A stretch of DNA of 64,000 bases from Nitrospira sp. (GTDB taxonomy: Bacteria; Nitrospirota; Nitrospiria; Nitrospirales; Nitrospiraceae), in the NCBI GenBank assembly GCA_018242665.1, contig JAFEBL010000003.1:103060-167059 (forward strand), in the 5' to 3' direction. Position 1 is the stretch's first letter. Every line of letters starts with the position of its first letter. Both the position numbers and the translations under genes were made by a program. This document shows positions 1 to 64,000 of this stretch, in pieces. The notes under the pieces were generated by a model that did not search any database, was not told where the DNA came from, and saw only the letters and a list, made by a program, of their open reading frames with translations.

Positions 1-1187
<1,187 letters not shown>

Positions 1188-1331
1188 GGGATATTCGGTA
1201 GCCAGCCTGGCTTAATCGGTGGAACGGTAGTGTATGCCTTCGCTCTCTCCCATCGCTTCCAGAGGCGTCGACATCACCACACATCTCCCTCCTTCCGCAA
1301 ACTGCTCGATGACGACCCACGCACACCCGCT

Positions 1332-1853
1332 CTATCCATCCACCGGCGAAGCAGGCGTGGGTAATCTCAACACGTAGAATGAAAGATCGAGCCACCGGCC
1401 AAACTTGAACCCGACTTGGTTCAATGTGCCTGCGTGAAGAAATCCCAGTTTCGCGTGCAATTTGACGCTGGCTTCATTCGATGTATCCACTCCACCGACC
1501 ATGACGTGGTACCCCTGAGACTGTGCCCGTTCGATCAACGCCTCTAACAGCATCGCTCCAAGGCCCCTCCCGCGAATATCGTGACGGACATACACCGAGT
1601 GCTCAACAGTATATTTGTATGCAGGCCAGGCACGGAATTGGCCATAGGTCGCAAATCCAGCGACATTGCCTTCATGATCTTCGAGCCCTATCACGGGAAA
1701 ATTCGAGCTCTCCTTGGCCTGGAACCAGCCAGCCATACTTTCCAACGAGCGCCTGTGATAGTCATACAGCGCCGTGGAATTGACGATGGCTTCGTTGAGA
1801 ATTTCCAGGATCTGGCCGGCATGATGTTCATGGGTGCATCGAATGATCTTCAC
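1332..1853 (-). CDS. GNAT N-acetyltransferase, phosphinothricin/methionine-sulfoximine type
   Basis: A 173-residue single-domain GNAT enzyme. It has the acetyl-CoA binding motif A (HDIRGRGLGAMLLEALI, about residues 92-108) preceded by the VEHSVYV strand. The pattern WPAYKYTVEHSVYV near residue 80 followed by GGVDTSNEASVKLHAKLGF is typical of the Pat/MddA subgroup, which acetylates phosphinothricin, methionine sulfoximine or related small amines; the real substrate cannot be told from sequence. The length is normal for the family. It stands alone, convergent with secA and divergent from the methyltransferase gene, with about 330 bases upstream. Confidence 0.85.
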   Translation of the reverse strand: MKIIRCTHEHHAGQILEILNEAIVNSTALYDYHRRSLESMAGWFQAKESSNFPVIGLEDHEGNVAGFATYGQFRAWPAYKYTVEHSVYVRHDIRGRGLGAMLLEALIERAQSQGYHVMVGGVDTSNEASVKLHAKLGFLHAGTLNQVGFKFGRWLDLSFYVLRLPTPASPVDG

Positions 1854-2064
1854 ATTCCTCTCCCTTTGCGAGGCGATTCAATCCAGGCATGCTCTTGCGC
1901 GGGTCAGCGACGGAATCCACCGCCTTACCCGATGCTGCACAGGCGTCTGGTACGTCCGTCGACCGAGTTTTCCGTCGGACTCAGAATCGGATCACAGTTT
2001 GACTCGAATCAGCCTCAAGCTGCACCCACTGCCATTGCGGTTTCAAGTCTTTTCGCCTTGACTT

Positions 2065-2081
2065 GCCGCTGAGGCAGCGGC
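2065..2081. other. Perfect hairpin in the divergent gap upstream of the methyltransferase gene
   Basis: GCCGCTG-AGG-CAGCGGC: seven perfect pairs around a 3-base loop, in the gap between the divergent GNAT and methyltransferase genes. There is no T-run on either side, so a terminator is unlikely; an operator or mRNA leader structure is possible. The rest of the gap shows nothing else I can support. Confidence 0.4.
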
Positions 2082-2181
2082 TAATCTAACCCACTCTTTT
2101 CCCTAAAGAATCCGGTAGAAGAACCGTTTCTTGCGATGGCGCCTGACACGGCGGTCGACTACCGACAAGGGTGGTGTCACT

Positions 2182-3357
2182 TTGAGCACTGGACATCCTC
2201 AACTCCTAGCGGTGATCAAGGCGGAAATTTCGGCGAATGGCCCGATTCCGTTCGCGCGTTTTATGGAGTTGGCCCTCTATCATCCGCAGTACGGTTACTA
2301 CGTGCGACCCGTCGACGATCCCACGCAGGAACGCATCGGGTGGTCGGGTGATTTCTATACCAGTTCCGATGTGCATCCCGTTCTCGGACAGGCTCTGGCC
2401 AAACAGGCCCAGCAACTTGATGCCTGCCTCGGCCATCCGGATCCATTTACGGTGGTGGAGATGGGACCAGGAAAGGGACTGCTGGCGCGCGATTTCCTCG
2501 CGGCCTGCCGGAATGCTCCCGCAAACTTCGGTGAACGCCTCCGCTATATCCTCATCGAGCGCAGCGCCACGATGCGCTCGCTGCAACAGCAGGCCCTTGC
2601 GCCGTGGGTTGACCAAACAGGTCGCGTCACATGGCTGGATCGGCTGGAGGATCTGCCGCCGGAATCGGTCACCGGGCTCTTTTTCTCCAACGAACTGGTC
2701 GACGCATTTCCCGTACATCGCCTGGCGGTGATCAACGGTCAGCCGCAAGAATTATATGTGGCTGTGTCCGACGATCGCTTCACGGAAGTGTGCCGCCCGC
2801 TCTCAGACGAGCTCGCCGCCTATTTGCGGGAAGGTGCGATCAACCTGCCCGACGGCTATCGCACGGAGATCAATCTCGGCGCAATCCAGTGGATGACACA
2901 GGTCGCGCAGGTGATGGACCGCGGCGCGGTCCTGACGATCGACTATGGTCACACCGCCGAAGACCTCTATGGGCCGGACCGCAAGAACGGCACATTTCTC
3001 TGCTATTACAGCCAGACCACCTCGGAAGATGCGTACGAGCGGGTCGGTGAGCAGGACATGACCGCTCATGTGGACTTCACCGCTCTCGCGAGGGCGGGGC
3101 AGCAGGCCGGGCTGGACGTGACTGGATTCACGAATCAAATGAGTTTCCTGATCGGCCTTGGCGCCGAGCAGTTCCTGGAATCGCTCGAACCGGAGTCGCC
3201 GGAGTTTTACGCCGCCATTCACCTGTTGCGACCGGACGGCATGGGTCGGACATTCAAAGTTCTGGCACAACATAAGGGAATGGCCAAGCCGGAGTTGGAC
3301 GGGCTGAAGTTCAAACCGTTTTTCGGATCGATCCTGGCGGCTCAATCGGCCGCGTAG
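2182..3357 (+). CDS. SAM-dependent methyltransferase, MidA/NDUFAF7 family
   Basis: This family includes mitochondrial NDUFAF7 (MidA), which methylates an arginine of the 49-kDa complex I subunit (the NuoD homologue) during assembly. The start of the domain (GPIPFARFMELALYHPQYGY), the SAM site VVEMGPGKGLLARDFL and the downstream GLFFSNELVDAFPVHR motif are all present. Only TTG starts are available. TTG at 2182 (391 aa) follows a purine-rich AAGGGTGG and begins just before the conserved domain; TTG at 2131 would add 17 residues. The gene lies immediately upstream of nuoA on the same strand, which fits a role in complex I assembly, though that role in this organism is inference. Confidence 0.85.
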   Translation: MSTGHPQLLAVIKAEISANGPIPFARFMELALYHPQYGYYVRPVDDPTQERIGWSGDFYTSSDVHPVLGQALAKQAQQLDACLGHPDPFTVVEMGPGKGLLARDFLAACRNAPANFGERLRYILIERSATMRSLQQQALAPWVDQTGRVTWLDRLEDLPPESVTGLFFSNELVDAFPVHRLAVINGQPQELYVAVSDDRFTEVCRPLSDELAAYLREGAINLPDGYRTEINLGAIQWMTQVAQVMDRGAVLTIDYGHTAEDLYGPDRKNGTFLCYYSQTTSEDAYERVGEQDMTAHVDFTALARAGQQAGLDVTGFTNQMSFLIGLGAEQFLESLEPESPEFYAAIHLLRPDGMGRTFKVLAQHKGMAKPELDGLKFKPFFGSILAAQSAA

Positions 3358-3432
3358 CAGGAGCACGAACGAGTGACACTATCGTGGCGCTCTGTGTTTT
3401 ACGTTTAATTTTTTACGCTTCACGGACGAACC

Positions 3433-3804
3433 ATGGGTAGCGAAGCGGCACCGCTCAATTACATCCCGATTCTGATTTTCATCGTGATCGCGTTCGCGTT
3501 CGGGGCGGTGCAGATTCTGCTGGGGCGCATCGTCAGGCCCAGCCGACCCTATCGCGCGAAACTTGCGCCGTACGAGAGCGGCAGCCCGCTGTTTTCGGAC
3601 GCGAAGATACAGTTTCCGATCCGCTACTACATCATCGCGATGTTGTTTGTGATCTTCGACATTGAAATCGTCTTCATGTTCCCCTGGGCGGTCGCGTTCA
3701 AGAAGCTGGGGCTGGTCGGATTGGCCGAGATGATCGTGTTCATCGCCATCCTGATTGTCGGGTTCTGGTACGCGTGGAAAAAAGGGGCGCTCGAATGGGA
3801 CTGA
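3433..3804 (+). CDS. nuoA: NADH-quinone oxidoreductase subunit A
   Basis: A 123-aa membrane subunit of complex I with three predicted membrane helices (about residues 7-33, 65-90 and 95-120). The second contains the conserved acidic pair in FVIFDIEIVFMFPW, and the loop before it has the family motif KLAPYESGSPLFSDAKIQFP. It is the first gene of the nuo cluster, 75 bases after the methyltransferase stop. The start ATG at 3433 sits just after a stretch of TTTTACG and CTTCACG repeats (3397-3424). Confidence 0.97.
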   Translation: MGSEAAPLNYIPILIFIVIAFAFGAVQILLGRIVRPSRPYRAKLAPYESGSPLFSDAKIQFPIRYYIIAMLFVIFDIEIVFMFPWAVAFKKLGLVGLAEMIVFIAILIVGFWYAWKKGALEWD

Positions 3805-3820
3805 GTATGGGAGCTAGGGT

Positions 3821-3910
3821 GAGCAGCCTGGCCACCTCCGTTGCTCGCGGAACGCGCGGCCTCGGAAGGCCCTCGTTCGACGCGCGCAGTCGGAGGCGAC
3901 CAGCCCGCTC
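3821..3910 (+). repeat. Structured intergenic repeat, copy 1 (nuoA-nuoB gap)
   Basis: The 48-base core at 3843-3890 folds as nested arms: CGCG with CGCG, GAACG with CGTTC, and GGCCT with AGGCC around a CGGA loop. It is enclosed by an outer arm CCTCCG/CGGAGG that extends imperfectly to about 20 bases on each side (3821-3840 with 3891-3910). The same core occurs at 6292-6339 and, reading with transcription, at 59891-59938, with compensating changes. It fills almost the whole gap between nuoA and nuoB. Confidence 0.85.
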
Positions 3911-3952
3911 GTCCTCCTTCTCGCTGAAAGAGAATGGGAAAGTGAGAAGTTT

Positions 3953-4432
3953 ATGAGCTTCCTGGAACGACAACTCGATGCCAATATTCTGACGACGAAT
4001 CTTGATGCCTTCGTCGGGTGGGCGCGCAAGTCGTCTCTGTGGCCGATGACCTTCGGATTGGCCTGTTGCGCTATCGAAATGATCGCGAGCGTCTCATCTC
4101 GGTATGACATCGACCGCTTCGGCGCCGGGGTGTTCCGGGCCTCGCCCCGCCAGTCCGACCTGATGATTGTGGCCGGCACCGTCTCGCGTAAGATGGCGCC
4201 CGTGATCCGCCGCATTTACGATCAGATGGCCGAGCCACGCTACGTCATTTCCATGGGATCCTGTGCGACCTCCGGCAACCACTACAACAGTTACGCCGTC
4301 GTGCAGGGCGTCGACCAGATCGTCCCGGTGGATGTCTATATTGCTGGCTGCCCGCCCCGTCCAGAAGCGCTGTTAGACGGGTTGTTGAAATTGCAGGAAA
4401 AGATTCAGCGCGAAAAGATTTTTGTGCGGTAA
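3953..4432 (+). CDS. nuoB: NADH-quinone oxidoreductase subunit B
   Basis: A 159-aa peripheral-arm subunit that carries cluster N2, the last iron-sulfur centre before quinone. The four cysteine ligands are visible: Cys38 and Cys39 in [10 protein letters not shown], Cys104 in MGSCATSG and Cys133 in AGCPPRPEA. Length and start are normal; the ATG at 3953 follows GAAAGTGAGAAG. Unlike most nuoA-nuoB pairs, the gap to nuoA (148 bases) is occupied by a repeat element. Confidence 0.98.
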
Positions 4433-4519
4433 CCCGGACGTGAATTGGTGACCTCGCGGCGTTGAAGATTCCTGTCTTCCACCTGCCTCACCGGATCACC
4501 CCTATCGGCTTTTGTCACG

Positions 4520-6268
4520 ATGCAACCGTTGCTTGAACGACTCATGAAGGCCTTTCCCGACGCCATTCGGGGTGTCGAGGTGGATGCCGCGCGTAACGAA
4601 GTGACCGCCCGCGTGGCGGCCGCTCGAATTGTGGATGTGGCGCGTTGGCTGCACGATACGCCGGAGGCGGCCTTCGATCACATCACGGATATTTGTTCCG
4701 TCGACTACCCGAACGATACCGAACGGTTTGAAGTGATCTATCAGCTGCTGTCGATTCCGCATCGACGACGAATCAGGCTCAAAGCCCGAATCACGGAAGA
4801 GACACCTGAAATCGCGTCCGTCACCGGCATCTGGAAGGGCGCCGAGTTTATGGAGCGCGAAGTGTACGACCTGATGGGGATCACCTTCGTCGGGCATCCG
4901 GACCTCCGTCGCATTCTGCTGCCGGAAGACTATGAAGAGGGGCATCCCCTGCGCAAAGACTTCCCGGCCGAAGGGCGAGGCTGGCGCAGTTCGTTTCCGT
5001 TCATTCCCCGTTTGGACGAAGCCCCTGAGGAACAAACGGAGGGAGAAATTCCAGAAGAGGAAAAACAAGTCTACCGGGCGGCCGAACCGCAGGGCACGAG
5101 ACGGCGAGAAGAACTGCTTCTGAACATGGGCCCACAACATCCCAGCACCCATGGCGTGCTTCGGGTGGTGTTGGAATTGGACGGCGAGCGAATCGTCAAA
5201 GCGACCCCCGATCTCGGCTATCTCCATCGCGGCGTGGAAAAGTTGGCGGAAGGCCTCCATTACATGCAGGTGATCCCCCACACCGACCGGCTCGACTATG
5301 TTTGCGCGATGACCAATAACTACGCCTATGTGCGCGCCGTGGAAAAGCTGCTCGACATCACGGTGCCGGAGCGCGCGGAATATATCCGCACGATCGTCGC
5401 TGAAATGCAGCGGATCATCGGCCATCTGTTTTGGCTCGGCACCCAGGCGCTGGACATCGGCGCCATGACCGTCTTCTTCTGGACGTTCCGTGAGCGCGAA
5501 ATCCTGCTGGACATGTTCGAAAAATTATGCGGCGCGCGCCTCACACTGAACTACTATCGCATCGGCGGCATCGACAGCGACTTTACGCCAGATCTGGTTA
5601 CGCGCCTGAAAGCGTTCCTGCACACGTTCCCGGAGAAGGTCAACGAATACAACCAGCTGCTCATGTCCAACCGGATTTGGGTGGGGCGAACCAAAGATAT
5701 CGCGGTGATTTCGGCCGAAGACGCCATCAACTTCGGCCTGACTGGGCCAACGCTTCGCGGGTCCGGCGTCGATTACGACATCCGCAAGTATGAACCCTAC
5801 GGCGCCTATGACAAGGTCGAATGGGAAGTGCCCGTCGGCAAGCGCGGCGACACCTACGATCGCTATTGGGTGCGCATGGAGGAAATGCGGCAAAGTGCCC
5901 GGATCATTGCCCAGTGCCTCGATCAGATGCCCGAGGGCCCGATCATGGCGGATGTGCCGCATGTGATTCCTCCGCCCAAGGCGAAGGTCATGCGCGACAT
6001 GGAGAGCCTGATTCACCACTTCATTATTTTCACCCAGGGCTTCAAGCCGCCGAAGGGCGAAACCTATTGCGGCACCGAAGTCCCGAAAGGCGAGCTCGGG
6101 TTTTTTATCGTCAGCGACGGCAGCCCCCGCCCCTATCGGCTCAAGATTCGCGCCCCGTCCTTCATTCACATGGGCGCGTTCGACCACATGGCGCGCGGGT
6201 ATCTCATTTCAGACATCATCACGATCTTCGGCACCTACGATATCGTGATGGGAGAATGTGATAGATGA
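4520..6268 (+). CDS. nuoCD: NADH-quinone oxidoreductase fused subunits C and D
   Basis: A 582-aa natural fusion. The NuoC part covers about residues 1-165, with its signature EREVYDLMGITFVGHPDLR (112-130) and GHPLRKDFP. A charged, probably flexible linker (about 167-195) follows. The NuoD part covers about 196-582, with LLNMGPQHPSTHG (200-212), which lines the quinone pocket. NuoCD fusions are known from enterobacteria and other groups. The start ATG at 4520 has only a weak ribosome site. NuoD is the homologue of the protein methylated by NDUFAF7, whose relative is encoded at 2182. A structured repeat begins six bases after the stop codon. Confidence 0.97.
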   Translation: MQPLLERLMKAFPDAIRGVEVDAARNEVTARVAAARIVDVARWLHDTPEAAFDHITDICSVDYPNDTERFEVIYQLLSIPHRRRIRLKARITEETPEIASVTGIWKGAEFMEREVYDLMGITFVGHPDLRRILLPEDYEEGHPLRKDFPAEGRGWRSSFPFIPRLDEAPEEQTEGEIPEEEKQVYRAAEPQGTRRREELLLNMGPQHPSTHGVLRVVLELDGERIVKATPDLGYLHRGVEKLAEGLHYMQVIPHTDRLDYVCAMTNNYAYVRAVEKLLDITVPERAEYIRTIVAEMQRIIGHLFWLGTQALDIGAMTVFFWTFREREILLDMFEKLCGARLTLNYYRIGGIDSDFTPDLVTRLKAFLHTFPEKVNEYNQLLMSNRIWVGRTKDIAVISAEDAINFGLTGPTLRGSGVDYDIRKYEPYGAYDKVEWEVPVGKRGDTYDRYWVRMEEMRQSARIIAQCLDQMPEGPIMADVPHVIPPPKAKVMRDMESLIHHFIIFTQGFKPPKGETYCGTEVPKGELGFFIVSDGSPRPYRLKIRAPSFIHMGAFDHMARGYLISDIITIFGTYDIVMGECDR

Positions 6269-6273
6269 GTCGA

Positions 6274-6357
6274 TGAGCCGGATGCTTCCTGTGCTCGCGC
6301 AACGCGCGGTCTAAGAAGACCCTCGTTGGACGCGCGCAGTGGGAAGCATCCGACTCA
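6274..6357 (+). repeat. Structured intergenic repeat, copy 2 (nuoCD-nuoE gap)
   Basis: This has the same 48-base core (6292-6339) as copy 1, with paired replacements: CAACG/CGTTG instead of GAACG/CGTTC, and GGTCT/AGACC instead of GGCCT/AGGCC. The outer arm is an unrelated but perfect 11-bp stem, CGGATGCTTCC (6279-6289) with GGAAGCATCCG (6342-6352), plus a further TGAG/CTCA pairing. It fills most of the gap between nuoCD and nuoE. Confidence 0.85.
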
Positions 6358-6390
6358 CGCCTCACGGGGTTTGAAAGCGTGGAGAGAGAG

Positions 6391-6921
6391 ATGTTGAAGG
6401 AAAAATATCAGGCCGAAATTGACGAGATCCTTTCTCGTTATCCGGTGAAGCGGTCCGCGCTCTTACCCCTGCTCTACCTGGCGCAGCGAGAAGAGGGCTA
6501 TGTCACGGAAGCGGCCATGCAGGAGATCGCCGGCATCTTGAAGCTGACCCCGCCGCAGGTGTATGAGACGGCTACGTTTTATACGATGCTGAATCTGAAG
6601 CCGGTGGGCAGGTTCCACCTGCAGGTCTGCAAGTCGCTGATGTGCGCCCTCGTGGGGTCGGATACCGTCATCGGCTGGATCGGCACCAAGCTCGGCATCA
6701 AACCCGGCCAAACGACGCCGGACAAGCTCTTTACGCTAAGCATCGTGGAATGTCTGGCCGCCTGCGGAACCGGTCCAATGATGCAGGTCAATGACGATTA
6801 CTACGAGCGGCTGACCGAAGAGAAACTGGATCGCATTTTGGCAGACCTGCGGCAGACCGGCACCTCGTCGCTGAAGACCGGTCCGTTCATGTGGCCGGAG
6901 CCGGCCAAACCAGGAGTGTGA
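6391..6921 (+). CDS. nuoE: NADH-quinone oxidoreductase subunit E
   Basis: A 176-aa thioredoxin-like subunit of the NADH-oxidising module that carries the 2Fe-2S cluster N1a. The ligands are Cys80 and Cys85 (CKSLMC) and Cys121 and Cys125 (CLAAC). The N-terminal helical part matches the family (LPLLYLAQREEGY). ATG at 6391, eight bases after a GGAG-rich stretch, is preferred to the in-frame GTG at 6379. The 70-base gap to nuoF is T- and C-rich and contains TTTCAC motifs. Confidence 0.96.
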   Translation: MLKEKYQAEIDEILSRYPVKRSALLPLLYLAQREEGYVTEAAMQEIAGILKLTPPQVYETATFYTMLNLKPVGRFHLQVCKSLMCALVGSDTVIGWIGTKLGIKPGQTTPDKLFTLSIVECLAACGTGPMMQVNDDYYERLTEEKLDRILADLRQTGTSSLKTGPFMWPEPAKPGV

Positions 6922-6991
6922 CACGTGACACGACGCATGATCACAGAACTCAACTGTTCACCTTTCACCTTGTTCGTTTCACGCTGACGCT

Positions 6992-8299
6992 ATGCCCAAG
7001 TACGAGCCCATTCTGCTAAAAAACATGCTCCAGCCCGGTTATGCTGGCACGCTAGCCGACTATGAACGCGCAGGCGGGTACCAGGCCGTGCGGAAAGTCC
7101 TGGGACAGCTCAGTCCGACGGACGTCACCGGTATCGTCATGAAATCGGGGTTGCGCGGGCGCGGCGGCGCCGGGTTTCCGACCGGCGTGAAGTGGGGCTT
7201 TCTGCCGAAAGACTATCAGGGCCCCCGCTACCTCTGCTGCAATGCCGACGAGAGCGAGCCGGGCACGTTCAAAGACCGCCAGCTCATTGAGCGCGACCCG
7301 CACCAATTGTTGGAAGGGATGTTGATCGCGTGCTACGCCATCGGCGCCGCCAGTGCCTATATTTATATTCGTGGTGAGTTCGTGCTGGGGGCGAAGATTC
7401 TCGAAGCCGCCATCAAGGACGCGCGCGCCGCCGGTTATATCGGGAAGAACATCTTCGGCTCAGGCACCTCGATCGATATCTGGGTGCACCGCGGAGCGGG
7501 CGCCTATATCTGCGGGGAAGAAACGGCGCTCTTGGAATCACTCGAGGGCAAACGCGGCCTTCCCCGGGTCAAGCCGCCCTTCCCGGCCACACACGGCCTG
7601 TATAACAAACCGACCGTGGTGAACAACGTCGAAACCCTGGCCAATCTGCCGCATATTGTGAATCGCGGCGCGGAATGGTTCGCGTCTATCGGCTCTCCGC
7701 CCAAGAGCACGGGGACCCGGGTCTTCTGTGTAAGCGGACACGTGAAACAATCAGGCAACTACGAAGTCCCGATGGGCATCACGTTCCGCGAGTTGATCTA
7801 TGAGCACGCCGGTGGCATGCGAGGCGACAAGCCGCTGAAGGCGTTCATTCCCGGAGGGGCCTCGGCACCGTTCCTGACCCCGGAACACCTGGACGTGAAA
7901 CTGGATTTCGAATCCGTGGCCTTGGCCGGCTCCATGCTGGGCTCCGGCGGCGTTACCGTCATGGAAGAGGGGACGGACATGGTGTGGGCCGCGTTGCGGC
8001 TGATGGAGTTTTTCTATCACGAGTCCTGCGGCAAGTGTAGTCCCTGCCGGGAAGGTAGCTCCTGGCTCGTGCAGATCATGCGACGGATCGTCAACAAACG
8101 CGGGCGGATGGAAGACCTTGAAACCCTGACCGACCTGTGTAAGAACATCGCCGGTCGGACGGTGTGCGCGTTCGGCGACGCGGAGGTGTCCCCAATTCTG
8201 AGCACACTCAAACATTGGCGCCAGGAATATGTCGACATGATTCAGGCCGCCGAAGCCGCCAATTTAATCCGGTTGGAGCCAGTAGGAACGAAACATTGA
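6992..8299 (+). CDS. nuoF: NADH-quinone oxidoreductase subunit F
   Basis: A 435-aa subunit that binds NADH and FMN and passes electrons to cluster N3. The glycine-rich nucleotide site GRGGAGFPTGVKWGF (residues 56-70) and the second site GAGAYICGEETALLESLEG are intact. The 4Fe-4S ligands are Cys346, Cys349 and Cys352 (CGKCSPC) and Cys392 (RTVCAFGD). Length and order are those of an ordinary complex I; its presence with NuoE and NuoG shows that NADH is the electron donor for this copy. Confidence 0.98.
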   Translation: MPKYEPILLKNMLQPGYAGTLADYERAGGYQAVRKVLGQLSPTDVTGIVMKSGLRGRGGAGFPTGVKWGFLPKDYQGPRYLCCNADESEPGTFKDRQLIERDPHQLLEGMLIACYAIGAASAYIYIRGEFVLGAKILEAAIKDARAAGYIGKNIFGSGTSIDIWVHRGAGAYICGEETALLESLEGKRGLPRVKPPFPATHGLYNKPTVVNNVETLANLPHIVNRGAEWFASIGSPPKSTGTRVFCVSGHVKQSGNYEVPMGITFRELIYEHAGGMRGDKPLKAFIPGGASAPFLTPEHLDVKLDFESVALAGSMLGSGGVTVMEEGTDMVWAALRLMEFFYHESCGKCSPCREGSSWLVQIMRRIVNKRGRMEDLETLTDLCKNIAGRTVCAFGDAEVSPILSTLKHWRQEYVDMIQAAEAANLIRLEPVGTKH

Positions 8300-8335
8300 C
8301 GTCTCTCGTTTCACGTTTCACGAATAACACCTACG

Positions 8336-11005
8336 ATGCCTGATCAAAAGCCAGAGACAGTCCGCCTCACCATCGACGGTACCACGGTCGCGGTTCCCAA
8401 GGGGACCCTCGTAATCGAGGCCGCCCGGCGTGTCGGCGTGATGATCCCGCATTTCTGTTACCACCCCAAATTGAAGCCGGATGCGAATTGCCGCATGTGT
8501 CTGGTGGAAATCGAAAAAATGCCGAAGCTGCAAACGGCATGCAGCACGCCCGTTGCGGAAGGCATGGCCGTCCGCACCGCCACCACCACCGTCGACGATG
8601 CGCACAAGTCCGTGCTGGAATTCATCCTGGCTAACCATCCGCTCGATTGCCCGGTCTGTGACCAGGGCGGAAAGTGCGACCTCCAGGATTTCTCACACCA
8701 ATACACGCCGACCGCCAGCCGGTTTACCGAAACCAAGCGCATCTTCCAGAAAGAATACTTCAGCCCGCTCATTGAGACGCAGATGAATCGCTGTGTCCAA
8801 TGTCTGCGGTGCGTGCGCTATTGCGACGAGATCATGGACGTGAAAGCGCTGGCCCCGGTGGGTCGCGGCACGATGACGGAGATCAAACACTTCGGCCACC
8901 ATGAACTCGACTGCGAATTTTGCGGCGGTTGCATTCAGATCTGTCCGGTCGGCGCCATCACCAGCCGCTTGTCGATGTATGAATACCGTCCCTGGATGCT
9001 GAAACGTGCCGATACGATTTGCACGTTTTGCGGCGACGGGTGCCGGATCACGGTGCAAACCAAAGGCAACGAACTGATAGAGGTGAATTCCTCACACGGG
9101 GCCGGTCGGAACAATGGCGATCTCTGTGCACGCGGATTTTTCGGCTTCCATGCCAGCAGCCACGCCGGACGACTGACGCACCCATTGATCCGCCGCAATG
9201 GCACCCTGGTCGAGACCACATGGGAAGACGCGCTGGAATTTGTCGCCGCGCAAGCGCTCCGGTTGAAGCTGGCTCACGGCCCGGACGCATTTGGCGGACT
9301 GATCTCCTCCCGCTGCACGAACGAAGACCTCTACGTGTTCCAGAAGTTCATGCGCCAGGTGATCGGCACCAACCGGATCGACAGCAGCGCGCGGTACGGT
9401 CATCTGAACGGCATCCAGGCAATGCGGCGCGTCCAAGGCACCCATCGCTGGACCATCGCCTTCGAAGACATTGTCGCCGCGAATGCCCTGCTCCTGGTCG
9501 GCACCAATATCACCGAAACCAGTCCGATCACCGGACTGAAGGTCAAAGAAGCGGTCAAGAAACGGCAAGCTTCACTCGTCACCATCGAGACCCTGCGCCC
9601 GGCCGTCGATACGTTGAGCAACATCGCCAACCTGGCTACGCAACATTTCCCGACCCATCCCGAACAATTCGGCAACACCGTCCTTGGGCTGCTCAAAGCC
9701 GTGGTGGAAGGCAACCTGGTCGACGCCACCCTGGCTCAACAGTCACCGGCCTTCGTCCAACGTGTCACCACGGCGCTGCACGGGATCTCCTGGGACGTCT
9801 TGGAAGCCGCCACCGGTCAGTTGCGCGCCCAATGGGCGGAAACGGCCCAGCTCCTGGCGAAGGCTAAGCGGCTAGTTGTGCTGGTCGGCAACGGGGTCTT
9901 GCGTCATCCGGACGCGGAAGCGACGACCACGAATCTCCTCGACCTCTTGATCCTCCTCGGCAAACTTGACCAGCCCGGTTGTGGGATCGGGCCGCTGGCG
10001 GAAGAAAATAACGATCAGGGGGCGGTGGAGATGGGCGCCGTCGCCGAATTCATTCCCGGGCCCATGCCGGTGGGCGATCAATCAGCGCGTGACCGCATCG
10101 CCTCGGTCTGGCGGGAAGAACTGCCGCGTACCCCTGGCGCCTCGCTCATGGAAATGCTGACCGCAGCCAACAAGGGATCGCTGAAAGCGCTGTTTATCGT
10201 CGGCGAGAATCCAGTCGGCACGTTGCCCGCCGCAGCCCAGGCCAAGGACGCCCTGGCGAAGCTGGAATTGCTGGTCTGTCAGGAATTGTTTCTCACGGAG
10301 ACGGCGGCAATGGCCCATGTGGTGCTCCCCGCCTGCTCCTACATGGAGAAAGACGGTACCTTCACGAATTCGGAAGGGCATGTCCAAGCCGTTCGACAGG
10401 CGATCAATCCGATCGGTGACAGCCGGCCGGATTGGGAGATGCTGTCTGCCATCTCGGTCTTGATGGGGGTCCCGCTCGAATATGGCGACGCGCGCGAGAT
10501 TCTCAAAGAAATCAGGAGCGTCATCCCCGGCTATGGTCTGCTGGGACCAACGCCGACGTCCCCGAAGGTCGATCCTTCAACATTGACCCGCTATCTGACT
10601 GACGGGTCTGCCACCGACCTCACGGCCCGATATGCCCTGCGTCAGGCAACGGTATCGACCGAGGCCCCCTTCACACTGGTGTTGACCCAGTCCTTGTTTC
10701 ACTCGGGAAAGTTCTCGACGCGGTCGAAGGGGCTTCTGCAGTTACAGCACGACGGAACGCTGTCCATCAATCCGTCAGATGCTGCCGCCCTGGGGCTGAC
10801 GACCGGCGAACGCGTGACGGTGTCGAACTCGCGCGGTTCGTTTACCACCACGGTGACGGTGCGCGAGCGGGTACCGGCCGGTGTATTGTGGTTTCCGGAG
10901 CATTTCGACGGCGAGGCGAAACACCTCGCAGAATGGACGATTGATCCCCGGACGCAAATCCCCTATTTTAAGCTCGCGCACGTATCTCTGGCGAAGGTCT
11001 CGTAG
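8336..11005 (+). CDS. nuoG: NADH-quinone oxidoreductase subunit G
   Basis: An 889-aa subunit with a ferredoxin-like N terminus and a molybdopterin-oxidoreductase-like remainder. The 2Fe-2S ligands begin at Cys41, Cys52, Cys55 and Cys69. They are followed by HPLDCPVCDQGGKC (cluster N5) and by CVQCLRC with CEFCGGCIQICP (N4). A further set, Cys229, Cys232, Cys236 and Cys264 (CTFCGDGC...C), matches the extra off-pathway cluster N7 found in E. coli and Thermus but not in mitochondria. The C-terminal MopB dinucleotide-binding region (residues about 775-885) is present. The 36-base gap to nuoF contains a tandem TTTCACG. Confidence 0.98.
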   Translation: MPDQKPETVRLTIDGTTVAVPKGTLVIEAARRVGVMIPHFCYHPKLKPDANCRMCLVEIEKMPKLQTACSTPVAEGMAVRTATTTVDDAHKSVLEFILANHPLDCPVCDQGGKCDLQDFSHQYTPTASRFTETKRIFQKEYFSPLIETQMNRCVQCLRCVRYCDEIMDVKALAPVGRGTMTEIKHFGHHELDCEFCGGCIQICPVGAITSRLSMYEYRPWMLKRADTICTFCGDGCRITVQTKGNELIEVNSSHGAGRNNGDLCARGFFGFHASSHAGRLTHPLIRRNGTLVETTWEDALEFVAAQALRLKLAHGPDAFGGLISSRCTNEDLYVFQKFMRQVIGTNRIDSSARYGHLNGIQAMRRVQGTHRWTIAFEDIVAANALLLVGTNITETSPITGLKVKEAVKKRQASLVTIETLRPAVDTLSNIANLATQHFPTHPEQFGNTVLGLLKAVVEGNLVDATLAQQSPAFVQRVTTALHGISWDVLEAATGQLRAQWAETAQLLAKAKRLVVLVGNGVLRHPDAEATTTNLLDLLILLGKLDQPGCGIGPLAEENNDQGAVEMGAVAEFIPGPMPVGDQSARDRIASVWREELPRTPGASLMEMLTAANKGSLKALFIVGENPVGTLPAAAQAKDALAKLELLVCQELFLTETAAMAHVVLPACSYMEKDGTFTNSEGHVQAVRQAINPIGDSRPDWEMLSAISVLMGVPLEYGDAREILKEIRSVIPGYGLLGPTPTSPKVDPSTLTRYLTDGSATDLTARYALRQATVSTEAPFTLVLTQSLFHSGKFSTRSKGLLQLQHDGTLSINPSDAAALGLTTGERVTVSNSRGSFTTTVTVRERVPAGVLWFPEHFDGEAKHLAEWTIDPRTQIPYFKLAHVSLAKVS

Positions 11006-11029
11006 GACGAGACGAGGAGTATTGTTGTC

Positions 11030-12097
11030 ATGGAAATCGGATTACGACTGGCGGTGTCCTTAGCGCAAATCGCCGCGGTAATGGGCGTGGTGATGCTGAC
11101 CGTCATGGTGCTCACCCTCGCAGAACGGAAAGTGCTCGGTTGGATGCAGGATCGCATGGGTCCGATGGAAGTCGGTCCCTATGGCGTACTCCAACCCATC
11201 GCCGACGGACTGAAACTTTTTTTCAAAGAAGACATCATCCCGGCCGGAGCCAACCGGTTCCTCTTTACCCTGGCCCCGATTCTGGCGCTGGTACCGGCCA
11301 TGATCGGCTTTGCGGTGATTCCCTTCGGACCCAGCATGACCATCGAACTGTTCGGCATGCAGGTCAAGCCGTTCGTGATCAGCGACATCAACATCGGCAT
11401 CCTGTATATCCTAGCCTTTGCCTCGATCGGCGCCTACGGCATCATCCTTGGCGGGTGGTCGTCGAACAGCAAGTATTCGCTCCTCGGTGGTCTCCGTTCT
11501 GCCGCGCAGGTCATCAGCTACGAATTGAACGTCGGCCTGGCGATCGTGGGTGTCATTCTGCTGTCCGGCTCCCTCAGCCTGGTGAAGATCACCGAAGCGC
11601 AGGCTGGCGGATTCTGGAACTGGTTCGTCATTGCCATGCCGTTCCCACAGATTTTCGCGTTTGTGGTGTATGTGATCTCCTCGGTCGCGGAAACGAACCG
11701 CGTGCCCTTCGACCTTCCGGAAGCGGAGAGTGAATTGGTGGCGGGATTCTTCACCGAATACAGCGGCATGCGGTTCGCTTTCTTCTTCATCGCGGAATAC
11801 GCGAACATGATCCTGGTCTCCTGCGTCGCCGCGGCCCTCTTCTTGGGCGGATGGAATGCCCCCTATCCCGGCACCATCCTGGGGCACCTCGGCTTGGATG
11901 CGCTGGCCTGGATCGAAAACGTCGTGTGGTTTGCCGCCAAGGTCTACTTCTTCCTGTTCCTGTTCTTCTGGCTGCGGGCCACGCTGCCCCGCCTGCGGTA
12001 TGACCAATTGATGCGATTCGGCTGGAAAGTCATGTTGCCCATCGCGCTCGGCAACATCGTGTTGACGGCCATTGCCGCCTACTTCTTCCCGCGGTAA
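11030..12097 (+). CDS. nuoH: NADH-quinone oxidoreductase subunit H
   Basis: A 355-aa membrane subunit that joins the peripheral and membrane arms and forms much of the quinone channel. About eight membrane helices are apparent. Family motifs include ERKVLGWMQDRMGP near residue 28, GLKLFFKEDIIP, and AETNRVPFDLPEAESELVAG with its acidic residues near the quinone site. Start ATG 11030 follows GACGAGGAG. Spacing to nuoI is 9 bases, so the two are likely co-translated. Confidence 0.98.
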   Translation: MEIGLRLAVSLAQIAAVMGVVMLTVMVLTLAERKVLGWMQDRMGPMEVGPYGVLQPIADGLKLFFKEDIIPAGANRFLFTLAPILALVPAMIGFAVIPFGPSMTIELFGMQVKPFVISDINIGILYILAFASIGAYGIILGGWSSNSKYSLLGGLRSAAQVISYELNVGLAIVGVILLSGSLSLVKITEAQAGGFWNWFVIAMPFPQIFAFVVYVISSVAETNRVPFDLPEAESELVAGFFTEYSGMRFAFFFIAEYANMILVSCVAAALFLGGWNAPYPGTILGHLGLDALAWIENVVWFAAKVYFFLFLFFWLRATLPRLRYDQLMRFGWKVMLPIALGNIVLTAIAAYFFPR

Positions 12098-12106
12098 GGG
12101 AGTGCC

Positions 12107-12679
12107 ATGAACGCCGGCGTCACCACAGACCTCAAACGGAAACCGTTCAGCGAGTGGCTGAAGACGTTGACGTTTTATGAACTTTTGGTCGGGATGAAGG
12201 CCACGCTCACACACTTGCTCAACTACAAGCCGATCACCTTGCAATATCCCCATGAGAAACGCCTGCTACCGGAGAACTACCGGGGCATGTTATCCCTGTT
12301 GCGCTATGACGACGGGACGGAAAAATGTGTGGGCTGCGATCTCTGTGAAGCGGCTTGCCCGTCACGCGTCATCCGGGTCGTCAGCGGCGAAGTGCCCGGT
12401 GAGCCGACGAAGCGGTACTCCAAAGAATATTACATGGACATGACGCGCTGTCTGTTCTGTGGGCTGTGCGTCGACGCCTGTCCCGTGGATGCTCTAGCCA
12501 TGACCCGCGAATTCGAATGGGCCGTCTACGACAAGCGCCAGCTCCATCTCAATAAGCAGCAGTTGCTCGCCATCGGCGACCGCGCGTTTCCCGTCCGGGA
12601 AAAGCGCCTTGAGCTGCAGCATCCGAACGTGGCGTTTTTCAACGTCACGTTTAAGCATCTCCCGCAAAAGGAGAACTAG
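12107..12679 (+). CDS. nuoI: NADH-quinone oxidoreductase subunit I
   Basis: A 190-aa ferredoxin-type subunit that carries clusters N6a and N6b, between N5 and N2 in the electron path. The first ligand set is Cys74, Cys77, Cys80 and Cys84 (CVGCDLCEAACP) and the second is Cys115, Cys118, Cys121 and Cys125 (CLFCGLCVDACP). An amphipathic N-terminal stretch precedes them. It is followed by a 128-base gap, the longest between nuoH and nuoN, which holds a hairpin element. Confidence 0.97.
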   Translation: MNAGVTTDLKRKPFSEWLKTLTFYELLVGMKATLTHLLNYKPITLQYPHEKRLLPENYRGMLSLLRYDDGTEKCVGCDLCEAACPSRVIRVVSGEVPGEPTKRYSKEYYMDMTRCLFCGLCVDACPVDALAMTREFEWAVYDKRQLHLNKQQLLAIGDRAFPVREKRLELQHPNVAFFNVTFKHLPQKEN

Positions 12680-12680
12680 G

Positions 12681-12777
12681 CCGTTGCCTCGTCCTCCGTG
12701 CTGGCCCCCCACACAGAGATGATCGAGGGAGACAGACTGCCACCGGGCCGGCACCGGGGCAACAAGAGGCGAGGCGG
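12681..12777 (+). repeat. Long imperfect inverted repeat in the nuoI-nuoJ gap
   Basis: The left arm CCG-TT-GCCTCG-T-CCTC (12681-12695) pairs with GAGG-CGAGGC-GG (12766-12777). Inside it GTGCTGGCCC (12698-12707) pairs with GGGCCGGCAC (12744-12753) with a single G-T pair. The loop and bulge are larger than in the 3821 and 6274 elements and the core sequence differs, so it is listed separately. There is no T-run, so it may act as an mRNA stability or processing site. Confidence 0.5.
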
Positions 12778-12807
12778 TTGATCTGATTCGGACTCGATAG
12801 CAGACGC

Positions 12808-13320
12808 ATGGACCACATTTTTTTCTTTTATTTTGCCGCAGTGATCGCCGGCACCTCCGTGCTAGTCGTTTCGTTGCGAAACCCCGTGTACAGCGCCCTG
12901 GCGTTGCTGATCATGTTTTTTCACGTCGCGGGGCTCTATGTCACCCTACACGCGGAGTTTCTCGCGGCTGTGCAGATCGTCGTGTATGCCGGCGCCATTC
13001 TCGTGTTGTATCTCTTCGTCGTCATGTTGCTCAGCATCCGGTCCGAGGAGCGCTACCACAACCAACTGCCGGTGGCAGCTCTCTTGGGAGTGACGCTGTG
13101 CACGGAAGTGCTGTTATTGCTCATTCAATCCCGCACTGCCCCTCCGGCTTCGGGAGCGTCCACGGAAGCCGCGGCGGGAACAGGCAATACGGAAATGATC
13201 GGCGAGGCCCTGTACTCTACGTATCTGTTTCCCTTTGAGGTCGCATCCCTAATCCTGCTGGTCGCAATGATCGGCGCGATCATTCTGGCCAAGAAGGACA
13301 TCATTGAGACGACGGAGTGA
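12808..13320 (+). CDS. nuoJ: NADH-quinone oxidoreductase subunit J
   Basis: A 170-aa membrane subunit with five apparent helices. It contains the conserved VYAGAILVLYLFVVMLL segment (about residues 68-84), the helix whose rotation and pi-bulge are linked to coupling in solved complex I structures. The loop between helices 4 and 5 is alanine- and threonine-rich. A 78-base gap before nuoK contains a possible tiny ORF. Confidence 0.96.
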   Translation: MDHIFFFYFAAVIAGTSVLVVSLRNPVYSALALLIMFFHVAGLYVTLHAEFLAAVQIVVYAGAILVLYLFVVMLLSIRSEERYHNQLPVAALLGVTLCTEVLLLLIQSRTAPPASGASTEAAAGTGNTEMIGEALYSTYLFPFEVASLILLVAMIGAIILAKKDIIETTE

Positions 13321-13336
13321 GCGATCGCGAGGCACT

Positions 13337-13402
13337 ATGGGATTTGATGTTCATGATCACGACGGGCAGACGGATCACCCGATAACTGGCAGGCGCGCAT
13401 GA
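13337..13402 (+). CDS. Possible 21-residue ORF coupled to nuoK
   Basis: An ATG at 13337 seven bases after a GAGG opens a 21-codon frame rich in His and Asp ([14 protein letters not shown] at its start). Its TGA overlaps the nuoK ATG as ATGA, the usual signature of translational coupling. It has no recognised homologue and could be chance; it may serve only to deliver ribosomes to nuoK, which lacks an obvious ribosome site of its own. Confidence 0.3.
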
Positions 13403-13704
13403 CGGTGCCCCTTTCCTATTATCTGGTCCTAAGCGGGTTTGTGTTCCTTACCGGCGTGGTAGGGGTCCTGATCCGTCGCAACATCATTGTCATTTTGCTG
13501 TCGGTCGAGTTGATGCTGAACGCCACGAACATTAACTTCGTGGCCTTTTCGGAATATTTTCATCAGGTGGCCGGGCAAGTCTTCGTGTTTTTCGCGTTAA
13601 CCGTGGCGGCAGCGGAAGTGGCGGTGGGACTGGCCATTATTATCGCCCTGCACCGCACCAACTCGTCGATGTATATCGATGATCTTAATCTGTTGAAACG
13701 GTAA
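13399..13704 (+). CDS. nuoK: NADH-quinone oxidoreductase subunit K
   Basis: A 101-aa, three-helix membrane subunit related to MrpC. The two buried glutamates of the proton path are present: one in [15 protein letters not shown] (about residue 36) and one in [17 protein letters not shown] (about residue 72). Length is standard. The 11-base gap to nuoL suggests co-translation. Confidence 0.97.
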
Positions 13705-13715
13705 CTGTTCACGCC

Positions 13716-15614
13716 ATGCTGTACACGTTGATTCCATTCCTTCCGCTGTTCTCGTTTCTGATCGTCGGGATCGGCGAACAGTGGATCAAAGACCGCGCGC
13801 ACCTCGTGGCGGTTCCAGCCATGGTGGGATCATTCCTGCTGTCGCTCATAGCTTTGCATGACGTCGCCACCGGCCAAGCCATCAATGTGAACCTATACAC
13901 CTGGCTGACCTCAGGCAATCTCGATATTCATATCGGCATCTCCATCGATCGGCTAACGGCCGTCATGTTGATCCTGGTTACGACGGTCAGCACCCTCGTG
14001 CACATTTACACCATCGGCTATATGCACGGCGAACCGGGGTATGCGCGCTTCTTCGCCTACATCGCCCTGTTCACCTTCTCCATGCTGATGCTGGTGATGG
14101 CGGACAACCTCCTGCAGTTGTTCGTGTTCTGGGAAGCGGTCGGACTCTCCTCTTACCTGCTCATCGGACACTGGTATGAGCGACCGAGCGCCTGCGCAGC
14201 CGCCACTAAGGCGTTTCTGGTCAACCGCGTCGGCGACTTCGGCTTTATCCTCGGGCTCTTCCTGGTGTGGTATTCCTTCGGCTCGCTCGACTACGCCACC
14301 GTCTTCGCGCACGCGCAGGAACTGTCGTCCAAAACCACAAATCTCCTGGGCCCCTTCGGCGGCACGTGGGACGTGTCGGTCATGACCATGATCTGCCTCT
14401 TGCTCTTCACGGGAGCGGTCGGCAAATCCGCGCAAGTCCCGTTGCATGTCTGGCTCCCGGACGCCATGGAAGGTCCGACCCCGATTTCGGCCCTCATCCA
14501 CGCCGCCACCATGGTGACGGCCGGGGTGTTCATGGTGGCGAGGCTCTCTCCGCTTTACGATTTGTCCCCTGCCGCGCTGACGGTGGTCGCGGTGATCGGC
14601 GGCATCACGATGATGCTGGGCGCTACCATCGCCCTGACCCAGACTGACATCAAACGCGTCGTGGCCTACTCAACCATGAGCCAACTCGGCTACATGGTGA
14701 TGGCCTGCGGCTTGGGCGCATATGGCGCCGGCATGTACCATTTGCTGACGCATGGAGCATTCAAGGCGCTTCTGTTTTTAGGCTGCGGCTCGGTCATCAT
14801 CGCCCTGCACCATGAACAGGACATGCGTCACATGGGCGGCCTGAAAGACAAACTCCCCGTCACCTATTGGACGTTCCTGATCGGCTCCCTAGCCTTGGCT
14901 GGTTTCCCACTCACGGCCGGATTTTTCAGTAAGGACGACCTGCTCCTGTCCGCCTGGTCAGCCGGCCCGCTCGGCCAGGTCTTGACCATCTGCGGCTTGA
15001 TCACCGCCGGCGTCACCGCCTTCTACAGTTTCCGTCTGGTCTTCGTCACCTTCTGGGGCACATCGCGAGTGGATACGCACCACGCCGCCCATGTTCATGA
15101 GCCGTCGACCACCATGACGGCCCCGCTGATGGTGTTGGCCGTGCTGAGCATCGTCGCAGGATACTTAGGCATTCCAGCGTTCCTTGAACCGGTCTTTCAC
15201 GGCGAAGGCGCGGCGTCGCATCATGAAGGAGGCGCAGCCCTCGGCATCATGGCCGTGGCCACGCTGATGGGATTCACCGGCATTGCGGCCGCCTACTATC
15301 TCTACGTGCTGAATCCGACATTGCCGGACCGCCTCGCGCAGCAATGGCGCGCCGCGTATGAGTTGTCGCTGCACAAATGGTATATCGACGAAGCCTACGA
15401 CCGCGCCTTTGTCCGACCGACCCTGTCCGCCGCACAAGGGATGTGGAAACATGTGGATGTGGCGATCATCGATGGGGCAGTCAATGGCGTCGCCCGGGCG
15501 ATCGCCTGGGGAGGCTGGTTCATTCGCCTCACACAGAGCGGACAAACACAGCACTATGCGCTGGGAATGACGTTGGGTGCCGTCGTCATCCTGACGGTGT
15601 ATCTACTGCTGTAG
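13716..15614 (+). CDS. nuoL: NADH-quinone oxidoreductase subunit L
   Basis: A 632-aa antiporter-like proton-pumping subunit at the distal end of the membrane arm. It contains the N-terminal NADH5 segment, the core with FWEAVGLSSYLLIGHWYERP (glutamate and lysine region, about residues 139-158), VPLHVWLPDAMEGPTPISA, and a long C-terminal extension with His-rich loops. The extension corresponds to the lateral helix that runs along the arm. Only one nuoL and one nuoM occur here, so this is the ordinary set and not the variant with two nuoM genes known from some Nitrospira. Confidence 0.97.
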   Translation: MLYTLIPFLPLFSFLIVGIGEQWIKDRAHLVAVPAMVGSFLLSLIALHDVATGQAINVNLYTWLTSGNLDIHIGISIDRLTAVMLILVTTVSTLVHIYTIGYMHGEPGYARFFAYIALFTFSMLMLVMADNLLQLFVFWEAVGLSSYLLIGHWYERPSACAAATKAFLVNRVGDFGFILGLFLVWYSFGSLDYATVFAHAQELSSKTTNLLGPFGGTWDVSVMTMICLLLFTGAVGKSAQVPLHVWLPDAMEGPTPISALIHAATMVTAGVFMVARLSPLYDLSPAALTVVAVIGGITMMLGATIALTQTDIKRVVAYSTMSQLGYMVMACGLGAYGAGMYHLLTHGAFKALLFLGCGSVIIALHHEQDMRHMGGLKDKLPVTYWTFLIGSLALAGFPLTAGFFSKDDLLLSAWSAGPLGQVLTICGLITAGVTAFYSFRLVFVTFWGTSRVDTHHAAHVHEPSTTMTAPLMVLAVLSIVAGYLGIPAFLEPVFHGEGAASHHEGGAALGIMAVATLMGFTGIAAAYYLYVLNPTLPDRLAQQWRAAYELSLHKWYIDEAYDRAFVRPTLSAAQGMWKHVDVAIIDGAVNGVARAIAWGGWFIRLTQSGQTQHYALGMTLGAVVILTVYLLL

Positions 15615-15640
15615 TGGAAGAATTCGTGGAGTAGATTTTC

Positions 15641-17206
15641 GTGACGAGCTTTCCTTGGTTGACCCTCATCGTCTTTTTTCCGCTGATCGGCGCCATTTTC
15701 TGCTTTCTGGTCAAGGCCGAGTCCTCCCGATGGGTGGCGCTGGGGTTCACCGTCGGCACGTTTCTCTTCTCGCTGCCGCTGTGGTGGCTCTTTGATCCGA
15801 CCACCGCTCAGATGCAGTTCGTCGAACAGGCCTCCTGGATCAGTTCACCGCCTGTCCGGTACAGCCTCGGCATGGACGGCATCAGTTTCCCGCTGGTGCT
15901 CATGACGACCTTCCTGATGCCGTTCTGCGTCACCGTCTCCTGGACCGCCATCGAGAAGCGCGTGCCGCTGTTCATGTCCATGCTGCTGGTGATGGAAACG
16001 GCGATGCTGGGCGTATTCGTCGCGCTGGACTTCGTGCTGTTCTACGTCTTCTGGGAAGCCATGTTGATCCCCATGTACCTTCTGATCGGCGTCTGGGGCG
16101 GTCCCAACCGGCTGTATGCGGCCATCAAGTTTTTTCTGTACACGTTGGCAGGCAGTGTTCTCCTGCTGGTCGCCATCCTCGCGCTCTATTTCCAGGGCGG
16201 TCACACCTTCGACATTCTGGAGCTGAGCCGCGGGACCTACGGCGCCACGCTGCAAATGTGGCTGTTCCTGGCCTTCTTTGCGGCCTTCGCCGTGAAAGTG
16301 CCGATGTTTCCGTTCCACACCTGGTTGCCGGACGCCCACGTGGAAGCCCCGACCGCAGGCAGCGTCATCCTTGCGAGCGTCCTGCTGAAGATGGGCACCT
16401 ACGGCTTCCTACGCTTTACGTTACCCATGCTGCCGGACGCCACCGCCGCCTTTACCAAACCAATGATTGCGCTCTCGATCATCGCCATCATTTATGGCGC
16501 GTACATGGCGCTGGCCCAGACGGACATCAAGAAACTGATCGCCTACTCGAGCGTCAGCCACATGGGCTTCGTCACGTTAGGGATCTTCGTCCTGAATATC
16601 CAAGGCATCGAAGGCGCGGTGATGCAGATGGTCAACCACGGCATCACCACCGGCGGCCTCTTTCTCTGTGTCGGCATCATCTATGAACGGACCCATAGCC
16701 GCCAGATCCTCGACAACACCGGATTGGCCGGCCCCATGCCGCGCTACGCGCTGTTTCTGATGATCTTTGCGCTCTCGTCGTTGGGACTTCCGGGGACCAA
16801 CAGTTTCGTGGGAGAATTCCTGGTGCTGGCCGGCGCGTTCGTCTGGAGCCAGTTCGCCACCGCCCTGGCCGCGCTGGGAGTCATTCTGGCCGCCGCGTAC
16901 ATGCTCTGGCTCATGCAGCGGGTCGTGTTCGGGACTCCGGCCGCCGCCCATCGCGCCCATCTCCTCGACCTCAATGCCAGGGAGACGGCGACATTGGTGC
17001 CATTGATCGTGCTGGTGTTCGTCTTGGGGATCTTTCCGAACCCGCTCTTGAGTCGCATGCATGCCAGCGTGACGCATCTGCTGAACGGACCCAAAGCTCC
17101 GGCCTATGCGATCGTACCGCCACCAGCGCCGGGGATGGCGCCGGCACAGGCGACGCTCGCCGCCGCGCAGCCCATTCCCTCTCCTGAACAGGCGGCAACA
17201 CGATGA
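15641..17206 (+). CDS. nuoM: NADH-quinone oxidoreductase subunit M
   Basis: A 521-aa antiporter-like proton-pumping subunit with about 14 helices. Motifs include FYVFWEAMLIPMYLLIGVWG, with the conserved glutamate, and FPFHTWLPDAHVEAPTAGS. The start is GTG. The C-terminal 40 residues after the last helix are proline- and alanine-rich and poorly conserved. The gene overlaps nuoN by four bases (ATGA). Confidence 0.97.
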   Translation: MTSFPWLTLIVFFPLIGAIFCFLVKAESSRWVALGFTVGTFLFSLPLWWLFDPTTAQMQFVEQASWISSPPVRYSLGMDGISFPLVLMTTFLMPFCVTVSWTAIEKRVPLFMSMLLVMETAMLGVFVALDFVLFYVFWEAMLIPMYLLIGVWGGPNRLYAAIKFFLYTLAGSVLLLVAILALYFQGGHTFDILELSRGTYGATLQMWLFLAFFAAFAVKVPMFPFHTWLPDAHVEAPTAGSVILASVLLKMGTYGFLRFTLPMLPDATAAFTKPMIALSIIAIIYGAYMALAQTDIKKLIAYSSVSHMGFVTLGIFVLNIQGIEGAVMQMVNHGITTGGLFLCVGIIYERTHSRQILDNTGLAGPMPRYALFLMIFALSSLGLPGTNSFVGEFLVLAGAFVWSQFATALAALGVILAAAYMLWLMQRVVFGTPAAAHRAHLLDLNARETATLVPLIVLVFVLGIFPNPLLSRMHASVTHLLNGPKAPAYAIVPPPAPGMAPAQATLAAAQPIPSPEQAATR

Positions 17207-18678
17207 GTATTTCTCTGCAAGATCTTCTGGCGATCCTCCCCGAACTCATTGTCATCGGGGCCGCCTGTCTTGTATTGGCGTTGGACCCTATTCTTGAAAC
17301 CGCCAAAAAAGACCTGCTCGCCTGGCTGACACTGGGCGCACTGGCCATGTGCATCGGCGTGACGTCCTCGCAGATGACCGGTCGCACCTACGCCTTCAGC
17401 AATATGGTGATTCTGGACTCGTACTCGGCATTCTGGAAGCTGCTCCTCTATATCGTGACCGGGCTCACCGTACTCCTCTCGCTCGCCTATTTGAAGGCCG
17501 AGCGATTGAGCATCGGGGAGTATTATGGATTCATCCTGCTGGCGCTCGCAGGCATGATGGTCATGGTGTCGGGTGCCGATCTGCTCACGATTTACCTCGG
17601 CACGGAGTTGATGTCGCTCTCGCTCTATGTCATGGCCGGACTCAAGCGGACGGAGGCCCGATCACTTGAGGCGTCCGCCAAATACTTTGTCCTCGGCGCC
17701 TTTTCATCCGGCATCCTGCTCTACGGGATTTCGTTGCTCTTCGGTCTGGCCGGCAGCACCCGGTTGTCGGTCATCTCCGAAACGATCACGATGCACGGCA
17801 CCAGCAATCCGATCCTCTCTCTAGCGCTGGTGATGCTCGCGGTCGGATTTGGCTTCAAACTGGCGGTCGTCCCTTTTCACATGTGGACGCCCGATGTGTA
17901 TCAAGGCGCACCCACATCCGTCACAGCGTTTATGGCCGTGGCCTCGAAAGCGGCCAGTTTCGGCGCCTTCCTTCGGGTCTTCGTGGAAGGCCTGGGAGGG
18001 GCCAGCGCCGATTGGTCGATCCTGTTCACGATTATCTGTCTGGCCACTCTTGCCCTGGGCAATCTCGTGGCGATCGTCCAGACCAACATCAAGCGTATGC
18101 TCGCCTATTCCAGCATCGCTCACGCAGGATATGCGCTCATTGGCGTGGTGGTCGCAGGAGGACATCGCGGTGACGGCGCCGGAGGCGGATTTGCCAGCGT
18201 GCTGCTCTATATTGCGATCTATTCATTTATGACGCTGGGAGCCTTTGCCCTGATCGGCATGTTGCGCAAGGAAGGACAGGAGAGCGAGAACATCGAAGAC
18301 TATGCAGGCCTTGCCAAACGGGAGCCGCTGGCCGCATTCTTCATGCTGGTGTTTCTGGTCTCGCTGGCCGGTATCCCCCCGACGGCGGGCTTCATCGGCA
18401 AGTTCTATATTTTTATGGCCGCCGTGAACGGCGGTATGACCTGGCTGGCAGTCGTGGCCGTCATTTTTGCCGCGATTTCGGCCTTTTATTATCTGCGCAT
18501 CGTCATGGTCATGTACATGCGCGAGCCGGAGGGAACTGCCGCCTCTCAGTCCCGGCTGGAAACGTCCCCCGCATTGTCGTTCGTCCTGGCCTGCGCCCTC
18601 GCCGGCGTCGTCTTACTCGGTCTATTCCCCAACGGCCTCTGGTCGTTGGCCACCCATGCGGCACCGCTTCTGAAGTAG
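17203..18678 (+). CDS. nuoN: NADH-quinone oxidoreductase subunit N
   Basis: A 491-aa third antiporter-like subunit with about 14 helices. LGTELMSLSLYVMAGLKR holds the conserved glutamate, and VPFHMWTPDVYQGAPTSVTA is the counterpart of the NuoL and NuoM motif. It is the last gene of the cluster; the next gene, yihY-like, begins 135 bases later on the same strand. No clear terminator was found between them, so read-through is possible. Confidence 0.97.
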   Translation: MSISLQDLLAILPELIVIGAACLVLALDPILETAKKDLLAWLTLGALAMCIGVTSSQMTGRTYAFSNMVILDSYSAFWKLLLYIVTGLTVLLSLAYLKAERLSIGEYYGFILLALAGMMVMVSGADLLTIYLGTELMSLSLYVMAGLKRTEARSLEASAKYFVLGAFSSGILLYGISLLFGLAGSTRLSVISETITMHGTSNPILSLALVMLAVGFGFKLAVVPFHMWTPDVYQGAPTSVTAFMAVASKAASFGAFLRVFVEGLGGASADWSILFTIICLATLALGNLVAIVQTNIKRMLAYSSIAHAGYALIGVVVAGGHRGDGAGGGFASVLLYIAIYSFMTLGAFALIGMLRKEGQESENIEDYAGLAKREPLAAFFMLVFLVSLAGIPPTAGFIGKFYIFMAAVNGGMTWLAVVAVIFAAISAFYYLRIVMVMYMREPEGTAASQSRLETSPALSFVLACALAGVVLLGLFPNGLWSLATHAAPLLK

Positions 18679-18812
18679 CGTGTCGCCTGGGCGCACCATG
18701 TCGCACACCTCCTCTGACCCCGTGACGCCGGCGGAACACCCGATCTGCATGGCGGCAGACGATGCTCTTGGGAGGCACCGCTCCGCACCGATCCTGAATC
18801 GCGCGGGCCTGC

Positions 18813-19664
18813 ATGACTGAACTCACATTTCTCTCCAATGTCTTCGATACCTTCCGGCGGCGAGGCTGTCCCAGCCTGGCCGCCTCTCTGGCCTTCTACT
18901 CGATTCTTTCTCTTTTTCCGATGGTCTTCCTGCTGCTCTATGGCATCAGCTTCATCGTGAGCCAGGATGTGATCGGCTATCAGTTTCTGCTTGGCTTCCT
19001 CAAGGGTTTTCTCCCCAGCATGGGTGAACGTCTGGCCAGGGATATCAGACGGGTGGCGGAACAGGAAGAAGTCCGGTGGGCGGTCTTTCTGGCATTCGGC
19101 TGGTTCAGCGCCTTGGTGTTTTACGAACTCGATTATGCCATGAACACCGTCTTCGGGACGGCGGCCAAGCGGCATCCGCTGATCTCGACACTCGTCGCCG
19201 TGGCCCTGATCTGGATGTTGGGCATTCTGACCCTGATTTCTTTCGTGGCGACCCAGGCGATCGAGTTGCTGACAACCTATGCCCCTCGCTTCCTCGGTAT
19301 GAACCTGGTGGCGATCGCAGCCCATGACTTCCTGCTCACCTATTCCCTGCCGTTCCTCCTCGCCTTCGCCTCCGTCACCTGTTTGTACCGGTTCCTTCCG
19401 CACCAGCGTCCGACCTGGCGGGAGGCCACCATCGGCGGCGCGGTCTTCAGCCTCTTATGGGTTTCTGCCAAAGCCCTTTTCGTGACCTATCTGGAAGATG
19501 CTGCCGTCTATACCCAACTCTACGGTTCCCTGCTCGAAGTCGTGTTACTGCTGCTGTGGGTGTACTATTCATCGGCGCTGGTGCTGCTGGGAGCCGTGGT
19601 CACCCACGAGTGCCAATGCCGACGCCCGGTCAGCCTGGATGATGCAGCCATACTCCCCGGCTAG
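18813..19664 (+). CDS. YihY/BrkB-family inner membrane protein
   Basis: A 283-aa membrane protein with about six helices, from the family once annotated as ribonuclease BN and now called YihY/UPF0761. Visible family features are the N-terminal GCPSLAASLAFYSILSLFP (residues 14-32), the central YRFLPHQRPTWREATIGG, and a C-terminal LLLWVYYSSALVLLGAVVTH. Its biochemical role is not established in the family. ATG 18813 is the first start in frame; its ribosome site is weak, and a 40-codon frame (18698-18820) overlaps it. Confidence 0.85.
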   Translation: MTELTFLSNVFDTFRRRGCPSLAASLAFYSILSLFPMVFLLLYGISFIVSQDVIGYQFLLGFLKGFLPSMGERLARDIRRVAEQEEVRWAVFLAFGWFSALVFYELDYAMNTVFGTAAKRHPLISTLVAVALIWMLGILTLISFVATQAIELLTTYAPRFLGMNLVAIAAHDFLLTYSLPFLLAFASVTCLYRFLPHQRPTWREATIGGAVFSLLWVSAKALFVTYLEDAAVYTQLYGSLLEVVLLLLWVYYSSALVLLGAVVTHECQCRRPVSLDDAAILPG

Positions 19665-19703
19665 GTTGCGCCCAACTCTCGTCACTGGCACGATAGTCTG
19701 CGT

Positions 19704-19757
19704 CATGCGCGCATGATTCAACGCGAGAACTGAGTGTGACAAAGGACCGAATCGGTC
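19704..19757. other. Palindromes between convergent genes
   Basis: Two short palindromes lie between the convergent yihY-like and M50 genes: CATGCGCGCATG (19704-19715) and GACCG-AAT-CGGTC (19745-19757), the latter overlapping the stop codon of the - strand gene. Neither has a T-run long enough to be confident of intrinsic termination. Confidence 0.35.
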
Positions 19758-20928
19758 AGAGGGAGGAGAGCATGCCCGAGGGATGGCGTTGTTCGATGAA
19801 ATGTCCAATGGACGCGCGGGTGACCAAACCCAGCAGTTGTCCATCTTCCACGACCACGAGACGTTCAGCCCCAAGCGCCAGCATCCGCTCCAGCGCTTGC
19901 ATGGCCGAGACACCAGGCCCTACCACCATGTCGTCGTCGGACGTCTGCACAATGTCGGCCACGCGGCGGAAGGCCCACAACGAATTTTGGACGGCCTGAA
20001 CATCCCTCACCCCCACCACCCCCAGGAGGCGTCCGTCCTGGACCACCGGGAATCCGCCATACCCGTAGGGAAGGAAATACTGGTTCACGGCCTCTTCCAC
20101 CGTCATGTCAGGGGACAATGCCACCACGTTGGCGACCATCAGCTCACGCACCGGCACCGATGCGAGCGATGAACGAATCGCCGCTTGCTTCCGGCTCCCT
20201 CGCGCAGCCGAAAACAGAAACGCGCCCAACAACACGATCCATCCCCCGCTGCTGGCGAGGGAGCTGGATGTTGTGCCCGACAGGCCGCCGACGAGCAGCA
20301 GGGCGCCGAAGAGTCCGAAGCTCACACCGAACAGCAAGCCCACCAGAGCTGCCTGACTCGTCGCACGGTAATAATCTTTACTCCAGGCCCACAGTCCAGC
20401 CCGCAAGGCACGCCCGCCATCCAGCGGAAAACCCGGCAAGAGATTAAACAGGCCCAATTGCGTATTCACCATTCCGAGGAGCGTGCCCAAGGCCACGAGC
20501 CCATGCATGGGTGCGACGGATGGAATCCACTCCAGGAGCGTGACAACACCGAGACACAATCCCGCCAAAATAAAACTCACCGCCGGACCGGCGATCGCGA
20601 TAAGAAATTCAGCCAGGGGATGCGGCGGCTCTTTCCGCATCTGTGCAACCCCGCCGAAAATGAAGAGCGTGATTTGCGTGATCGGAATCCGGTAGCGCAG
20701 CGCCACCAGCGAATGGCCGAGCTCATGCAACAGGACGGACACAAACAGCAACAATGCAGCCACACCGCCCATTCCCCAATAGCGCGGTTCCGACAGACCG
20801 GGCAACACGTCCGGGAGATACCCGGTCGCCAACGACCAGGTCACAAAGAAAAAGACAAAGAGCCACGACGCATGCACGTGGATGGGGATGCCGAAGGCAT
20901 GCCCGATTTTCCAGTCCGGTCCCTGCAT
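19756..20928 (-). CDS. Site-2 protease (M50 family) with CBS pair
   Basis: A 390-aa polytopic intramembrane metalloprotease of the SpoIVFB/MJ0392 type. The zinc site VLLHELGHSLVA (HExxH, about residue 68) and the third ligand motif NLLPGFPLDGGRALR (Asp, about residue 170) are both present, so the enzyme should be active. Two CBS modules (about residues 255-385; VRELMVANVVALSPDMTVEE and DMVVGPGVSAMQALERM) follow and probably bind a nucleotide that regulates cleavage. It is divergent from the deacetylase gene with only 71 bases between. The substrate is unknown. Confidence 0.88.
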   Translation of the reverse strand: MQGPDWKIGHAFGIPIHVHASWLFVFFFVTWSLATGYLPDVLPGLSEPRYWGMGGVAALLLFVSVLLHELGHSLVALRYRIPITQITLFIFGGVAQMRKEPPHPLAEFLIAIAGPAVSFILAGLCLGVVTLLEWIPSVAPMHGLVALGTLLGMVNTQLGLFNLLPGFPLDGGRALRAGLWAWSKDYYRATSQAALVGLLFGVSFGLFGALLLVGGLSGTTSSSLASSGGWIVLLGAFLFSAARGSRKQAAIRSSLASVPVRELMVANVVALSPDMTVEEAVNQYFLPYGYGGFPVVQDGRLLGVVGVRDVQAVQNSLWAFRRVADIVQTSDDDMVVGPGVSAMQALERMLALGAERLVVVEDGQLLGLVTRASIGHFIEQRHPSGMLSSL

Positions 20929-20999
20929 GCTTCACCGTATCAGCCATCCGAAGGAAGCGTCAACTATCGCGCAGCCTGCCCATCGGGTATACTGCACCG

Positions 21000-21722
21000 A
21001 TGCTCAGGCGCGCGCTAGTGATCGGATGGTCGGCAATGTTCACCCTCGCCTGCGGCCTCTATGCGGGCGAGGCACAGGCCCAGGTCATTAAGGCCGGCCC
21101 GAATTCTTGCCCCGCCGTGGCGCTGACCTATGATCTCTGCCCGGTGCGCACGGCGTCGGGATTTGACCGCGAGCTGATCGACTTCCTCATCGAACATCAG
21201 GTGCCGGCAACCTTCTTCATGTCCGGTCGCTGGATGGCGAAGCATGATGCCGAGGTGAAACAGCTCCTGGGGGTGCCCTTTTTCGAGATCGGCACCCATG
21301 GCGAGGTCCATGCGCATCTCCCGATGCACGAGCTGGAGGAGCAGCAGCAAGAAATTATGGGGCCAGTGCGCCTGCTGAAAACCAAGTATGGCCGCCCGGC
21401 GAGCCTATTTCGACCGCCGTACGGAGAGTACAACGATGTAACGGTCGAGGCTGTGAAGGCGCTCGGCTTGCGATTCATTTTATGGAACATCGAATCCGGC
21501 GACCCCGACCCCACGCTCAGCACCGACGCCATCCTGTCGCGCGTGCAGAAGCGTCTGAAACCGGGGAGCGTGATCGTGATGCACGCCAATGGGAAGGGCA
21601 AGCACACCAAGGAAGTGACGGAAGCCCTGGCCGGGAGTCTGTTAGGAGAAAAAGGTCTACAGGCAATGACCGTCTCGGAGCTCCTGCGATGCAACCAATC
21701 GACGACCGACTCGACACACTGA
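21000..21722 (+). CDS. Exported polysaccharide deacetylase (NodB-type) family protein
   Basis: A 240-aa protein with an N-terminal signal peptide (RRALVIGWSAMFTLACGLYA, cleavage probably after AQA). The NodB fold motifs are VALTYDLCP (motif 1), HGEVHAHLP (the His-x3-His metal pair) and FRPPYGEYND (motif 3). In motif 1 the second aspartate of the usual TFDDG is a leucine (TYDLC), a variant also seen in other members of the superfamily. The substrate could be peptidoglycan or an exopolysaccharide. ATG 21000 places the signal peptide correctly; longer frames upstream are not supported. The 3' end overlaps the next gene by 34 bases. Confidence 0.8.
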   Translation: MLRRALVIGWSAMFTLACGLYAGEAQAQVIKAGPNSCPAVALTYDLCPVRTASGFDRELIDFLIEHQVPATFFMSGRWMAKHDAEVKQLLGVPFFEIGTHGEVHAHLPMHELEEQQQEIMGPVRLLKTKYGRPASLFRPPYGEYNDVTVEAVKALGLRFILWNIESGDPDPTLSTDAILSRVQKRLKPGSVIVMHANGKGKHTKEVTEALAGSLLGEKGLQAMTVSELLRCNQSTTDSTH

Positions 21723-22180
21723 TTCGCGAGATGCGGCCCGACGATCGCGACGCCGTGGTCGAGATCCTGGTGAGCTCCGATCCCTGGAAACGGCTTGGTT
21801 TCACCGCCACCGACTGGGAGCGCATCTTTTCGCCACTCCCCGTGGGCCGTGACACGTATGTCCTGGAAGTGGCGGGTGTGGTGCTCGGCATCGCCATCCT
21901 GCGCAGAAAATTCCTGTTCGGCGATTATCTGGAATTGTTGGGCATCTCGCCGGACGCCACCGGTCGTGGCCTGGGCACGCGACTCTTGTCCCATATCGAA
22001 TCGCAGACCTTCGCGCGGGCACACAACCTGTTCGCCTGCGTGTCGGACTTCAATGACACGGCCCGCGCCTTCTATCGCAAGCAAGGCTATAAGGAGATCG
22101 GGCCCATGCCCAATTTCCTGATTCCCGACTATGCTGAAATTCTGCTGCGCAAGACGAGCGGCCCAGCGAGAGCAACATAG
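21689..22180 (+). CDS. GNAT N-acetyltransferase
   Basis: A 163-aa single GNAT domain. The acetyl-CoA motif is LGISPDATGRGLGTRLLSHI (about residues 88-107) and the C-terminal part NDTARAFYRKQGYKEIGPM is typical of the RimI-like branch. ATG 21689 is preceded by GGAG at 21677, eight bases away, and this start makes the gene overlap the end of the deacetylase gene, so the two are probably translated together. The substrate cannot be inferred. Confidence 0.82.
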   Translation: MQPIDDRLDTLIREMRPDDRDAVVEILVSSDPWKRLGFTATDWERIFSPLPVGRDTYVLEVAGVVLGIAILRRKFLFGDYLELLGISPDATGRGLGTRLLSHIESQTFARAHNLFACVSDFNDTARAFYRKQGYKEIGPMPNFLIPDYAEILLRKTSGPARAT

Positions 22181-22222
22181 AATGGCCTGTCCAAGGGATT
22201 GTATTCTCTTGCAGAATTATCA

Positions 22223-22345
22223 CAGGCTGGTCAAAGCAGTTTCCAGCAAGGCCGCAGGGAGTGCGAATCCCGAGGCGTATGTGGCAGGGTACGTTGAGGG
22301 GTTCGGACGACTGAGAACGCCGCTGGGGACTGTTTTCAGCAGCTG
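22223..22345. repeat. Intergenic inverted-repeat element (about 123 bp)
   Basis: The outer arms are imperfect inverted repeats: GCTGGTCAAAGCAGTTTCCA (22227-22246) opposite GGGGACTGTTTTCAGCAGCT (22325-22344). The inside holds a smaller GCGTA/TACGT pairing. The arrangement and words such as AGCAAGGCCGCAGGGAG and GGGTACGTTGAGG match an element I recall as frequent between genes in Nitrospira; that comparison is from memory. It fills the gap between a GNAT gene and the VOC gene. A 54-codon frame inside it is most likely spurious. Confidence 0.6.
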
Positions 22346-22362
22346 AACCAGGAGTACCGACA

Positions 22363-22761
22363 ATGCGAGTCACAAAGTTGCTCCACACCCGCATGCGCGT
22401 CAGCGACATGGATCAGACCATCCGCTTCTACCAGAACGTACTCGGCCTGGAGGTGCTGGAACGCAAGGTGTCTCCACGCGGATCGCACTTGGCTTTTTTG
22501 AAAGTACCCAACAGTGAGGAATTGATCGAACTCTGCAGCTTTCCCGCGAGTGGGCCTGTCAGGGTGCAGGAAGACCTCGTGCATCTCGCCTTTGAGGTCG
22601 CGAATCTGGACAACACCATCTTGCATTTGACGTCGAAACAGGTGGCCATCACCGACGGCCCCACGCAGACCTCTTCCGGAAGCCGGTTCATCTTCATCGA
22701 TGCGCCGGACGGCTATGAGGTTGAGCTCATCGAACGCCCGCCAGGCACGGCCCTCGTGTAA
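22363..22761 (+). CDS. VOC-family (glyoxalase-like) protein
   Basis: A 132-aa protein with two beta-alpha-beta-beta-beta units of the vicinal oxygen chelate fold. The start (TKLLHTRMRVSDMDQTIRFY) and end (FIDAPDGYEVELIERP) resemble lactoylglutathione lyase. Candidate metal ligands are His8 in the first strand, Glu57 or nearby, a His in VHLAFEV and the Glu of YEVELIE. Glyoxalase I activity is possible but not proven. ATG 22363 follows CAGGAG at the usual distance. Confidence 0.8.
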   Translation: MRVTKLLHTRMRVSDMDQTIRFYQNVLGLEVLERKVSPRGSHLAFLKVPNSEELIELCSFPASGPVRVQEDLVHLAFEVANLDNTILHLTSKQVAITDGPTQTSSGSRFIFIDAPDGYEVELIERPPGTALV

Positions 22762-22905
22762 GGCGTGTCGTCCCCCTTGGCGCGTCTCTCGTGCAGCATC
22801 ATTCGTCGCTCCCGAAGAGTGCATGTTGACGATATCGGCTCAGCCACAGTATTGTTCCCCCCGCTTCACGCTTCACCCACGACGAGATATCAAAGGAGCC
22901 AATGC

Positions 22906-23775
22906 ATGAAAAACGGATTTTTCCGCGGACACGGACTCGGCAATGACTATGTGGTGATGGATCCCAAAGAGCTCAGCTTCACACTCACTCCAGGGAAAAT
23001 CCGCGGCATCTGTGATCGCCATTGGGGCCTGGGTAGCGACGGCATCCTGGCGCTGGTTCCTTCCAAGAAGGCCGACTTCGGCCTGCGCATTTACAACCCT
23101 GACGGCAGTGAGGCCGAAAAGTCCGGCAACGGGCTGCGCATCTTCGCCCGCTACCTGCATGCCACGGGCAAGACCAAGAAGCGGGAGTTCACCGTGGAGA
23201 CGAAGGGCGGCCTCGTGTCGATCGCACTGCATGTGGACCGCCATGGCGATGCCGCCGCCGCCACCGTCGAGATGGGCCAGGCGACATTCCAACCGGCAGC
23301 TCTCCCCTGTACCCTGACCATGGAGGAGTTGATCCAGGCCCCGATTAAGGCAGCAGGCCGATCGCTCCGCTTCACCGGCGTCAGTGTCGGAAATCCTCAT
23401 TGTGTGGTCTTCAAAAAGGCCGGGGAAGCCTGGACCCGTGAAGACCTCCTCACCTTAGGACCTGCGCTGGAACATCACCCGCTGTTCCCAAAACGGACGA
23501 ACGTGCAACTGGCCGTACCAACCGGCCCCAAAGAAATGTTCATCCTCATCTGGGAACGTGGCGCCGGCGAAACCCAAGCATCCGGGTCGTCTTCTTGTGC
23601 CGCGGCAAGTGCCGCCGTGAAGCTCGGACTGGTCAAGGGCCCAGTCACGGTCAAGATGCCGGGGGGAACGCTCAACATCAAGGTCGCCGGAGATTTCAGC
23701 CTGACCATGAAGGGGCCGGTAGCGGAAGTCGCACGTGGGACACTCAGTCCGTCGTTCGTGCGAGGACTTCGCTAA
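22906..23775 (+). CDS. DapF-like diaminopimelate epimerase family protein with Ser/Ser active site
   Basis: A 289-aa protein with the full DapF two-lobe fold pattern: FFRGHGLGNDYVVMD at the start, LGSDGILAL, and GVSVGNPHCVVF. Canonical DapF uses two cysteines (Cys73 and Cys217 in E. coli). Here the first motif is EKSGNGLRIFARYL, with Ser73 in the cysteine position, and the second is GAGETQASGSSSCAAA, with Ser226 where ACGSG has Cys. Both substitutions are clear in the DNA (TCC codons). It may therefore be a related isomerase with a different substrate and not meso-diaminopimelate epimerase. ATG 22906 follows AAAGGAG. Confidence 0.75.
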   Translation: MKNGFFRGHGLGNDYVVMDPKELSFTLTPGKIRGICDRHWGLGSDGILALVPSKKADFGLRIYNPDGSEAEKSGNGLRIFARYLHATGKTKKREFTVETKGGLVSIALHVDRHGDAAAATVEMGQATFQPAALPCTLTMEELIQAPIKAAGRSLRFTGVSVGNPHCVVFKKAGEAWTREDLLTLGPALEHHPLFPKRTNVQLAVPTGPKEMFILIWERGAGETQASGSSSCAAASAAVKLGLVKGPVTVKMPGGTLNIKVAGDFSLTMKGPVAEVARGTLSPSFVRGLR

Positions 23776-23899
23776 CCAGCGCTCAGCAATCGACCATCAG
23801 CGTAACAGCCACGTTGCAGAGGATTTGCCGCAGCCATTAGAATTGTGTGCAACCCTCATTGCACATGTCCTGCACCTGACGGCTGAAAGCTGATGGCTC

Positions 23900-25714
23900 A
23901 TGTCTGATTCCCACAACGCACTCCAATCCAAACTCGACCATCTCCCCGACCAACCGGGCTGTTATCTCTTTCGAGACGCAAAGAAAGAGATCCTCTATGT
24001 CGGCAAAGCTGCCGTGCTGGCAGACCGCGTGCGTTCCTATTTTCAGAAGGGCACGGACCAGACCCCCAAGACCAGCTTGCTCGTCAGCGAGATCGCCGAC
24101 CTCGAGACCATTGTCACCCGCTCCGAGCTGGAAGCACTGATCCTTGAGAGCAATCTCATCAAGCGTCACCGCCCCCGGTTCAATATCGTCCTGCGCGACG
24201 ACAAGCAGTACCCCTACCTACGGCTACCGATCAAAGACGCCTTTCCACGGCTCTCCATCGTCCGGCGTGTACAAAAAGACGGAGCACTCTACTATGGCCC
24301 CTACACGCCGGCCGGAGCGCTGCGTGAAACCCTCAAGGTCATTCGCAAGGCGTTTCCACTCGCCACCTGCGAAATCGAGATCGACGGCAAGGCCGATCGG
24401 GCCTGTATCGAGTTTGAAATCAAACGCTGCATGGCTCCCTGCACCGGCAATCAGTCGCGGGACGAGTATCACCTCATCGTGAAACAGGTGCGCCAGTTTC
24501 TGGAGGGCCGCGACCGCGAACTGCTGGACGGTCTGCGGCAGAACATGGAGGATGCGGCAGACCAGGAAGAATTCGAAGAGGCGGCCCGCATACGGGATCG
24601 GCTGTTCAGCGTCGAACGCACTCTGGAAAAGCAGCGCATTACCCAGGTCAGCACGACCGACCAAGATGTGGTCGGTCTGGCCCGTCAGGGCACCGCAGCC
24701 GATCTGCAGCTCCTCTTCGTGCGCGGAGGCTTGTTGATCGGGCGAAAAGATTTCTTTTGGCCGCAGTCCGCCGACTCTAGCGATGAGGAACTTGTCCGCT
24801 CAGCCATCGAGCAGTTCTACAACAAGGAGGGGCAGCCGCCAAAAGAGCTGCTCGTCCCAATCGACCTCGCCGATACACCCCTGATCGAACAATGGTTGAC
24901 AGACAAACGCGGCGATGCCGTTCGGCTTTTGGCCCCGGAACGAGGCACGAAACATCAGTTGGTATTGCTCGCGGAAGAAAATGCTGCGGCCGCCATTGCC
25001 GACCATTTACGCAATGAAGCCTTGGACCGGCAGGCCACGGCGGAACTGAAGCGCCTGCTTCGCCTGGACATCGCGCCTCGCCGTATCGAGGGGTTCGACA
25101 TCTCCAATATCATGGGCAATCAGTCCGTCGCCTCACTGGTGGTCTGGGAAGACGGCCAGGCCAAGAAGGCCGATTACCGGAAGTTTCGCATTCAGACGGT
25201 GGAAGGGGCCAACGATTTCGCCAGCATGCAAGAAGCCGTGATGCGGCGATACGGGGCCACAGAGGACCTTGCGCGCCCGGATCTGATCTTAATCGACGGT
25301 GGCCTGGGCCAGCTGAGCGCCGCCATCGAAGGCCTGAAACAGGTGGGGCAGGAGCACATTCCCATCATCGGCCTCGCGAAGGCGCGTGGCGAGAAGGAGG
25401 AACGCATTTTTCTCCCGGGTCGCAAAAACCCGATCATTCTTCGTCCCACCTCTCCCGCCACCCACCTCGTGCAGCGTATCCGGGATGAAGCTCACCGCTT
25501 CGCCGTCACGTATCATCGAAATCTGCGCGGCAAGGCGCTGCTCTCATCAGAACTCGACCAGATCGCCGGTATCGGCAAGATCCGCAGAAAACGGCTCCTG
25601 AAGCAGTTCGGGGGCCTCCAGCAGATCGCCGCCGCCACCGATGATCAACTCAAGACCGCCGGGCTCGATCAGAACACCATCGCCGCACTACGTAAAGCCC
25701 TCACGCCTGCCTGA
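23900..25714 (+). CDS. uvrC: UvrC, excinuclease ABC subunit C
   Basis: A 604-aa nuclease that makes both cuts in nucleotide excision repair. The domain order is normal: GIY-YIG nuclease (LPDQPGCYLFRDAKKEILYV, residues about 15-35), Cys-rich segment (CMAPCTG), UVR motif (about 205-240; EEFEEAARIRDRL), RNase-H-like nuclease (RRIEGFDISNIMGNQSVASL, about 395) and tandem helix-hairpin-helix at the C terminus. uvrA is 34 kb away on the other strand; uvrB is not in the window. Confidence 0.97.
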   Translation: MSDSHNALQSKLDHLPDQPGCYLFRDAKKEILYVGKAAVLADRVRSYFQKGTDQTPKTSLLVSEIADLETIVTRSELEALILESNLIKRHRPRFNIVLRDDKQYPYLRLPIKDAFPRLSIVRRVQKDGALYYGPYTPAGALRETLKVIRKAFPLATCEIEIDGKADRACIEFEIKRCMAPCTGNQSRDEYHLIVKQVRQFLEGRDRELLDGLRQNMEDAADQEEFEEAARIRDRLFSVERTLEKQRITQVSTTDQDVVGLARQGTAADLQLLFVRGGLLIGRKDFFWPQSADSSDEELVRSAIEQFYNKEGQPPKELLVPIDLADTPLIEQWLTDKRGDAVRLLAPERGTKHQLVLLAEENAAAAIADHLRNEALDRQATAELKRLLRLDIAPRRIEGFDISNIMGNQSVASLVVWEDGQAKKADYRKFRIQTVEGANDFASMQEAVMRRYGATEDLARPDLILIDGGLGQLSAAIEGLKQVGQEHIPIIGLAKARGEKEERIFLPGRKNPIILRPTSPATHLVQRIRDEAHRFAVTYHRNLRGKALLSSELDQIAGIGKIRRKRLLKQFGGLQQIAAATDDQLKTAGLDQNTIAALRKALTPA

Positions 25715-25876
25715 CTCCCATCCTTACGTGCGGGCCTTGGCTGTATGCGGTTCGATACACCCGTATCTGAATAGGTACGCCGATTCTGCCGGCCGCTGCC
25801 TGTGCGCCTCCGCAGTAGGCTGATTTTCCCCTTATGCGACGTATATTTCATCGCTAGGCCGTGGCCTCGTCGTGCA

Positions 25877-25895
25877 CTACGTACTAGGTACGTAG
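25877..25895. promoter_or_regulatory. Perfect palindrome upstream of the envelope operon
   Basis: CTACGTAC-TAG-GTACGTAG, eight perfect pairs around three bases, lies 55 bases before the first ATG of the five-gene operon at 25950. The position and symmetry suit a dimeric regulator. The adjoining words ACTAGGTAC and GATTGCC recur in slightly altered form upstream of the LuxR gene (29734-29752), so the two sites may be related. Confidence 0.4.
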
Positions 25896-25949
25896 ATTGC
25901 CTCTCTCCACGATAGGCCCGATTATTGACGCTGACCAGGAGGCATCCCG

Positions 25950-26582
25950 ATGAGGATGTGGCCCATCGCCGGCTTACTGACCTTCGTGCTGTTAGCCGCC
26001 TGCACGACCCCGCCGGAAATCAAACAAGCGCTCGCGGCCAAGGACCAGGCTTACGCCGAGAATGAACGGCTCATGCAGCAGTATCGTGAGCTGGTGAAGA
26101 ATATCAGCACGCGCCATCTGCAGTGGTACCGCTATGTCCAAACACGCCTCAAATTGGACTTGGCGATTCAATGGGCAACCACCAATCCTCGATCAGCAGA
26201 CGTTCCAGATGCCACCATGGCGGAAGACGATGCGGCAGTGCTCGGGAAAGACGTACTGCGGGTCATCAATATGATCCGCTTGAAACCCCTTCCGGAGCGC
26301 AAAGGGTCAACCGGCCAGCCGCTGTTTGCCGCCGGAGCTGGTGATATGAGTACCCTCGTTCAGCAGCTACCAGAGCTGATTGCTCAGGTTGAACAACGCG
26401 TGGCCGCCGACGCCCAAGCGCCCCAGGCCGTTGACCTGACCGCGTTTGATCATTACCGGACCAATGTCGAGGCGCTGCGGCGGATCAACGGCCTGATCAA
26501 GCGATACCTGGACATCGATGTCACCCTGAGCCCAGCTGAAGTCCAATCTTTGGCCGATGCAGTACAGACGGTGCGCCGATGA
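25950..26582 (+). CDS. Lipoprotein of unknown function (operon gene 1)
   Basis: A 210-aa protein with a lipoprotein signal (GLLTFVLLAACTT; lipobox LAAC, Cys20). The mature part is mostly helical, with a coiled-coil-like start (KQALAAKDQAYAENERLMQQ). I do not recognise the family. ATG 25950 follows CAGGAGG. The last four bases overlap an upstream in-frame ATG of the next gene, and the whole set to 29647 is tightly spaced on one strand, so co-transcription is likely. Confidence 0.75.
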   Translation: MRMWPIAGLLTFVLLAACTTPPEIKQALAAKDQAYAENERLMQQYRELVKNISTRHLQWYRYVQTRLKLDLAIQWATTNPRSADVPDATMAEDDAAVLGKDVLRVINMIRLKPLPERKGSTGQPLFAAGAGDMSTLVQQLPELIAQVEQRVAADAQAPQAVDLTAFDHYRTNVEALRRINGLIKRYLDIDVTLSPAEVQSLADAVQTVRR

Positions 26583-26617
26583 GGACCTTCGTCATCACTC
26601 GCCGGAAGGAGTCTTCC

Positions 26618-27328
26618 ATGGTCAGCCGACGCATGAACATGCTGTTACTCGCCCTGGGGTTATTCATGGCGACCGGGTGCCATTCGATCCACAGCAGCTC
26701 GGTCCGAGACCTCATTCAGCTGGAAGGGACGAAGATCGATGCCGCCCAGACGAATATCGATCTCTTTCAAAAGGAAACCGAGACGCGCATCAAATATTTG
26801 GAGCAAGCCCGGGCCGAGTTACACGAGGCCTTCAAATCCCTCCATATGCAGGAAACCAAACACCGCTTCGCCTTAGCGGCCTTCCGAAATCTGACCAATA
26901 GAAAAGGGGATGCGGCCTATGCGGCGGCCTACCTCACCGGCCTCATTTACATGGAAGATGTGCAGGGACTGGAGAAAGCCGTCTGGGATCAGTTTGAGGA
27001 AGACTTCTGCGGGCTGCGCGACACAGCCAATGCCCTCAACGACTCGTGGAAACAGACCGCCACGCTCCATGCTCAGGTACATCGATTTGCCAAACAATCA
27101 GCGTTGGCCTCGGTCGATCCGGAGTTCGTCACGGCACTGCTGAACCAAGCGCCCAATCGATCCGAGCAAATCATGGGGGTCCTGAACCATTCCCGTACGG
27201 TCAATGACGCCCTGGAAGAAGTGGTCGGTGCGCGCATTCTCCGCATCGGGGGACTCGATCGCGCCCAACGGTACACGGCTGACCTGGTGGAACTACTCGA
27301 CCGGCTCAAGAAGGATGACGGACAGTAA
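26618..27328 (+). CDS. Lipoprotein of unknown function (operon gene 2)
   Basis: A 236-aa protein with a lipoprotein-like signal (NMLLLALGLFMATGCHS; candidate Cys21). The mature part is predominantly helical, with a heptad-like region (LEGTKIDAAQTNIDLFQKET). ATG 26618 is chosen because it follows AAGGAG and starts the signal peptide; an upstream ATG at 26579 overlaps the previous stop but would bury the signal. No family recognised. It resembles gene 1 in size and helical content, which suggests the two work together. Confidence 0.7.
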   Translation: MVSRRMNMLLLALGLFMATGCHSIHSSSVRDLIQLEGTKIDAAQTNIDLFQKETETRIKYLEQARAELHEAFKSLHMQETKHRFALAAFRNLTNRKGDAAYAAAYLTGLIYMEDVQGLEKAVWDQFEEDFCGLRDTANALNDSWKQTATLHAQVHRFAKQSALASVDPEFVTALLNQAPNRSEQIMGVLNHSRTVNDALEEVVGARILRIGGLDRAQRYTADLVELLDRLKKDDGQ

Positions 27329-27339
27329 CGGAGGACGCT

Positions 27340-27861
27340 ATGAACCGCAGCTTTGAGGGAGTGGTCACTTTCCTCCGCGACAACGATAGCTTGTTGAAAC
27401 AGTTGATGGAGACGGCTGAGACCGCGACCACTGAGATTGAGCAACTGGCCACCCGCGTCGACCACGCTCGGGACGAAGCCCGAGTGTTGGTGGACCAATT
27501 GGGCTCGGTCGAGTTCAGCGTCGGACACCAGGATGAGACGAGAGTGAAGCAAACGGCGTTGCTGGAGGCTGTCACCGCCTTACGGAAGAAATTTGAAACC
27601 TATAAGAACGACCCGTTGCGCCGAGGCATTTATGCGGCGGAAATTTCGAATCTGTACCTGCAATTGGCCAACACGTTCAACAACGACACCGTGGCCCAGA
27701 TCGTCCCCTTTACCCAGGAAGAGATCGACGGCTACAAAGACTTGATGGAAAAGGCCATCCTGGACGCCGCCTCCCGGCAGAAGCGCGCCGCCGTGCTCAA
27801 GGCCGGGGTTCAGATTTCGCGCCTGGCACTGGGGCTGGCCGGCAAATTGGCGCTGGCTTAA
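27340..27861 (+). CDS. Helical protein of unknown function (operon gene 3)
   Basis: A 173-aa protein without a signal peptide or clear membrane helix, though its C terminus is hydrophobic (GVQISRLALGLAGKLALA). The N-terminal half is coiled-coil-like (ETATTEIEQLATRVDHARDE). It sits 11 bases after gene 2, with GGAGG before its ATG. I do not recognise it; from its position it may be a cytoplasmic or membrane-associated partner of the two lipoproteins. Confidence 0.65.
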   Translation: MNRSFEGVVTFLRDNDSLLKQLMETAETATTEIEQLATRVDHARDEARVLVDQLGSVEFSVGHQDETRVKQTALLEAVTALRKKFETYKNDPLRRGIYAAEISNLYLQLANTFNNDTVAQIVPFTQEEIDGYKDLMEKAILDAASRQKRAAVLKAGVQISRLALGLAGKLALA

Positions 27862-27883
27862 TACAGGGGGAACCTCACCCGTG

Positions 27884-28651
27884 ATGTGGAGATCGCTCGG
27901 ACTCGCTGCCATCCTCTGTTGTACCGGCTGCAGCCTCGACGCCTCGTCGCGCGGCCCATTCGGGCCGGAAGACCCCGAGACTGTTATTCCCAAACGCCCG
28001 CTGCCCGCCAACGTTCCGGTGAGACATGTGCTGGAGTTCTCGGCCGATGAATCTCCCGGACATGTCAAACCCAAGATGGCCGGAACCATCATGGATGCCG
28101 CCGTCAGTCGATCCTCCAGCGCCATCCCGCCGCTTTCGGCAACCGACATCGCCGCCTTGAGAAACACGGCGGAAGCCGACCCCCGTGTCATCGCGCTCCT
28201 CGGCCCCCGCTGGGGGTTTATCGAGGCCAATCTGGCACCACCGAAGGACAAAGGCTCGTTTGGTTGCTGCAGGACCAGCGCACGATTCTCCAAACTCACG
28301 TACTTTAGCTATAGCCACAATGTCGCGATCGACGTCCGCCTGAAGGACGGCTCCGTCTTGGAGGTTTCCCGAGCCGAAGGATATCTCCCTCCGGAAGGGC
28401 CACAGGATGTGGCGCGAGGAATCGAACTGGCGCGTGCGGACCAACGCCTCGCGGGCAAAGTACAGGACCTCCAAGGCCATGGGCTACTGATGCAACCAGA
28501 CCGCGGATTTTTCAAGAATGATCCGGGTTATGCCCATCGGGTCATCTGGATTACGTTTTCGCAGGGAGTGGGTGGAGACCCGAAGTACTGGGCCCAGGTC
28601 GACCTGACGGATGACCGTGTATTAGACGCAGGCGACGAACCCCCTCGGTAA
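27884..28651 (+). CDS. Probable lipoprotein of unknown function (operon gene 4)
   Basis: A 255-aa protein with a short hydrophobic start ending in cysteines (LGLAAILCCTGCS), consistent with a lipoprotein signal. The mature part has a Cys pair (FGCCRTSARFSKLTYFSYSH) and a region of beta character towards the C terminus. GTG at 27881 directly precedes the chosen ATG; both fit the AGGGGGAA ribosome site. No family recognised. Confidence 0.65.
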   Translation: MWRSLGLAAILCCTGCSLDASSRGPFGPEDPETVIPKRPLPANVPVRHVLEFSADESPGHVKPKMAGTIMDAAVSRSSSAIPPLSATDIAALRNTAEADPRVIALLGPRWGFIEANLAPPKDKGSFGCCRTSARFSKLTYFSYSHNVAIDVRLKDGSVLEVSRAEGYLPPEGPQDVARGIELARADQRLAGKVQDLQGHGLLMQPDRGFFKNDPGYAHRVIWITFSQGVGGDPKYWAQVDLTDDRVLDAGDEPPR

Positions 28652-28669
28652 GACCGGAAAGGAGAGCCA

Positions 28670-29647
28670 ATGAAGCCTGTTGTAGGAGCCCTCCTGCTGT
28701 TCTGTCTAGCGACTGCGCCTGGTCTCGGTTTTGCGCAGTCTTCCTCGGAACACATCGATTGGGAACGCTGGAGCTTTGACTACGAGGTTCGAGACAATAC
28801 CGGTCTGGCCCTTCGACATGTCACCTACGACGGCGAGCTGGTCCTGGGCAAGGCCAGTATGCCGGTCCTGCGCGTCAAATATGTGAAGGAACGCGTCTGG
28901 TGGAATCCCTTCACCTGGTTCGGATCCCGCGCCGACAGCGGCCGCTGCGGCCCGTTCCAAGATCGACTGCGCTGGCAGGATTTAGTCCCGATCGTCAATT
29001 GCGGCAATGACAAGCTCTGCGTGGAAAGCTCCACATTGAACGGCACCAAATGGCTGGAACTTGGCATCTATGCGCGGATCGGCGAGTACCACATTTACCA
29101 ATCCTGGCATCTGTCCGACGACGGCGAGATCCGGCCGGTCATCCAGAGCCGGGGGCTGTCCTGCAATACCGACCACATTCACCATCCCTACTGGCGATTC
29201 GACTTCGACGTCGACGGCAACGGGATGGACCAGGTGTTTGTGCATGACGACGGAGGCGCCGACCGGGGTTGGGGCCCTGGATGGACCAAGTACCTGAACG
29301 AACGCAACGACGTGAAAGTGCCAGCCACGCACCGGAGCTGGTTCATTCGCGATCAACCGACCGGGCACGGCGTCTGGCTCCTCCCCGGGGAGGGGTATGC
29401 TCCGCTCAAGGACGATGGGGAGCGAAATGCATTTGCCGATCTTGACGTGGCCATCCGACGCGCCAACCCGGACGAGGATCTCCCCTGGGTGTTCGGCGCA
29501 CGTGGACAACTCGGGTATGACGAAGACAACCAGGGCGTGCAGGAGCAAGACGTCGTGGTCTGGTACGTGGCGCATCTTCCGCATATGGCCGCCTTGGGTC
29601 CGACCAAGTGGCTGACTCTGGGGCCGACCCTGAAAATTCAACGCTGA
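28670..29647 (+). CDS. Exported protein resembling the copper amine oxidase C-terminal domain
   Basis: A 325-aa protein with a signal peptide (VVGALLLFCLATAPGLGFAQ). The segment YHIYQSWHLSDDGEIRPVIQ followed by HIHHPYWRFDFDVDGNG, and the end DVVVWYVAHLPHMAALGPTK, resemble the beta-sandwich domain of copper amine oxidases, including a His-x-His pair near a strand. The TPQ precursor motif (Asn-Tyr-Asp/Glu) is absent; there is no Asn-Tyr pair in the protein. It may bind metal without being an oxidase. Start ATG 28670 follows AAAGGAGAG. It is the last gene of the operon. Confidence 0.55.
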   Translation: MKPVVGALLLFCLATAPGLGFAQSSSEHIDWERWSFDYEVRDNTGLALRHVTYDGELVLGKASMPVLRVKYVKERVWWNPFTWFGSRADSGRCGPFQDRLRWQDLVPIVNCGNDKLCVESSTLNGTKWLELGIYARIGEYHIYQSWHLSDDGEIRPVIQSRGLSCNTDHIHHPYWRFDFDVDGNGMDQVFVHDDGGADRGWGPGWTKYLNERNDVKVPATHRSWFIRDQPTGHGVWLLPGEGYAPLKDDGERNAFADLDVAIRRANPDEDLPWVFGARGQLGYDEDNQGVQEQDVVVWYVAHLPHMAALGPTKWLTLGPTLKIQR

Positions 29648-29735
29648 TCGGTAATTCGTGGTTCCCCCCGGCTCTTTGCCTCGCCACCTCAACAGCCTTC
29701 CTCCCCGTTGCGGTTCATACCTTAGGCACTCTATA

Positions 29736-29755
29736 CTAGGTGCAGGTTGCCCTAG
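29736..29755. promoter_or_regulatory. 20-bp imperfect palindrome upstream of the LuxR gene
   Basis: CTAGG-N10-CCTAG, 20 bp in total, lies about 135 bases before the LuxR start. The length and the outer CT...AG match the general shape of a lux-type box, so it could serve autoregulation. The inner part is not symmetrical, which keeps confidence low. Confidence 0.3.
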
Positions 29756-29889
29756 ATCCGGTTCATTCGGTAGCGGTACAATCAGCCGTTCCCACAATGA
29801 TACAGATGCCTCAACATGGACCAGACCAGAATTTCTGAGCGCGAGGGGCACCATCCTATTGCCATACGCGTGCAGAGGAGAGCTGTGGC

Positions 29890-30684
29890 ATGAACCAGCC
29901 GGGATTGTCTGCAAAGGAATTTCAGCGACTCGGCGAAATCATGTATGACGCTCGCTCCGTGAATCGAAGCGAAGGCGTGTGGAAACTCGTCTCCGCCCTC
30001 CAGCAAGTTGTCCCCTATGAATTTTCCGGATGCGGTGGAGTAGACCTGCTCCACGGGATCGATCCGGATCTTGGGCATTCCACGTATCCCCGGGAATTTT
30101 GCCAACTCTATATGGGCCAGGGACTGGCGGCAGACCCTGCCGTAAACCGGTTGATCACCTCTGGACAGTCCGTCACATCCAGCGCCGACGAACCGGCGTT
30201 TTCCGAACCCAAAGACATCACCTCGCTCAAAATGGATTTCGGCATCAAGACCTGCCTGTCAGCCGGCGTGCGTGGGGAGCAAGGCGCCTGTTCCTATTTC
30301 GCCTTCAGTAACTTTGACGCCAAGCACATGGACAAATTGCGCCTGCTGCTCGACATCCTCACTCCGCACTTCCACTTAAGCTACATGCGATGCACTTCGA
30401 CATGGAGTCCCAAACGGCCGCCTCAACCGGCTACCCTATTAAGCAAGCGCGAGGAAGAAATTCTTCGATGGGTGGCGGCGGGTAAAACGAATTGGGAAGT
30501 TTCCGTCATCCTCAAGGTCAGTTTGAATACGGTGAAGTTCCACCTCAAGAATATTTTCCAGAAAATCGGAGTCGAGAATCGATGGAGTGCGATCGCTTAC
30601 TGGCAAACCGGCGAACAACATCGACCCGTCTCCTCACCGCCCAGTGACGATCGTTCGCCTTCAGATTCCAACCGCGCAGGCTAA
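29890..30684 (+). CDS. LuxR-family transcriptional regulator with autoinducer-binding-like domain
   Basis: A 264-aa protein. The N-terminal half resembles the autoinducer-binding domain: Tyr74 and the Asp82-Pro83 pair (LYMGQGLAADPAV) sit in the positions of conserved ligand-pocket residues, but the usual tryptophans are not obvious. The C-terminal LuxR helix-turn-helix is clear (LSKREEEILRWVAAGKTNWE, then VSLNTVKFHLKNIFQKIG, about residues 180-225). No luxI is in the window, so this would be a LuxR solo or would answer a different signal. A lux-box-like palindrome lies 69 bases after its stop, before the next operon. Confidence 0.8.
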   Translation: MNQPGLSAKEFQRLGEIMYDARSVNRSEGVWKLVSALQQVVPYEFSGCGGVDLLHGIDPDLGHSTYPREFCQLYMGQGLAADPAVNRLITSGQSVTSSADEPAFSEPKDITSLKMDFGIKTCLSAGVRGEQGACSYFAFSNFDAKHMDKLRLLLDILTPHFHLSYMRCTSTWSPKRPPQPATLLSKREEEILRWVAAGKTNWEVSVILKVSLNTVKFHLKNIFQKIGVENRWSAIAYWQTGEQHRPVSSPPSDDRSPSDSNRAG

Positions 30685-30752
30685 GTCGTACTTTGCCCGT
30701 CGCATCGATCGCCGTTTCCGCCCTCACAAGATAACTCCGGACAATTACCCCG

Positions 30753-30770
30753 CCTACCCCGACGGGTAGG
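30753..30770. promoter_or_regulatory. Lux-box-like 18-bp perfect palindrome before the nitroreductase-like/ketosynthase genes
   Basis: CCTACCC-CGAC-GGGTAGG is perfectly symmetrical and fits the CT-N12-AG pattern of LuxR-type binding sites. It lies 132 bases before the ATG at 30902 and just downstream of the LuxR gene, so it is the natural candidate operator for that regulator. As RNA it would form only a short hairpin with no T-run, which argues against a terminator. Confidence 0.5.
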
Positions 30771-30901
30771 TGACTCCTTTCCACACCTCTCGTAGATTCT
30801 AGCCAAGCAACATCACGCCTGGTATGGCGTGCCAGTACCACCGTTATTGAACACCGGACCAGGGCCGAATAGCCCTAGGAAAACCCGGAAGGAGAGGCCC
30901 T

Positions 30902-32173
30902 ATGAAGCAGCTCGCCACACAGTCTGCAGCCATGGACGCCACATGCACGTTACTCGACCTCCTACAACAACGGAAAACCCGTCGCTTCGGCCTTGGGATG
31001 ACCCTGCCAGGCGGTCCCCTCCAGTATACAAGTCACCATGAACCGGTTCCCCTCAGCCAGGAAGAGGAACGGTATTTAATTTATGCGGCGATCGGCCGGT
31101 CAGGCCGGAATCTGGGTGATATGCACTTCGTTGGACGACCCGGCGCGAGCGAAGGTCAAGGCAATGCGCTGATGAACTTCCGCAGCCGTACCGTCCCCAG
31201 CCCCTGTTCCGCCCAAACCACGCAACTGTTTTACACCAACGACGAGGGCGTCTTTTTCGTCGCCGACGCGGCGGGCCCCGATCATCCCTGGGATCTGGAT
31301 ATCGTGCAATTGCATGACTCCAGGCTGGACATCCCCCGCGACGTGCCGTTCATGCTGCCGTTCAACCAGTGGTATACGAATCGTCCCGGCACCACCCTCT
31401 TCTTCCCGGTCACCAATATCGCATTGCTGTACCTGAATTTGCTCCTGATGATGTTCAGCGAGGAGACGGGCTATTTCATCGTCGATACCGATAACGGCAA
31501 CGCTGGCTGCGGCCTCGATGCGTTCCGGAAGAGCGCGGGTGGACATCTCCACGACGATCTCAAGGCGCGTCGGATGTTCAGTTTGCGCGAGCTCGACGCG
31601 GCCATTTGCGAAACCGCGATTCAGGAACAGGGCATCATCTGCGAGCATATTTCCTTGATGCAGCAGGCATTGGGTCTCGGCGGGGGAATTCAGAGCGTAG
31701 GGAGCGGTCGCCATCTCCTAGGCATGGAACCGCATATCTATCCGGGGCTGGGGTTCCAGTTCGTCGTCCCGCCCGGCAAGCCGATGCGGGCCAATCCGGT
31801 CGGCATACCGGGGCTGTGGGAAGGCCCGACTCCACCCTTCGTGTCATCGATGAAAGAGGCCGTCACCCAACTGGTGGCCAGCAAATTCGGACCGGACGGC
31901 ACGTTCAGGAAACCTCATGAACAGGCCTGGAGCAAACCGGCCGCCGCACAAGAGGTTCCGGGCCATTCCCCGCGCGCCATTGAGGCCACCATCGCGTTTG
32001 CCGACTATGTGCTCGCCACCTACGGGCGGTTTCCGGCGCACGCGGACGCCTGTAAATCCGTCGTGGCCTGCCAAACCCATCACCTGGACGAAGACTTTTA
32101 CGCGAGGTTCTATCCTGACGCTCCTCTGCCGGAGGCGCACCGTGAACACATGCATACGTGGCATTCACATTGA
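30902..32173 (+). CDS. Nitroreductase-like protein of unknown function
   Basis: A 423-aa cytoplasmic protein. The start (LLDLLQQRKTRRFGLGM) and the later segment EHISLMQQALGLGGGIQSVG resemble, respectively, the FMN-contacting RRS/R motif and the central helix of nitroreductase-fold enzymes. The remainder (for example HDDLKARRMFSLRELDAAIC) I cannot place. It is therefore a tentative fold assignment and the substrate is unknown. ATG 30902 follows GAAGGAGAGG at good spacing. The ketosynthase gene follows after 41 bases, so the pair are probably one transcript. Confidence 0.5.
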   Translation: MKQLATQSAAMDATCTLLDLLQQRKTRRFGLGMTLPGGPLQYTSHHEPVPLSQEEERYLIYAAIGRSGRNLGDMHFVGRPGASEGQGNALMNFRSRTVPSPCSAQTTQLFYTNDEGVFFVADAAGPDHPWDLDIVQLHDSRLDIPRDVPFMLPFNQWYTNRPGTTLFFPVTNIALLYLNLLLMMFSEETGYFIVDTDNGNAGCGLDAFRKSAGGHLHDDLKARRMFSLRELDAAICETAIQEQGIICEHISLMQQALGLGGGIQSVGSGRHLLGMEPHIYPGLGFQFVVPPGKPMRANPVGIPGLWEGPTPPFVSSMKEAVTQLVASKFGPDGTFRKPHEQAWSKPAAAQEVPGHSPRAIEATIAFADYVLATYGRFPAHADACKSVVACQTHHLDEDFYARFYPDAPLPEAHREHMHTWHSH

Positions 32174-32214
32174 CGACATACATTTTCACGCTCTTACGAG
32201 CACAGGAGGGTACC

Positions 32215-33540
32215 ATGACACCACAGACCTCTCGTCGAGTCGTCATCACCGGCATGGGAGTGATTTCCCCGTTGGGTTGCACCGTCGATCTCTTTTGGCA
32301 TCTGTTGAGCCGGGGGGAAAGCGCGGTGAAGCCGATCACGTCCTTCGACACATCTCCCTTTCAAGCCTGCCTTGCCGCTGAAGTGCGGGATTTCGATCCC
32401 GAGGACTTTTTGCATCGTAAACAGGCTCGCCGCATGGGACGGGCAACTCAGTTCGCCGTCGCCAGCGCCATGATGGCGGCGCGTGATTCCGGGATCAATC
32501 TGGAACAGGAAGACCGGGGCGCCATCGGCATCAGCATCGGCACCTCTATCGGCGGCATGAAAGAAGCGTTTGAATTCCACGATGCGGCGAGACTGAACGC
32601 CTATGAGCGAGTCAATCCCTTTACAATGGGAATGACCTTCCCAAATGCGATCTCCTCCGAAGTGGCCATCGTCCTGGGGCTGCATGGTCCCTGCGAAACC
32701 TACTCCATCGGATGTTCTTCGACGGCAAATGCCATCGGACGCGCGTATGAATGGATCAAGTCGGGACAGTCCTCACTCGTCGTGGCGGGTGGAACGGAAG
32801 CGCCGCTACATCCCAGCGTGTACGCCGCCATGAACGCCGGGCGGGCCCTAGCGCCGGATGAACGCGGCACGATTCGCAACCTTCCACGGCCTTTCGATAA
32901 AACCCGATGCGGCATGGTGTTGGGCGAAGGAGCCGGTTGCTTCATCCTGGAAGACTATGAGCATGCCCGTGCGCGAGGGGCCAAAATGTATGCCGAACTC
33001 GAGGGCTGGGGGTTTACCTGCGATGCCCATTCGATGGTGAAAGCCGCCTGTACAGGGCAAGAACAGCAACGGGCGGCCCGCCTGGCGCTCTCGACTGCCC
33101 ATTGGTTTCCTGAAGAGGTGGACTATGTGAATGCCTGTGGGCTCGGAACCATGGAGTTGGACGCGATCGAAACACACACGGTGAAGCAAGTCTTGGGTGA
33201 CCATGCCTACCGGGTGCCGGTCAGTTCCTTCAAAGCGGCGTTGGGCCATGCCTTCGCGGCCAGCGGAGCCTTTCAACTGATTGGAACCGCGAAAGCGATG
33301 GAGCATCAGTTCATTCCCCCCACCCTGAATCTGACGACCCCGGATCCAACTTGCGATTTGGATTACGTCTCAGGAAGCGGGCGCGCGGTGCACGTCAATC
33401 GCGCCCTGATCAACAGTTTTGGATTCGGCGGCAAGAATATCGTGCTCGCGCTGTCACGCGTGAATGTCGGCATCGCCGACACCGGTTCAGCACGAGCAAT
33501 CCCGGGATACAGCATGAACCAGCTGGCAGGAGTGTCCTAA
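32215..33540 (+). CDS. Beta-ketoacyl synthase (FabF-like) with altered catalytic histidine
   Basis: A 441-aa thiolase-fold condensing enzyme. The nucleophile Cys167 (YSIGCSSTANAIG), Lys340 and His345 (SSFKAALGH) and the C-terminal NSFGFGGKN are present at the same spacing as in FabF. However, the first catalytic histidine (AHGTST in FabF, His304) is replaced: the motif reads VNACGLGT with Cys308. In FabF that residue is needed for decarboxylating malonyl-ACP, so this enzyme may condense without decarboxylation, act as an acyltransferase or be non-catalytic. ATG 32215 follows CAGGAGGG. It is not in a fatty-acid gene set; its neighbours are signalling genes. Confidence 0.85.
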   Translation: MTPQTSRRVVITGMGVISPLGCTVDLFWHLLSRGESAVKPITSFDTSPFQACLAAEVRDFDPEDFLHRKQARRMGRATQFAVASAMMAARDSGINLEQEDRGAIGISIGTSIGGMKEAFEFHDAARLNAYERVNPFTMGMTFPNAISSEVAIVLGLHGPCETYSIGCSSTANAIGRAYEWIKSGQSSLVVAGGTEAPLHPSVYAAMNAGRALAPDERGTIRNLPRPFDKTRCGMVLGEGAGCFILEDYEHARARGAKMYAELEGWGFTCDAHSMVKAACTGQEQQRAARLALSTAHWFPEEVDYVNACGLGTMELDAIETHTVKQVLGDHAYRVPVSSFKAALGHAFAASGAFQLIGTAKAMEHQFIPPTLNLTTPDPTCDLDYVSGSGRAVHVNRALINSFGFGGKNIVLALSRVNVGIADTGSARAIPGYSMNQLAGVS

Positions 33541-33594
33541 GCCAACATCATGCATGACCGTCATGACAGCCTTCTCTGCGTCGTACACAAGTGG

Positions 33595-33635
33595 GCCGGT
33601 GCGGCCTTTCCGCCAAGGGGCGGAGCCGCACCGGC
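33595..33635 (+). other. Strong hairpin after the ketosynthase gene
   Basis: GCCGGTGCGG (33595-33604) pairs perfectly with CCGCACCGGC (33626-33635), and CCGCC/GGCGG pairs inside around AAGG. It follows the ketosynthase stop by 55 bases. There is no T-run, so it may slow decay of the upstream message or separate it from the regulator gene at 33786. A second palindrome, CATGAC-C-GTCATG, lies at 33553-33565. Confidence 0.5.
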
Positions 33636-33785
33636 ACCGCGCAGTCGGAGGCGCAGACGGGCTCGAGCAGGGTGGAGACCGGCCATGATGCGCGTGGTCA
33701 TCATCATCGAAGGCGACCCGACGCATCGGCACACAGATACAACAGACTTACAAGGCATCCATCCACACTTATGAGAGAATCGACC

Positions 33786-34442
33786 ATGAACGAACTAGAG
33801 CACACCCCGACCAGGGTGTTTGTCATCAACCCCCAGGAACTTGTCCGAGTCGGCATGCGCGCCCTCCTGAACTCCGTTCCCGACTTTCGCATCGTCGGAG
33901 AAGCGCCCTCGCGGGCCGAGGCGCTCCCACTGGTGCTTCAACAGCAACCGGACATTGTCATCGTGGACCTCCGCGTCCAAGACGGCACAGGCATCGAAAC
34001 GGCCAAAGAAATTTTGTCCCATCTTCCGGCCACGCGCCTGCTGTTCCTGGCCGACACGCTCAACGACACCATCCTGCTCTCTGCCGTGGCCACCGGCGCG
34101 CACGGATACGTCTTGCAGGATGCCGGAGCGGAGACACTCTTACATGCATTGCGCAGCATCACCAAGGGGCAAGCGTATCTCGACCCAGGCGTGACGCGGC
34201 ATACCTTTGCCTATCTCCGCAAGGTGGCCGATCGAGAACCAGAACGCGGCCGACATCTGCTCTCACCGCAGGAACGGCGCCTCCTTCCCCTCATTGCGCA
34301 GGGAAAGACCAACAAGGAGATCGCCGCCGAATTGGGCTTGAGCGATAAAACCGTGAAGAACTATCTGGCGAATGTCTATTCCAAGTTGCACCTGACCAGG
34401 AGGTCTCAGGCCGCGGCGTTTTACCTCAAGACGATCCCGTAG
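33786..34442 (+). CDS. LuxR-type response regulator with degenerate receiver domain
   Basis: A 218-aa protein: receiver domain (about 8-125) and LuxR helix-turn-helix (about 155-215; LSPQERRLLPLIAQGKTNKE). The phosphoacceptor Asp61 (VIVDLRVQDG) remains, but the acidic pair is missing (VFVINPQE where VDDH is usual), the Thr/Ser switch is Ala89 and the invariant Lys is Gln111 (GYVLQDA). Phosphorylation as in normal receivers is therefore unlikely, and it may respond to a ligand or a protein partner. An in-frame ATG at 33771 is the alternative start. The DNA-binding domain closely resembles that of the regulator at 47760. Confidence 0.88.
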   Translation: MNELEHTPTRVFVINPQELVRVGMRALLNSVPDFRIVGEAPSRAEALPLVLQQQPDIVIVDLRVQDGTGIETAKEILSHLPATRLLFLADTLNDTILLSAVATGAHGYVLQDAGAETLLHALRSITKGQAYLDPGVTRHTFAYLRKVADREPERGRHLLSPQERRLLPLIAQGKTNKEIAAELGLSDKTVKNYLANVYSKLHLTRRSQAAAFYLKTIP

Positions 34443-34545
34443 GGAAGATCTCGCCGCCCGCACGGCGGCACATGCTTAAGTTCCCCACTCCGGAGTCCGA
34501 CAGAGTACCGACACACTCCGTCGCCCTCTCGGAACCAGCTCGAGC

Positions 34546-39381
<4,836 letters not shown>

Positions 39382-39397
39382 AGAAGGACTACACACC

Positions 39398-42262
39398 ATG
39401 TCGGTTCATCCACTTCGTCCCAGGCCTCGACAACCGGAGCTCGCGCTGGACCCGAACATCCTGCATGTGTTGCCGGCTAACATCGCCGTGCTGGATGCGC
39501 AGGGGACGATTCTCGCGGTCAACGAAGCCTGGGAGCGGTTTGCCGCGGCCAACGGTTTCGTCGGCGACGCCTATGGCGTGGGACTCAACTACCTGCGCAT
39601 TTGCGATGCGGCAGCTCCCAATTCCGATGCCACGCAGGTGGCGCAGGGCATCCGGCATATCCTGGACGGCACCATTCGCGCCTTCTCGTATGAGTACGAA
39701 AGCTCAAGCCCCTTCTTACGTCGCTGGTTCCGCCTGATCGTGACACCGATGCAAGGCCACCGGAGTTATGGCGCCGTCGTCATGCACATCAATGTCTCGG
39801 ATTTGAAGCAGGCCGAAGCCGCCATGCACCAGAGCGAAGCGAGACTGCGTGCGATCGTTGACACGGCCGTGGACGGCATCGTGGTGATCAATAACCGGGG
39901 CACCATCGAATCCGTGAACCCGGCGGTCACCCGCATGTTCGGGTACAGCCCGGAACAATTGATTGGGCAAAACGTCAAGTTGCTCATGCCCGACCCCTAC
40001 CATACGGAACACGACCAATATCTGCGCAATTACCTGTCGTCGGGCCAGAAGAAAGTGATCGGCATCGGACGAGAGGTCTTGGGCCTTCGCAGTAACGGCG
40101 TCTCATTCCCCATCGAATTGGCCGTGAGCGAGATGCTCGTCGATGGCGCTCAAAAGTTTACCGGCATCGTCCGAGACATCTCGTCCCGCAAGCAGGCCGA
40201 AGCGCAATTCCAGCAAGTCGTGGAATCCGCGCCGAACGGCATGTTGATGATCGACCCGCAGGGCAGGATCACGCTGGTGAACAAGCAGGTCGAACAGATG
40301 TTTGGCTATATGCGAGAGGAGATGCTGGGGAAGCCGGTGGAGATGTTGATCCCCGAGCGGTTTCGCAACGACCATCCCGCTCATCGTACCGGCTATTTTT
40401 CCGCCCCGACTTCGCGGGTCATGGGGGCCGGCCGAGAGTTGTTCGGCCTGCATAAGAACGGCCACGAGTTTCCCGTCGAACTCGGACTGAATCCGATCGA
40501 TACGCCGACCGGAAAACTCGCGCTGGCCTCAATCGTCGACATCTCGTTGCGCAAACGTTCGGAGAATGCCCTCTCCAAAGCCACCCAGGATCTGGAATGG
40601 AAGAACTGGGAATTGTCCGAAGCCCGCGACCAGGCCGTGCGGGCCGGCCAGGCAAAGACCGAATTCCTAGCCACGATGAGCCACGAAATCCGCACCCCCA
40701 TGAACGGGGTGATCGGCATGACGACCCTGTTACTCGATACCGAGTTGACCGCGGAGCAACGGGGGTATTTGGATACGCTGAAACATTCCGGTGAGTCCCT
40801 GTTGCGCATCATCAACGACATCTTGGACTATTCTAAGATCGAGGCCGGCAAGTTCACCATTGAGCACATCCCCTTCGATCTCCGGCTGACCATCGAAGAC
40901 ACACTGGATATCCTGGCGCCCATCGCACAGGGACGAGAATTGGAACTGGTCGGGCTGATCGATGCCCAGACGCCGCGAACGGTGATCGGCGATCCAGGAC
41001 GGATCAGGCAAATTCTCACCAACTTGGTCGGCAACGCCATCAAGTTTACCGAGAAGGGGGAAGTGCTGATCCAAGTGCTACAAACGGACGAAGGCGACGG
41101 CTCCGTTACCCTGCGATTCGAGGTGATCGATACCGGCATCGGCCTCACCCTGGAAGCCCAGGCAAAAATGTTCCAGGCCTTTTCGCAGGCCGACAGCTCG
41201 ACGGCACGCAAATACGGCGGCACGGGGCTTGGCCTCTCCATTTGCAAACGTCTCGTCGAGCTGATGGGCGGGCAGATCGGACTCCAGTCGATGCCAGGCA
41301 TGGGAACCTGCATCTCCTTCACGGTGAAGCTCGGCACTCCGCAAGAAGGCACCGCTCCCATCGCCCCACCCTTGCCCGTGAAAAATCTCAACGGCCTACG
41401 GGTCTGCCTGGTGGACGACAACGCCACCAATCGAAGCTTGCTCCAGTACCATGTCTCAGCCTGGAACATGCACCACGAGAGCGCGGTGGATGGGCCCTCG
41501 GCGTTAGCCCTGTTGAAGAAGGCTGCTGAAGAGGGCATCCCGTTTGATCTCGCCCTCGTCGATGTCACGATGCCGGATATGAGCGGCCTGGAGCTCTGCC
41601 GTTTGATTAAGCAGGATCCCGCCATCGCGAAGACACAGGTCATCCTGCTCACGGCCTCGGGGCAACGCGGAGACAGCGCCACGGCCAAGGAAGTGGGCGC
41701 CACTGGGTACCTGACGAAACCCATTCGCGAACGTCATCTGGCGGATTGCATTCGCCTCGCCCTTGGTCGAGAGGGCCAAGGAGACGAGAAGGCGCAGCTG
41801 ATCACGCGGCATACCTTGACGGAAGCGAAGGCTCGCACCGTCCAGCGTGTGCTGGTGGTGGATGACAATCCGATCAACCAGCGCGTGGCCGTGAAAATGC
41901 TCGAGAAACTGGGATGTCGCGTGGATCTCGCGGGAAACGGCATGGAGGCCTTGGCCGCGGTGTGCCGTCATCCCTATCCCTTGGTCTTCATGGACTGTCA
42001 GATGCCGGACCTCGACGGATTCGAAACCACCCGCTTGATTCGTTCTCAAGAACAACCGGGAACGCGCCTGCCGATCATCGCCATGACGGCCAATGCCATG
42101 GCGGGCGACCGCGAAGCTTGTCTGAAGGCCGGCATGGACGATTTCATCAGCAAACCGATCATCGTCGAGGAACTGCGAGCGAAAGTGGCGCACTGGTTGC
42201 CGGACGCCACGCCGGAAGTCCGGACCGCGTCTGCCGGGGATGACGCGCTGAGAGACGCATAG
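39398..42262 (+). CDS. Hybrid histidine kinase, three PAS, two receivers
   Basis: A 954-aa soluble kinase, 16 bases after the 1611-aa kinase gene. It has three PAS domains (about 18-140, 145-270, 270-390), the second FixL-like (VDGIVVINNRGTIESVNPAV); HisKA with His429 (MSHEIRTPMNGVIGM); HATPase (about 480-640); and two receivers with intact phosphoacceptors Asp722 (DLALVDVTMPDMSG) and Asp866 (LVFMDCQMPDLDG). From HisKA onward it is clearly a paralogue of the preceding kinase, probably by tandem duplication. ATG 39398 follows AGAGAAGGA; longer frames run back into the preceding gene and are not supported. Confidence 0.92.
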   Translation: MSVHPLRPRPRQPELALDPNILHVLPANIAVLDAQGTILAVNEAWERFAAANGFVGDAYGVGLNYLRICDAAAPNSDATQVAQGIRHILDGTIRAFSYEYESSSPFLRRWFRLIVTPMQGHRSYGAVVMHINVSDLKQAEAAMHQSEARLRAIVDTAVDGIVVINNRGTIESVNPAVTRMFGYSPEQLIGQNVKLLMPDPYHTEHDQYLRNYLSSGQKKVIGIGREVLGLRSNGVSFPIELAVSEMLVDGAQKFTGIVRDISSRKQAEAQFQQVVESAPNGMLMIDPQGRITLVNKQVEQMFGYMREEMLGKPVEMLIPERFRNDHPAHRTGYFSAPTSRVMGAGRELFGLHKNGHEFPVELGLNPIDTPTGKLALASIVDISLRKRSENALSKATQDLEWKNWELSEARDQAVRAGQAKTEFLATMSHEIRTPMNGVIGMTTLLLDTELTAEQRGYLDTLKHSGESLLRIINDILDYSKIEAGKFTIEHIPFDLRLTIEDTLDILAPIAQGRELELVGLIDAQTPRTVIGDPGRIRQILTNLVGNAIKFTEKGEVLIQVLQTDEGDGSVTLRFEVIDTGIGLTLEAQAKMFQAFSQADSSTARKYGGTGLGLSICKRLVELMGGQIGLQSMPGMGTCISFTVKLGTPQEGTAPIAPPLPVKNLNGLRVCLVDDNATNRSLLQYHVSAWNMHHESAVDGPSALALLKKAAEEGIPFDLALVDVTMPDMSGLELCRLIKQDPAIAKTQVILLTASGQRGDSATAKEVGATGYLTKPIRERHLADCIRLALGREGQGDEKAQLITRHTLTEAKARTVQRVLVVDDNPINQRVAVKMLEKLGCRVDLAGNGMEALAAVCRHPYPLVFMDCQMPDLDGFETTRLIRSQEQPGTRLPIIAMTANAMAGDREACLKAGMDDFISKPIIVEELRAKVAHWLPDATPEVRTASAGDDALRDA

Positions 42263-42369
42263 CCGGCCCGCCGCGTCACGTCCCACCACCCTTCCTGAAC
42301 GATCTCACGATTGACAGAACTCCACGCGCCCACTAGGATACGGCCTCACCAAGGAGGATCCGTACCAGC

Positions 42370-42927
42370 GTGAGTCATCCGTCTCCATCCCATACCCCGT
42401 CATCCCCATCCGCTTCGGTCCATCGCGTTGAGCAGCTTTTCGAAATCCTGATCTTCGGCAGCCGTTGGATTCAGGCGCCGCTGTACGGCGGACTGATCGT
42501 CGCGGAACTCCTCTATGCCGCCAAGTTCCTCACGGAACTCTGGCACATGATCGTCCATTTCCGCGAGGAAAGCGAAACCCTCTTCATGCTTGGTGTGCTG
42601 TCACTCATCGATGTCACCATGGTGGCCAACCTCTTGACCATGGTCATCATCGGCGGGTACGCGACATTTGTCAGCAAACTGGACCTTGAAACCCATCCGG
42701 ACCGGCCGGAATGGCTCACCCATGTGGATCCCGGCACCATCAAGATCAAGCTGGCGGCCTCGCTGGTCGGTATTTCCAGTATCCACCTCCTCAAGGCCTT
42801 TGTGGACGTGACCAACGAAAACCCCGAACACATCAAGTGGAAAATTTTTATTCACATGACCTTCCTGGGTTCGGCGATCTTCCTGGCCTACACTGACAAA
42901 CTGATGCAACGAGACCGGAAACACTGA
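42370..42927 (+). CDS. YqhA-family (TIGR00645) inner membrane protein
   Basis: A 185-aa membrane protein with about four helices (around residues 30-55, 75-100, 130-148 and 160-175). The motifs LFEILIFGSRWIQAPLYGGL and ATFVSKLDLETHPDRPEWL are typical of the YqhA/UPF0114 family, whose function is unknown. The start is GTG at 42370 after AAGGAGG. It follows the second hybrid kinase by 107 bases on the same strand, but a functional link is only a guess. Confidence 0.82.
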   Translation: MSHPSPSHTPSSPSASVHRVEQLFEILIFGSRWIQAPLYGGLIVAELLYAAKFLTELWHMIVHFREESETLFMLGVLSLIDVTMVANLLTMVIIGGYATFVSKLDLETHPDRPEWLTHVDPGTIKIKLAASLVGISSIHLLKAFVDVTNENPEHIKWKIFIHMTFLGSAIFLAYTDKLMQRDRKH

Positions 42928-43236
42928 CACCTTCCCGAGACCGTGGTGGACGGCCCATTGTGGGGATGCACGGTCTACGGTGCGCGGTCACGGCGTATCA
43001 TTTGAGATACGCGCTGTATCAATTCTGATAAGCGCCGCCCATGTTACCCTACGCATTCACTCGTAGCCCCTCGCCAATCCGCTCACTACAGGCGCCCGCT
43101 CGATACGATGCCAACGGCGACTCGCCTTGCTCTCCAAGGCATGTGCCTTGCCTGGTCTACTTGCAGGATTGCTCACGTCGTCTCGCTATCGCCCACGCGA
43201 CGGCTTGACGAGAATACTGATTCGCGAGGAGTGCCC
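42928..43236. other. Intergenic region with alternative hairpins upstream of the patatin gene
   Basis: This 309-base gap holds two adjoining hairpins: GCGTATC-ATTTGA-GATACGC (42993-43012) and GCGCT-G-TATCA-ATTC-TGATA-AGCGC (43011-43035). They share two bases, and GGCGTATCA (42992-43000) can pair instead with TGATA-AG-CGCC (43026-43036), so the structures exclude one another. No T-run follows. In the remainder I see only the ribosome site (GCGAGGAG, 43224-43231) of the gene at 43237. An in-frame ATG at 43108 could lengthen that gene but has no ribosome site. Confidence 0.45.
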
Positions 43237-46200
43237 ATGAACACACCTGTCGCTCCACCTGCCCCCCCCCTCTCGCTCGGCGAGATTCTGATGGAGGAAA
43301 TCGAACTGTTGGACGGCCCCTTCCCTGACCACCACCCCATCAAAGCAGCGCTGGCAAAAAAAAGACAGGAACCGGATCCGGTCAAACAAGTGGAGCTGGA
43401 CAAGGAGGTGCTCGTCGCACTTCGCCGGCACATCCATGGCAACCATCCGAAACGGGCGGGTCTTTGCCTTTCCGGCGGTGGGATACGGAGCGCAACCTTC
43501 GGGCTGGGAGTCTTACAATCGCTGGCCAAGCTGCAACTGCTAGACAAATTTGACTATCTGTCCACCGTCTCAGGCGGCGGCTATATCGGCAGTTGGCTCA
43601 CGGCCTGGATGCACCGGCACCCCGAAGGCGTGAACGGAGTGATGGATGATTTGAGCAACCAGCCGAAAAACGGCGCAACGGAAGCCCCCCCGGCGGTCCG
43701 CTGGCTCAGAAACTACAGTAACTACCTCACACCGCACCTAGGATTCTTCTCCGCAGATTCATGGACCCTTCTGGGCATCTACCTGCGAAACCTCACTCTC
43801 AATTGGATGGTGCTGCTGCCGCTACTGATCTTCCCGCTCCTTGTGCCACGCTTGATGATCGCCCTCACCCAACTCACTCCCCGGACTGCCGGCCTGCCAG
43901 ATTGGGCCACATCTGGGCTACTGATCGTTGGGCTGGGTCTCGCGGTCATGGCCTTGATTTATCTCCATCTTTGCCGCCCTGCGTTACGTGAGTTTCGACG
44001 AGACCCGTGGCAGATCAAACTCGAAACGCAATCCTGGTTTCTCCGCGCCTGCCTGGCTCCCTTGATCCTCTCGGTCGGCTGCCTCACCATCGCTTGGGCC
44101 TGGTACCGCAATGGCGATGGCACGCTGGAGCACTTCACCACTCAACAGGCCATCGTCGGCGGGGCAGTGATTCACACAGGCAGTTGGCTCTTTTCGGCAG
44201 TCGTGCTCAAACGATTCAAGGCCCTGACACGGTGGTTGGTCCTGGAAACATTGGCGGTGGCCGGCACCGGCGCGATCGGCGGATTCTTTCTGCACGCGGC
44301 CCTGGCCAAACTGCCGGATGATCTGAACGAAGCACAATTTGCAGAATGGTTTGCTTTCCTCGCCCTGCCTGCCGTCTTCTTGATCTTTCTCCTGACCGCT
44401 ACGCTTTTCATCGGTGTCGCCAGCCGGCTCACCGAAGAGCAGGATCGTGAATGGTGGGGTCGCACGGGGTCCTGGATGCTGATCGTTATGATCACCTGGA
44501 TGGGACTCTCCGGAATTGTGATTTTCGGCCCTGGTCTACTCCATTGGATGACGCCACAAGTTGCCGCCTCCGTCGGCGGACTGTCCGGCTTGCTGACACT
44601 GATTTTGGGATTCAGTTCGCGAACCACGGCTCAGCAACAGGAGGAACGGTCGACCCTTACCGTGTTCACCGATCTGGCAGTTCGCGCCGCCGCGCCGTTG
44701 TTCATGGTCTGCGTTCTGATCGCGCTGGCCCTTGGCACCAGCTGGCAGTTGGACCTGCTCGCGCACCAGTATGATCAGCATCTATCCGACCGCGCGCACC
44801 CCCGGATAACAGGCCTTGGCATCTGGACTGATCCGTGGGGGCACGATCAGACCCTGCACAATACGCCGTTGTGGCTGCTGTCGCGCTTTAGCGTGACCGT
44901 CTTCGTGATCGGGTTCCTCATGTCCGTTGTCATCAACATCAACCGGTTCTCGCTGCATGCGATGTATCGGAATCGTCTGATTCGTGCCTATCTCGGGGCA
45001 TCACGCAATCAAAAGGACCGCGAGCAAAGCTTCAACCCATTCACCGGCTTCGACAATCTCGACAACCCATCCATGAGCGACATGCGCTTCGACGAGGTGC
45101 GTCTCGCCCGCTGGTTCCATGAGCGAGAGACATCCGAGCATTCCGTCGTGCCGACATTGGCCGCCTATCTGCGCCTGACGGATCCGACGCCGGAACAAGA
45201 GGCGTCACTGCGCGCCCAACTGCTGCAAGATTTGAAGCAGCCTCCGGTTCAAACGCGCCTGAACGAAGCCGCCCAACAACTTCGTCCCGGTCCGGACTGC
45301 CGGGCCAGATTGACCGCCTTGCAGGTGCCGGACACCGCTGCCGGTCAGAAAGCCGCCAAATGGTTGGCCGATCTCTTCGTGAAACGATTCCATCAACGGA
45401 GCCCCAGGCTGCTGCATGTGATCAACATCGCCCTCAACCTGGTCAAGGGCGACAACCTGGCGTGGCAACAACGTAAGGCGCAATCGTTCACGATCAGTCC
45501 GCTGCACAGCGGAAGTTGGAACCTCGGCTATCGGCGATCCGAAGAGTACGGGGCCAACCACTATATCAATCAACCCCTGTCGCTCGGCACGGCCTTGGCC
45601 ATCTCAGGAGCGGCCGCCAGTCCCAACATGGGGTACCATTCCTCCTCCGCGGTGACGTTTCTGTTGGCCCTTTTCAACATTCGTCTCGGCTGGTGGCTGG
45701 GCAACCCTGGAAAGGCAGGCGCGACGACCTACCGAAAGGCCTCGCCGAACTGGTCGATTCGCCCGCTGCTGGCCGAAGCGTTCGGGCTTACCGACTCCTG
45801 CCATCCCTACGTCTATCTGTCTGACGGCGGGCACTTCGAGAATCTGGGTCTGTACGAAATGGTCTGCCGCCGCTGCCATTGTATTCTCGTCGTCGATGCC
45901 GGCTGCGACCCGCGACTCGCCTTTGAAGATTTCGGCAACGCCATCCGCAAGATCCGCATCGATCTGGGAATCGATATCGAGATCAACCTCGACCAGATCG
46001 CCCGATCGGCCGAGTCTGGAAGCAGCACCCGTCACCATGCCATCGGGATGATCCGGTACGACAAGGTCGATGACAATGCCACCGCCGGCACACTGGTCTA
46101 TCTCAAGCCATCGCTGACCGGCAGCGAGCCTACCGACGTGCTGGATTATGCCGCCCGCCATCCGGGCTTTCCCCATGAACCGACCTCCGATCAGTTTTTC

Positions 46201-47256
46201 GACGAAGCTCAATTCGAATCCTATCGCCGCCTCGGAGAACACATCGCCCAACTCGTGCTGCGCCCAGCGCTTGAGCGCCGCATACAGGAATTTTCCAACC
46301 TCTGCCATGCCTTGCGCTCCTACTGGATGACCATCCCGCCGGGGATGCAGGAGTCTTTCCTGGGCGAAACGGATGACCTGAAAGACCTCGAACGATTGCT
46401 ACGAGACGACCCAGATCTCCTTCGCTATGATCTAGAGATCTATCCGGAACTCTGTTCGGTGTTCGGCATCGACCCAGGGAGCGTAGCGCCGAATCCCCGT
46501 GCCGCATTACACACCTGCAACCTGCAGATTCAGCTCATGGAACAGGTGTATTTGGCGGTGAAGTTGGAGGATTACCACGGCCATGCGCTCAACCGCGGCT
46601 GGATGAATCTCTTCCGGCGATGGACCTGTTCAGCCACGTTCCGCCTGTTCTGGCCCACCGTCTGCAGCATGTACAGTCAGCAGTTTGTGCGATTTGCCGA
46701 GCAGCATTTTAATCTCTCGATCGAACAGGCCGCACTTCTGGAGCCGCTGGGGACGGCCAGTGATTTGACGCCGCTGTTTCGTGATCTGTCCATCGACTGG
46801 TCCTCCGCACCGGACTATGCCCACACCTTCATGCACGTGCTCGCGCACCCCCTCCCGCTGGAGGAAGTCACGGACAAGCCGCCGAAACTCGCCGCCTGGC
46901 AACTCCGCCTTCCAGCGCTCGACTCGCAGACCGGACCGGTCGGTCAGGGGGAGATCCTGGCCGTAGTCGCGGCCACGCGTCTTTCCGTCCCGGAACACCG
47001 CCTTGGATTGTACGGATGGGTTCGCCCGGCCTATCGTGGACTGAGACACGGACACCGCCTGTTCGGAAAGGCCATCGAGGAACTGATCGCGGCGTACCCC
47101 AACCACAACCTGATCGTCGACTTAGGCCCAATCGATCCGGCCTGGGCCGGCACATCGATCCGCAATGTCGGCTGGCTTCGGTTTTACGAACAATTGGGCT
47201 TTACGCGGGATCGTTCAAATCCAGACCGGTTCCAGATGACTCGGGTGTTGAAATGA
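43237..47256 (+). CDS. Patatin-like phospholipase with membrane insertion and C-terminal GNAT domain
   Basis: A 1339-aa protein. Patatin features are the oxyanion motif SGGGIRS (residues 79-85), the nucleophile Ser112 in STVSGGGYIG and the catalytic Asp863 in YLSDGGHFENLG. Between serine and aspartate lie about 750 residues, including roughly ten membrane helices (about 185-580) and a helical soluble part, so the catalytic domain is split by a membrane insertion. The last 120 residues (about 1221-1339) are a GNAT acetyltransferase domain (LYGWVRPAYRGLRHGHRLFG, then VGWLRFYEQLGF). A lipid-acting enzyme at the membrane is likely; the acetyl-transfer partner is unknown. ATG 43237 follows GCGAGGAG. 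Confidence 0.85.
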   Translation: MNTPVAPPAPPLSLGEILMEEIELLDGPFPDHHPIKAALAKKRQEPDPVKQVELDKEVLVALRRHIHGNHPKRAGLCLSGGGIRSATFGLGVLQSLAKLQLLDKFDYLSTVSGGGYIGSWLTAWMHRHPEGVNGVMDDLSNQPKNGATEAPPAVRWLRNYSNYLTPHLGFFSADSWTLLGIYLRNLTLNWMVLLPLLIFPLLVPRLMIALTQLTPRTAGLPDWATSGLLIVGLGLAVMALIYLHLCRPALREFRRDPWQIKLETQSWFLRACLAPLILSVGCLTIAWAWYRNGDGTLEHFTTQQAIVGGAVIHTGSWLFSAVVLKRFKALTRWLVLETLAVAGTGAIGGFFLHAALAKLPDDLNEAQFAEWFAFLALPAVFLIFLLTATLFIGVASRLTEEQDREWWGRTGSWMLIVMITWMGLSGIVIFGPGLLHWMTPQVAASVGGLSGLLTLILGFSSRTTAQQQEERSTLTVFTDLAVRAAAPLFMVCVLIALALGTSWQLDLLAHQYDQHLSDRAHPRITGLGIWTDPWGHDQTLHNTPLWLLSRFSVTVFVIGFLMSVVININRFSLHAMYRNRLIRAYLGASRNQKDREQSFNPFTGFDNLDNPSMSDMRFDEVRLARWFHERETSEHSVVPTLAAYLRLTDPTPEQEASLRAQLLQDLKQPPVQTRLNEAAQQLRPGPDCRARLTALQVPDTAAGQKAAKWLADLFVKRFHQRSPRLLHVINIALNLVKGDNLAWQQRKAQSFTISPLHSGSWNLGYRRSEEYGANHYINQPLSLGTALAISGAAASPNMGYHSSSAVTFLLALFNIRLGWWLGNPGKAGATTYRKASPNWSIRPLLAEAFGLTDSCHPYVYLSDGGHFENLGLYEMVCRRCHCILVVDAGCDPRLAFEDFGNAIRKIRIDLGIDIEINLDQIARSAESGSSTRHHAIGMIRYDKVDDNATAGTLVYLKPSLTGSEPTDVLDYAARHPGFPHEPTSDQFFDEAQFESYRRLGEHIAQLVLRPALERRIQEFSNLCHALRSYWMTIPPGMQESFLGETDDLKDLERLLRDDPDLLRYDLEIYPELCSVFGIDPGSVAPNPRAALHTCNLQIQLMEQVYLAVKLEDYHGHALNRGWMNLFRRWTCSATFRLFWPTVCSMYSQQFVRFAEQHFNLSIEQAALLEPLGTASDLTPLFRDLSIDWSSAPDYAHTFMHVLAHPLPLEEVTDKPPKLAAWQLRLPALDSQTGPVGQGEILAVVAATRLSVPEHRLGLYGWVRPAYRGLRHGHRLFGKAIEELIAAYPNHNLIVDLGPIDPAWAGTSIRNVGWLRFYEQLGFTRDRSNPDRFQMTRVLK

Positions 47257-47330
47257 CAGGCGTGATCCGGCCGATTGAAAATGGGCCATGTCGATTCGAC
47301 GGGCATCGAGGTCAGGTCAAGCTGTCAAGG

Positions 47331-47741
47331 TTATGAAGCGGTGGGGGAACTCGAATCACACACGGCATGAGACCGCACCGGCCCGATAAGGGCCCGAACT
47401 CCAAGCAACAGGCGATCTACGCTGAAGGGTTTCTCCAAGGTACCATGCGCGCCGAAGATTGCGGCAATTTTGAGAATATCGTAGCCCTGCACCGCCTGCC
47501 CCGAGATGGCCAGGACCTTCACAGGCACATGCTGGCTGTGCAGCCGGCGGATCGTTTCAAGACTATCCTGCACGGGCACATACACGTCAAGGATCACAAC
47601 TTCGGGAGAGTCACGCTCTCTGGTTTGTAGCGCCTGCCGGCCATCCGCAGCTTCGATGACACGGTATCCTTCCATTTCGAGCACGGTCCGCAGCCAACGA
47701 CAAATCTTCTCGTCATCGTCAGCAACCAGAATCAGCGCCAC
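47331..47741 (-). CDS. Single-domain response regulator (receiver only)
   Basis: A 136-aa receiver with no output domain. The acidic residues (LILVADDDEK), the phosphoacceptor Asp (VVILDVYVP, about residue 51), the Ser switch (VLAISGQ) and the Lys (GTLEKPFS) are all present, so it should accept phosphate. It lies 18 bases downstream of the LuxR regulator gene at 47760 and ends the operon led by the giant kinase, so it may be a phosphate sink or relay for that kinase. Confidence 0.88.
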   Translation of the reverse strand: MALILVADDDEKICRWLRTVLEMEGYRVIEAADGRQALQTRERDSPEVVILDVYVPVQDSLETIRRLHSQHVPVKVLAISGQAVQGYDILKIAAIFGAHGTLEKPFSVDRLLLGVRALIGPVRSHAVCDSSSPTAS

Positions 47742-47759
47742 CAGCCCCTCACCTCGGCG

Positions 47760-48440
47760 TCAGGCACAATCTTCCGCAGAAAATCCCCCGCTCGGCAATG
47801 TCCTCGCATAAAGGGTCGCCACCTGCGATCGTCGCGAAATCCCCAACTTGGAATACATATTGGAAATATAGTTTTTCACCGTTTTGTCTGAGAGCGACAG
47901 GGCCAGAGCGATCTCCTTGTTCGTCTTGCCTTCCGCCACGAGCGGCAACAGGCGCCGCTCCTGCGGCGACAGTTCGGCCATGCAGGCCGTCGACAAACCA
48001 TTGGCCATGTCCCGCACTTCCATCAAGACCTCGCCGATCAGTTGCGGCCCCATGAGCTGATGGCCCTCGACGACCCGTCGGATCGCGTGGCGCCACATCG
48101 CTACCGGCGTATCTTTCAATACGTACCCTTCCGCGCCCGCCGCGATCGCCTCCCGGATGACGACGGGATCGTCGTACACGCTGAGGATGAGCACCTTCGT
48201 ACCCGGCCTCTCGACCACCAACCGACGACAGGCACGGACCCCGGACCCGTCCGGCAAACTGATATCCAACAACACCACGTCCGGCACCAGCCTCTCGACC
48301 AATTCCAGGCCTTCCGCTGTCGAGGTGGCCTCGCCGACGATACGGAACTCCCCCGTTCGATTGAGCTGCTCCCTGAGCCCCAGGCGGGCCATGCGGCTAT
48401 CGTCAATCAAAACAACGCGATATACATGCTGCCCATCCAT
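47760..48440 (-). CDS. NarL/FixJ-type response regulator
   Basis: A 226-aa regulator with an intact receiver (VLIDDSRMARLG, phosphoacceptor in VVLLDISLPDGSG, Lys in GYVLKDT) and a C-terminal LuxR helix-turn-helix (LSPQERRLLPLVAEGKTNKE and LSDKTVKNYISNMYSKLG). ATG 48440, after AGGGAGAGGG, gives the normal family start; the frame upstream is not conserved. The output domain closely matches the degenerate-receiver regulator at 33786, so the two may bind similar sites. Confidence 0.92.
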   Translation of the reverse strand: MDGQHVYRVVLIDDSRMARLGLREQLNRTGEFRIVGEATSTAEGLELVERLVPDVVLLDISLPDGSGVRACRRLVVERPGTKVLILSVYDDPVVIREAIAAGAEGYVLKDTPVAMWRHAIRRVVEGHQLMGPQLIGEVLMEVRDMANGLSTACMAELSPQERRLLPLVAEGKTNKEIALALSLSDKTVKNYISNMYSKLGISRRSQVATLYARTLPSGGFSAEDCA

Positions 48441-48600
48441 CGCCCTCTCCCTGATCCTCAACCATGCGGCGTGTTTCGCCGCATGTAGTCTCGGCGGAGC
48501 GGGCACGTAGGAATATCGGCAGAAGATGGATTTGACTGTCGGCATTCGGCTGACAGTGCAGCGACGTACGGATGAACCAGGACGGAGTACGGGAAGACCC

Positions 48601-49239
48601 TTAGTCGATGAGCCGCGCTTCAATCGCGTAGCGGATCAACTCACCGGTGCTCCCGCATGACAGTTTTTCCAGAATCCTGGCCCGATAGGTACTGATGGTT
48701 TTCACGCTGAGCCGAAGTTCCTCGGCGATCAAGGATACCGATTTGCCCTGCCCCAGCAAACGAAGCACTTGCAGTTCGCGGTCCGACAATCTGGCGTGCA
48801 AGGATTCGTCCGCACCGGTTTCCAGGGCGCTTGCCATCTGTTCCGCCAGCGCCGCAGTAATGTACCGCCCGCCCTGCAAGACCCGCATGACGGCCGCTAG
48901 CAATTCGGAGGGGGCACTTTGCTTGGTCAAATATCCCGACGCGCCGGCTTTGATCGCCCGCATCGCAAATTCCTTTTCCGGATACAAACTCAACATGAGC
49001 ACCGGCAGGCGAGGTTGCAACAGTTTGGCCTCTTTCAACACCTCCAACCCATGCTTATCCGGGAGAGCGATATCGAGCACCATCACATCCCACGGCTGGC
49101 GACGAACGGCGGCCAACGCCTCTTCGCCGTTCCTGGCCTCGAAGATCTCTGAGCACAGTTGCTCCTCTTCCAACAATTCACGCACTCCCCGTCGGACAAT
49201 CGGATGATCATCCGCGAGCAGACATCGCCATTTATTCAT
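48601..49239 (-). CDS. NarL/FixJ-type response regulator overlapping the giant kinase gene
   Basis: A 212-aa regulator with an intact receiver (LLADDHPIVRRG, VMVLDIALPDKHG, Lys in GYLTKQS) and a LuxR helix-turn-helix (LSDRELQVLRLLGQGKSVSL and LRLSVKTISTYRARILEKL). The start ATG 49239 is preceded by GGAGG and overlaps the end of the kinase gene by eight bases. The two are therefore translationally coupled, and this is the best candidate for the cognate partner of that HisKA_3 kinase. Confidence 0.93.
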   Translation of the reverse strand: MNKWRCLLADDHPIVRRGVRELLEEEQLCSEIFEARNGEEALAAVRRQPWDVMVLDIALPDKHGLEVLKEAKLLQPRLPVLMLSLYPEKEFAMRAIKAGASGYLTKQSAPSELLAAVMRVLQGGRYITAALAEQMASALETGADESLHARLSDRELQVLRLLGQGKSVSLIAEELRLSVKTISTYRARILEKLSCGSTGELIRYAIEARLID

Positions 49240-52200
49240 GAACCGATTTCCTCCGTCGTGATGCCGAACCCGATGGCGTGCCTTCTCGAGTCGTGGTGTC
49301 CGGCGAAGATCCGACAGGGAGACGAACTTGCACCGTGGTGCCGGAACCGGCGCCGGAGCTGATTTCCACCTGACCAGCCAAAATCTCCACCCGTTCGCGT
49401 ATACCCCGCAGTCCGAATCCGCCCATCGGTGAGAGTCGCCCCACATCAAATCCCACGCCATCGTCATGAACGGTCAACTGCCATTCCTGCCGGCTTCGCT
49501 GCACCACAATCGAGACAGTCGTGGCATGCGCATGGCGGATCACATTCGTCAGCAGTTCTTGGACAATTCGATAAAATGCCGTCTCCAGCGTGGGGAGACG
49601 TGCTCCGCGACGCACCTTCTGTTCGAACACCAGGGAACAACGCAACCCGGTACGAGCTTGGACATCGGCAATCAGCGCCTCCAGGCTTGCCTTTAACCCA
49701 AGCTCTTCCAACACCGGCGGACGAAGGGCTCTGACGATCTGACGCAGACGGGCAAACAGCAGATCGATCGTGTCCAGCGCGCGCGCCAGCCGTTCCTGGC
49801 CGGATTCGCCGGCCACCCGGGATCGGGCGGCGTACCGTTTCACCGAGGCGAGATCAAACTTGAGCGAGGTCAACAATTGTCCGAACTCGTCGTGCAATTC
49901 GCGGGACAATCGACGCCGTTCGTTCGATTCCACCATGTGCAGTTCCTGCGACATGGCCTGAAATCGGTGGTAGGCCTCTTCCAGCGACGCATAGGCCCGG
50001 CGCGGCGCCGTCACATCGATCATCGCCCCAATCATGCGCACGCCCACCCCGGAGTCGTTTCGCACGATATGCGCGCGGTCCAGGAAATACCCATAGGTGC
50101 CGTCGGCCAGCTGAAAGCGGTATTCCGCCGAGAACGTCCTGACATCGGTCTGAATGGCCCGGCTCACAATATCCAGCACCCGCTCCCTGTCTTCGGGATG
50201 CAATCGGCTGCTCCACGCATCCACACTCGGTTCCTTCCCGGAATCGTATCCGAACTTGTCGCAGGCGTTCGGGCTCCACCAATGATCACCCGTCAGCAAA
50301 TCCCAATCCCACAAAATATCGTTGGTGGCCAAGGCCACAAAACGGAACCGCTCCTCGCTGGATCGGAGCAAGGCTTCTGTCTGCTTGCGTTCAGTGATGT
50401 CCCGCCCCACTCCGCTGATGCCCACCACCCGCCCGTGCAAGTCCGCGAAGGTCGCGCCATTCCAGTGATAAGGAAGGGTCCGGCCGTCTTTCGTCAAGAG
50501 ATGCCCTTCCAATTCTGCATACCCCTGTTCAAACGCTTGCCGGATCGCCGCCGTGGTCGGCTCAGCCTCGGCTGTCGGCACCATCTCAAGGGCCGATTTG
50601 CCCAACAACTCGTCACAGGTATACCCCGTGACGGTTTCCAGCCGGCGATTCCATTTGCTCAAACGCCCCTCCAGATCCAACACAAAGATCACGTCGGGGA
50701 CCGTCTCCATGATGGTCTGGAGATTGGCCAAGGCTTCCGTCCGTTCACGCTCCACCCGATTGCGCTCCGTGATATCGGTGATGGTCCCGACCATGCGTAG
50801 AGGCTGTCCCTGCGCATCCCTGGCGACGACCTTACCGCGATCGAGATACCATCGATATTCGCCGGACTTGTGGCGTAACCGCAGCTCAAGTTCCTTCACG
50901 GGCGTATGGCCGTCTAGATGCGCTTGCATCACCTCGGCCAGGCGGGAGTGGTCGTCGGGATGCAGAATTCTAAAGAAAAATGCCGTTGATCCGGTGACGT
51001 CCTCCGGCGGATAACCGAGAAGCCTGATCCACTGCGGGCTGTAATAGACGGCGTCGGTTTCGATATTCCAGTCCCACAGCCCCTCGTTGGTTGCCTCAAT
51101 GGCAAAGTGGAACCGTTCTTGGCTGGCGAGCAAGGCGCCCTCGGATCGTTTCCGTTCCGTCACATCACGGACGAATGCGCAATGGCATTCGCTTCCGTTG
51201 TAGTACATAAAATTCACATCCACTTCGATCGGAATGAGCCGGCCGTCCTTGGCCCGGTGCGTGCCTTCGAAGGATACCCGCTCCTTTTCCCTCGTCTCCT
51301 GCCAGTAACTCGGCCAGTGCTCCCGGGTAAACAAGGGGTTGAGATCATGCACGGTCATCCCGAGAAACTCTTCCCGCGAATACCCCAACATCAAGGACGC
51401 CGCCTCGTTGACATCCAGCAATTCTGCCCCCGATCCGACCCAGTAAATCGCCTCCGTGGCGTGATCGACCGTATACTTGGCCAGTTGCAACGCCTCTTCC
51501 GTCCGTTTGCGTTCAGTAATGTCCTGCACCATCGCTAACACGTGGAGCGCGCGACCCGCCTCGTCCCGGATCACCGACAGCCCCACATGGGCCCAGATGA
51601 TGCGTCCGTCTTTTCGGATATACCGCTTTTCGAACACGTCGCAGGCCAATTCCCCCGACCACAGGCTCCGGACACGTTCGAGGTTTTGCCCCAGATCCTC
51701 CGGATGTGTCACCGACTGATAGGTGCGCGTAAGCAGTTCCTCTTCGGAATATCCGAGAATTGTGCACAGCGTCTGATTAACTTCTCGGAGGCGGCCCGTG
51801 TCGTCCGCGATCGACATCCCAACCGTCGCATTGCGATAGGCGGCGCGAAACCGTTCTTCGCTTCGGCGAAGCGCATCCTCCACCCGTTTTCGTTCCGTGA
51901 CGTCGAGCAGGACGCCGATGGTCCGGCCCACGTGTCCTTGCGGGCCTGAAAGGCCGCGTCCCCTCGCCATGACCCAGCGTTCTTCCCCCGAGGGAAGACG
52001 CAGCCGGTACTCGGCCTCGAAGTCGTGCTGCGTTCTCATGCAGTCCTCGAATCGCTGCGCCACCCATTGACGGTCTTCCGGATGAATCCGCTCCAAACAG
52101 GCCGCATACGAGGTGACATCACCGGGACGGAAGCCGAAAATCTCAAGTCCTCGCGCGCAAAAATGGGTGCGGTTCGCGCTCTGATTCCAGTCAAAGGTGC

Positions 52201-54358
52201 CTTCGCCCGCCGCCTCCAACGCAAGACTGAGGTGCAGGTCGCCTTCCTGGCGCTCCGCCTCCGCCTGTTTCAGTTCCGTGATGTCCTTCACATGGGCTAC
52301 GCGCGAATGAGGCCGCCCCTTCGCATCTCTGATGAGCATGGCTTCGACCAGCACCGGAAAGATCGATCCATCCTTGCGTTGCTGGGTCGACTCGAACATC
52401 AGGTGCCCGGTCTGGTCGATCTGCAGACAACGCTCCTGGACGGCGGCGCGTTCTTCCGGAGGGTATACCGACAGCACGGGGCGGCCGATCAACTCGTCCA
52501 CGGCATATCCGCATTGCCGGGCAAACGCCCGATTGACCGCTGTGAAGGTCTCTGACGTCAGATCCGCATGGGCAAGGCCGAACTCGGCCTGGTCAAATAC
52601 CTGTTGCCAGCGGCGCGCATCCTCTTCGGCTTCCTTTCGCTCGGTGATATCCGTCATCGCCCCAACCATCCGGTAGGGACGGCCCTGCTCATCCCACAAG
52701 GCTTGCGCGCGCGATTGCATCCATCGATAGCGTCCGTCCTTGTGCCGCAATCGGCATTGCACATCAAAAGGCTCGCGCTGCGCAAAATGCCTCTGCGTCT
52801 CCGCCTGGACCCGCGCCACATCATCCGGATGCAACCGATCAAGGAATGCGGAGACATGATTGGGCAATTCATCCTCACCAAACCCCAACAACGCTTTCCA
52901 CCGAGTGGAATGCACCACCTCGCCGGTGAGCACATTCCAATCCCAGATGCCGTCGGAGGTGCCTCGAAGGGCCAGGGCATAGCGTTCTTCGCTCTCCTTG
53001 AGTTGCACCTCCGCGAGATATCGTCCCAACTCACTGCCGGCGCGACCGGCTGCCAGGCGCAGCAGTGACTCTGCCCACGCGGCATCCTCCAACGGCTTTG
53101 TGGAGAGCAGCGCGATCCAACCAACGGGTTCGCCTGTGGGCGACGGCAGCGTGAGCGCCATGTAGGACTCGATGGCAAATTGTCGAAGCAGGGCGTCCTG
53201 GGGGAAAGCGGTTTGCACGGCGTGCGGATAGTGACAGAACTCTTCGCTCAAGACATGCTCGCAGGGCGTCTTCGCCAAATCGTATTCCATGGGCGGTAGT
53301 CGTCCCTCCGGCCCGTACCCGACGACGGACTGAGCACGCTGCCGTCCCTGCAGCGGTCGCATACAAAATCCATACGTCGCCCCGAGCGAACGAGTCAGCG
53401 TTTCGACGAGCTCCTGCAGGAACGTCACCCCCGTTGCGCGGGAGGCGCCGCCCATGACGTGCAGCGCCTCCTCATTGCGCTTCTCCGCCATGCGATTGCG
53501 CACTGAAACAATTGTGCCCCTGAGATCCCCGCCCCGAACGAAGGGCGCCGCGATCCAGCTCACCAGGACTCCCGACCCATCGTGTGAGACAAACACGTCC
53601 TCTGGACACTGCACCACAGATTGCGCAGCACAGGCGTTCACGAGCCGGCATCGTTCCTCTGGGGAAGGCGTCGCCGTCTGTTCATGACGATGCACGCACT
53701 CGTCTAGCAATCGGCCGAGCAGGGCAGACGAAGGCTGGTGGAGGAGCGTCTCCGCTCCACGATTGATGCGCAGCACTCGCCCACTAGGATCCGTCACGAA
53801 GACCGCGTCTGCCATACTGGCGAGCATTTCTTCCATAGCGGAATCCTCGCTGGCCGAGCGGTCATGGGTCGTGCGTCGCAGTTCCAACTGGGCGGTGGCC
53901 TGCCGGGCCAGTCGGCGCAGGGCCTGGCATTGCTCGTCGGTCGGCCGGCGCGGCGCCGTATCCATGACGGCAATCGTTCCCACGGCAAACCCGTCCGGAG
54001 TTATAATCGGCGCACCACAGTAAAACCTCACGCCGGGATCCGACGCGACCAGGGGATGGGACGAGAACCGCGGATCGGCTTGCGCATCCTCAATCGCCAC
54101 CAGCTCCCCCTGTTGAACCGTGTACGTACAGAGACCGGATGAGCGGGGCGTCTGGGTCGTGGGGAGACCGACCGTGGCTTTGAACCACTGTCGGTCCTGG
54201 TCGATGAACGTGAGGACAGCGATGGGCACACCATACAGTGCTGCAGCCACATGCACGAGGTCATCGAAGGCGCCGTCTGGGGAAGAGTCGAAGACCCGGT
54301 AGCGCGTCAAGGCTGCTACGCGGGCAATTTCGTCGGAGGGCGGGGCGTGCGTCGCCAT
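49232..54358 (-). CDS. Giant sensor histidine kinase, two GAF and about nine PAS domains, HisKA_3
   Basis: A 1708-aa soluble kinase. It starts with a GAF domain (about 5-165), then one PAS (about 170-290), a second GAF-like region (about 300-450), and eight further PAS domains in series (about 455-1465), several of PAS_3 type with PAC ends (RMVGAMTDITERK and variants). The output is NarX-like: a HisKA_3 dimerisation segment with ERRRLSRELHDEFGQ and an HATPase ending in DDGVGFDVGRLSPMGGFGLRG. The chosen start is ATG 54358; a TTG at 54382 is possible. No membrane helices are evident, so it should sense internal redox, gas or small-molecule signals. Confidence 0.92.
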   Translation of the reverse strand: MATHAPPSDEIARVAALTRYRVFDSSPDGAFDDLVHVAAALYGVPIAVLTFIDQDRQWFKATVGLPTTQTPRSSGLCTYTVQQGELVAIEDAQADPRFSSHPLVASDPGVRFYCGAPIITPDGFAVGTIAVMDTAPRRPTDEQCQALRRLARQATAQLELRRTTHDRSASEDSAMEEMLASMADAVFVTDPSGRVLRINRGAETLLHQPSSALLGRLLDECVHRHEQTATPSPEERCRLVNACAAQSVVQCPEDVFVSHDGSGVLVSWIAAPFVRGGDLRGTIVSVRNRMAEKRNEEALHVMGGASRATGVTFLQELVETLTRSLGATYGFCMRPLQGRQRAQSVVGYGPEGRLPPMEYDLAKTPCEHVLSEEFCHYPHAVQTAFPQDALLRQFAIESYMALTLPSPTGEPVGWIALLSTKPLEDAAWAESLLRLAAGRAGSELGRYLAEVQLKESEERYALALRGTSDGIWDWNVLTGEVVHSTRWKALLGFGEDELPNHVSAFLDRLHPDDVARVQAETQRHFAQREPFDVQCRLRHKDGRYRWMQSRAQALWDEQGRPYRMVGAMTDITERKEAEEDARRWQQVFDQAEFGLAHADLTSETFTAVNRAFARQCGYAVDELIGRPVLSVYPPEERAAVQERCLQIDQTGHLMFESTQQRKDGSIFPVLVEAMLIRDAKGRPHSRVAHVKDITELKQAEAERQEGDLHLSLALEAAGEGTFDWNQSANRTHFCARGLEIFGFRPGDVTSYAACLERIHPEDRQWVAQRFEDCMRTQHDFEAEYRLRLPSGEERWVMARGRGLSGPQGHVGRTIGVLLDVTERKRVEDALRRSEERFRAAYRNATVGMSIADDTGRLREVNQTLCTILGYSEEELLTRTYQSVTHPEDLGQNLERVRSLWSGELACDVFEKRYIRKDGRIIWAHVGLSVIRDEAGRALHVLAMVQDITERKRTEEALQLAKYTVDHATEAIYWVGSGAELLDVNEAASLMLGYSREEFLGMTVHDLNPLFTREHWPSYWQETREKERVSFEGTHRAKDGRLIPIEVDVNFMYYNGSECHCAFVRDVTERKRSEGALLASQERFHFAIEATNEGLWDWNIETDAVYYSPQWIRLLGYPPEDVTGSTAFFFRILHPDDHSRLAEVMQAHLDGHTPVKELELRLRHKSGEYRWYLDRGKVVARDAQGQPLRMVGTITDITERNRVERERTEALANLQTIMETVPDVIFVLDLEGRLSKWNRRLETVTGYTCDELLGKSALEMVPTAEAEPTTAAIRQAFEQGYAELEGHLLTKDGRTLPYHWNGATFADLHGRVVGISGVGRDITERKQTEALLRSSEERFRFVALATNDILWDWDLLTGDHWWSPNACDKFGYDSGKEPSVDAWSSRLHPEDRERVLDIVSRAIQTDVRTFSAEYRFQLADGTYGYFLDRAHIVRNDSGVGVRMIGAMIDVTAPRRAYASLEEAYHRFQAMSQELHMVESNERRRLSRELHDEFGQLLTSLKFDLASVKRYAARSRVAGESGQERLARALDTIDLLFARLRQIVRALRPPVLEELGLKASLEALIADVQARTGLRCSLVFEQKVRRGARLPTLETAFYRIVQELLTNVIRHAHATTVSIVVQRSRQEWQLTVHDDGVGFDVGRLSPMGGFGLRGIRERVEILAGQVEISSGAGSGTTVQVRLPVGSSPDTTTREGTPSGSASRRRKSVHE

Positions 54359-54504
54359 ACGTGCAGTCCCACGCGCGAACAATGGAAGGCATCCTCTATC
54401 TCAATTTCGCCCTGACTCTTATCACAAATGTCCGGCATGGACTAGAGCCATTCGGAGTGGGCGTGATGTGCGTCGTCGGCCACAGTCCGGTCGAGGCAGG
54501 AGAG

Positions 54505-57048
54505 CTAGACCCAGGCAGGAAGCATAGTGCCGTCAACCGTCCGCCAATGCGGAGCCCAGGTCAGTGCCACAAGCTTGATGGTGATGTTGGATTTCCCGGG
54601 TCGGATGGTGAGGAGATCGAGCTTCTCCGTCAACGGATCGGTGGCGGCGGCCAATGCCGCGGTTTCGGCGTTGAATTGCGCTTCCAGCTCCGACAACTGC
54701 TGTTGCAGCGCAGCGACATTGTCTTCCGCATAACTCACATCCTTCGACTCTTTCATGGCCCGGCCCGCGCCGCGGATCGCGGTGGTCGCCTTGCCGATCG
54801 TCGTCGCGCTGATCGTCTTCCGTCCAAGAAACGCTCCGAGAATGGTGGCCCCGACGGAGATCGCGGCTTGTAACTGACTGCTCCGGGATTCGGCTTGTTG
54901 GCGCTCGACCATCTGTTCCGCGCGCCGGATGCGATCTTGGAGCGCGGCAATCTTCGGCGCGTATTTTTTACGCAGGCTGTCGCTTTGCTGATCGCGTTGC
55001 TCACGTCCGGCCTGCTGGAGTCGCACACGAAAATCGCGCTCCGATTCGCCGGGACGCGAGAGGGCCTCGGCGCTCAGGCTGCGAAAGAGTTCGAGTTTTT
55101 GCGTGCGAAAGATCCAACCCGAAAGGTCAGACTTCCAGATCTCATACTGTTTCGCCTGGCTTGCAATGCCTGGGAGTGGCTCAAACCGGGCGCCACCGGC
55201 CGGCTCGCGCTCCAAATCAGCCAAGACAATCTCCGCAAGGACCGACTGGTCCCATTCAACCGGCACCGCACCTGTGCTGATTGTCGCCAAGCGCATGAGA
55301 TCCTGCGCGGTATCAATCCCAGCCTTGTTATCCACAAACCGCACCTGCGCCGCACCGAGCACCATGGGTTGATAGAGGAGCTCGCTCTTGGCTGGTTGCG
55401 TGCCTCGTAAGGAAAGAACATATTGCGGCACGGCTGGTGGCACAATCGGACGGGTTGTGGTCGTGCCCGCCCCTTCCTGCCTGACTCGCACGTCTCCCGC
55501 AGCTTCCCCCGCTGATTGCGGCGCAGGAGTAGCCGGGCGTACGGTTCGAACTGGTCCCATCAGTTGCTTGATCTGCGTGCGAGTCAGGGGCCCGCGCAGA
55601 TATGACAGGGTCCAGCGAGTTTGGAAGACCTCCGGTGCGTCTTCATGGACATTGTTCAGGAGAAAGACCCGATTGCCCAGCCCGGCGAGGATCTGCTCCA
55701 TCTGCTGGCGATCAAATTTGTTGCCGCTGCTGGCGGCCGCGCCTTCCAGACCTTCGATCACCCGCGCCTTGTCGCGCTCCGTTTGCAACCGCCCGATGAA
55801 CCAGGTGCCGGTATTGGCCAGCCCCTTATAATCGAGGTCGACCGGGTTTTGAGTGGCCAGCACCACTCCCAATCCGAACGCGCGAGCCTGCTTCAACAGC
55901 GTCAACAGCGGCGCCTTGGAGGGAGGGTTCGCGACCGGAGGAAAGTAGCCGAAAATTTCGTCCATATACAGAATGGCACGCAGGCTGGTGGTGCCGGATT
56001 GCGAACGGACCCAACCCAACGTTTGATTCAAAAGCAGCGACACAAAGAACATGCGTTCGGCGTCGTTCAAATGCGCAATCGAAAAAATCGCGATACGCGG
56101 CTTGCCCGACGCGCCATATAACATCTGCCCGACATCCAGTGGTTCCCCTTCCATCCAGGCCGCGAACCCCGGTGCCGCCAGCAAGTTGTTCAGTTGCATG
56201 GCTAGCACGAACCGTTCCTTTGACGGGAAAAATGATTCGAGATCCAGCACCCCGACCTTCGTCATCGGGGGAGCCTGAATCTGCTGGATGAGGGCAGCCA
56301 GGTCCAAATCCCGTCCGGCCCGCCAGGCGCTGTCGAGAATTGACGACAACAAAATATGTTCGCGGCTCTGAATCGGATCGGCCTGCAGACCGATTAATCC
56401 CAGGAGACTCGTCACGGTCGTGCCGATCCGTTCACGCAAGAGCTCAGCATCGTCCAGCATCTCGGGCAGCGGCGCAGCAAACGATTTCAAAATCGACACC
56501 GGCAGTCCGGCCGTGCTGCCCGGCGTGTAGACGACACAGTCGGCGGCATCCCGCAATTTTTGAATGCGCTCGCCGCTCTGCCCCCATTCGCCCAGCCCTT
56601 TCTGCCAGAGTGCCGCCTGTTGCGCCGCATAGTCGGCGGGCGTCAGTCCTTTTTTTCGCGCATCCTCTTCATTGATCCAGGGCGCAAAGTCCTCACCTCG
56701 AAGCTGCGGGAACGTGAGCAACAGGTTGGCAAGATCCCCTTTGGGATCAATGACGATCGCGGGAATGCCGTCGATCGCCGCCTCTTCCAACAGACCGATG
56801 CAGAGCCCGGTCTTGCCGCTGCCCGTCATGCCGACGCAAACGGCGTGGGTGACCAGATCTTTCGAGTCATACAACAGCCACCCCGGCTTGGCCTTTTTCG
56901 TGCTCAGATCATACGGCCGCCCAAGATAGAACACCCCGAGCTTTTCGAAATCCGCAGCCCCGTCGGCCGACAAGCCGGGCATGGATGAGCCGGCGGAATT
57001 GGATATGGCACCGGCGCTGGTCTTGGTCTCTTGTTTTTTCGGCGACAT
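54505..57048 (-). CDS. HerA/VirB4-like ATP-binding protein (DUF87/DUF853 type)
   Basis: An 847-aa P-loop ATPase. Walker A is GMTGSGKTG (residues 73-81), followed by IVIDPKGDLANLLL; Walker B is AILYMDEIFGY and a sensor region is VVLATQNPVDLDYKGL. The fold is that of HerA/FtsK-type pumps. The C-terminal 200 residues contain a long coiled coil (LQDRIRRAEQMVERQQAESR) interrupted by a glycine-alanine-rich hydrophobic stretch (AAISVGATILGAFLGRKTIS), which could touch the membrane or form a hairpin. No nuclease partner (NurA) is adjacent. ATG 57048 follows TGGGGGA. The substrate may be DNA, but that is uncertain. Confidence 0.8.
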   Translation of the reverse strand: MSPKKQETKTSAGAISNSAGSSMPGLSADGAADFEKLGVFYLGRPYDLSTKKAKPGWLLYDSKDLVTHAVCVGMTGSGKTGLCIGLLEEAAIDGIPAIVIDPKGDLANLLLTFPQLRGEDFAPWINEEDARKKGLTPADYAAQQAALWQKGLGEWGQSGERIQKLRDAADCVVYTPGSTAGLPVSILKSFAAPLPEMLDDAELLRERIGTTVTSLLGLIGLQADPIQSREHILLSSILDSAWRAGRDLDLAALIQQIQAPPMTKVGVLDLESFFPSKERFVLAMQLNNLLAAPGFAAWMEGEPLDVGQMLYGASGKPRIAIFSIAHLNDAERMFFVSLLLNQTLGWVRSQSGTTSLRAILYMDEIFGYFPPVANPPSKAPLLTLLKQARAFGLGVVLATQNPVDLDYKGLANTGTWFIGRLQTERDKARVIEGLEGAAASSGNKFDRQQMEQILAGLGNRVFLLNNVHEDAPEVFQTRWTLSYLRGPLTRTQIKQLMGPVRTVRPATPAPQSAGEAAGDVRVRQEGAGTTTTRPIVPPAVPQYVLSLRGTQPAKSELLYQPMVLGAAQVRFVDNKAGIDTAQDLMRLATISTGAVPVEWDQSVLAEIVLADLEREPAGGARFEPLPGIASQAKQYEIWKSDLSGWIFRTQKLELFRSLSAEALSRPGESERDFRVRLQQAGREQRDQQSDSLRKKYAPKIAALQDRIRRAEQMVERQQAESRSSQLQAAISVGATILGAFLGRKTISATTIGKATTAIRGAGRAMKESKDVSYAEDNVAALQQQLSELEAQFNAETAALAAATDPLTEKLDLLTIRPGKSNITIKLVALTWAPHWRTVDGTMLPAWV

Positions 57049-57238
57049 AGTTCCCCCAATGGCACACGCAGGCATCGACGCAGAGTCAGGGCATGCGACC
57101 AGCATTTTAGTAAGCACGCCCTCGGACTGCAAGCCGCAGGCGTTGGAGTGCCGCAGCCTGACGCGTGTCCGGCAGGACATCGCGTGCGCATCAATGTGGT
57201 TGCGAATTCGAGTCGACTACGGGCAGGATGCGAGCGGT

Positions 57239-58153
57239 ATGCGTCGTTGCTGGATCGTCCCCCTCGCGTTTGTCTTCTACTGGCTTCCCGGACTCGCCCT
57301 GGCAGAATCGCCACCGCAAAGTATCCACTGGGGCGCGCTCGCTTTCCCGGACCACGACCCCACCCTGACTTTAAGTACGGCGGTGTTGGACCGATTTACC
57401 GAATTCGACGGAGCAGGCAAACGCTACAACGATATCAACCAGACTATGGGATTCAACTTCTTCACCCTGAGCTGGACGAAACCGCTCACCCAGTTGCCGG
57501 GCTGGAATCTCAACCTCACCGCAGGCGGCGGCCCCACACGTGACGGGCCGAGCCGGTTTCTGCAAAACGATGTCGTGCATAAATTGCGCGGCTTCGACCC
57601 AGTGCCGGTCGGGGAAAAACGAGAAGCCAATGATTTTATGTTGAGCGGCACCATGACGCGCTGGTTCGGCATCTTAGGTACCAGCGAGGTCTTTTTCGCC
57701 GGCCTTGGCGGGGCGGGCGGCTCGCTGTATTACGAGCCCTATGTCCAGGCGGGGTTTCGCCGGCTGGCAATCCTCCACCTGATCCCCGTGCTCGGTGACT
57801 ATCTGTATGTGTCCGCCATGGGACGATATGGTCGCCCCTTCAGTGGCGCGGCGTTTCACCAGGTCGCCCCGCAATCCTATCTCGCGCAGGCGTCGGTCGC
57901 GTTGGGCAACTACCACCACTGGAAGGATTCGACCCCGTGGGAGATTGAACTGGCTGTGACCGTGGATTCCGGTCTGTTCGTGGACCATCGGGGGGATGCG
58001 CTGGAAGAACGATTTATATCGCTCGCGCTGCGCTATTCTGCGTTTACCTTCGAGACGTGGAATGATCTCATCAACCAAAAAGATTACGGCCCGACTTTCG
58101 GCGCCCGCCTGACGCTCGATTTGTTCTATATGTACGACCGCTGGTTTCACTGA
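57239..58153 (+). CDS. Exported protein, probable outer membrane beta-barrel, unknown function
   Basis: A 304-aa protein with a clear signal peptide (RRCWIVPLAFVFYWLPGLALA). The mature part alternates aromatic and polar residues in a beta-rich pattern (GFNFFTLSWTKPLTQLPGWN) and ends LDLFYMYDRWFH, an aromatic C terminus usual for outer membrane barrels. I do not recognise the family. ATG 57239 is chosen because it starts the signal peptide; an upstream in-frame ATG at 56981 would overlap the divergent ATPase gene. Confidence 0.6.
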   Translation: MRRCWIVPLAFVFYWLPGLALAESPPQSIHWGALAFPDHDPTLTLSTAVLDRFTEFDGAGKRYNDINQTMGFNFFTLSWTKPLTQLPGWNLNLTAGGGPTRDGPSRFLQNDVVHKLRGFDPVPVGEKREANDFMLSGTMTRWFGILGTSEVFFAGLGGAGGSLYYEPYVQAGFRRLAILHLIPVLGDYLYVSAMGRYGRPFSGAAFHQVAPQSYLAQASVALGNYHHWKDSTPWEIELAVTVDSGLFVDHRGDALEERFISLALRYSAFTFETWNDLINQKDYGPTFGARLTLDLFYMYDRWFH

Positions 58154-58182
58154 AAGCCGGGCCGACTCTCCTTCCGGCCTAC

Positions 58183-58563
58183 TCACCTCCCGCAGGTGAT
58201 CTTCATCGATTCGATATCGTTCGCCATATCGAGCTTGCCCAGGTTGGGTACTCGCTGTCCCGGCGCGAAAGCGAGTTCCGTCCCTTTGAAGTCTTTATCT
58301 TCATAGGCACGGACGGTGGCATTGGAGCCCACAATCACACTTTCGATATCGTTGCTCCAATCTTTCCCGGCCAGATTTTTTAATGTGGCATATTCCTTCG
58401 GGCCTTGGAGCACGACGTGCGGGTCATCGACATCGAAGTGATCGTCTTCGAAGATTTCGATGAAGCAATTCTTATCCACGACCTGAAGCTCCAGATCAGC
58501 GGCATAGGCCGGCGATCCCGTTAACGCAAGCACCGTCGCTATGGCGAACATGTGTCGTCGCAT
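58183..58563 (-). CDS. Exported beta/gamma-crystallin-like protein
   Basis: A 126-aa protein with a signal peptide (FAIATVLALTGSPAYA) and one beta/gamma-crystallin domain. Two Greek-key motifs are visible: IEIFEDDHFD with NDIESVIV, and VRAYEDKDFKGTELAF with NDIESMKI. The NDIES sequences fit the N/D-N/D-x-x-S calcium-binding signature of microbial crystallins. Two cysteines (Cys33 and Cys124 approximately) could form a disulfide. It is convergent with the barrel-like protein gene and heads a group of small exported proteins. Confidence 0.75.
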   Translation of the reverse strand: MRRHMFAIATVLALTGSPAYAADLELQVVDKNCFIEIFEDDHFDVDDPHVVLQGPKEYATLKNLAGKDWSNDIESVIVGSNATVRAYEDKDFKGTELAFAPGQRVPNLGKLDMANDIESMKITCGR

Positions 58564-58610
58564 CGCTACACCTCCTTATTGGTCTCATAGCGGCCCCAAC
58601 TCGCTCGGAG

Positions 58611-58703
58611 TCATTTCAAAATTCCAAGAAACCACAGCAGCAGGAGAATGCTGGCCGGCACGCCCAATAACCAGAGAATGAACCCTTTGCCCATCGGTCC
58701 CAT
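58611..58703 (-). CDS. 30-aa single-pass membrane protein
   Basis: A 30-codon frame reading MGPMGKGFILWLLG, then VPASILLLLWFLGILK, preceded by GGAGGCGTCCAC at correct spacing. It is a hydrophobic helix with a positively charged residue near the start and one at the end. Short membrane peptides of this shape occur near envelope-stress genes in many bacteria. It lies between the crystallin-like and DUF3015-like genes on the same strand. The good ribosome site and composition make it likely to be real. Confidence 0.65.
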   Translation of the reverse strand: MGPMGKGFILWLLGVPASILLLLWFLGILK

Positions 58704-58729
58704 GTGGACGCCTCCTTCTCAGGTCGTGC

Positions 58730-59158
58730 TCACGGCAACAAGGCCGCCGCCGTGAGTTCGCGATTCAACGCCGCCACCATTTTGAGGTGCGCGCTCCGAT
58801 CCTCCTCAAGATCCGCCGCAAAGAGATCGGCGTGCTTGCGCTGCAGGACTTGCCCGAATGCTCCTTGCTTGCCGGCCGGAATGTCGTAGAGCGCGGCCAG
58901 TGCACTCACGTATTGCCCACCCCCGGCGGCAGCCTCCTGCCGCAAGTTTTCATAGGCCACGCCGGCGAACAAATTAATTTGTTGCTCCTTCACCACCATG
59001 CCATCGGCGGTAAAGAGTTCATTCGGACTGGTGCTGGAGAAAAAGTTGACGGTCGTATCAACCGTGGCCTTCGTCGTATTGCAGGCCCCGAACGAAAGGC
59101 CCGCACTCAACAAGACCAGAGCCACGCTCAGATGATGAATCGATTTTGTAGCACTCAT
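58730..59158 (-). CDS. Exported DUF3015-like protein
   Basis: A 142-aa protein with a lipoprotein-like or cleavable signal (VALVLLSAGLSFGACNTT). The C-terminal part (AAAGGGQYVSALAALYDIP, then GAFGQVLQRKHADLF) resembles DUF3015, a family of unknown function. ATG 59158 is preferred because AAGGAGG lies just upstream; the GTG at 59173 is inside that ribosome site. It probably belongs with the crystallin-like and 30-aa genes as an envelope set. Confidence 0.65.
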   Translation of the reverse strand: MSATKSIHHLSVALVLLSAGLSFGACNTTKATVDTTVNFFSSTSPNELFTADGMVVKEQQINLFAGVAYENLRQEAAAGGGQYVSALAALYDIPAGKQGAFGQVLQRKHADLFAADLEEDRSAHLKMVAALNRELTAAALLP

Positions 59159-59392
59159 AGCAACCTCCTTCACGCCATTCAGCGAGTGGACCTTCTGAAC
59201 AACGACGCCTCTTCACTTCTAACCGGGAAACCAGGCCGACAAGCCTAGTGACTACCCTGGGGGCTCGTGAAGAAAGGCCCTAGAGGAAGCGCAAGAGGAT
59301 GACTATCGTGATGAGGAAGACTGAACGAGACCCCGGAACGTGGGGTCACTCCAGGAGATCGAGTGACAGACTCGCGGGAACGCTACAGGGCG

Positions 59393-59722
59393 TCACCATT
59401 CTTTGAATACGACGAAGACCGCACCGATCATCATGCCGAAGCCGACCAGATAGTTCCACTTCAGCTCTTCTTTCAGATACAGGACCGAGAATAGGCAGAA
59501 CACGATGAGCGTAATGACCTCCTGAATCGTCTTCAGTTGTGCCGCGGTGAACTCATAGTGGCCGATGCGATTGGCCGGCACCTGGAAACAGTACTCCACG
59601 AACGCGATGCCCCAATTGGCCAGAATCGCGATCCACAGCGGCGACTCCTTGTACTTCAAATGCCCATACCAGGCGAAAGTCATGAAGATGTTGGAGATGG
59701 TGAGGAGCAGGATTGTGTGCAT
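59393..59722 (-). CDS. DUF486/DMT-type small membrane protein
   Basis: A 109-aa protein with four membrane helices. Family features are FMTFAWYGHLKYK near residue 13, NWGIAFVEYCFQVPANRIG in the middle and LKEELKWNYLVGFGMMIGAVFVVF at the end. It belongs to DUF486, related to the drug/metabolite transporter superfamily; the substrate is unknown. The 234-base gap to the DUF3015-like gene contains one hairpin, GACCCC-GGAACGT-GGGGTC (59329-59347). Confidence 0.8.
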   Translation of the reverse strand: MHTILLLTISNIFMTFAWYGHLKYKESPLWIAILANWGIAFVEYCFQVPANRIGHYEFTAAQLKTIQEVITLIVFCLFSVLYLKEELKWNYLVGFGMMIGAVFVVFKEW

Positions 59723-59866
59723 GAGCCTCCTGTGCGGGGAGAAATTCTATGGCGTTTGGCTGAAACCAAGGAAGATCGACATCCAGACAAACGCTCTCTC
59801 GCTTTTTCCTTTCTAGCGGGTGGAAGGGACCGGGCATTTCGCGAAGGCGATTCTCACCCTTCTTCG

Positions 59867-59959
59867 GTGAGGGGCCAGAGTGAGGCCTCCACTGCGCGCA
59901 TCGGACGAGCACAGTTTCATCGTGCGCGTTCTGCGAGCAAGGAGGCTCACCCTGGCCCC

Positions 59960-59963
<4 letters not shown>
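59867..59963 (-). repeat. Structured intergenic repeat, copy 3 (3' of uvrA)
   Basis: Read along uvrA transcription, the 48-base core (59891-59938) aligns without gaps to the copies in the nuo gaps. CGCA/TGCG replaces CGCG/CGCG, GAACG faces CGTCC, and the apical 14 bases differ. The outer arm is a near-perfect 23-bp inverted repeat (GTGAGGGGCCAG-x-GTGAG...) with one G-T pair and one bulge, and its first bases overlap the uvrA stop codon. Confidence 0.85.
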
Positions 59964-62467
<2,504 letters not shown>

Positions 62468-62569
62468 AGGAACAGGATTATACCGGCCCGGACCGTCAGA
62501 GCGCGAGACACGCTTCCACCGTGTCAGAAAATTGCCAGTTTAGTTTTTCCGCGACCCTGCCGATAGGGA

Positions 62570-62589
62570 GGTGCGGGCACTTCCGCACC
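62570..62589 (+). other. Hairpin in the leader of the gene at 62623
   Basis: GGTGCGG-GCACTT-CCGCACC, seven perfect pairs, lies 34 bases before the ATG at 62623 and about 100 bases upstream of the divergent uvrA start. No T-run follows. Confidence 0.35.
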
Positions 62590-62622
62590 GCAACCACAAA
62601 CCTTCTCAATCGTTCGGCCACT

Positions 62623-63414
62623 ATGCATGACGTGCTGAGCCTCTTTAAGCGCAATATCAATCAACTGTTTGGGATCACCGTCGATATCCTCAATGTCAGC
62701 CGCTCGCTCCAGCGACTATCCCTCTCCATGCAAATCCTGGCCAATAACGGGGTGGTCCAGGCCGCCAAGATCCAGGGGGGAAAGGGCCGGCCCATGCTGG
62801 CGCTCGTCGAAATCCTGAACAATACCCCTAAGGAAATACGCCCGGAAGTCGCGGCGCTTGAACATCTCTGTGCCGGATTGGCCAAGGTCACCGCGAGCAG
62901 TTCGAATATCGTCTGGCGCTATCATCAATTGATCGCCAGTCTGCTCTCCGCCATGGCACAGGGGCAACGCGCCTCGGGCACCAACGACCTGGATTCGTTG
63001 TCGCATCTGCGCTTTACCACGGCAGGCGATCTCGCCCAGCTGACCCAGCATCCGTCCTTTACCGCAGCTGGAGCCCTGGAACGCGAGAACCGCCAGTTCA
63101 TGGTGACCCTCTGCCAGGCCAATCTCACGGAATTGCACGAGCGGCTCAAAGATGCCCTGCGCTGTCTGGGCGAAACACAGCAGGCCCTGGCCGGACTGAA
63201 ATCGATCGGACTGACCGCGCGATACATGGCGTTTTGCATCGCCTCCGAGGCGGCCGGCCTCGCGGAGGCGGAGGCCAATTTCAAAAACCTGTCGGCTGAG
63301 ATTACCCGTGTGGTGGACGATCTAGACGGCAAGACGCTCGCCATGAAGAACGCCATCGAACATGGGCAGGAACTGTTAGACCTGCTGCTGAAAGGGTATA
63401 CCTATGCAAAGTAA
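62623..63414 (+). CDS. Helical protein with chemoreceptor-tip-like segment
   Basis: A 263-aa all-helical protein without signal peptide or membrane helix. The segment RLSLSMQILANNGVVQAAK followed by GRPMLALVEILNN (about residues 30-65) resembles the hairpin tip of methyl-accepting chemotaxis proteins (TNLLALNAAIEAAR...GRGFAVVA), but the match is loose. Its 3' end overlaps the start of the diiron MBL-fold gene by 11 bases, so the two are co-translated and probably work together. ATG 62623 is the first start that keeps the conserved-looking part; the ribosome site is weak. Confidence 0.45.
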   Translation: MHDVLSLFKRNINQLFGITVDILNVSRSLQRLSLSMQILANNGVVQAAKIQGGKGRPMLALVEILNNTPKEIRPEVAALEHLCAGLAKVTASSSNIVWRYHQLIASLLSAMAQGQRASGTNDLDSLSHLRFTTAGDLAQLTQHPSFTAAGALERENRQFMVTLCQANLTELHERLKDALRCLGETQQALAGLKSIGLTARYMAFCIASEAAGLAEAEANFKNLSAEITRVVDDLDGKTLAMKNAIEHGQELLDLLLKGYTYAK

Positions 63415-64000
63415 AGTCTTGTTCCAGAAAGACGACCATCAGTGGGTCGTCATCGGCCGGGATCCGGAAAAGGACGATCATGTCATCGACACCAACGAAT
63501 ACGTGATCATCCATCGCGGACAGGCCATGCTGCTCGATCCGGGAGGAATTCAGATCTTCCCCCAGGTCCTGGCCGAACTCGCGAAGTACGTCCGCATGCA
63601 GGACATCAAGGTGATCTTCGCCAGCCACCAAGATCCTGACATCTGTTCATCCCTGGCCATGTGGCTCGACATGAATCCCGCGATCAAGACCTATTGCTCC
63701 TGGCTATGGACCGGCTTTGTCAGCCATTTCAGCACCGGCGCGGTGATTACCCTCAATCCCATCCCGGATGACGGCATGCGTATCCGCATTGGGGAGGACG
63801 GTCCTGAGGTCGAAGCGGTGCCGGCCCACTACTGCCACTCCTCGGGAAATTTTTCGCTCTACGACCCGATCGCAGGCATTCTCTTTTCCGGCGACATTGG
63901 ATCAGCCCTGGTGCCCAATCACGAAGCCAGCCTGGTGGTCACCGACTTCGATCAACATATCCAATATATGCGCGGCTTTCATCTCCGGTGGATGCCCTCG
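63404..64000 (+). CDS. ODP-type diiron MBL-fold protein (5' part only)
   Basis: The first 199 residues of a metallo-beta-lactamase-fold protein that continues past the window. Metal-site residues resemble the oxygen-binding diiron proteins (ODP), relatives of flavodiiron enzymes: ASHQDPDIC (His75, Asp77, Asp79), AHYCHSSGNF (His142, His145) and SGDIGSA (Asp164). ODP proteins are known as oxygen or redox sensors and are often linked to chemotaxis, which suits the overlapping upstream gene. Whether a flavodoxin or other domain follows cannot be seen. Confidence 0.78.
   Translation, partial: MQSKVLFQKDDHQWVVIGRDPEKDDHVIDTNEYVIIHRGQAMLLDPGGIQIFPQVLAELAKYVRMQDIKVIFASHQDPDICSSLAMWLDMNPAIKTYCSWLWTGFVSHFSTGAVITLNPIPDDGMRIRIGEDGPEVEAVPAHYCHSSGNFSLYDPIAGILFSGDIGSALVPNHEASLVVTDFDQHIQYMRGFHLRWMPS

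What the first reader, a model, noticed from the sequence alone, without database searches (positions are those of the whole stretch)
43237..47256. Patatin domain split by a ten-helix membrane insertion and fused to a GNAT
Ser112 and Asp863 of the catalytic dyad are separated by about 750 residues with many membrane helices, and a complete GNAT domain follows at the C terminus. Lipase and acyl/acetyl transferase in one membrane protein suggests lipid remodelling, for example release of an acyl chain and acetylation of the product or head group.
Basis: partly seen in the sequence, partly recalled or inferred. Interest (0 to 1): 0.62.

Follow-up and report, generated by a model that had tools for sequence, protein, structure and literature searches.

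The report
Membrane-split patatin lipase with C-terminal GNAT
A nitrite-oxidising bacterium (Nitrospira) makes one large membrane protein whose two lipase halves are predicted to fold together around ten membrane helices, and which ends in an unnamed helical domain and an acetyltransferase-like domain; relatives show it is real and conserved, but what it acts on is unknown.

Summary
Window 43237-47256 encodes one 1339-residue protein; Ser112 and Asp863 are invariant, 751 residues apart, with ten membrane helices between them. An AlphaFold model joins both patatin halves into one fold (human cPLA2-alpha Z 24.5; PlpD Z 18.9, 234 of 255 residues). Loop charges put both halves and the GNAT in the cytosol. 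The C terminus has a GNAT fold (Z 12.9) and was never found apart from the patatin in the phylum.

Added here: (1) membrane-split patatins are an existing, widespread kind; (2) between patatin and GNAT lies an unnamed ~150-residue helical domain X, in no Pfam or NCBIfam family, strongly constrained, found after membrane-split patatins in seven phyla and sometimes as a separate downstream gene; (3) complete GNATs were found only in Nitrospira relatives and one Verrucomicrobium; (4) a ~100-residue module before the second patatin half is hypervariable, and two lineages carry it exchanged as a cassette; (5) this window's copy alone has Arg for the first Gly of the acetyl-CoA motif.

Most likely an inner-leaflet lipid acyl hydrolase controlled by X and the GNAT. 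Coupled lipid acetylation is possible but nothing points to it.

The parts
43237..47256 (+). Whole gene, 1339 residues (P0001)
   Evidence: Open frame, start with GAGGAG at 43226-43231, conserved across the genus
43438..43746 (+). First patatin half, residues 68-170 (oxyanion SGGGIRS at 79-85)
   Evidence: PF01734 positions 1-49 at 76-126, E 1.1e-8; model aligned to cPLA2 and PlpD from residue 68-71 on
43570..43572 (+). Predicted nucleophile Ser112
   Evidence: Invariant in 17 orthologues and in the 39-row family alignment
43753..44931 (+). Ten-helix membrane block, residues about 173-565
   Evidence: Hydropathy, AF2 helices, K/R 21 in cytosolic against 5 in periplasmic loops
45085..45405 (+). 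Hypervariable helical module, residues 617-723, exchanged as a cassette in two lineages
45406..46260 (+). Second patatin half, residues 724-1008
   Evidence: Most conserved segment within the genus; model aligned to one patatin domain together with the first half
45823..45825 (+). Predicted catalytic Asp863 (DGG)
   Evidence: Invariant
46267..46716 (+). Domain X, residues 1011-1160, all-helical, with NRGWMNLFRRW
   Evidence: Found after membrane-split patatins in seven phyla; separate frame downstream in L110, L123, L131; no Pfam, NCBIfam or PDB sequence match
46723..47253 (+). GNAT domain, residues 1163-1339
   Evidence: VIA-align Z 12.9 to 1wwz, 12.8 to Naa10; weak Pfam matches
47035..47052 (+). 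GNAT motif A, residues 1267-1272, RGLRHG here against RGLGLG or alike in all other full-length relatives; Arg1270 at 47044-47046
42370..42927 (+). UPF0114-family membrane protein gene, 309 nt upstream; a homologue was found nearby in 12 of 16 compared loci; probably a neighbour, not part of the system
   Evidence: PF03350 E 6.7e-36; synteny

Best explanation
It is a membrane-embedded patatin/cPLA2-type serine-aspartate lipid acyl hydrolase (or transacylase). The chain starts in the cytosol, forms half of the patatin domain, crosses the inner membrane ten times, returns to the cytosol and completes the same patatin domain, so that Ser112 and Asp863 form one active site held against the inner leaflet. 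Domain X is a partner of the catalytic domain (clamp, lid or regulator). In Nitrospira the GNAT attached to X makes the lipase answer to acetyl-CoA, by binding it or by acetylating the protein itself or a partner. The variable module at 617-723 is a specificity or partner-binding surface. Shown by computation: one gene, conserved dyad, halves meeting in a model, topology from charges, GNAT fold, purifying selection, module exchange. Inferred: hydrolase activity, substrate, and the roles of X, GNAT and module.
For: Dyad and oxyanion motif invariant. Model of 40-1190 (pLDDT 81.6, pTM 0.74) aligned across the membrane block to cPLA2-alpha (Z 24.5, 380 residues) and PlpD (Z 18.9, 234 of 255), first non-patatin 5.7. 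Even number of helices and positive-inside loops. X as constrained as the catalytic core (dN/dS 0.00-0.08), tied to membrane-split patatins across phyla and present as a separate adjacent frame in three loci. GNAT fold, conserved motif A in all relatives but this copy. Relatives without X and GNAT exist, so the C terminus is an add-on to a self-standing lipase. The wider fold family includes transacylases (PMC7603386).
Against: No activity, substrate or ligand is known. The Ser-Asp distance could not be measured because coordinates were not readable. The nucleophile motif is T-V-S-G-G, not strict G-x-S-x-G. The window copy has Arg1270 in the acetyl-CoA motif, which may weaken or abolish binding. 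Nothing directly links the GNAT to control of the lipase.
Confidence: 0.5

Rival explanations
1. One reading: a two-step lipid remodelling enzyme. The patatin releases an acyl chain and the GNAT acetylates the lyso-product or an amine head group.
For: Both domains are in one chain and on the same, cytosolic side by charge; the GNAT is complete and under purifying selection in the genus.
Against: Best GNAT structural matches are tied and include protein and small-molecule acetyltransferases, so they name no substrate. Close relatives work without the GNAT. Arg1270 in this copy.
Confidence: 0.13
2. A conflict or recognition effector: a membrane-damaging phospholipase held inactive until the exchangeable module senses a partner or an invader.
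For: Patatin effectors CapV and CapE are among the structural matches. The module is hypervariable and exchanged as a cassette. X-bearing proteins are scattered and rare outside Nitrospira.
Against: No PADLOC match, no conserved defence-like neighbour seen, no matches in phages, and near-universal presence in the genus, which is unusual for defence genes.
Confidence: 0.15
3. Two independent enzymes joined only for membrane anchoring: the GNAT acetylates cytosolic proteins or small molecules and has nothing to do with the lipase.
For: The GNAT has its own conserved sites and complete GNATs are limited to part of the family.
Against: X lies between the two, is tied to patatins and is more constrained than the GNAT; the C-terminal 329 residues were never found apart from the patatin in 295 genomes of the phylum.
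Confidence: 0.12

Closest known systems
Patatin-like phospholipases (Pfam PF01734; structures PlpD, CapV, CapE, VipD, patatin)
   Same: GGGxR oxyanion motif, Ser and Asp dyad, one alpha/beta/alpha fold in the model (Z 17-19)
   Different: Catalytic domain split by ten membrane helices; X and GNAT added; Pfam reads only the first 50 positions
Cytosolic phospholipase A2 (human cPLA2-alpha, -delta)
   Same: Best structural match (Z 24.5, 380 residues) and the only lipase with a sequence-profile match in the PDB (cPLA2-delta, E 0.0065)
   Different: C2 domain not seen; sequence identity 13-19%; PF01735 matched weakly in 3 of 39 relatives; no claim of membership
Membrane-split bacterial patatins annotated 'patatin-like phospholipase family protein', e.g. 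WP_111069335.1 of Azospirillum and ~880-aa Nitrospiraceae forms
   Same: Same split patatin around a multi-helix membrane block
   Different: No X and no GNAT in the Nitrospiraceae short forms; function not found described
GNAT acetyltransferases
   Same: Fold over 1163-1339, motif A in relatives, conserved Tyr1317
   Different: Below Pfam's cut-off; G1270R in this copy; fused to a membrane lipase through X

Membership tests
Patatin-like phospholipase (PF01734) | Glycine-rich oxyanion motif G-G-G-x-R | tested here: met
   S79-G-G-G-I-R-S85 invariant
Patatin-like phospholipase (PF01734) | Ser nucleophile in G-x-S-x-G | tested here: inconclusive
   Ser112 invariant, but the motif is T-V-S-G-G; first position is Thr here and through the genus
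Patatin-like phospholipase (PF01734) | Asp in D-G-G/A | tested here: met
   D863-G-G invariant
Patatin-like phospholipase (PF01734) | Both halves in one patatin fold | tested here: met
   In the model: PlpD Z 18.9, 234 of 255 residues, spanning model 32-985; a prediction, not a structure
Patatin-like phospholipase (PF01734) | Lipid acyl hydrolase activity | not testable with these tools
   Needs an assay
cPLA2 (PF01735) | Family profile match | tested here: not met
   Not matched by the window protein; 3 of 39 relatives weakly
GNAT acetyltransferase | GNAT fold | tested here: met
   Z 12.9, 143 residues, to 1wwz; hundreds of GNATs near; model pLDDT 79.7
GNAT acetyltransferase | Motif A R/Q-x-x-G-x-G/A | tested here: not met
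   Met in all other full-length relatives, but this copy reads R-G-L-R-H-G
GNAT acetyltransferase | Pfam gathering cut-off | tested here: not met
   19.4 to 21.6 bits against 27 for PF13508
Anti-phage patatin effector (CapV/CapE, CBASS) | Profile match in a defence library and a cyclase gene alongside | tested here: not met
   PADLOC no match; no cyclase-like neighbour seen, though not every neighbour was put to a family search

The most novel reading that the evidence does not exclude
A membrane-embedded, cPLA2-like bacterial lipase whose activity is set by a previously unnamed helical domain carrying a GNAT as acetyl-CoA-dependent switch, and whose cytosolic recognition module is diversified between lineages by cassette exchange.
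Probability: 0.12. Interest if true: 0.8.

Novelty: new variant of a known kind. Interest (0 to 1): 0.5.

Why it matters
It would tie membrane lipid hydrolysis to acetyl-CoA status in nitrite-oxidising bacteria. It also points to a domain (X) and an exchangeable module that none of the family libraries used here holds. Membrane-split patatins are common in bacteria, but no functional study of one turned up in the searches made here. A ~300-bp cassette exchange inside a lipase gene is a concrete pointer to the part of the protein that is free, or driven, to change.

Tried and rejected
GNAT as a separate gene: rejected; one frame throughout, with only L096/G304 frameshifted there. Chance ORF: rejected. 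GNAT homology of the tails after X in other phyla: they carry FRVQDHLRRMGLGR, which resembles GNAT motif A, but 5 of 26 reach Pfam GNAT only weakly (best E 5.8e-4), hhalign against the Nitrospira GNAT aligns the right motif without significance (E 0.08, probability 0.7%), shuffled controls score as well and a PDB profile search finds no GNAT; left open. Silent donor copies of the exchanged module: none in seven genomes; only weak matches around E 0.03-0.09 besides the gene itself. General decay of the window's GNAT: not seen, 3 changes at 76 otherwise invariant sites. Plasmids: no match to the X-GNAT part, membrane-split patatins only. Phages: no match. Viral structure library: uninformative. 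Papers: nothing found on Nitrospira patatins or a patatin-GNAT fusion.

Full report
WHAT IS THERE. Window 43237-47256 (+) is a single gene of 1339 codons with ATG at 43237 and GAGGAG 5 nt before it. The closest named matches are Nitrospira defluvii and Nitrospira MAGs. Pfam sees the first ~50 positions of Patatin at 76-126 (E 1.1e-8) and a GNAT below its cut-off at 1239-1323.

CONSERVATION. 15 of 16 other genomes of the genus in the first sample carry the whole protein at about 70-80% identity. In the genus-wide search 25 of 29 genomes match its C-terminal 329 residues; one of these is frameshifted within the GNAT and one is a contig fragment matched only in X. NG86 dN/dS over ten pairs: first patatin half 0.04-0.16, membrane block 0.11-0.20, second patatin half 0.002-0.09, X 0.00-0.08, GNAT 0.06-0.20, module 617-723 0.17-0.64. 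X and GNAT are thus maintained, and X is about as constrained as the catalytic core.

DO THE HALVES MEET? The AF2 model of residues 40-1190 has mean pLDDT 81.6 and pTM 0.74. VIA-align places both sides of the membrane block on one solved domain: human cPLA2-alpha 1cjy_B Z 24.5, rmsd 3.9, 380 residues, model 29-989; PlpD Z 18.9, 234 of 255 residues, model 32-985; CapE 18.5, VipD 17.9, CapV 17.8, patatin 17.3; the first non-patatin scores 5.7. Foldseek alone put cPLA2 first, at E 1.5e-3. The coordinates could not be read, so the Ser-Asp distance itself is untested.

TOPOLOGY. With helices from 173-212 to 545-565, cytosolic loops hold 21 K/R and periplasmic loops 5. Ten crossings bring the chain back to the starting side, as a shared active site needs. 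The patatin, X and GNAT would then be cytosolic, where acetyl-CoA is.

C TERMINUS. The model of residues 1003-1339 (pLDDT 79.7) shows a helical X to about residue 1158, then a GNAT: Z 12.9 to 1wwz, 12.8 to Naa10, many tied. These matches do not tell the substrate. In this window motif A reads RGLRHG; every other full-length relative found has a Gly at 1270. The difference is substitutions in two adjacent codons, without an indel. The domain shows no general decay in this copy.

DOMAIN X. A scan of 84,980 species genomes with the C terminus gave 55 loci. In nearly all of them X follows a membrane-split patatin in the same frame; phyla are Nitrospirota, Acidobacteriota, Pseudomonadota, Gemmatimonadota, Verrucomicrobiota, Myxococcota and Thermodesulfobacteriota. 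In L110, L123 and L131 X is a separate frame directly downstream of a ~900-aa membrane-split patatin, which suggests an independent partner domain. No Pfam, NCBIfam or PDB sequence match. It is rare outside Nitrospira: 1 of 199 genomes in the phylum of L106 (an Acidobacterium) and 2 of 398 in the phylum of L107 (a Thiodictyon), each count including the reference genome. After X, other phyla have a tail with a GNAT-like motif but no significant GNAT homology.

HISTORY. In a tree of the second patatin half the complete-GNAT proteins are Nitrospira relatives plus one Verrucomicrobium; the ~880-aa forms without X and GNAT are nested among them, so loss of the C terminus is the simpler reading. Those short forms, and the GNAT-bearing L047 and L097, have a second patatin gene directly upstream, overlapping or within about 65 nt; it begins with a lipobox-like signal, and the L047 copy matches Patatin over 49-314 (E 1e-16). 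In the window's genome a similar small patatin lies on another contig (L071).

EXCHANGED MODULE. Residues 617-723 occur in the genus and in one further genome of the family (G955, E 1.3e-13), and are missing from L047 and the ~880-aa forms. The window's module is 35-62% identical to the others while its membrane block is 67-78%. L043 matches L038 at 86-100% DNA identity along the gene, except codons about 604-703, where it falls to 47-68% and instead matches L045 at 90-97%; L045 is 58-92% elsewhere. L044 shows the same towards L039: 42% protein identity to its flank neighbour L037 in the module, 66% to L039. Besides the gene itself only weak matches exist in the genomes, so no silent donor copy is seen. 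This is recombination confined to a module in two of the 16 sequences compared. Its meaning is open: a specificity surface, or a site tolerant of change between conserved arms. Assembly switching is not excluded without reads.

MECHANISM. The best reading is an inner-leaflet lipid acyl hydrolase or transacylase, with X as partner domain and the GNAT as acetyl-CoA-linked control. The fold family does more than hydrolysis: cPLA2-epsilon is an N-acyltransferase and PNPLA1 a transacylase (PMC7603386).

NOVELTY. The split patatin is an existing annotated kind. X, the X-GNAT addition and the exchanged module appear in none of the libraries used here. I rate it a new variant of a known kind.

Noticed in passing
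window 45085-45405; L043:8764-9087, L045:8491-8814, L044:9076-9393, L039:8605-8922: A ~100-residue module inside the gene is hypervariable and in two lineages looks replaced by a cassette from another lineage, with same-lineage DNA on both sides.
   Followed up: partly
window 47044-47046: Arg1270 replaces the first Gly of the GNAT motif A only in this genome; substitutions without an indel.
   Followed up: partly
L047:5494-6954 and the genes upstream of the patatin in L048-L057 and L097: A second, lipoprotein-like patatin gene (about 472-595 aa as called) lies directly upstream of the membrane-split patatin in other Nitrospiraceae; not adjacent in the window's genus.
   Followed up: partly
L110:7702-8496, L123:7914-8492, L131:7836-8687: Domain X as a separate frame directly downstream of a membrane-split patatin gene.
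   Followed up: partly
L099-L130, residues after X: Tails with FRVQDHLRRMGLGR, resembling GNAT motif A, without significant GNAT homology.
   Followed up: partly
L096; G304:C36:242385-243334: Frameshift between X and GNAT in one Nitrospira genome; real or assembly error not decided.
   Followed up: no
L098 and L109, upstream genes: By eye, an alpha/beta-hydrolase-like gene (L098) and a subtilisin-like protease gene (L109) lie upstream of X-bearing patatins; single cases.
   Followed up: no
window 34546-42262 and 47331-54382: By eye, large multi-PAS sensor kinase genes and response regulator genes flank the patatin gene on both sides; relatives of several of them flank it in most genomes of the genus compared.
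   Followed up: no
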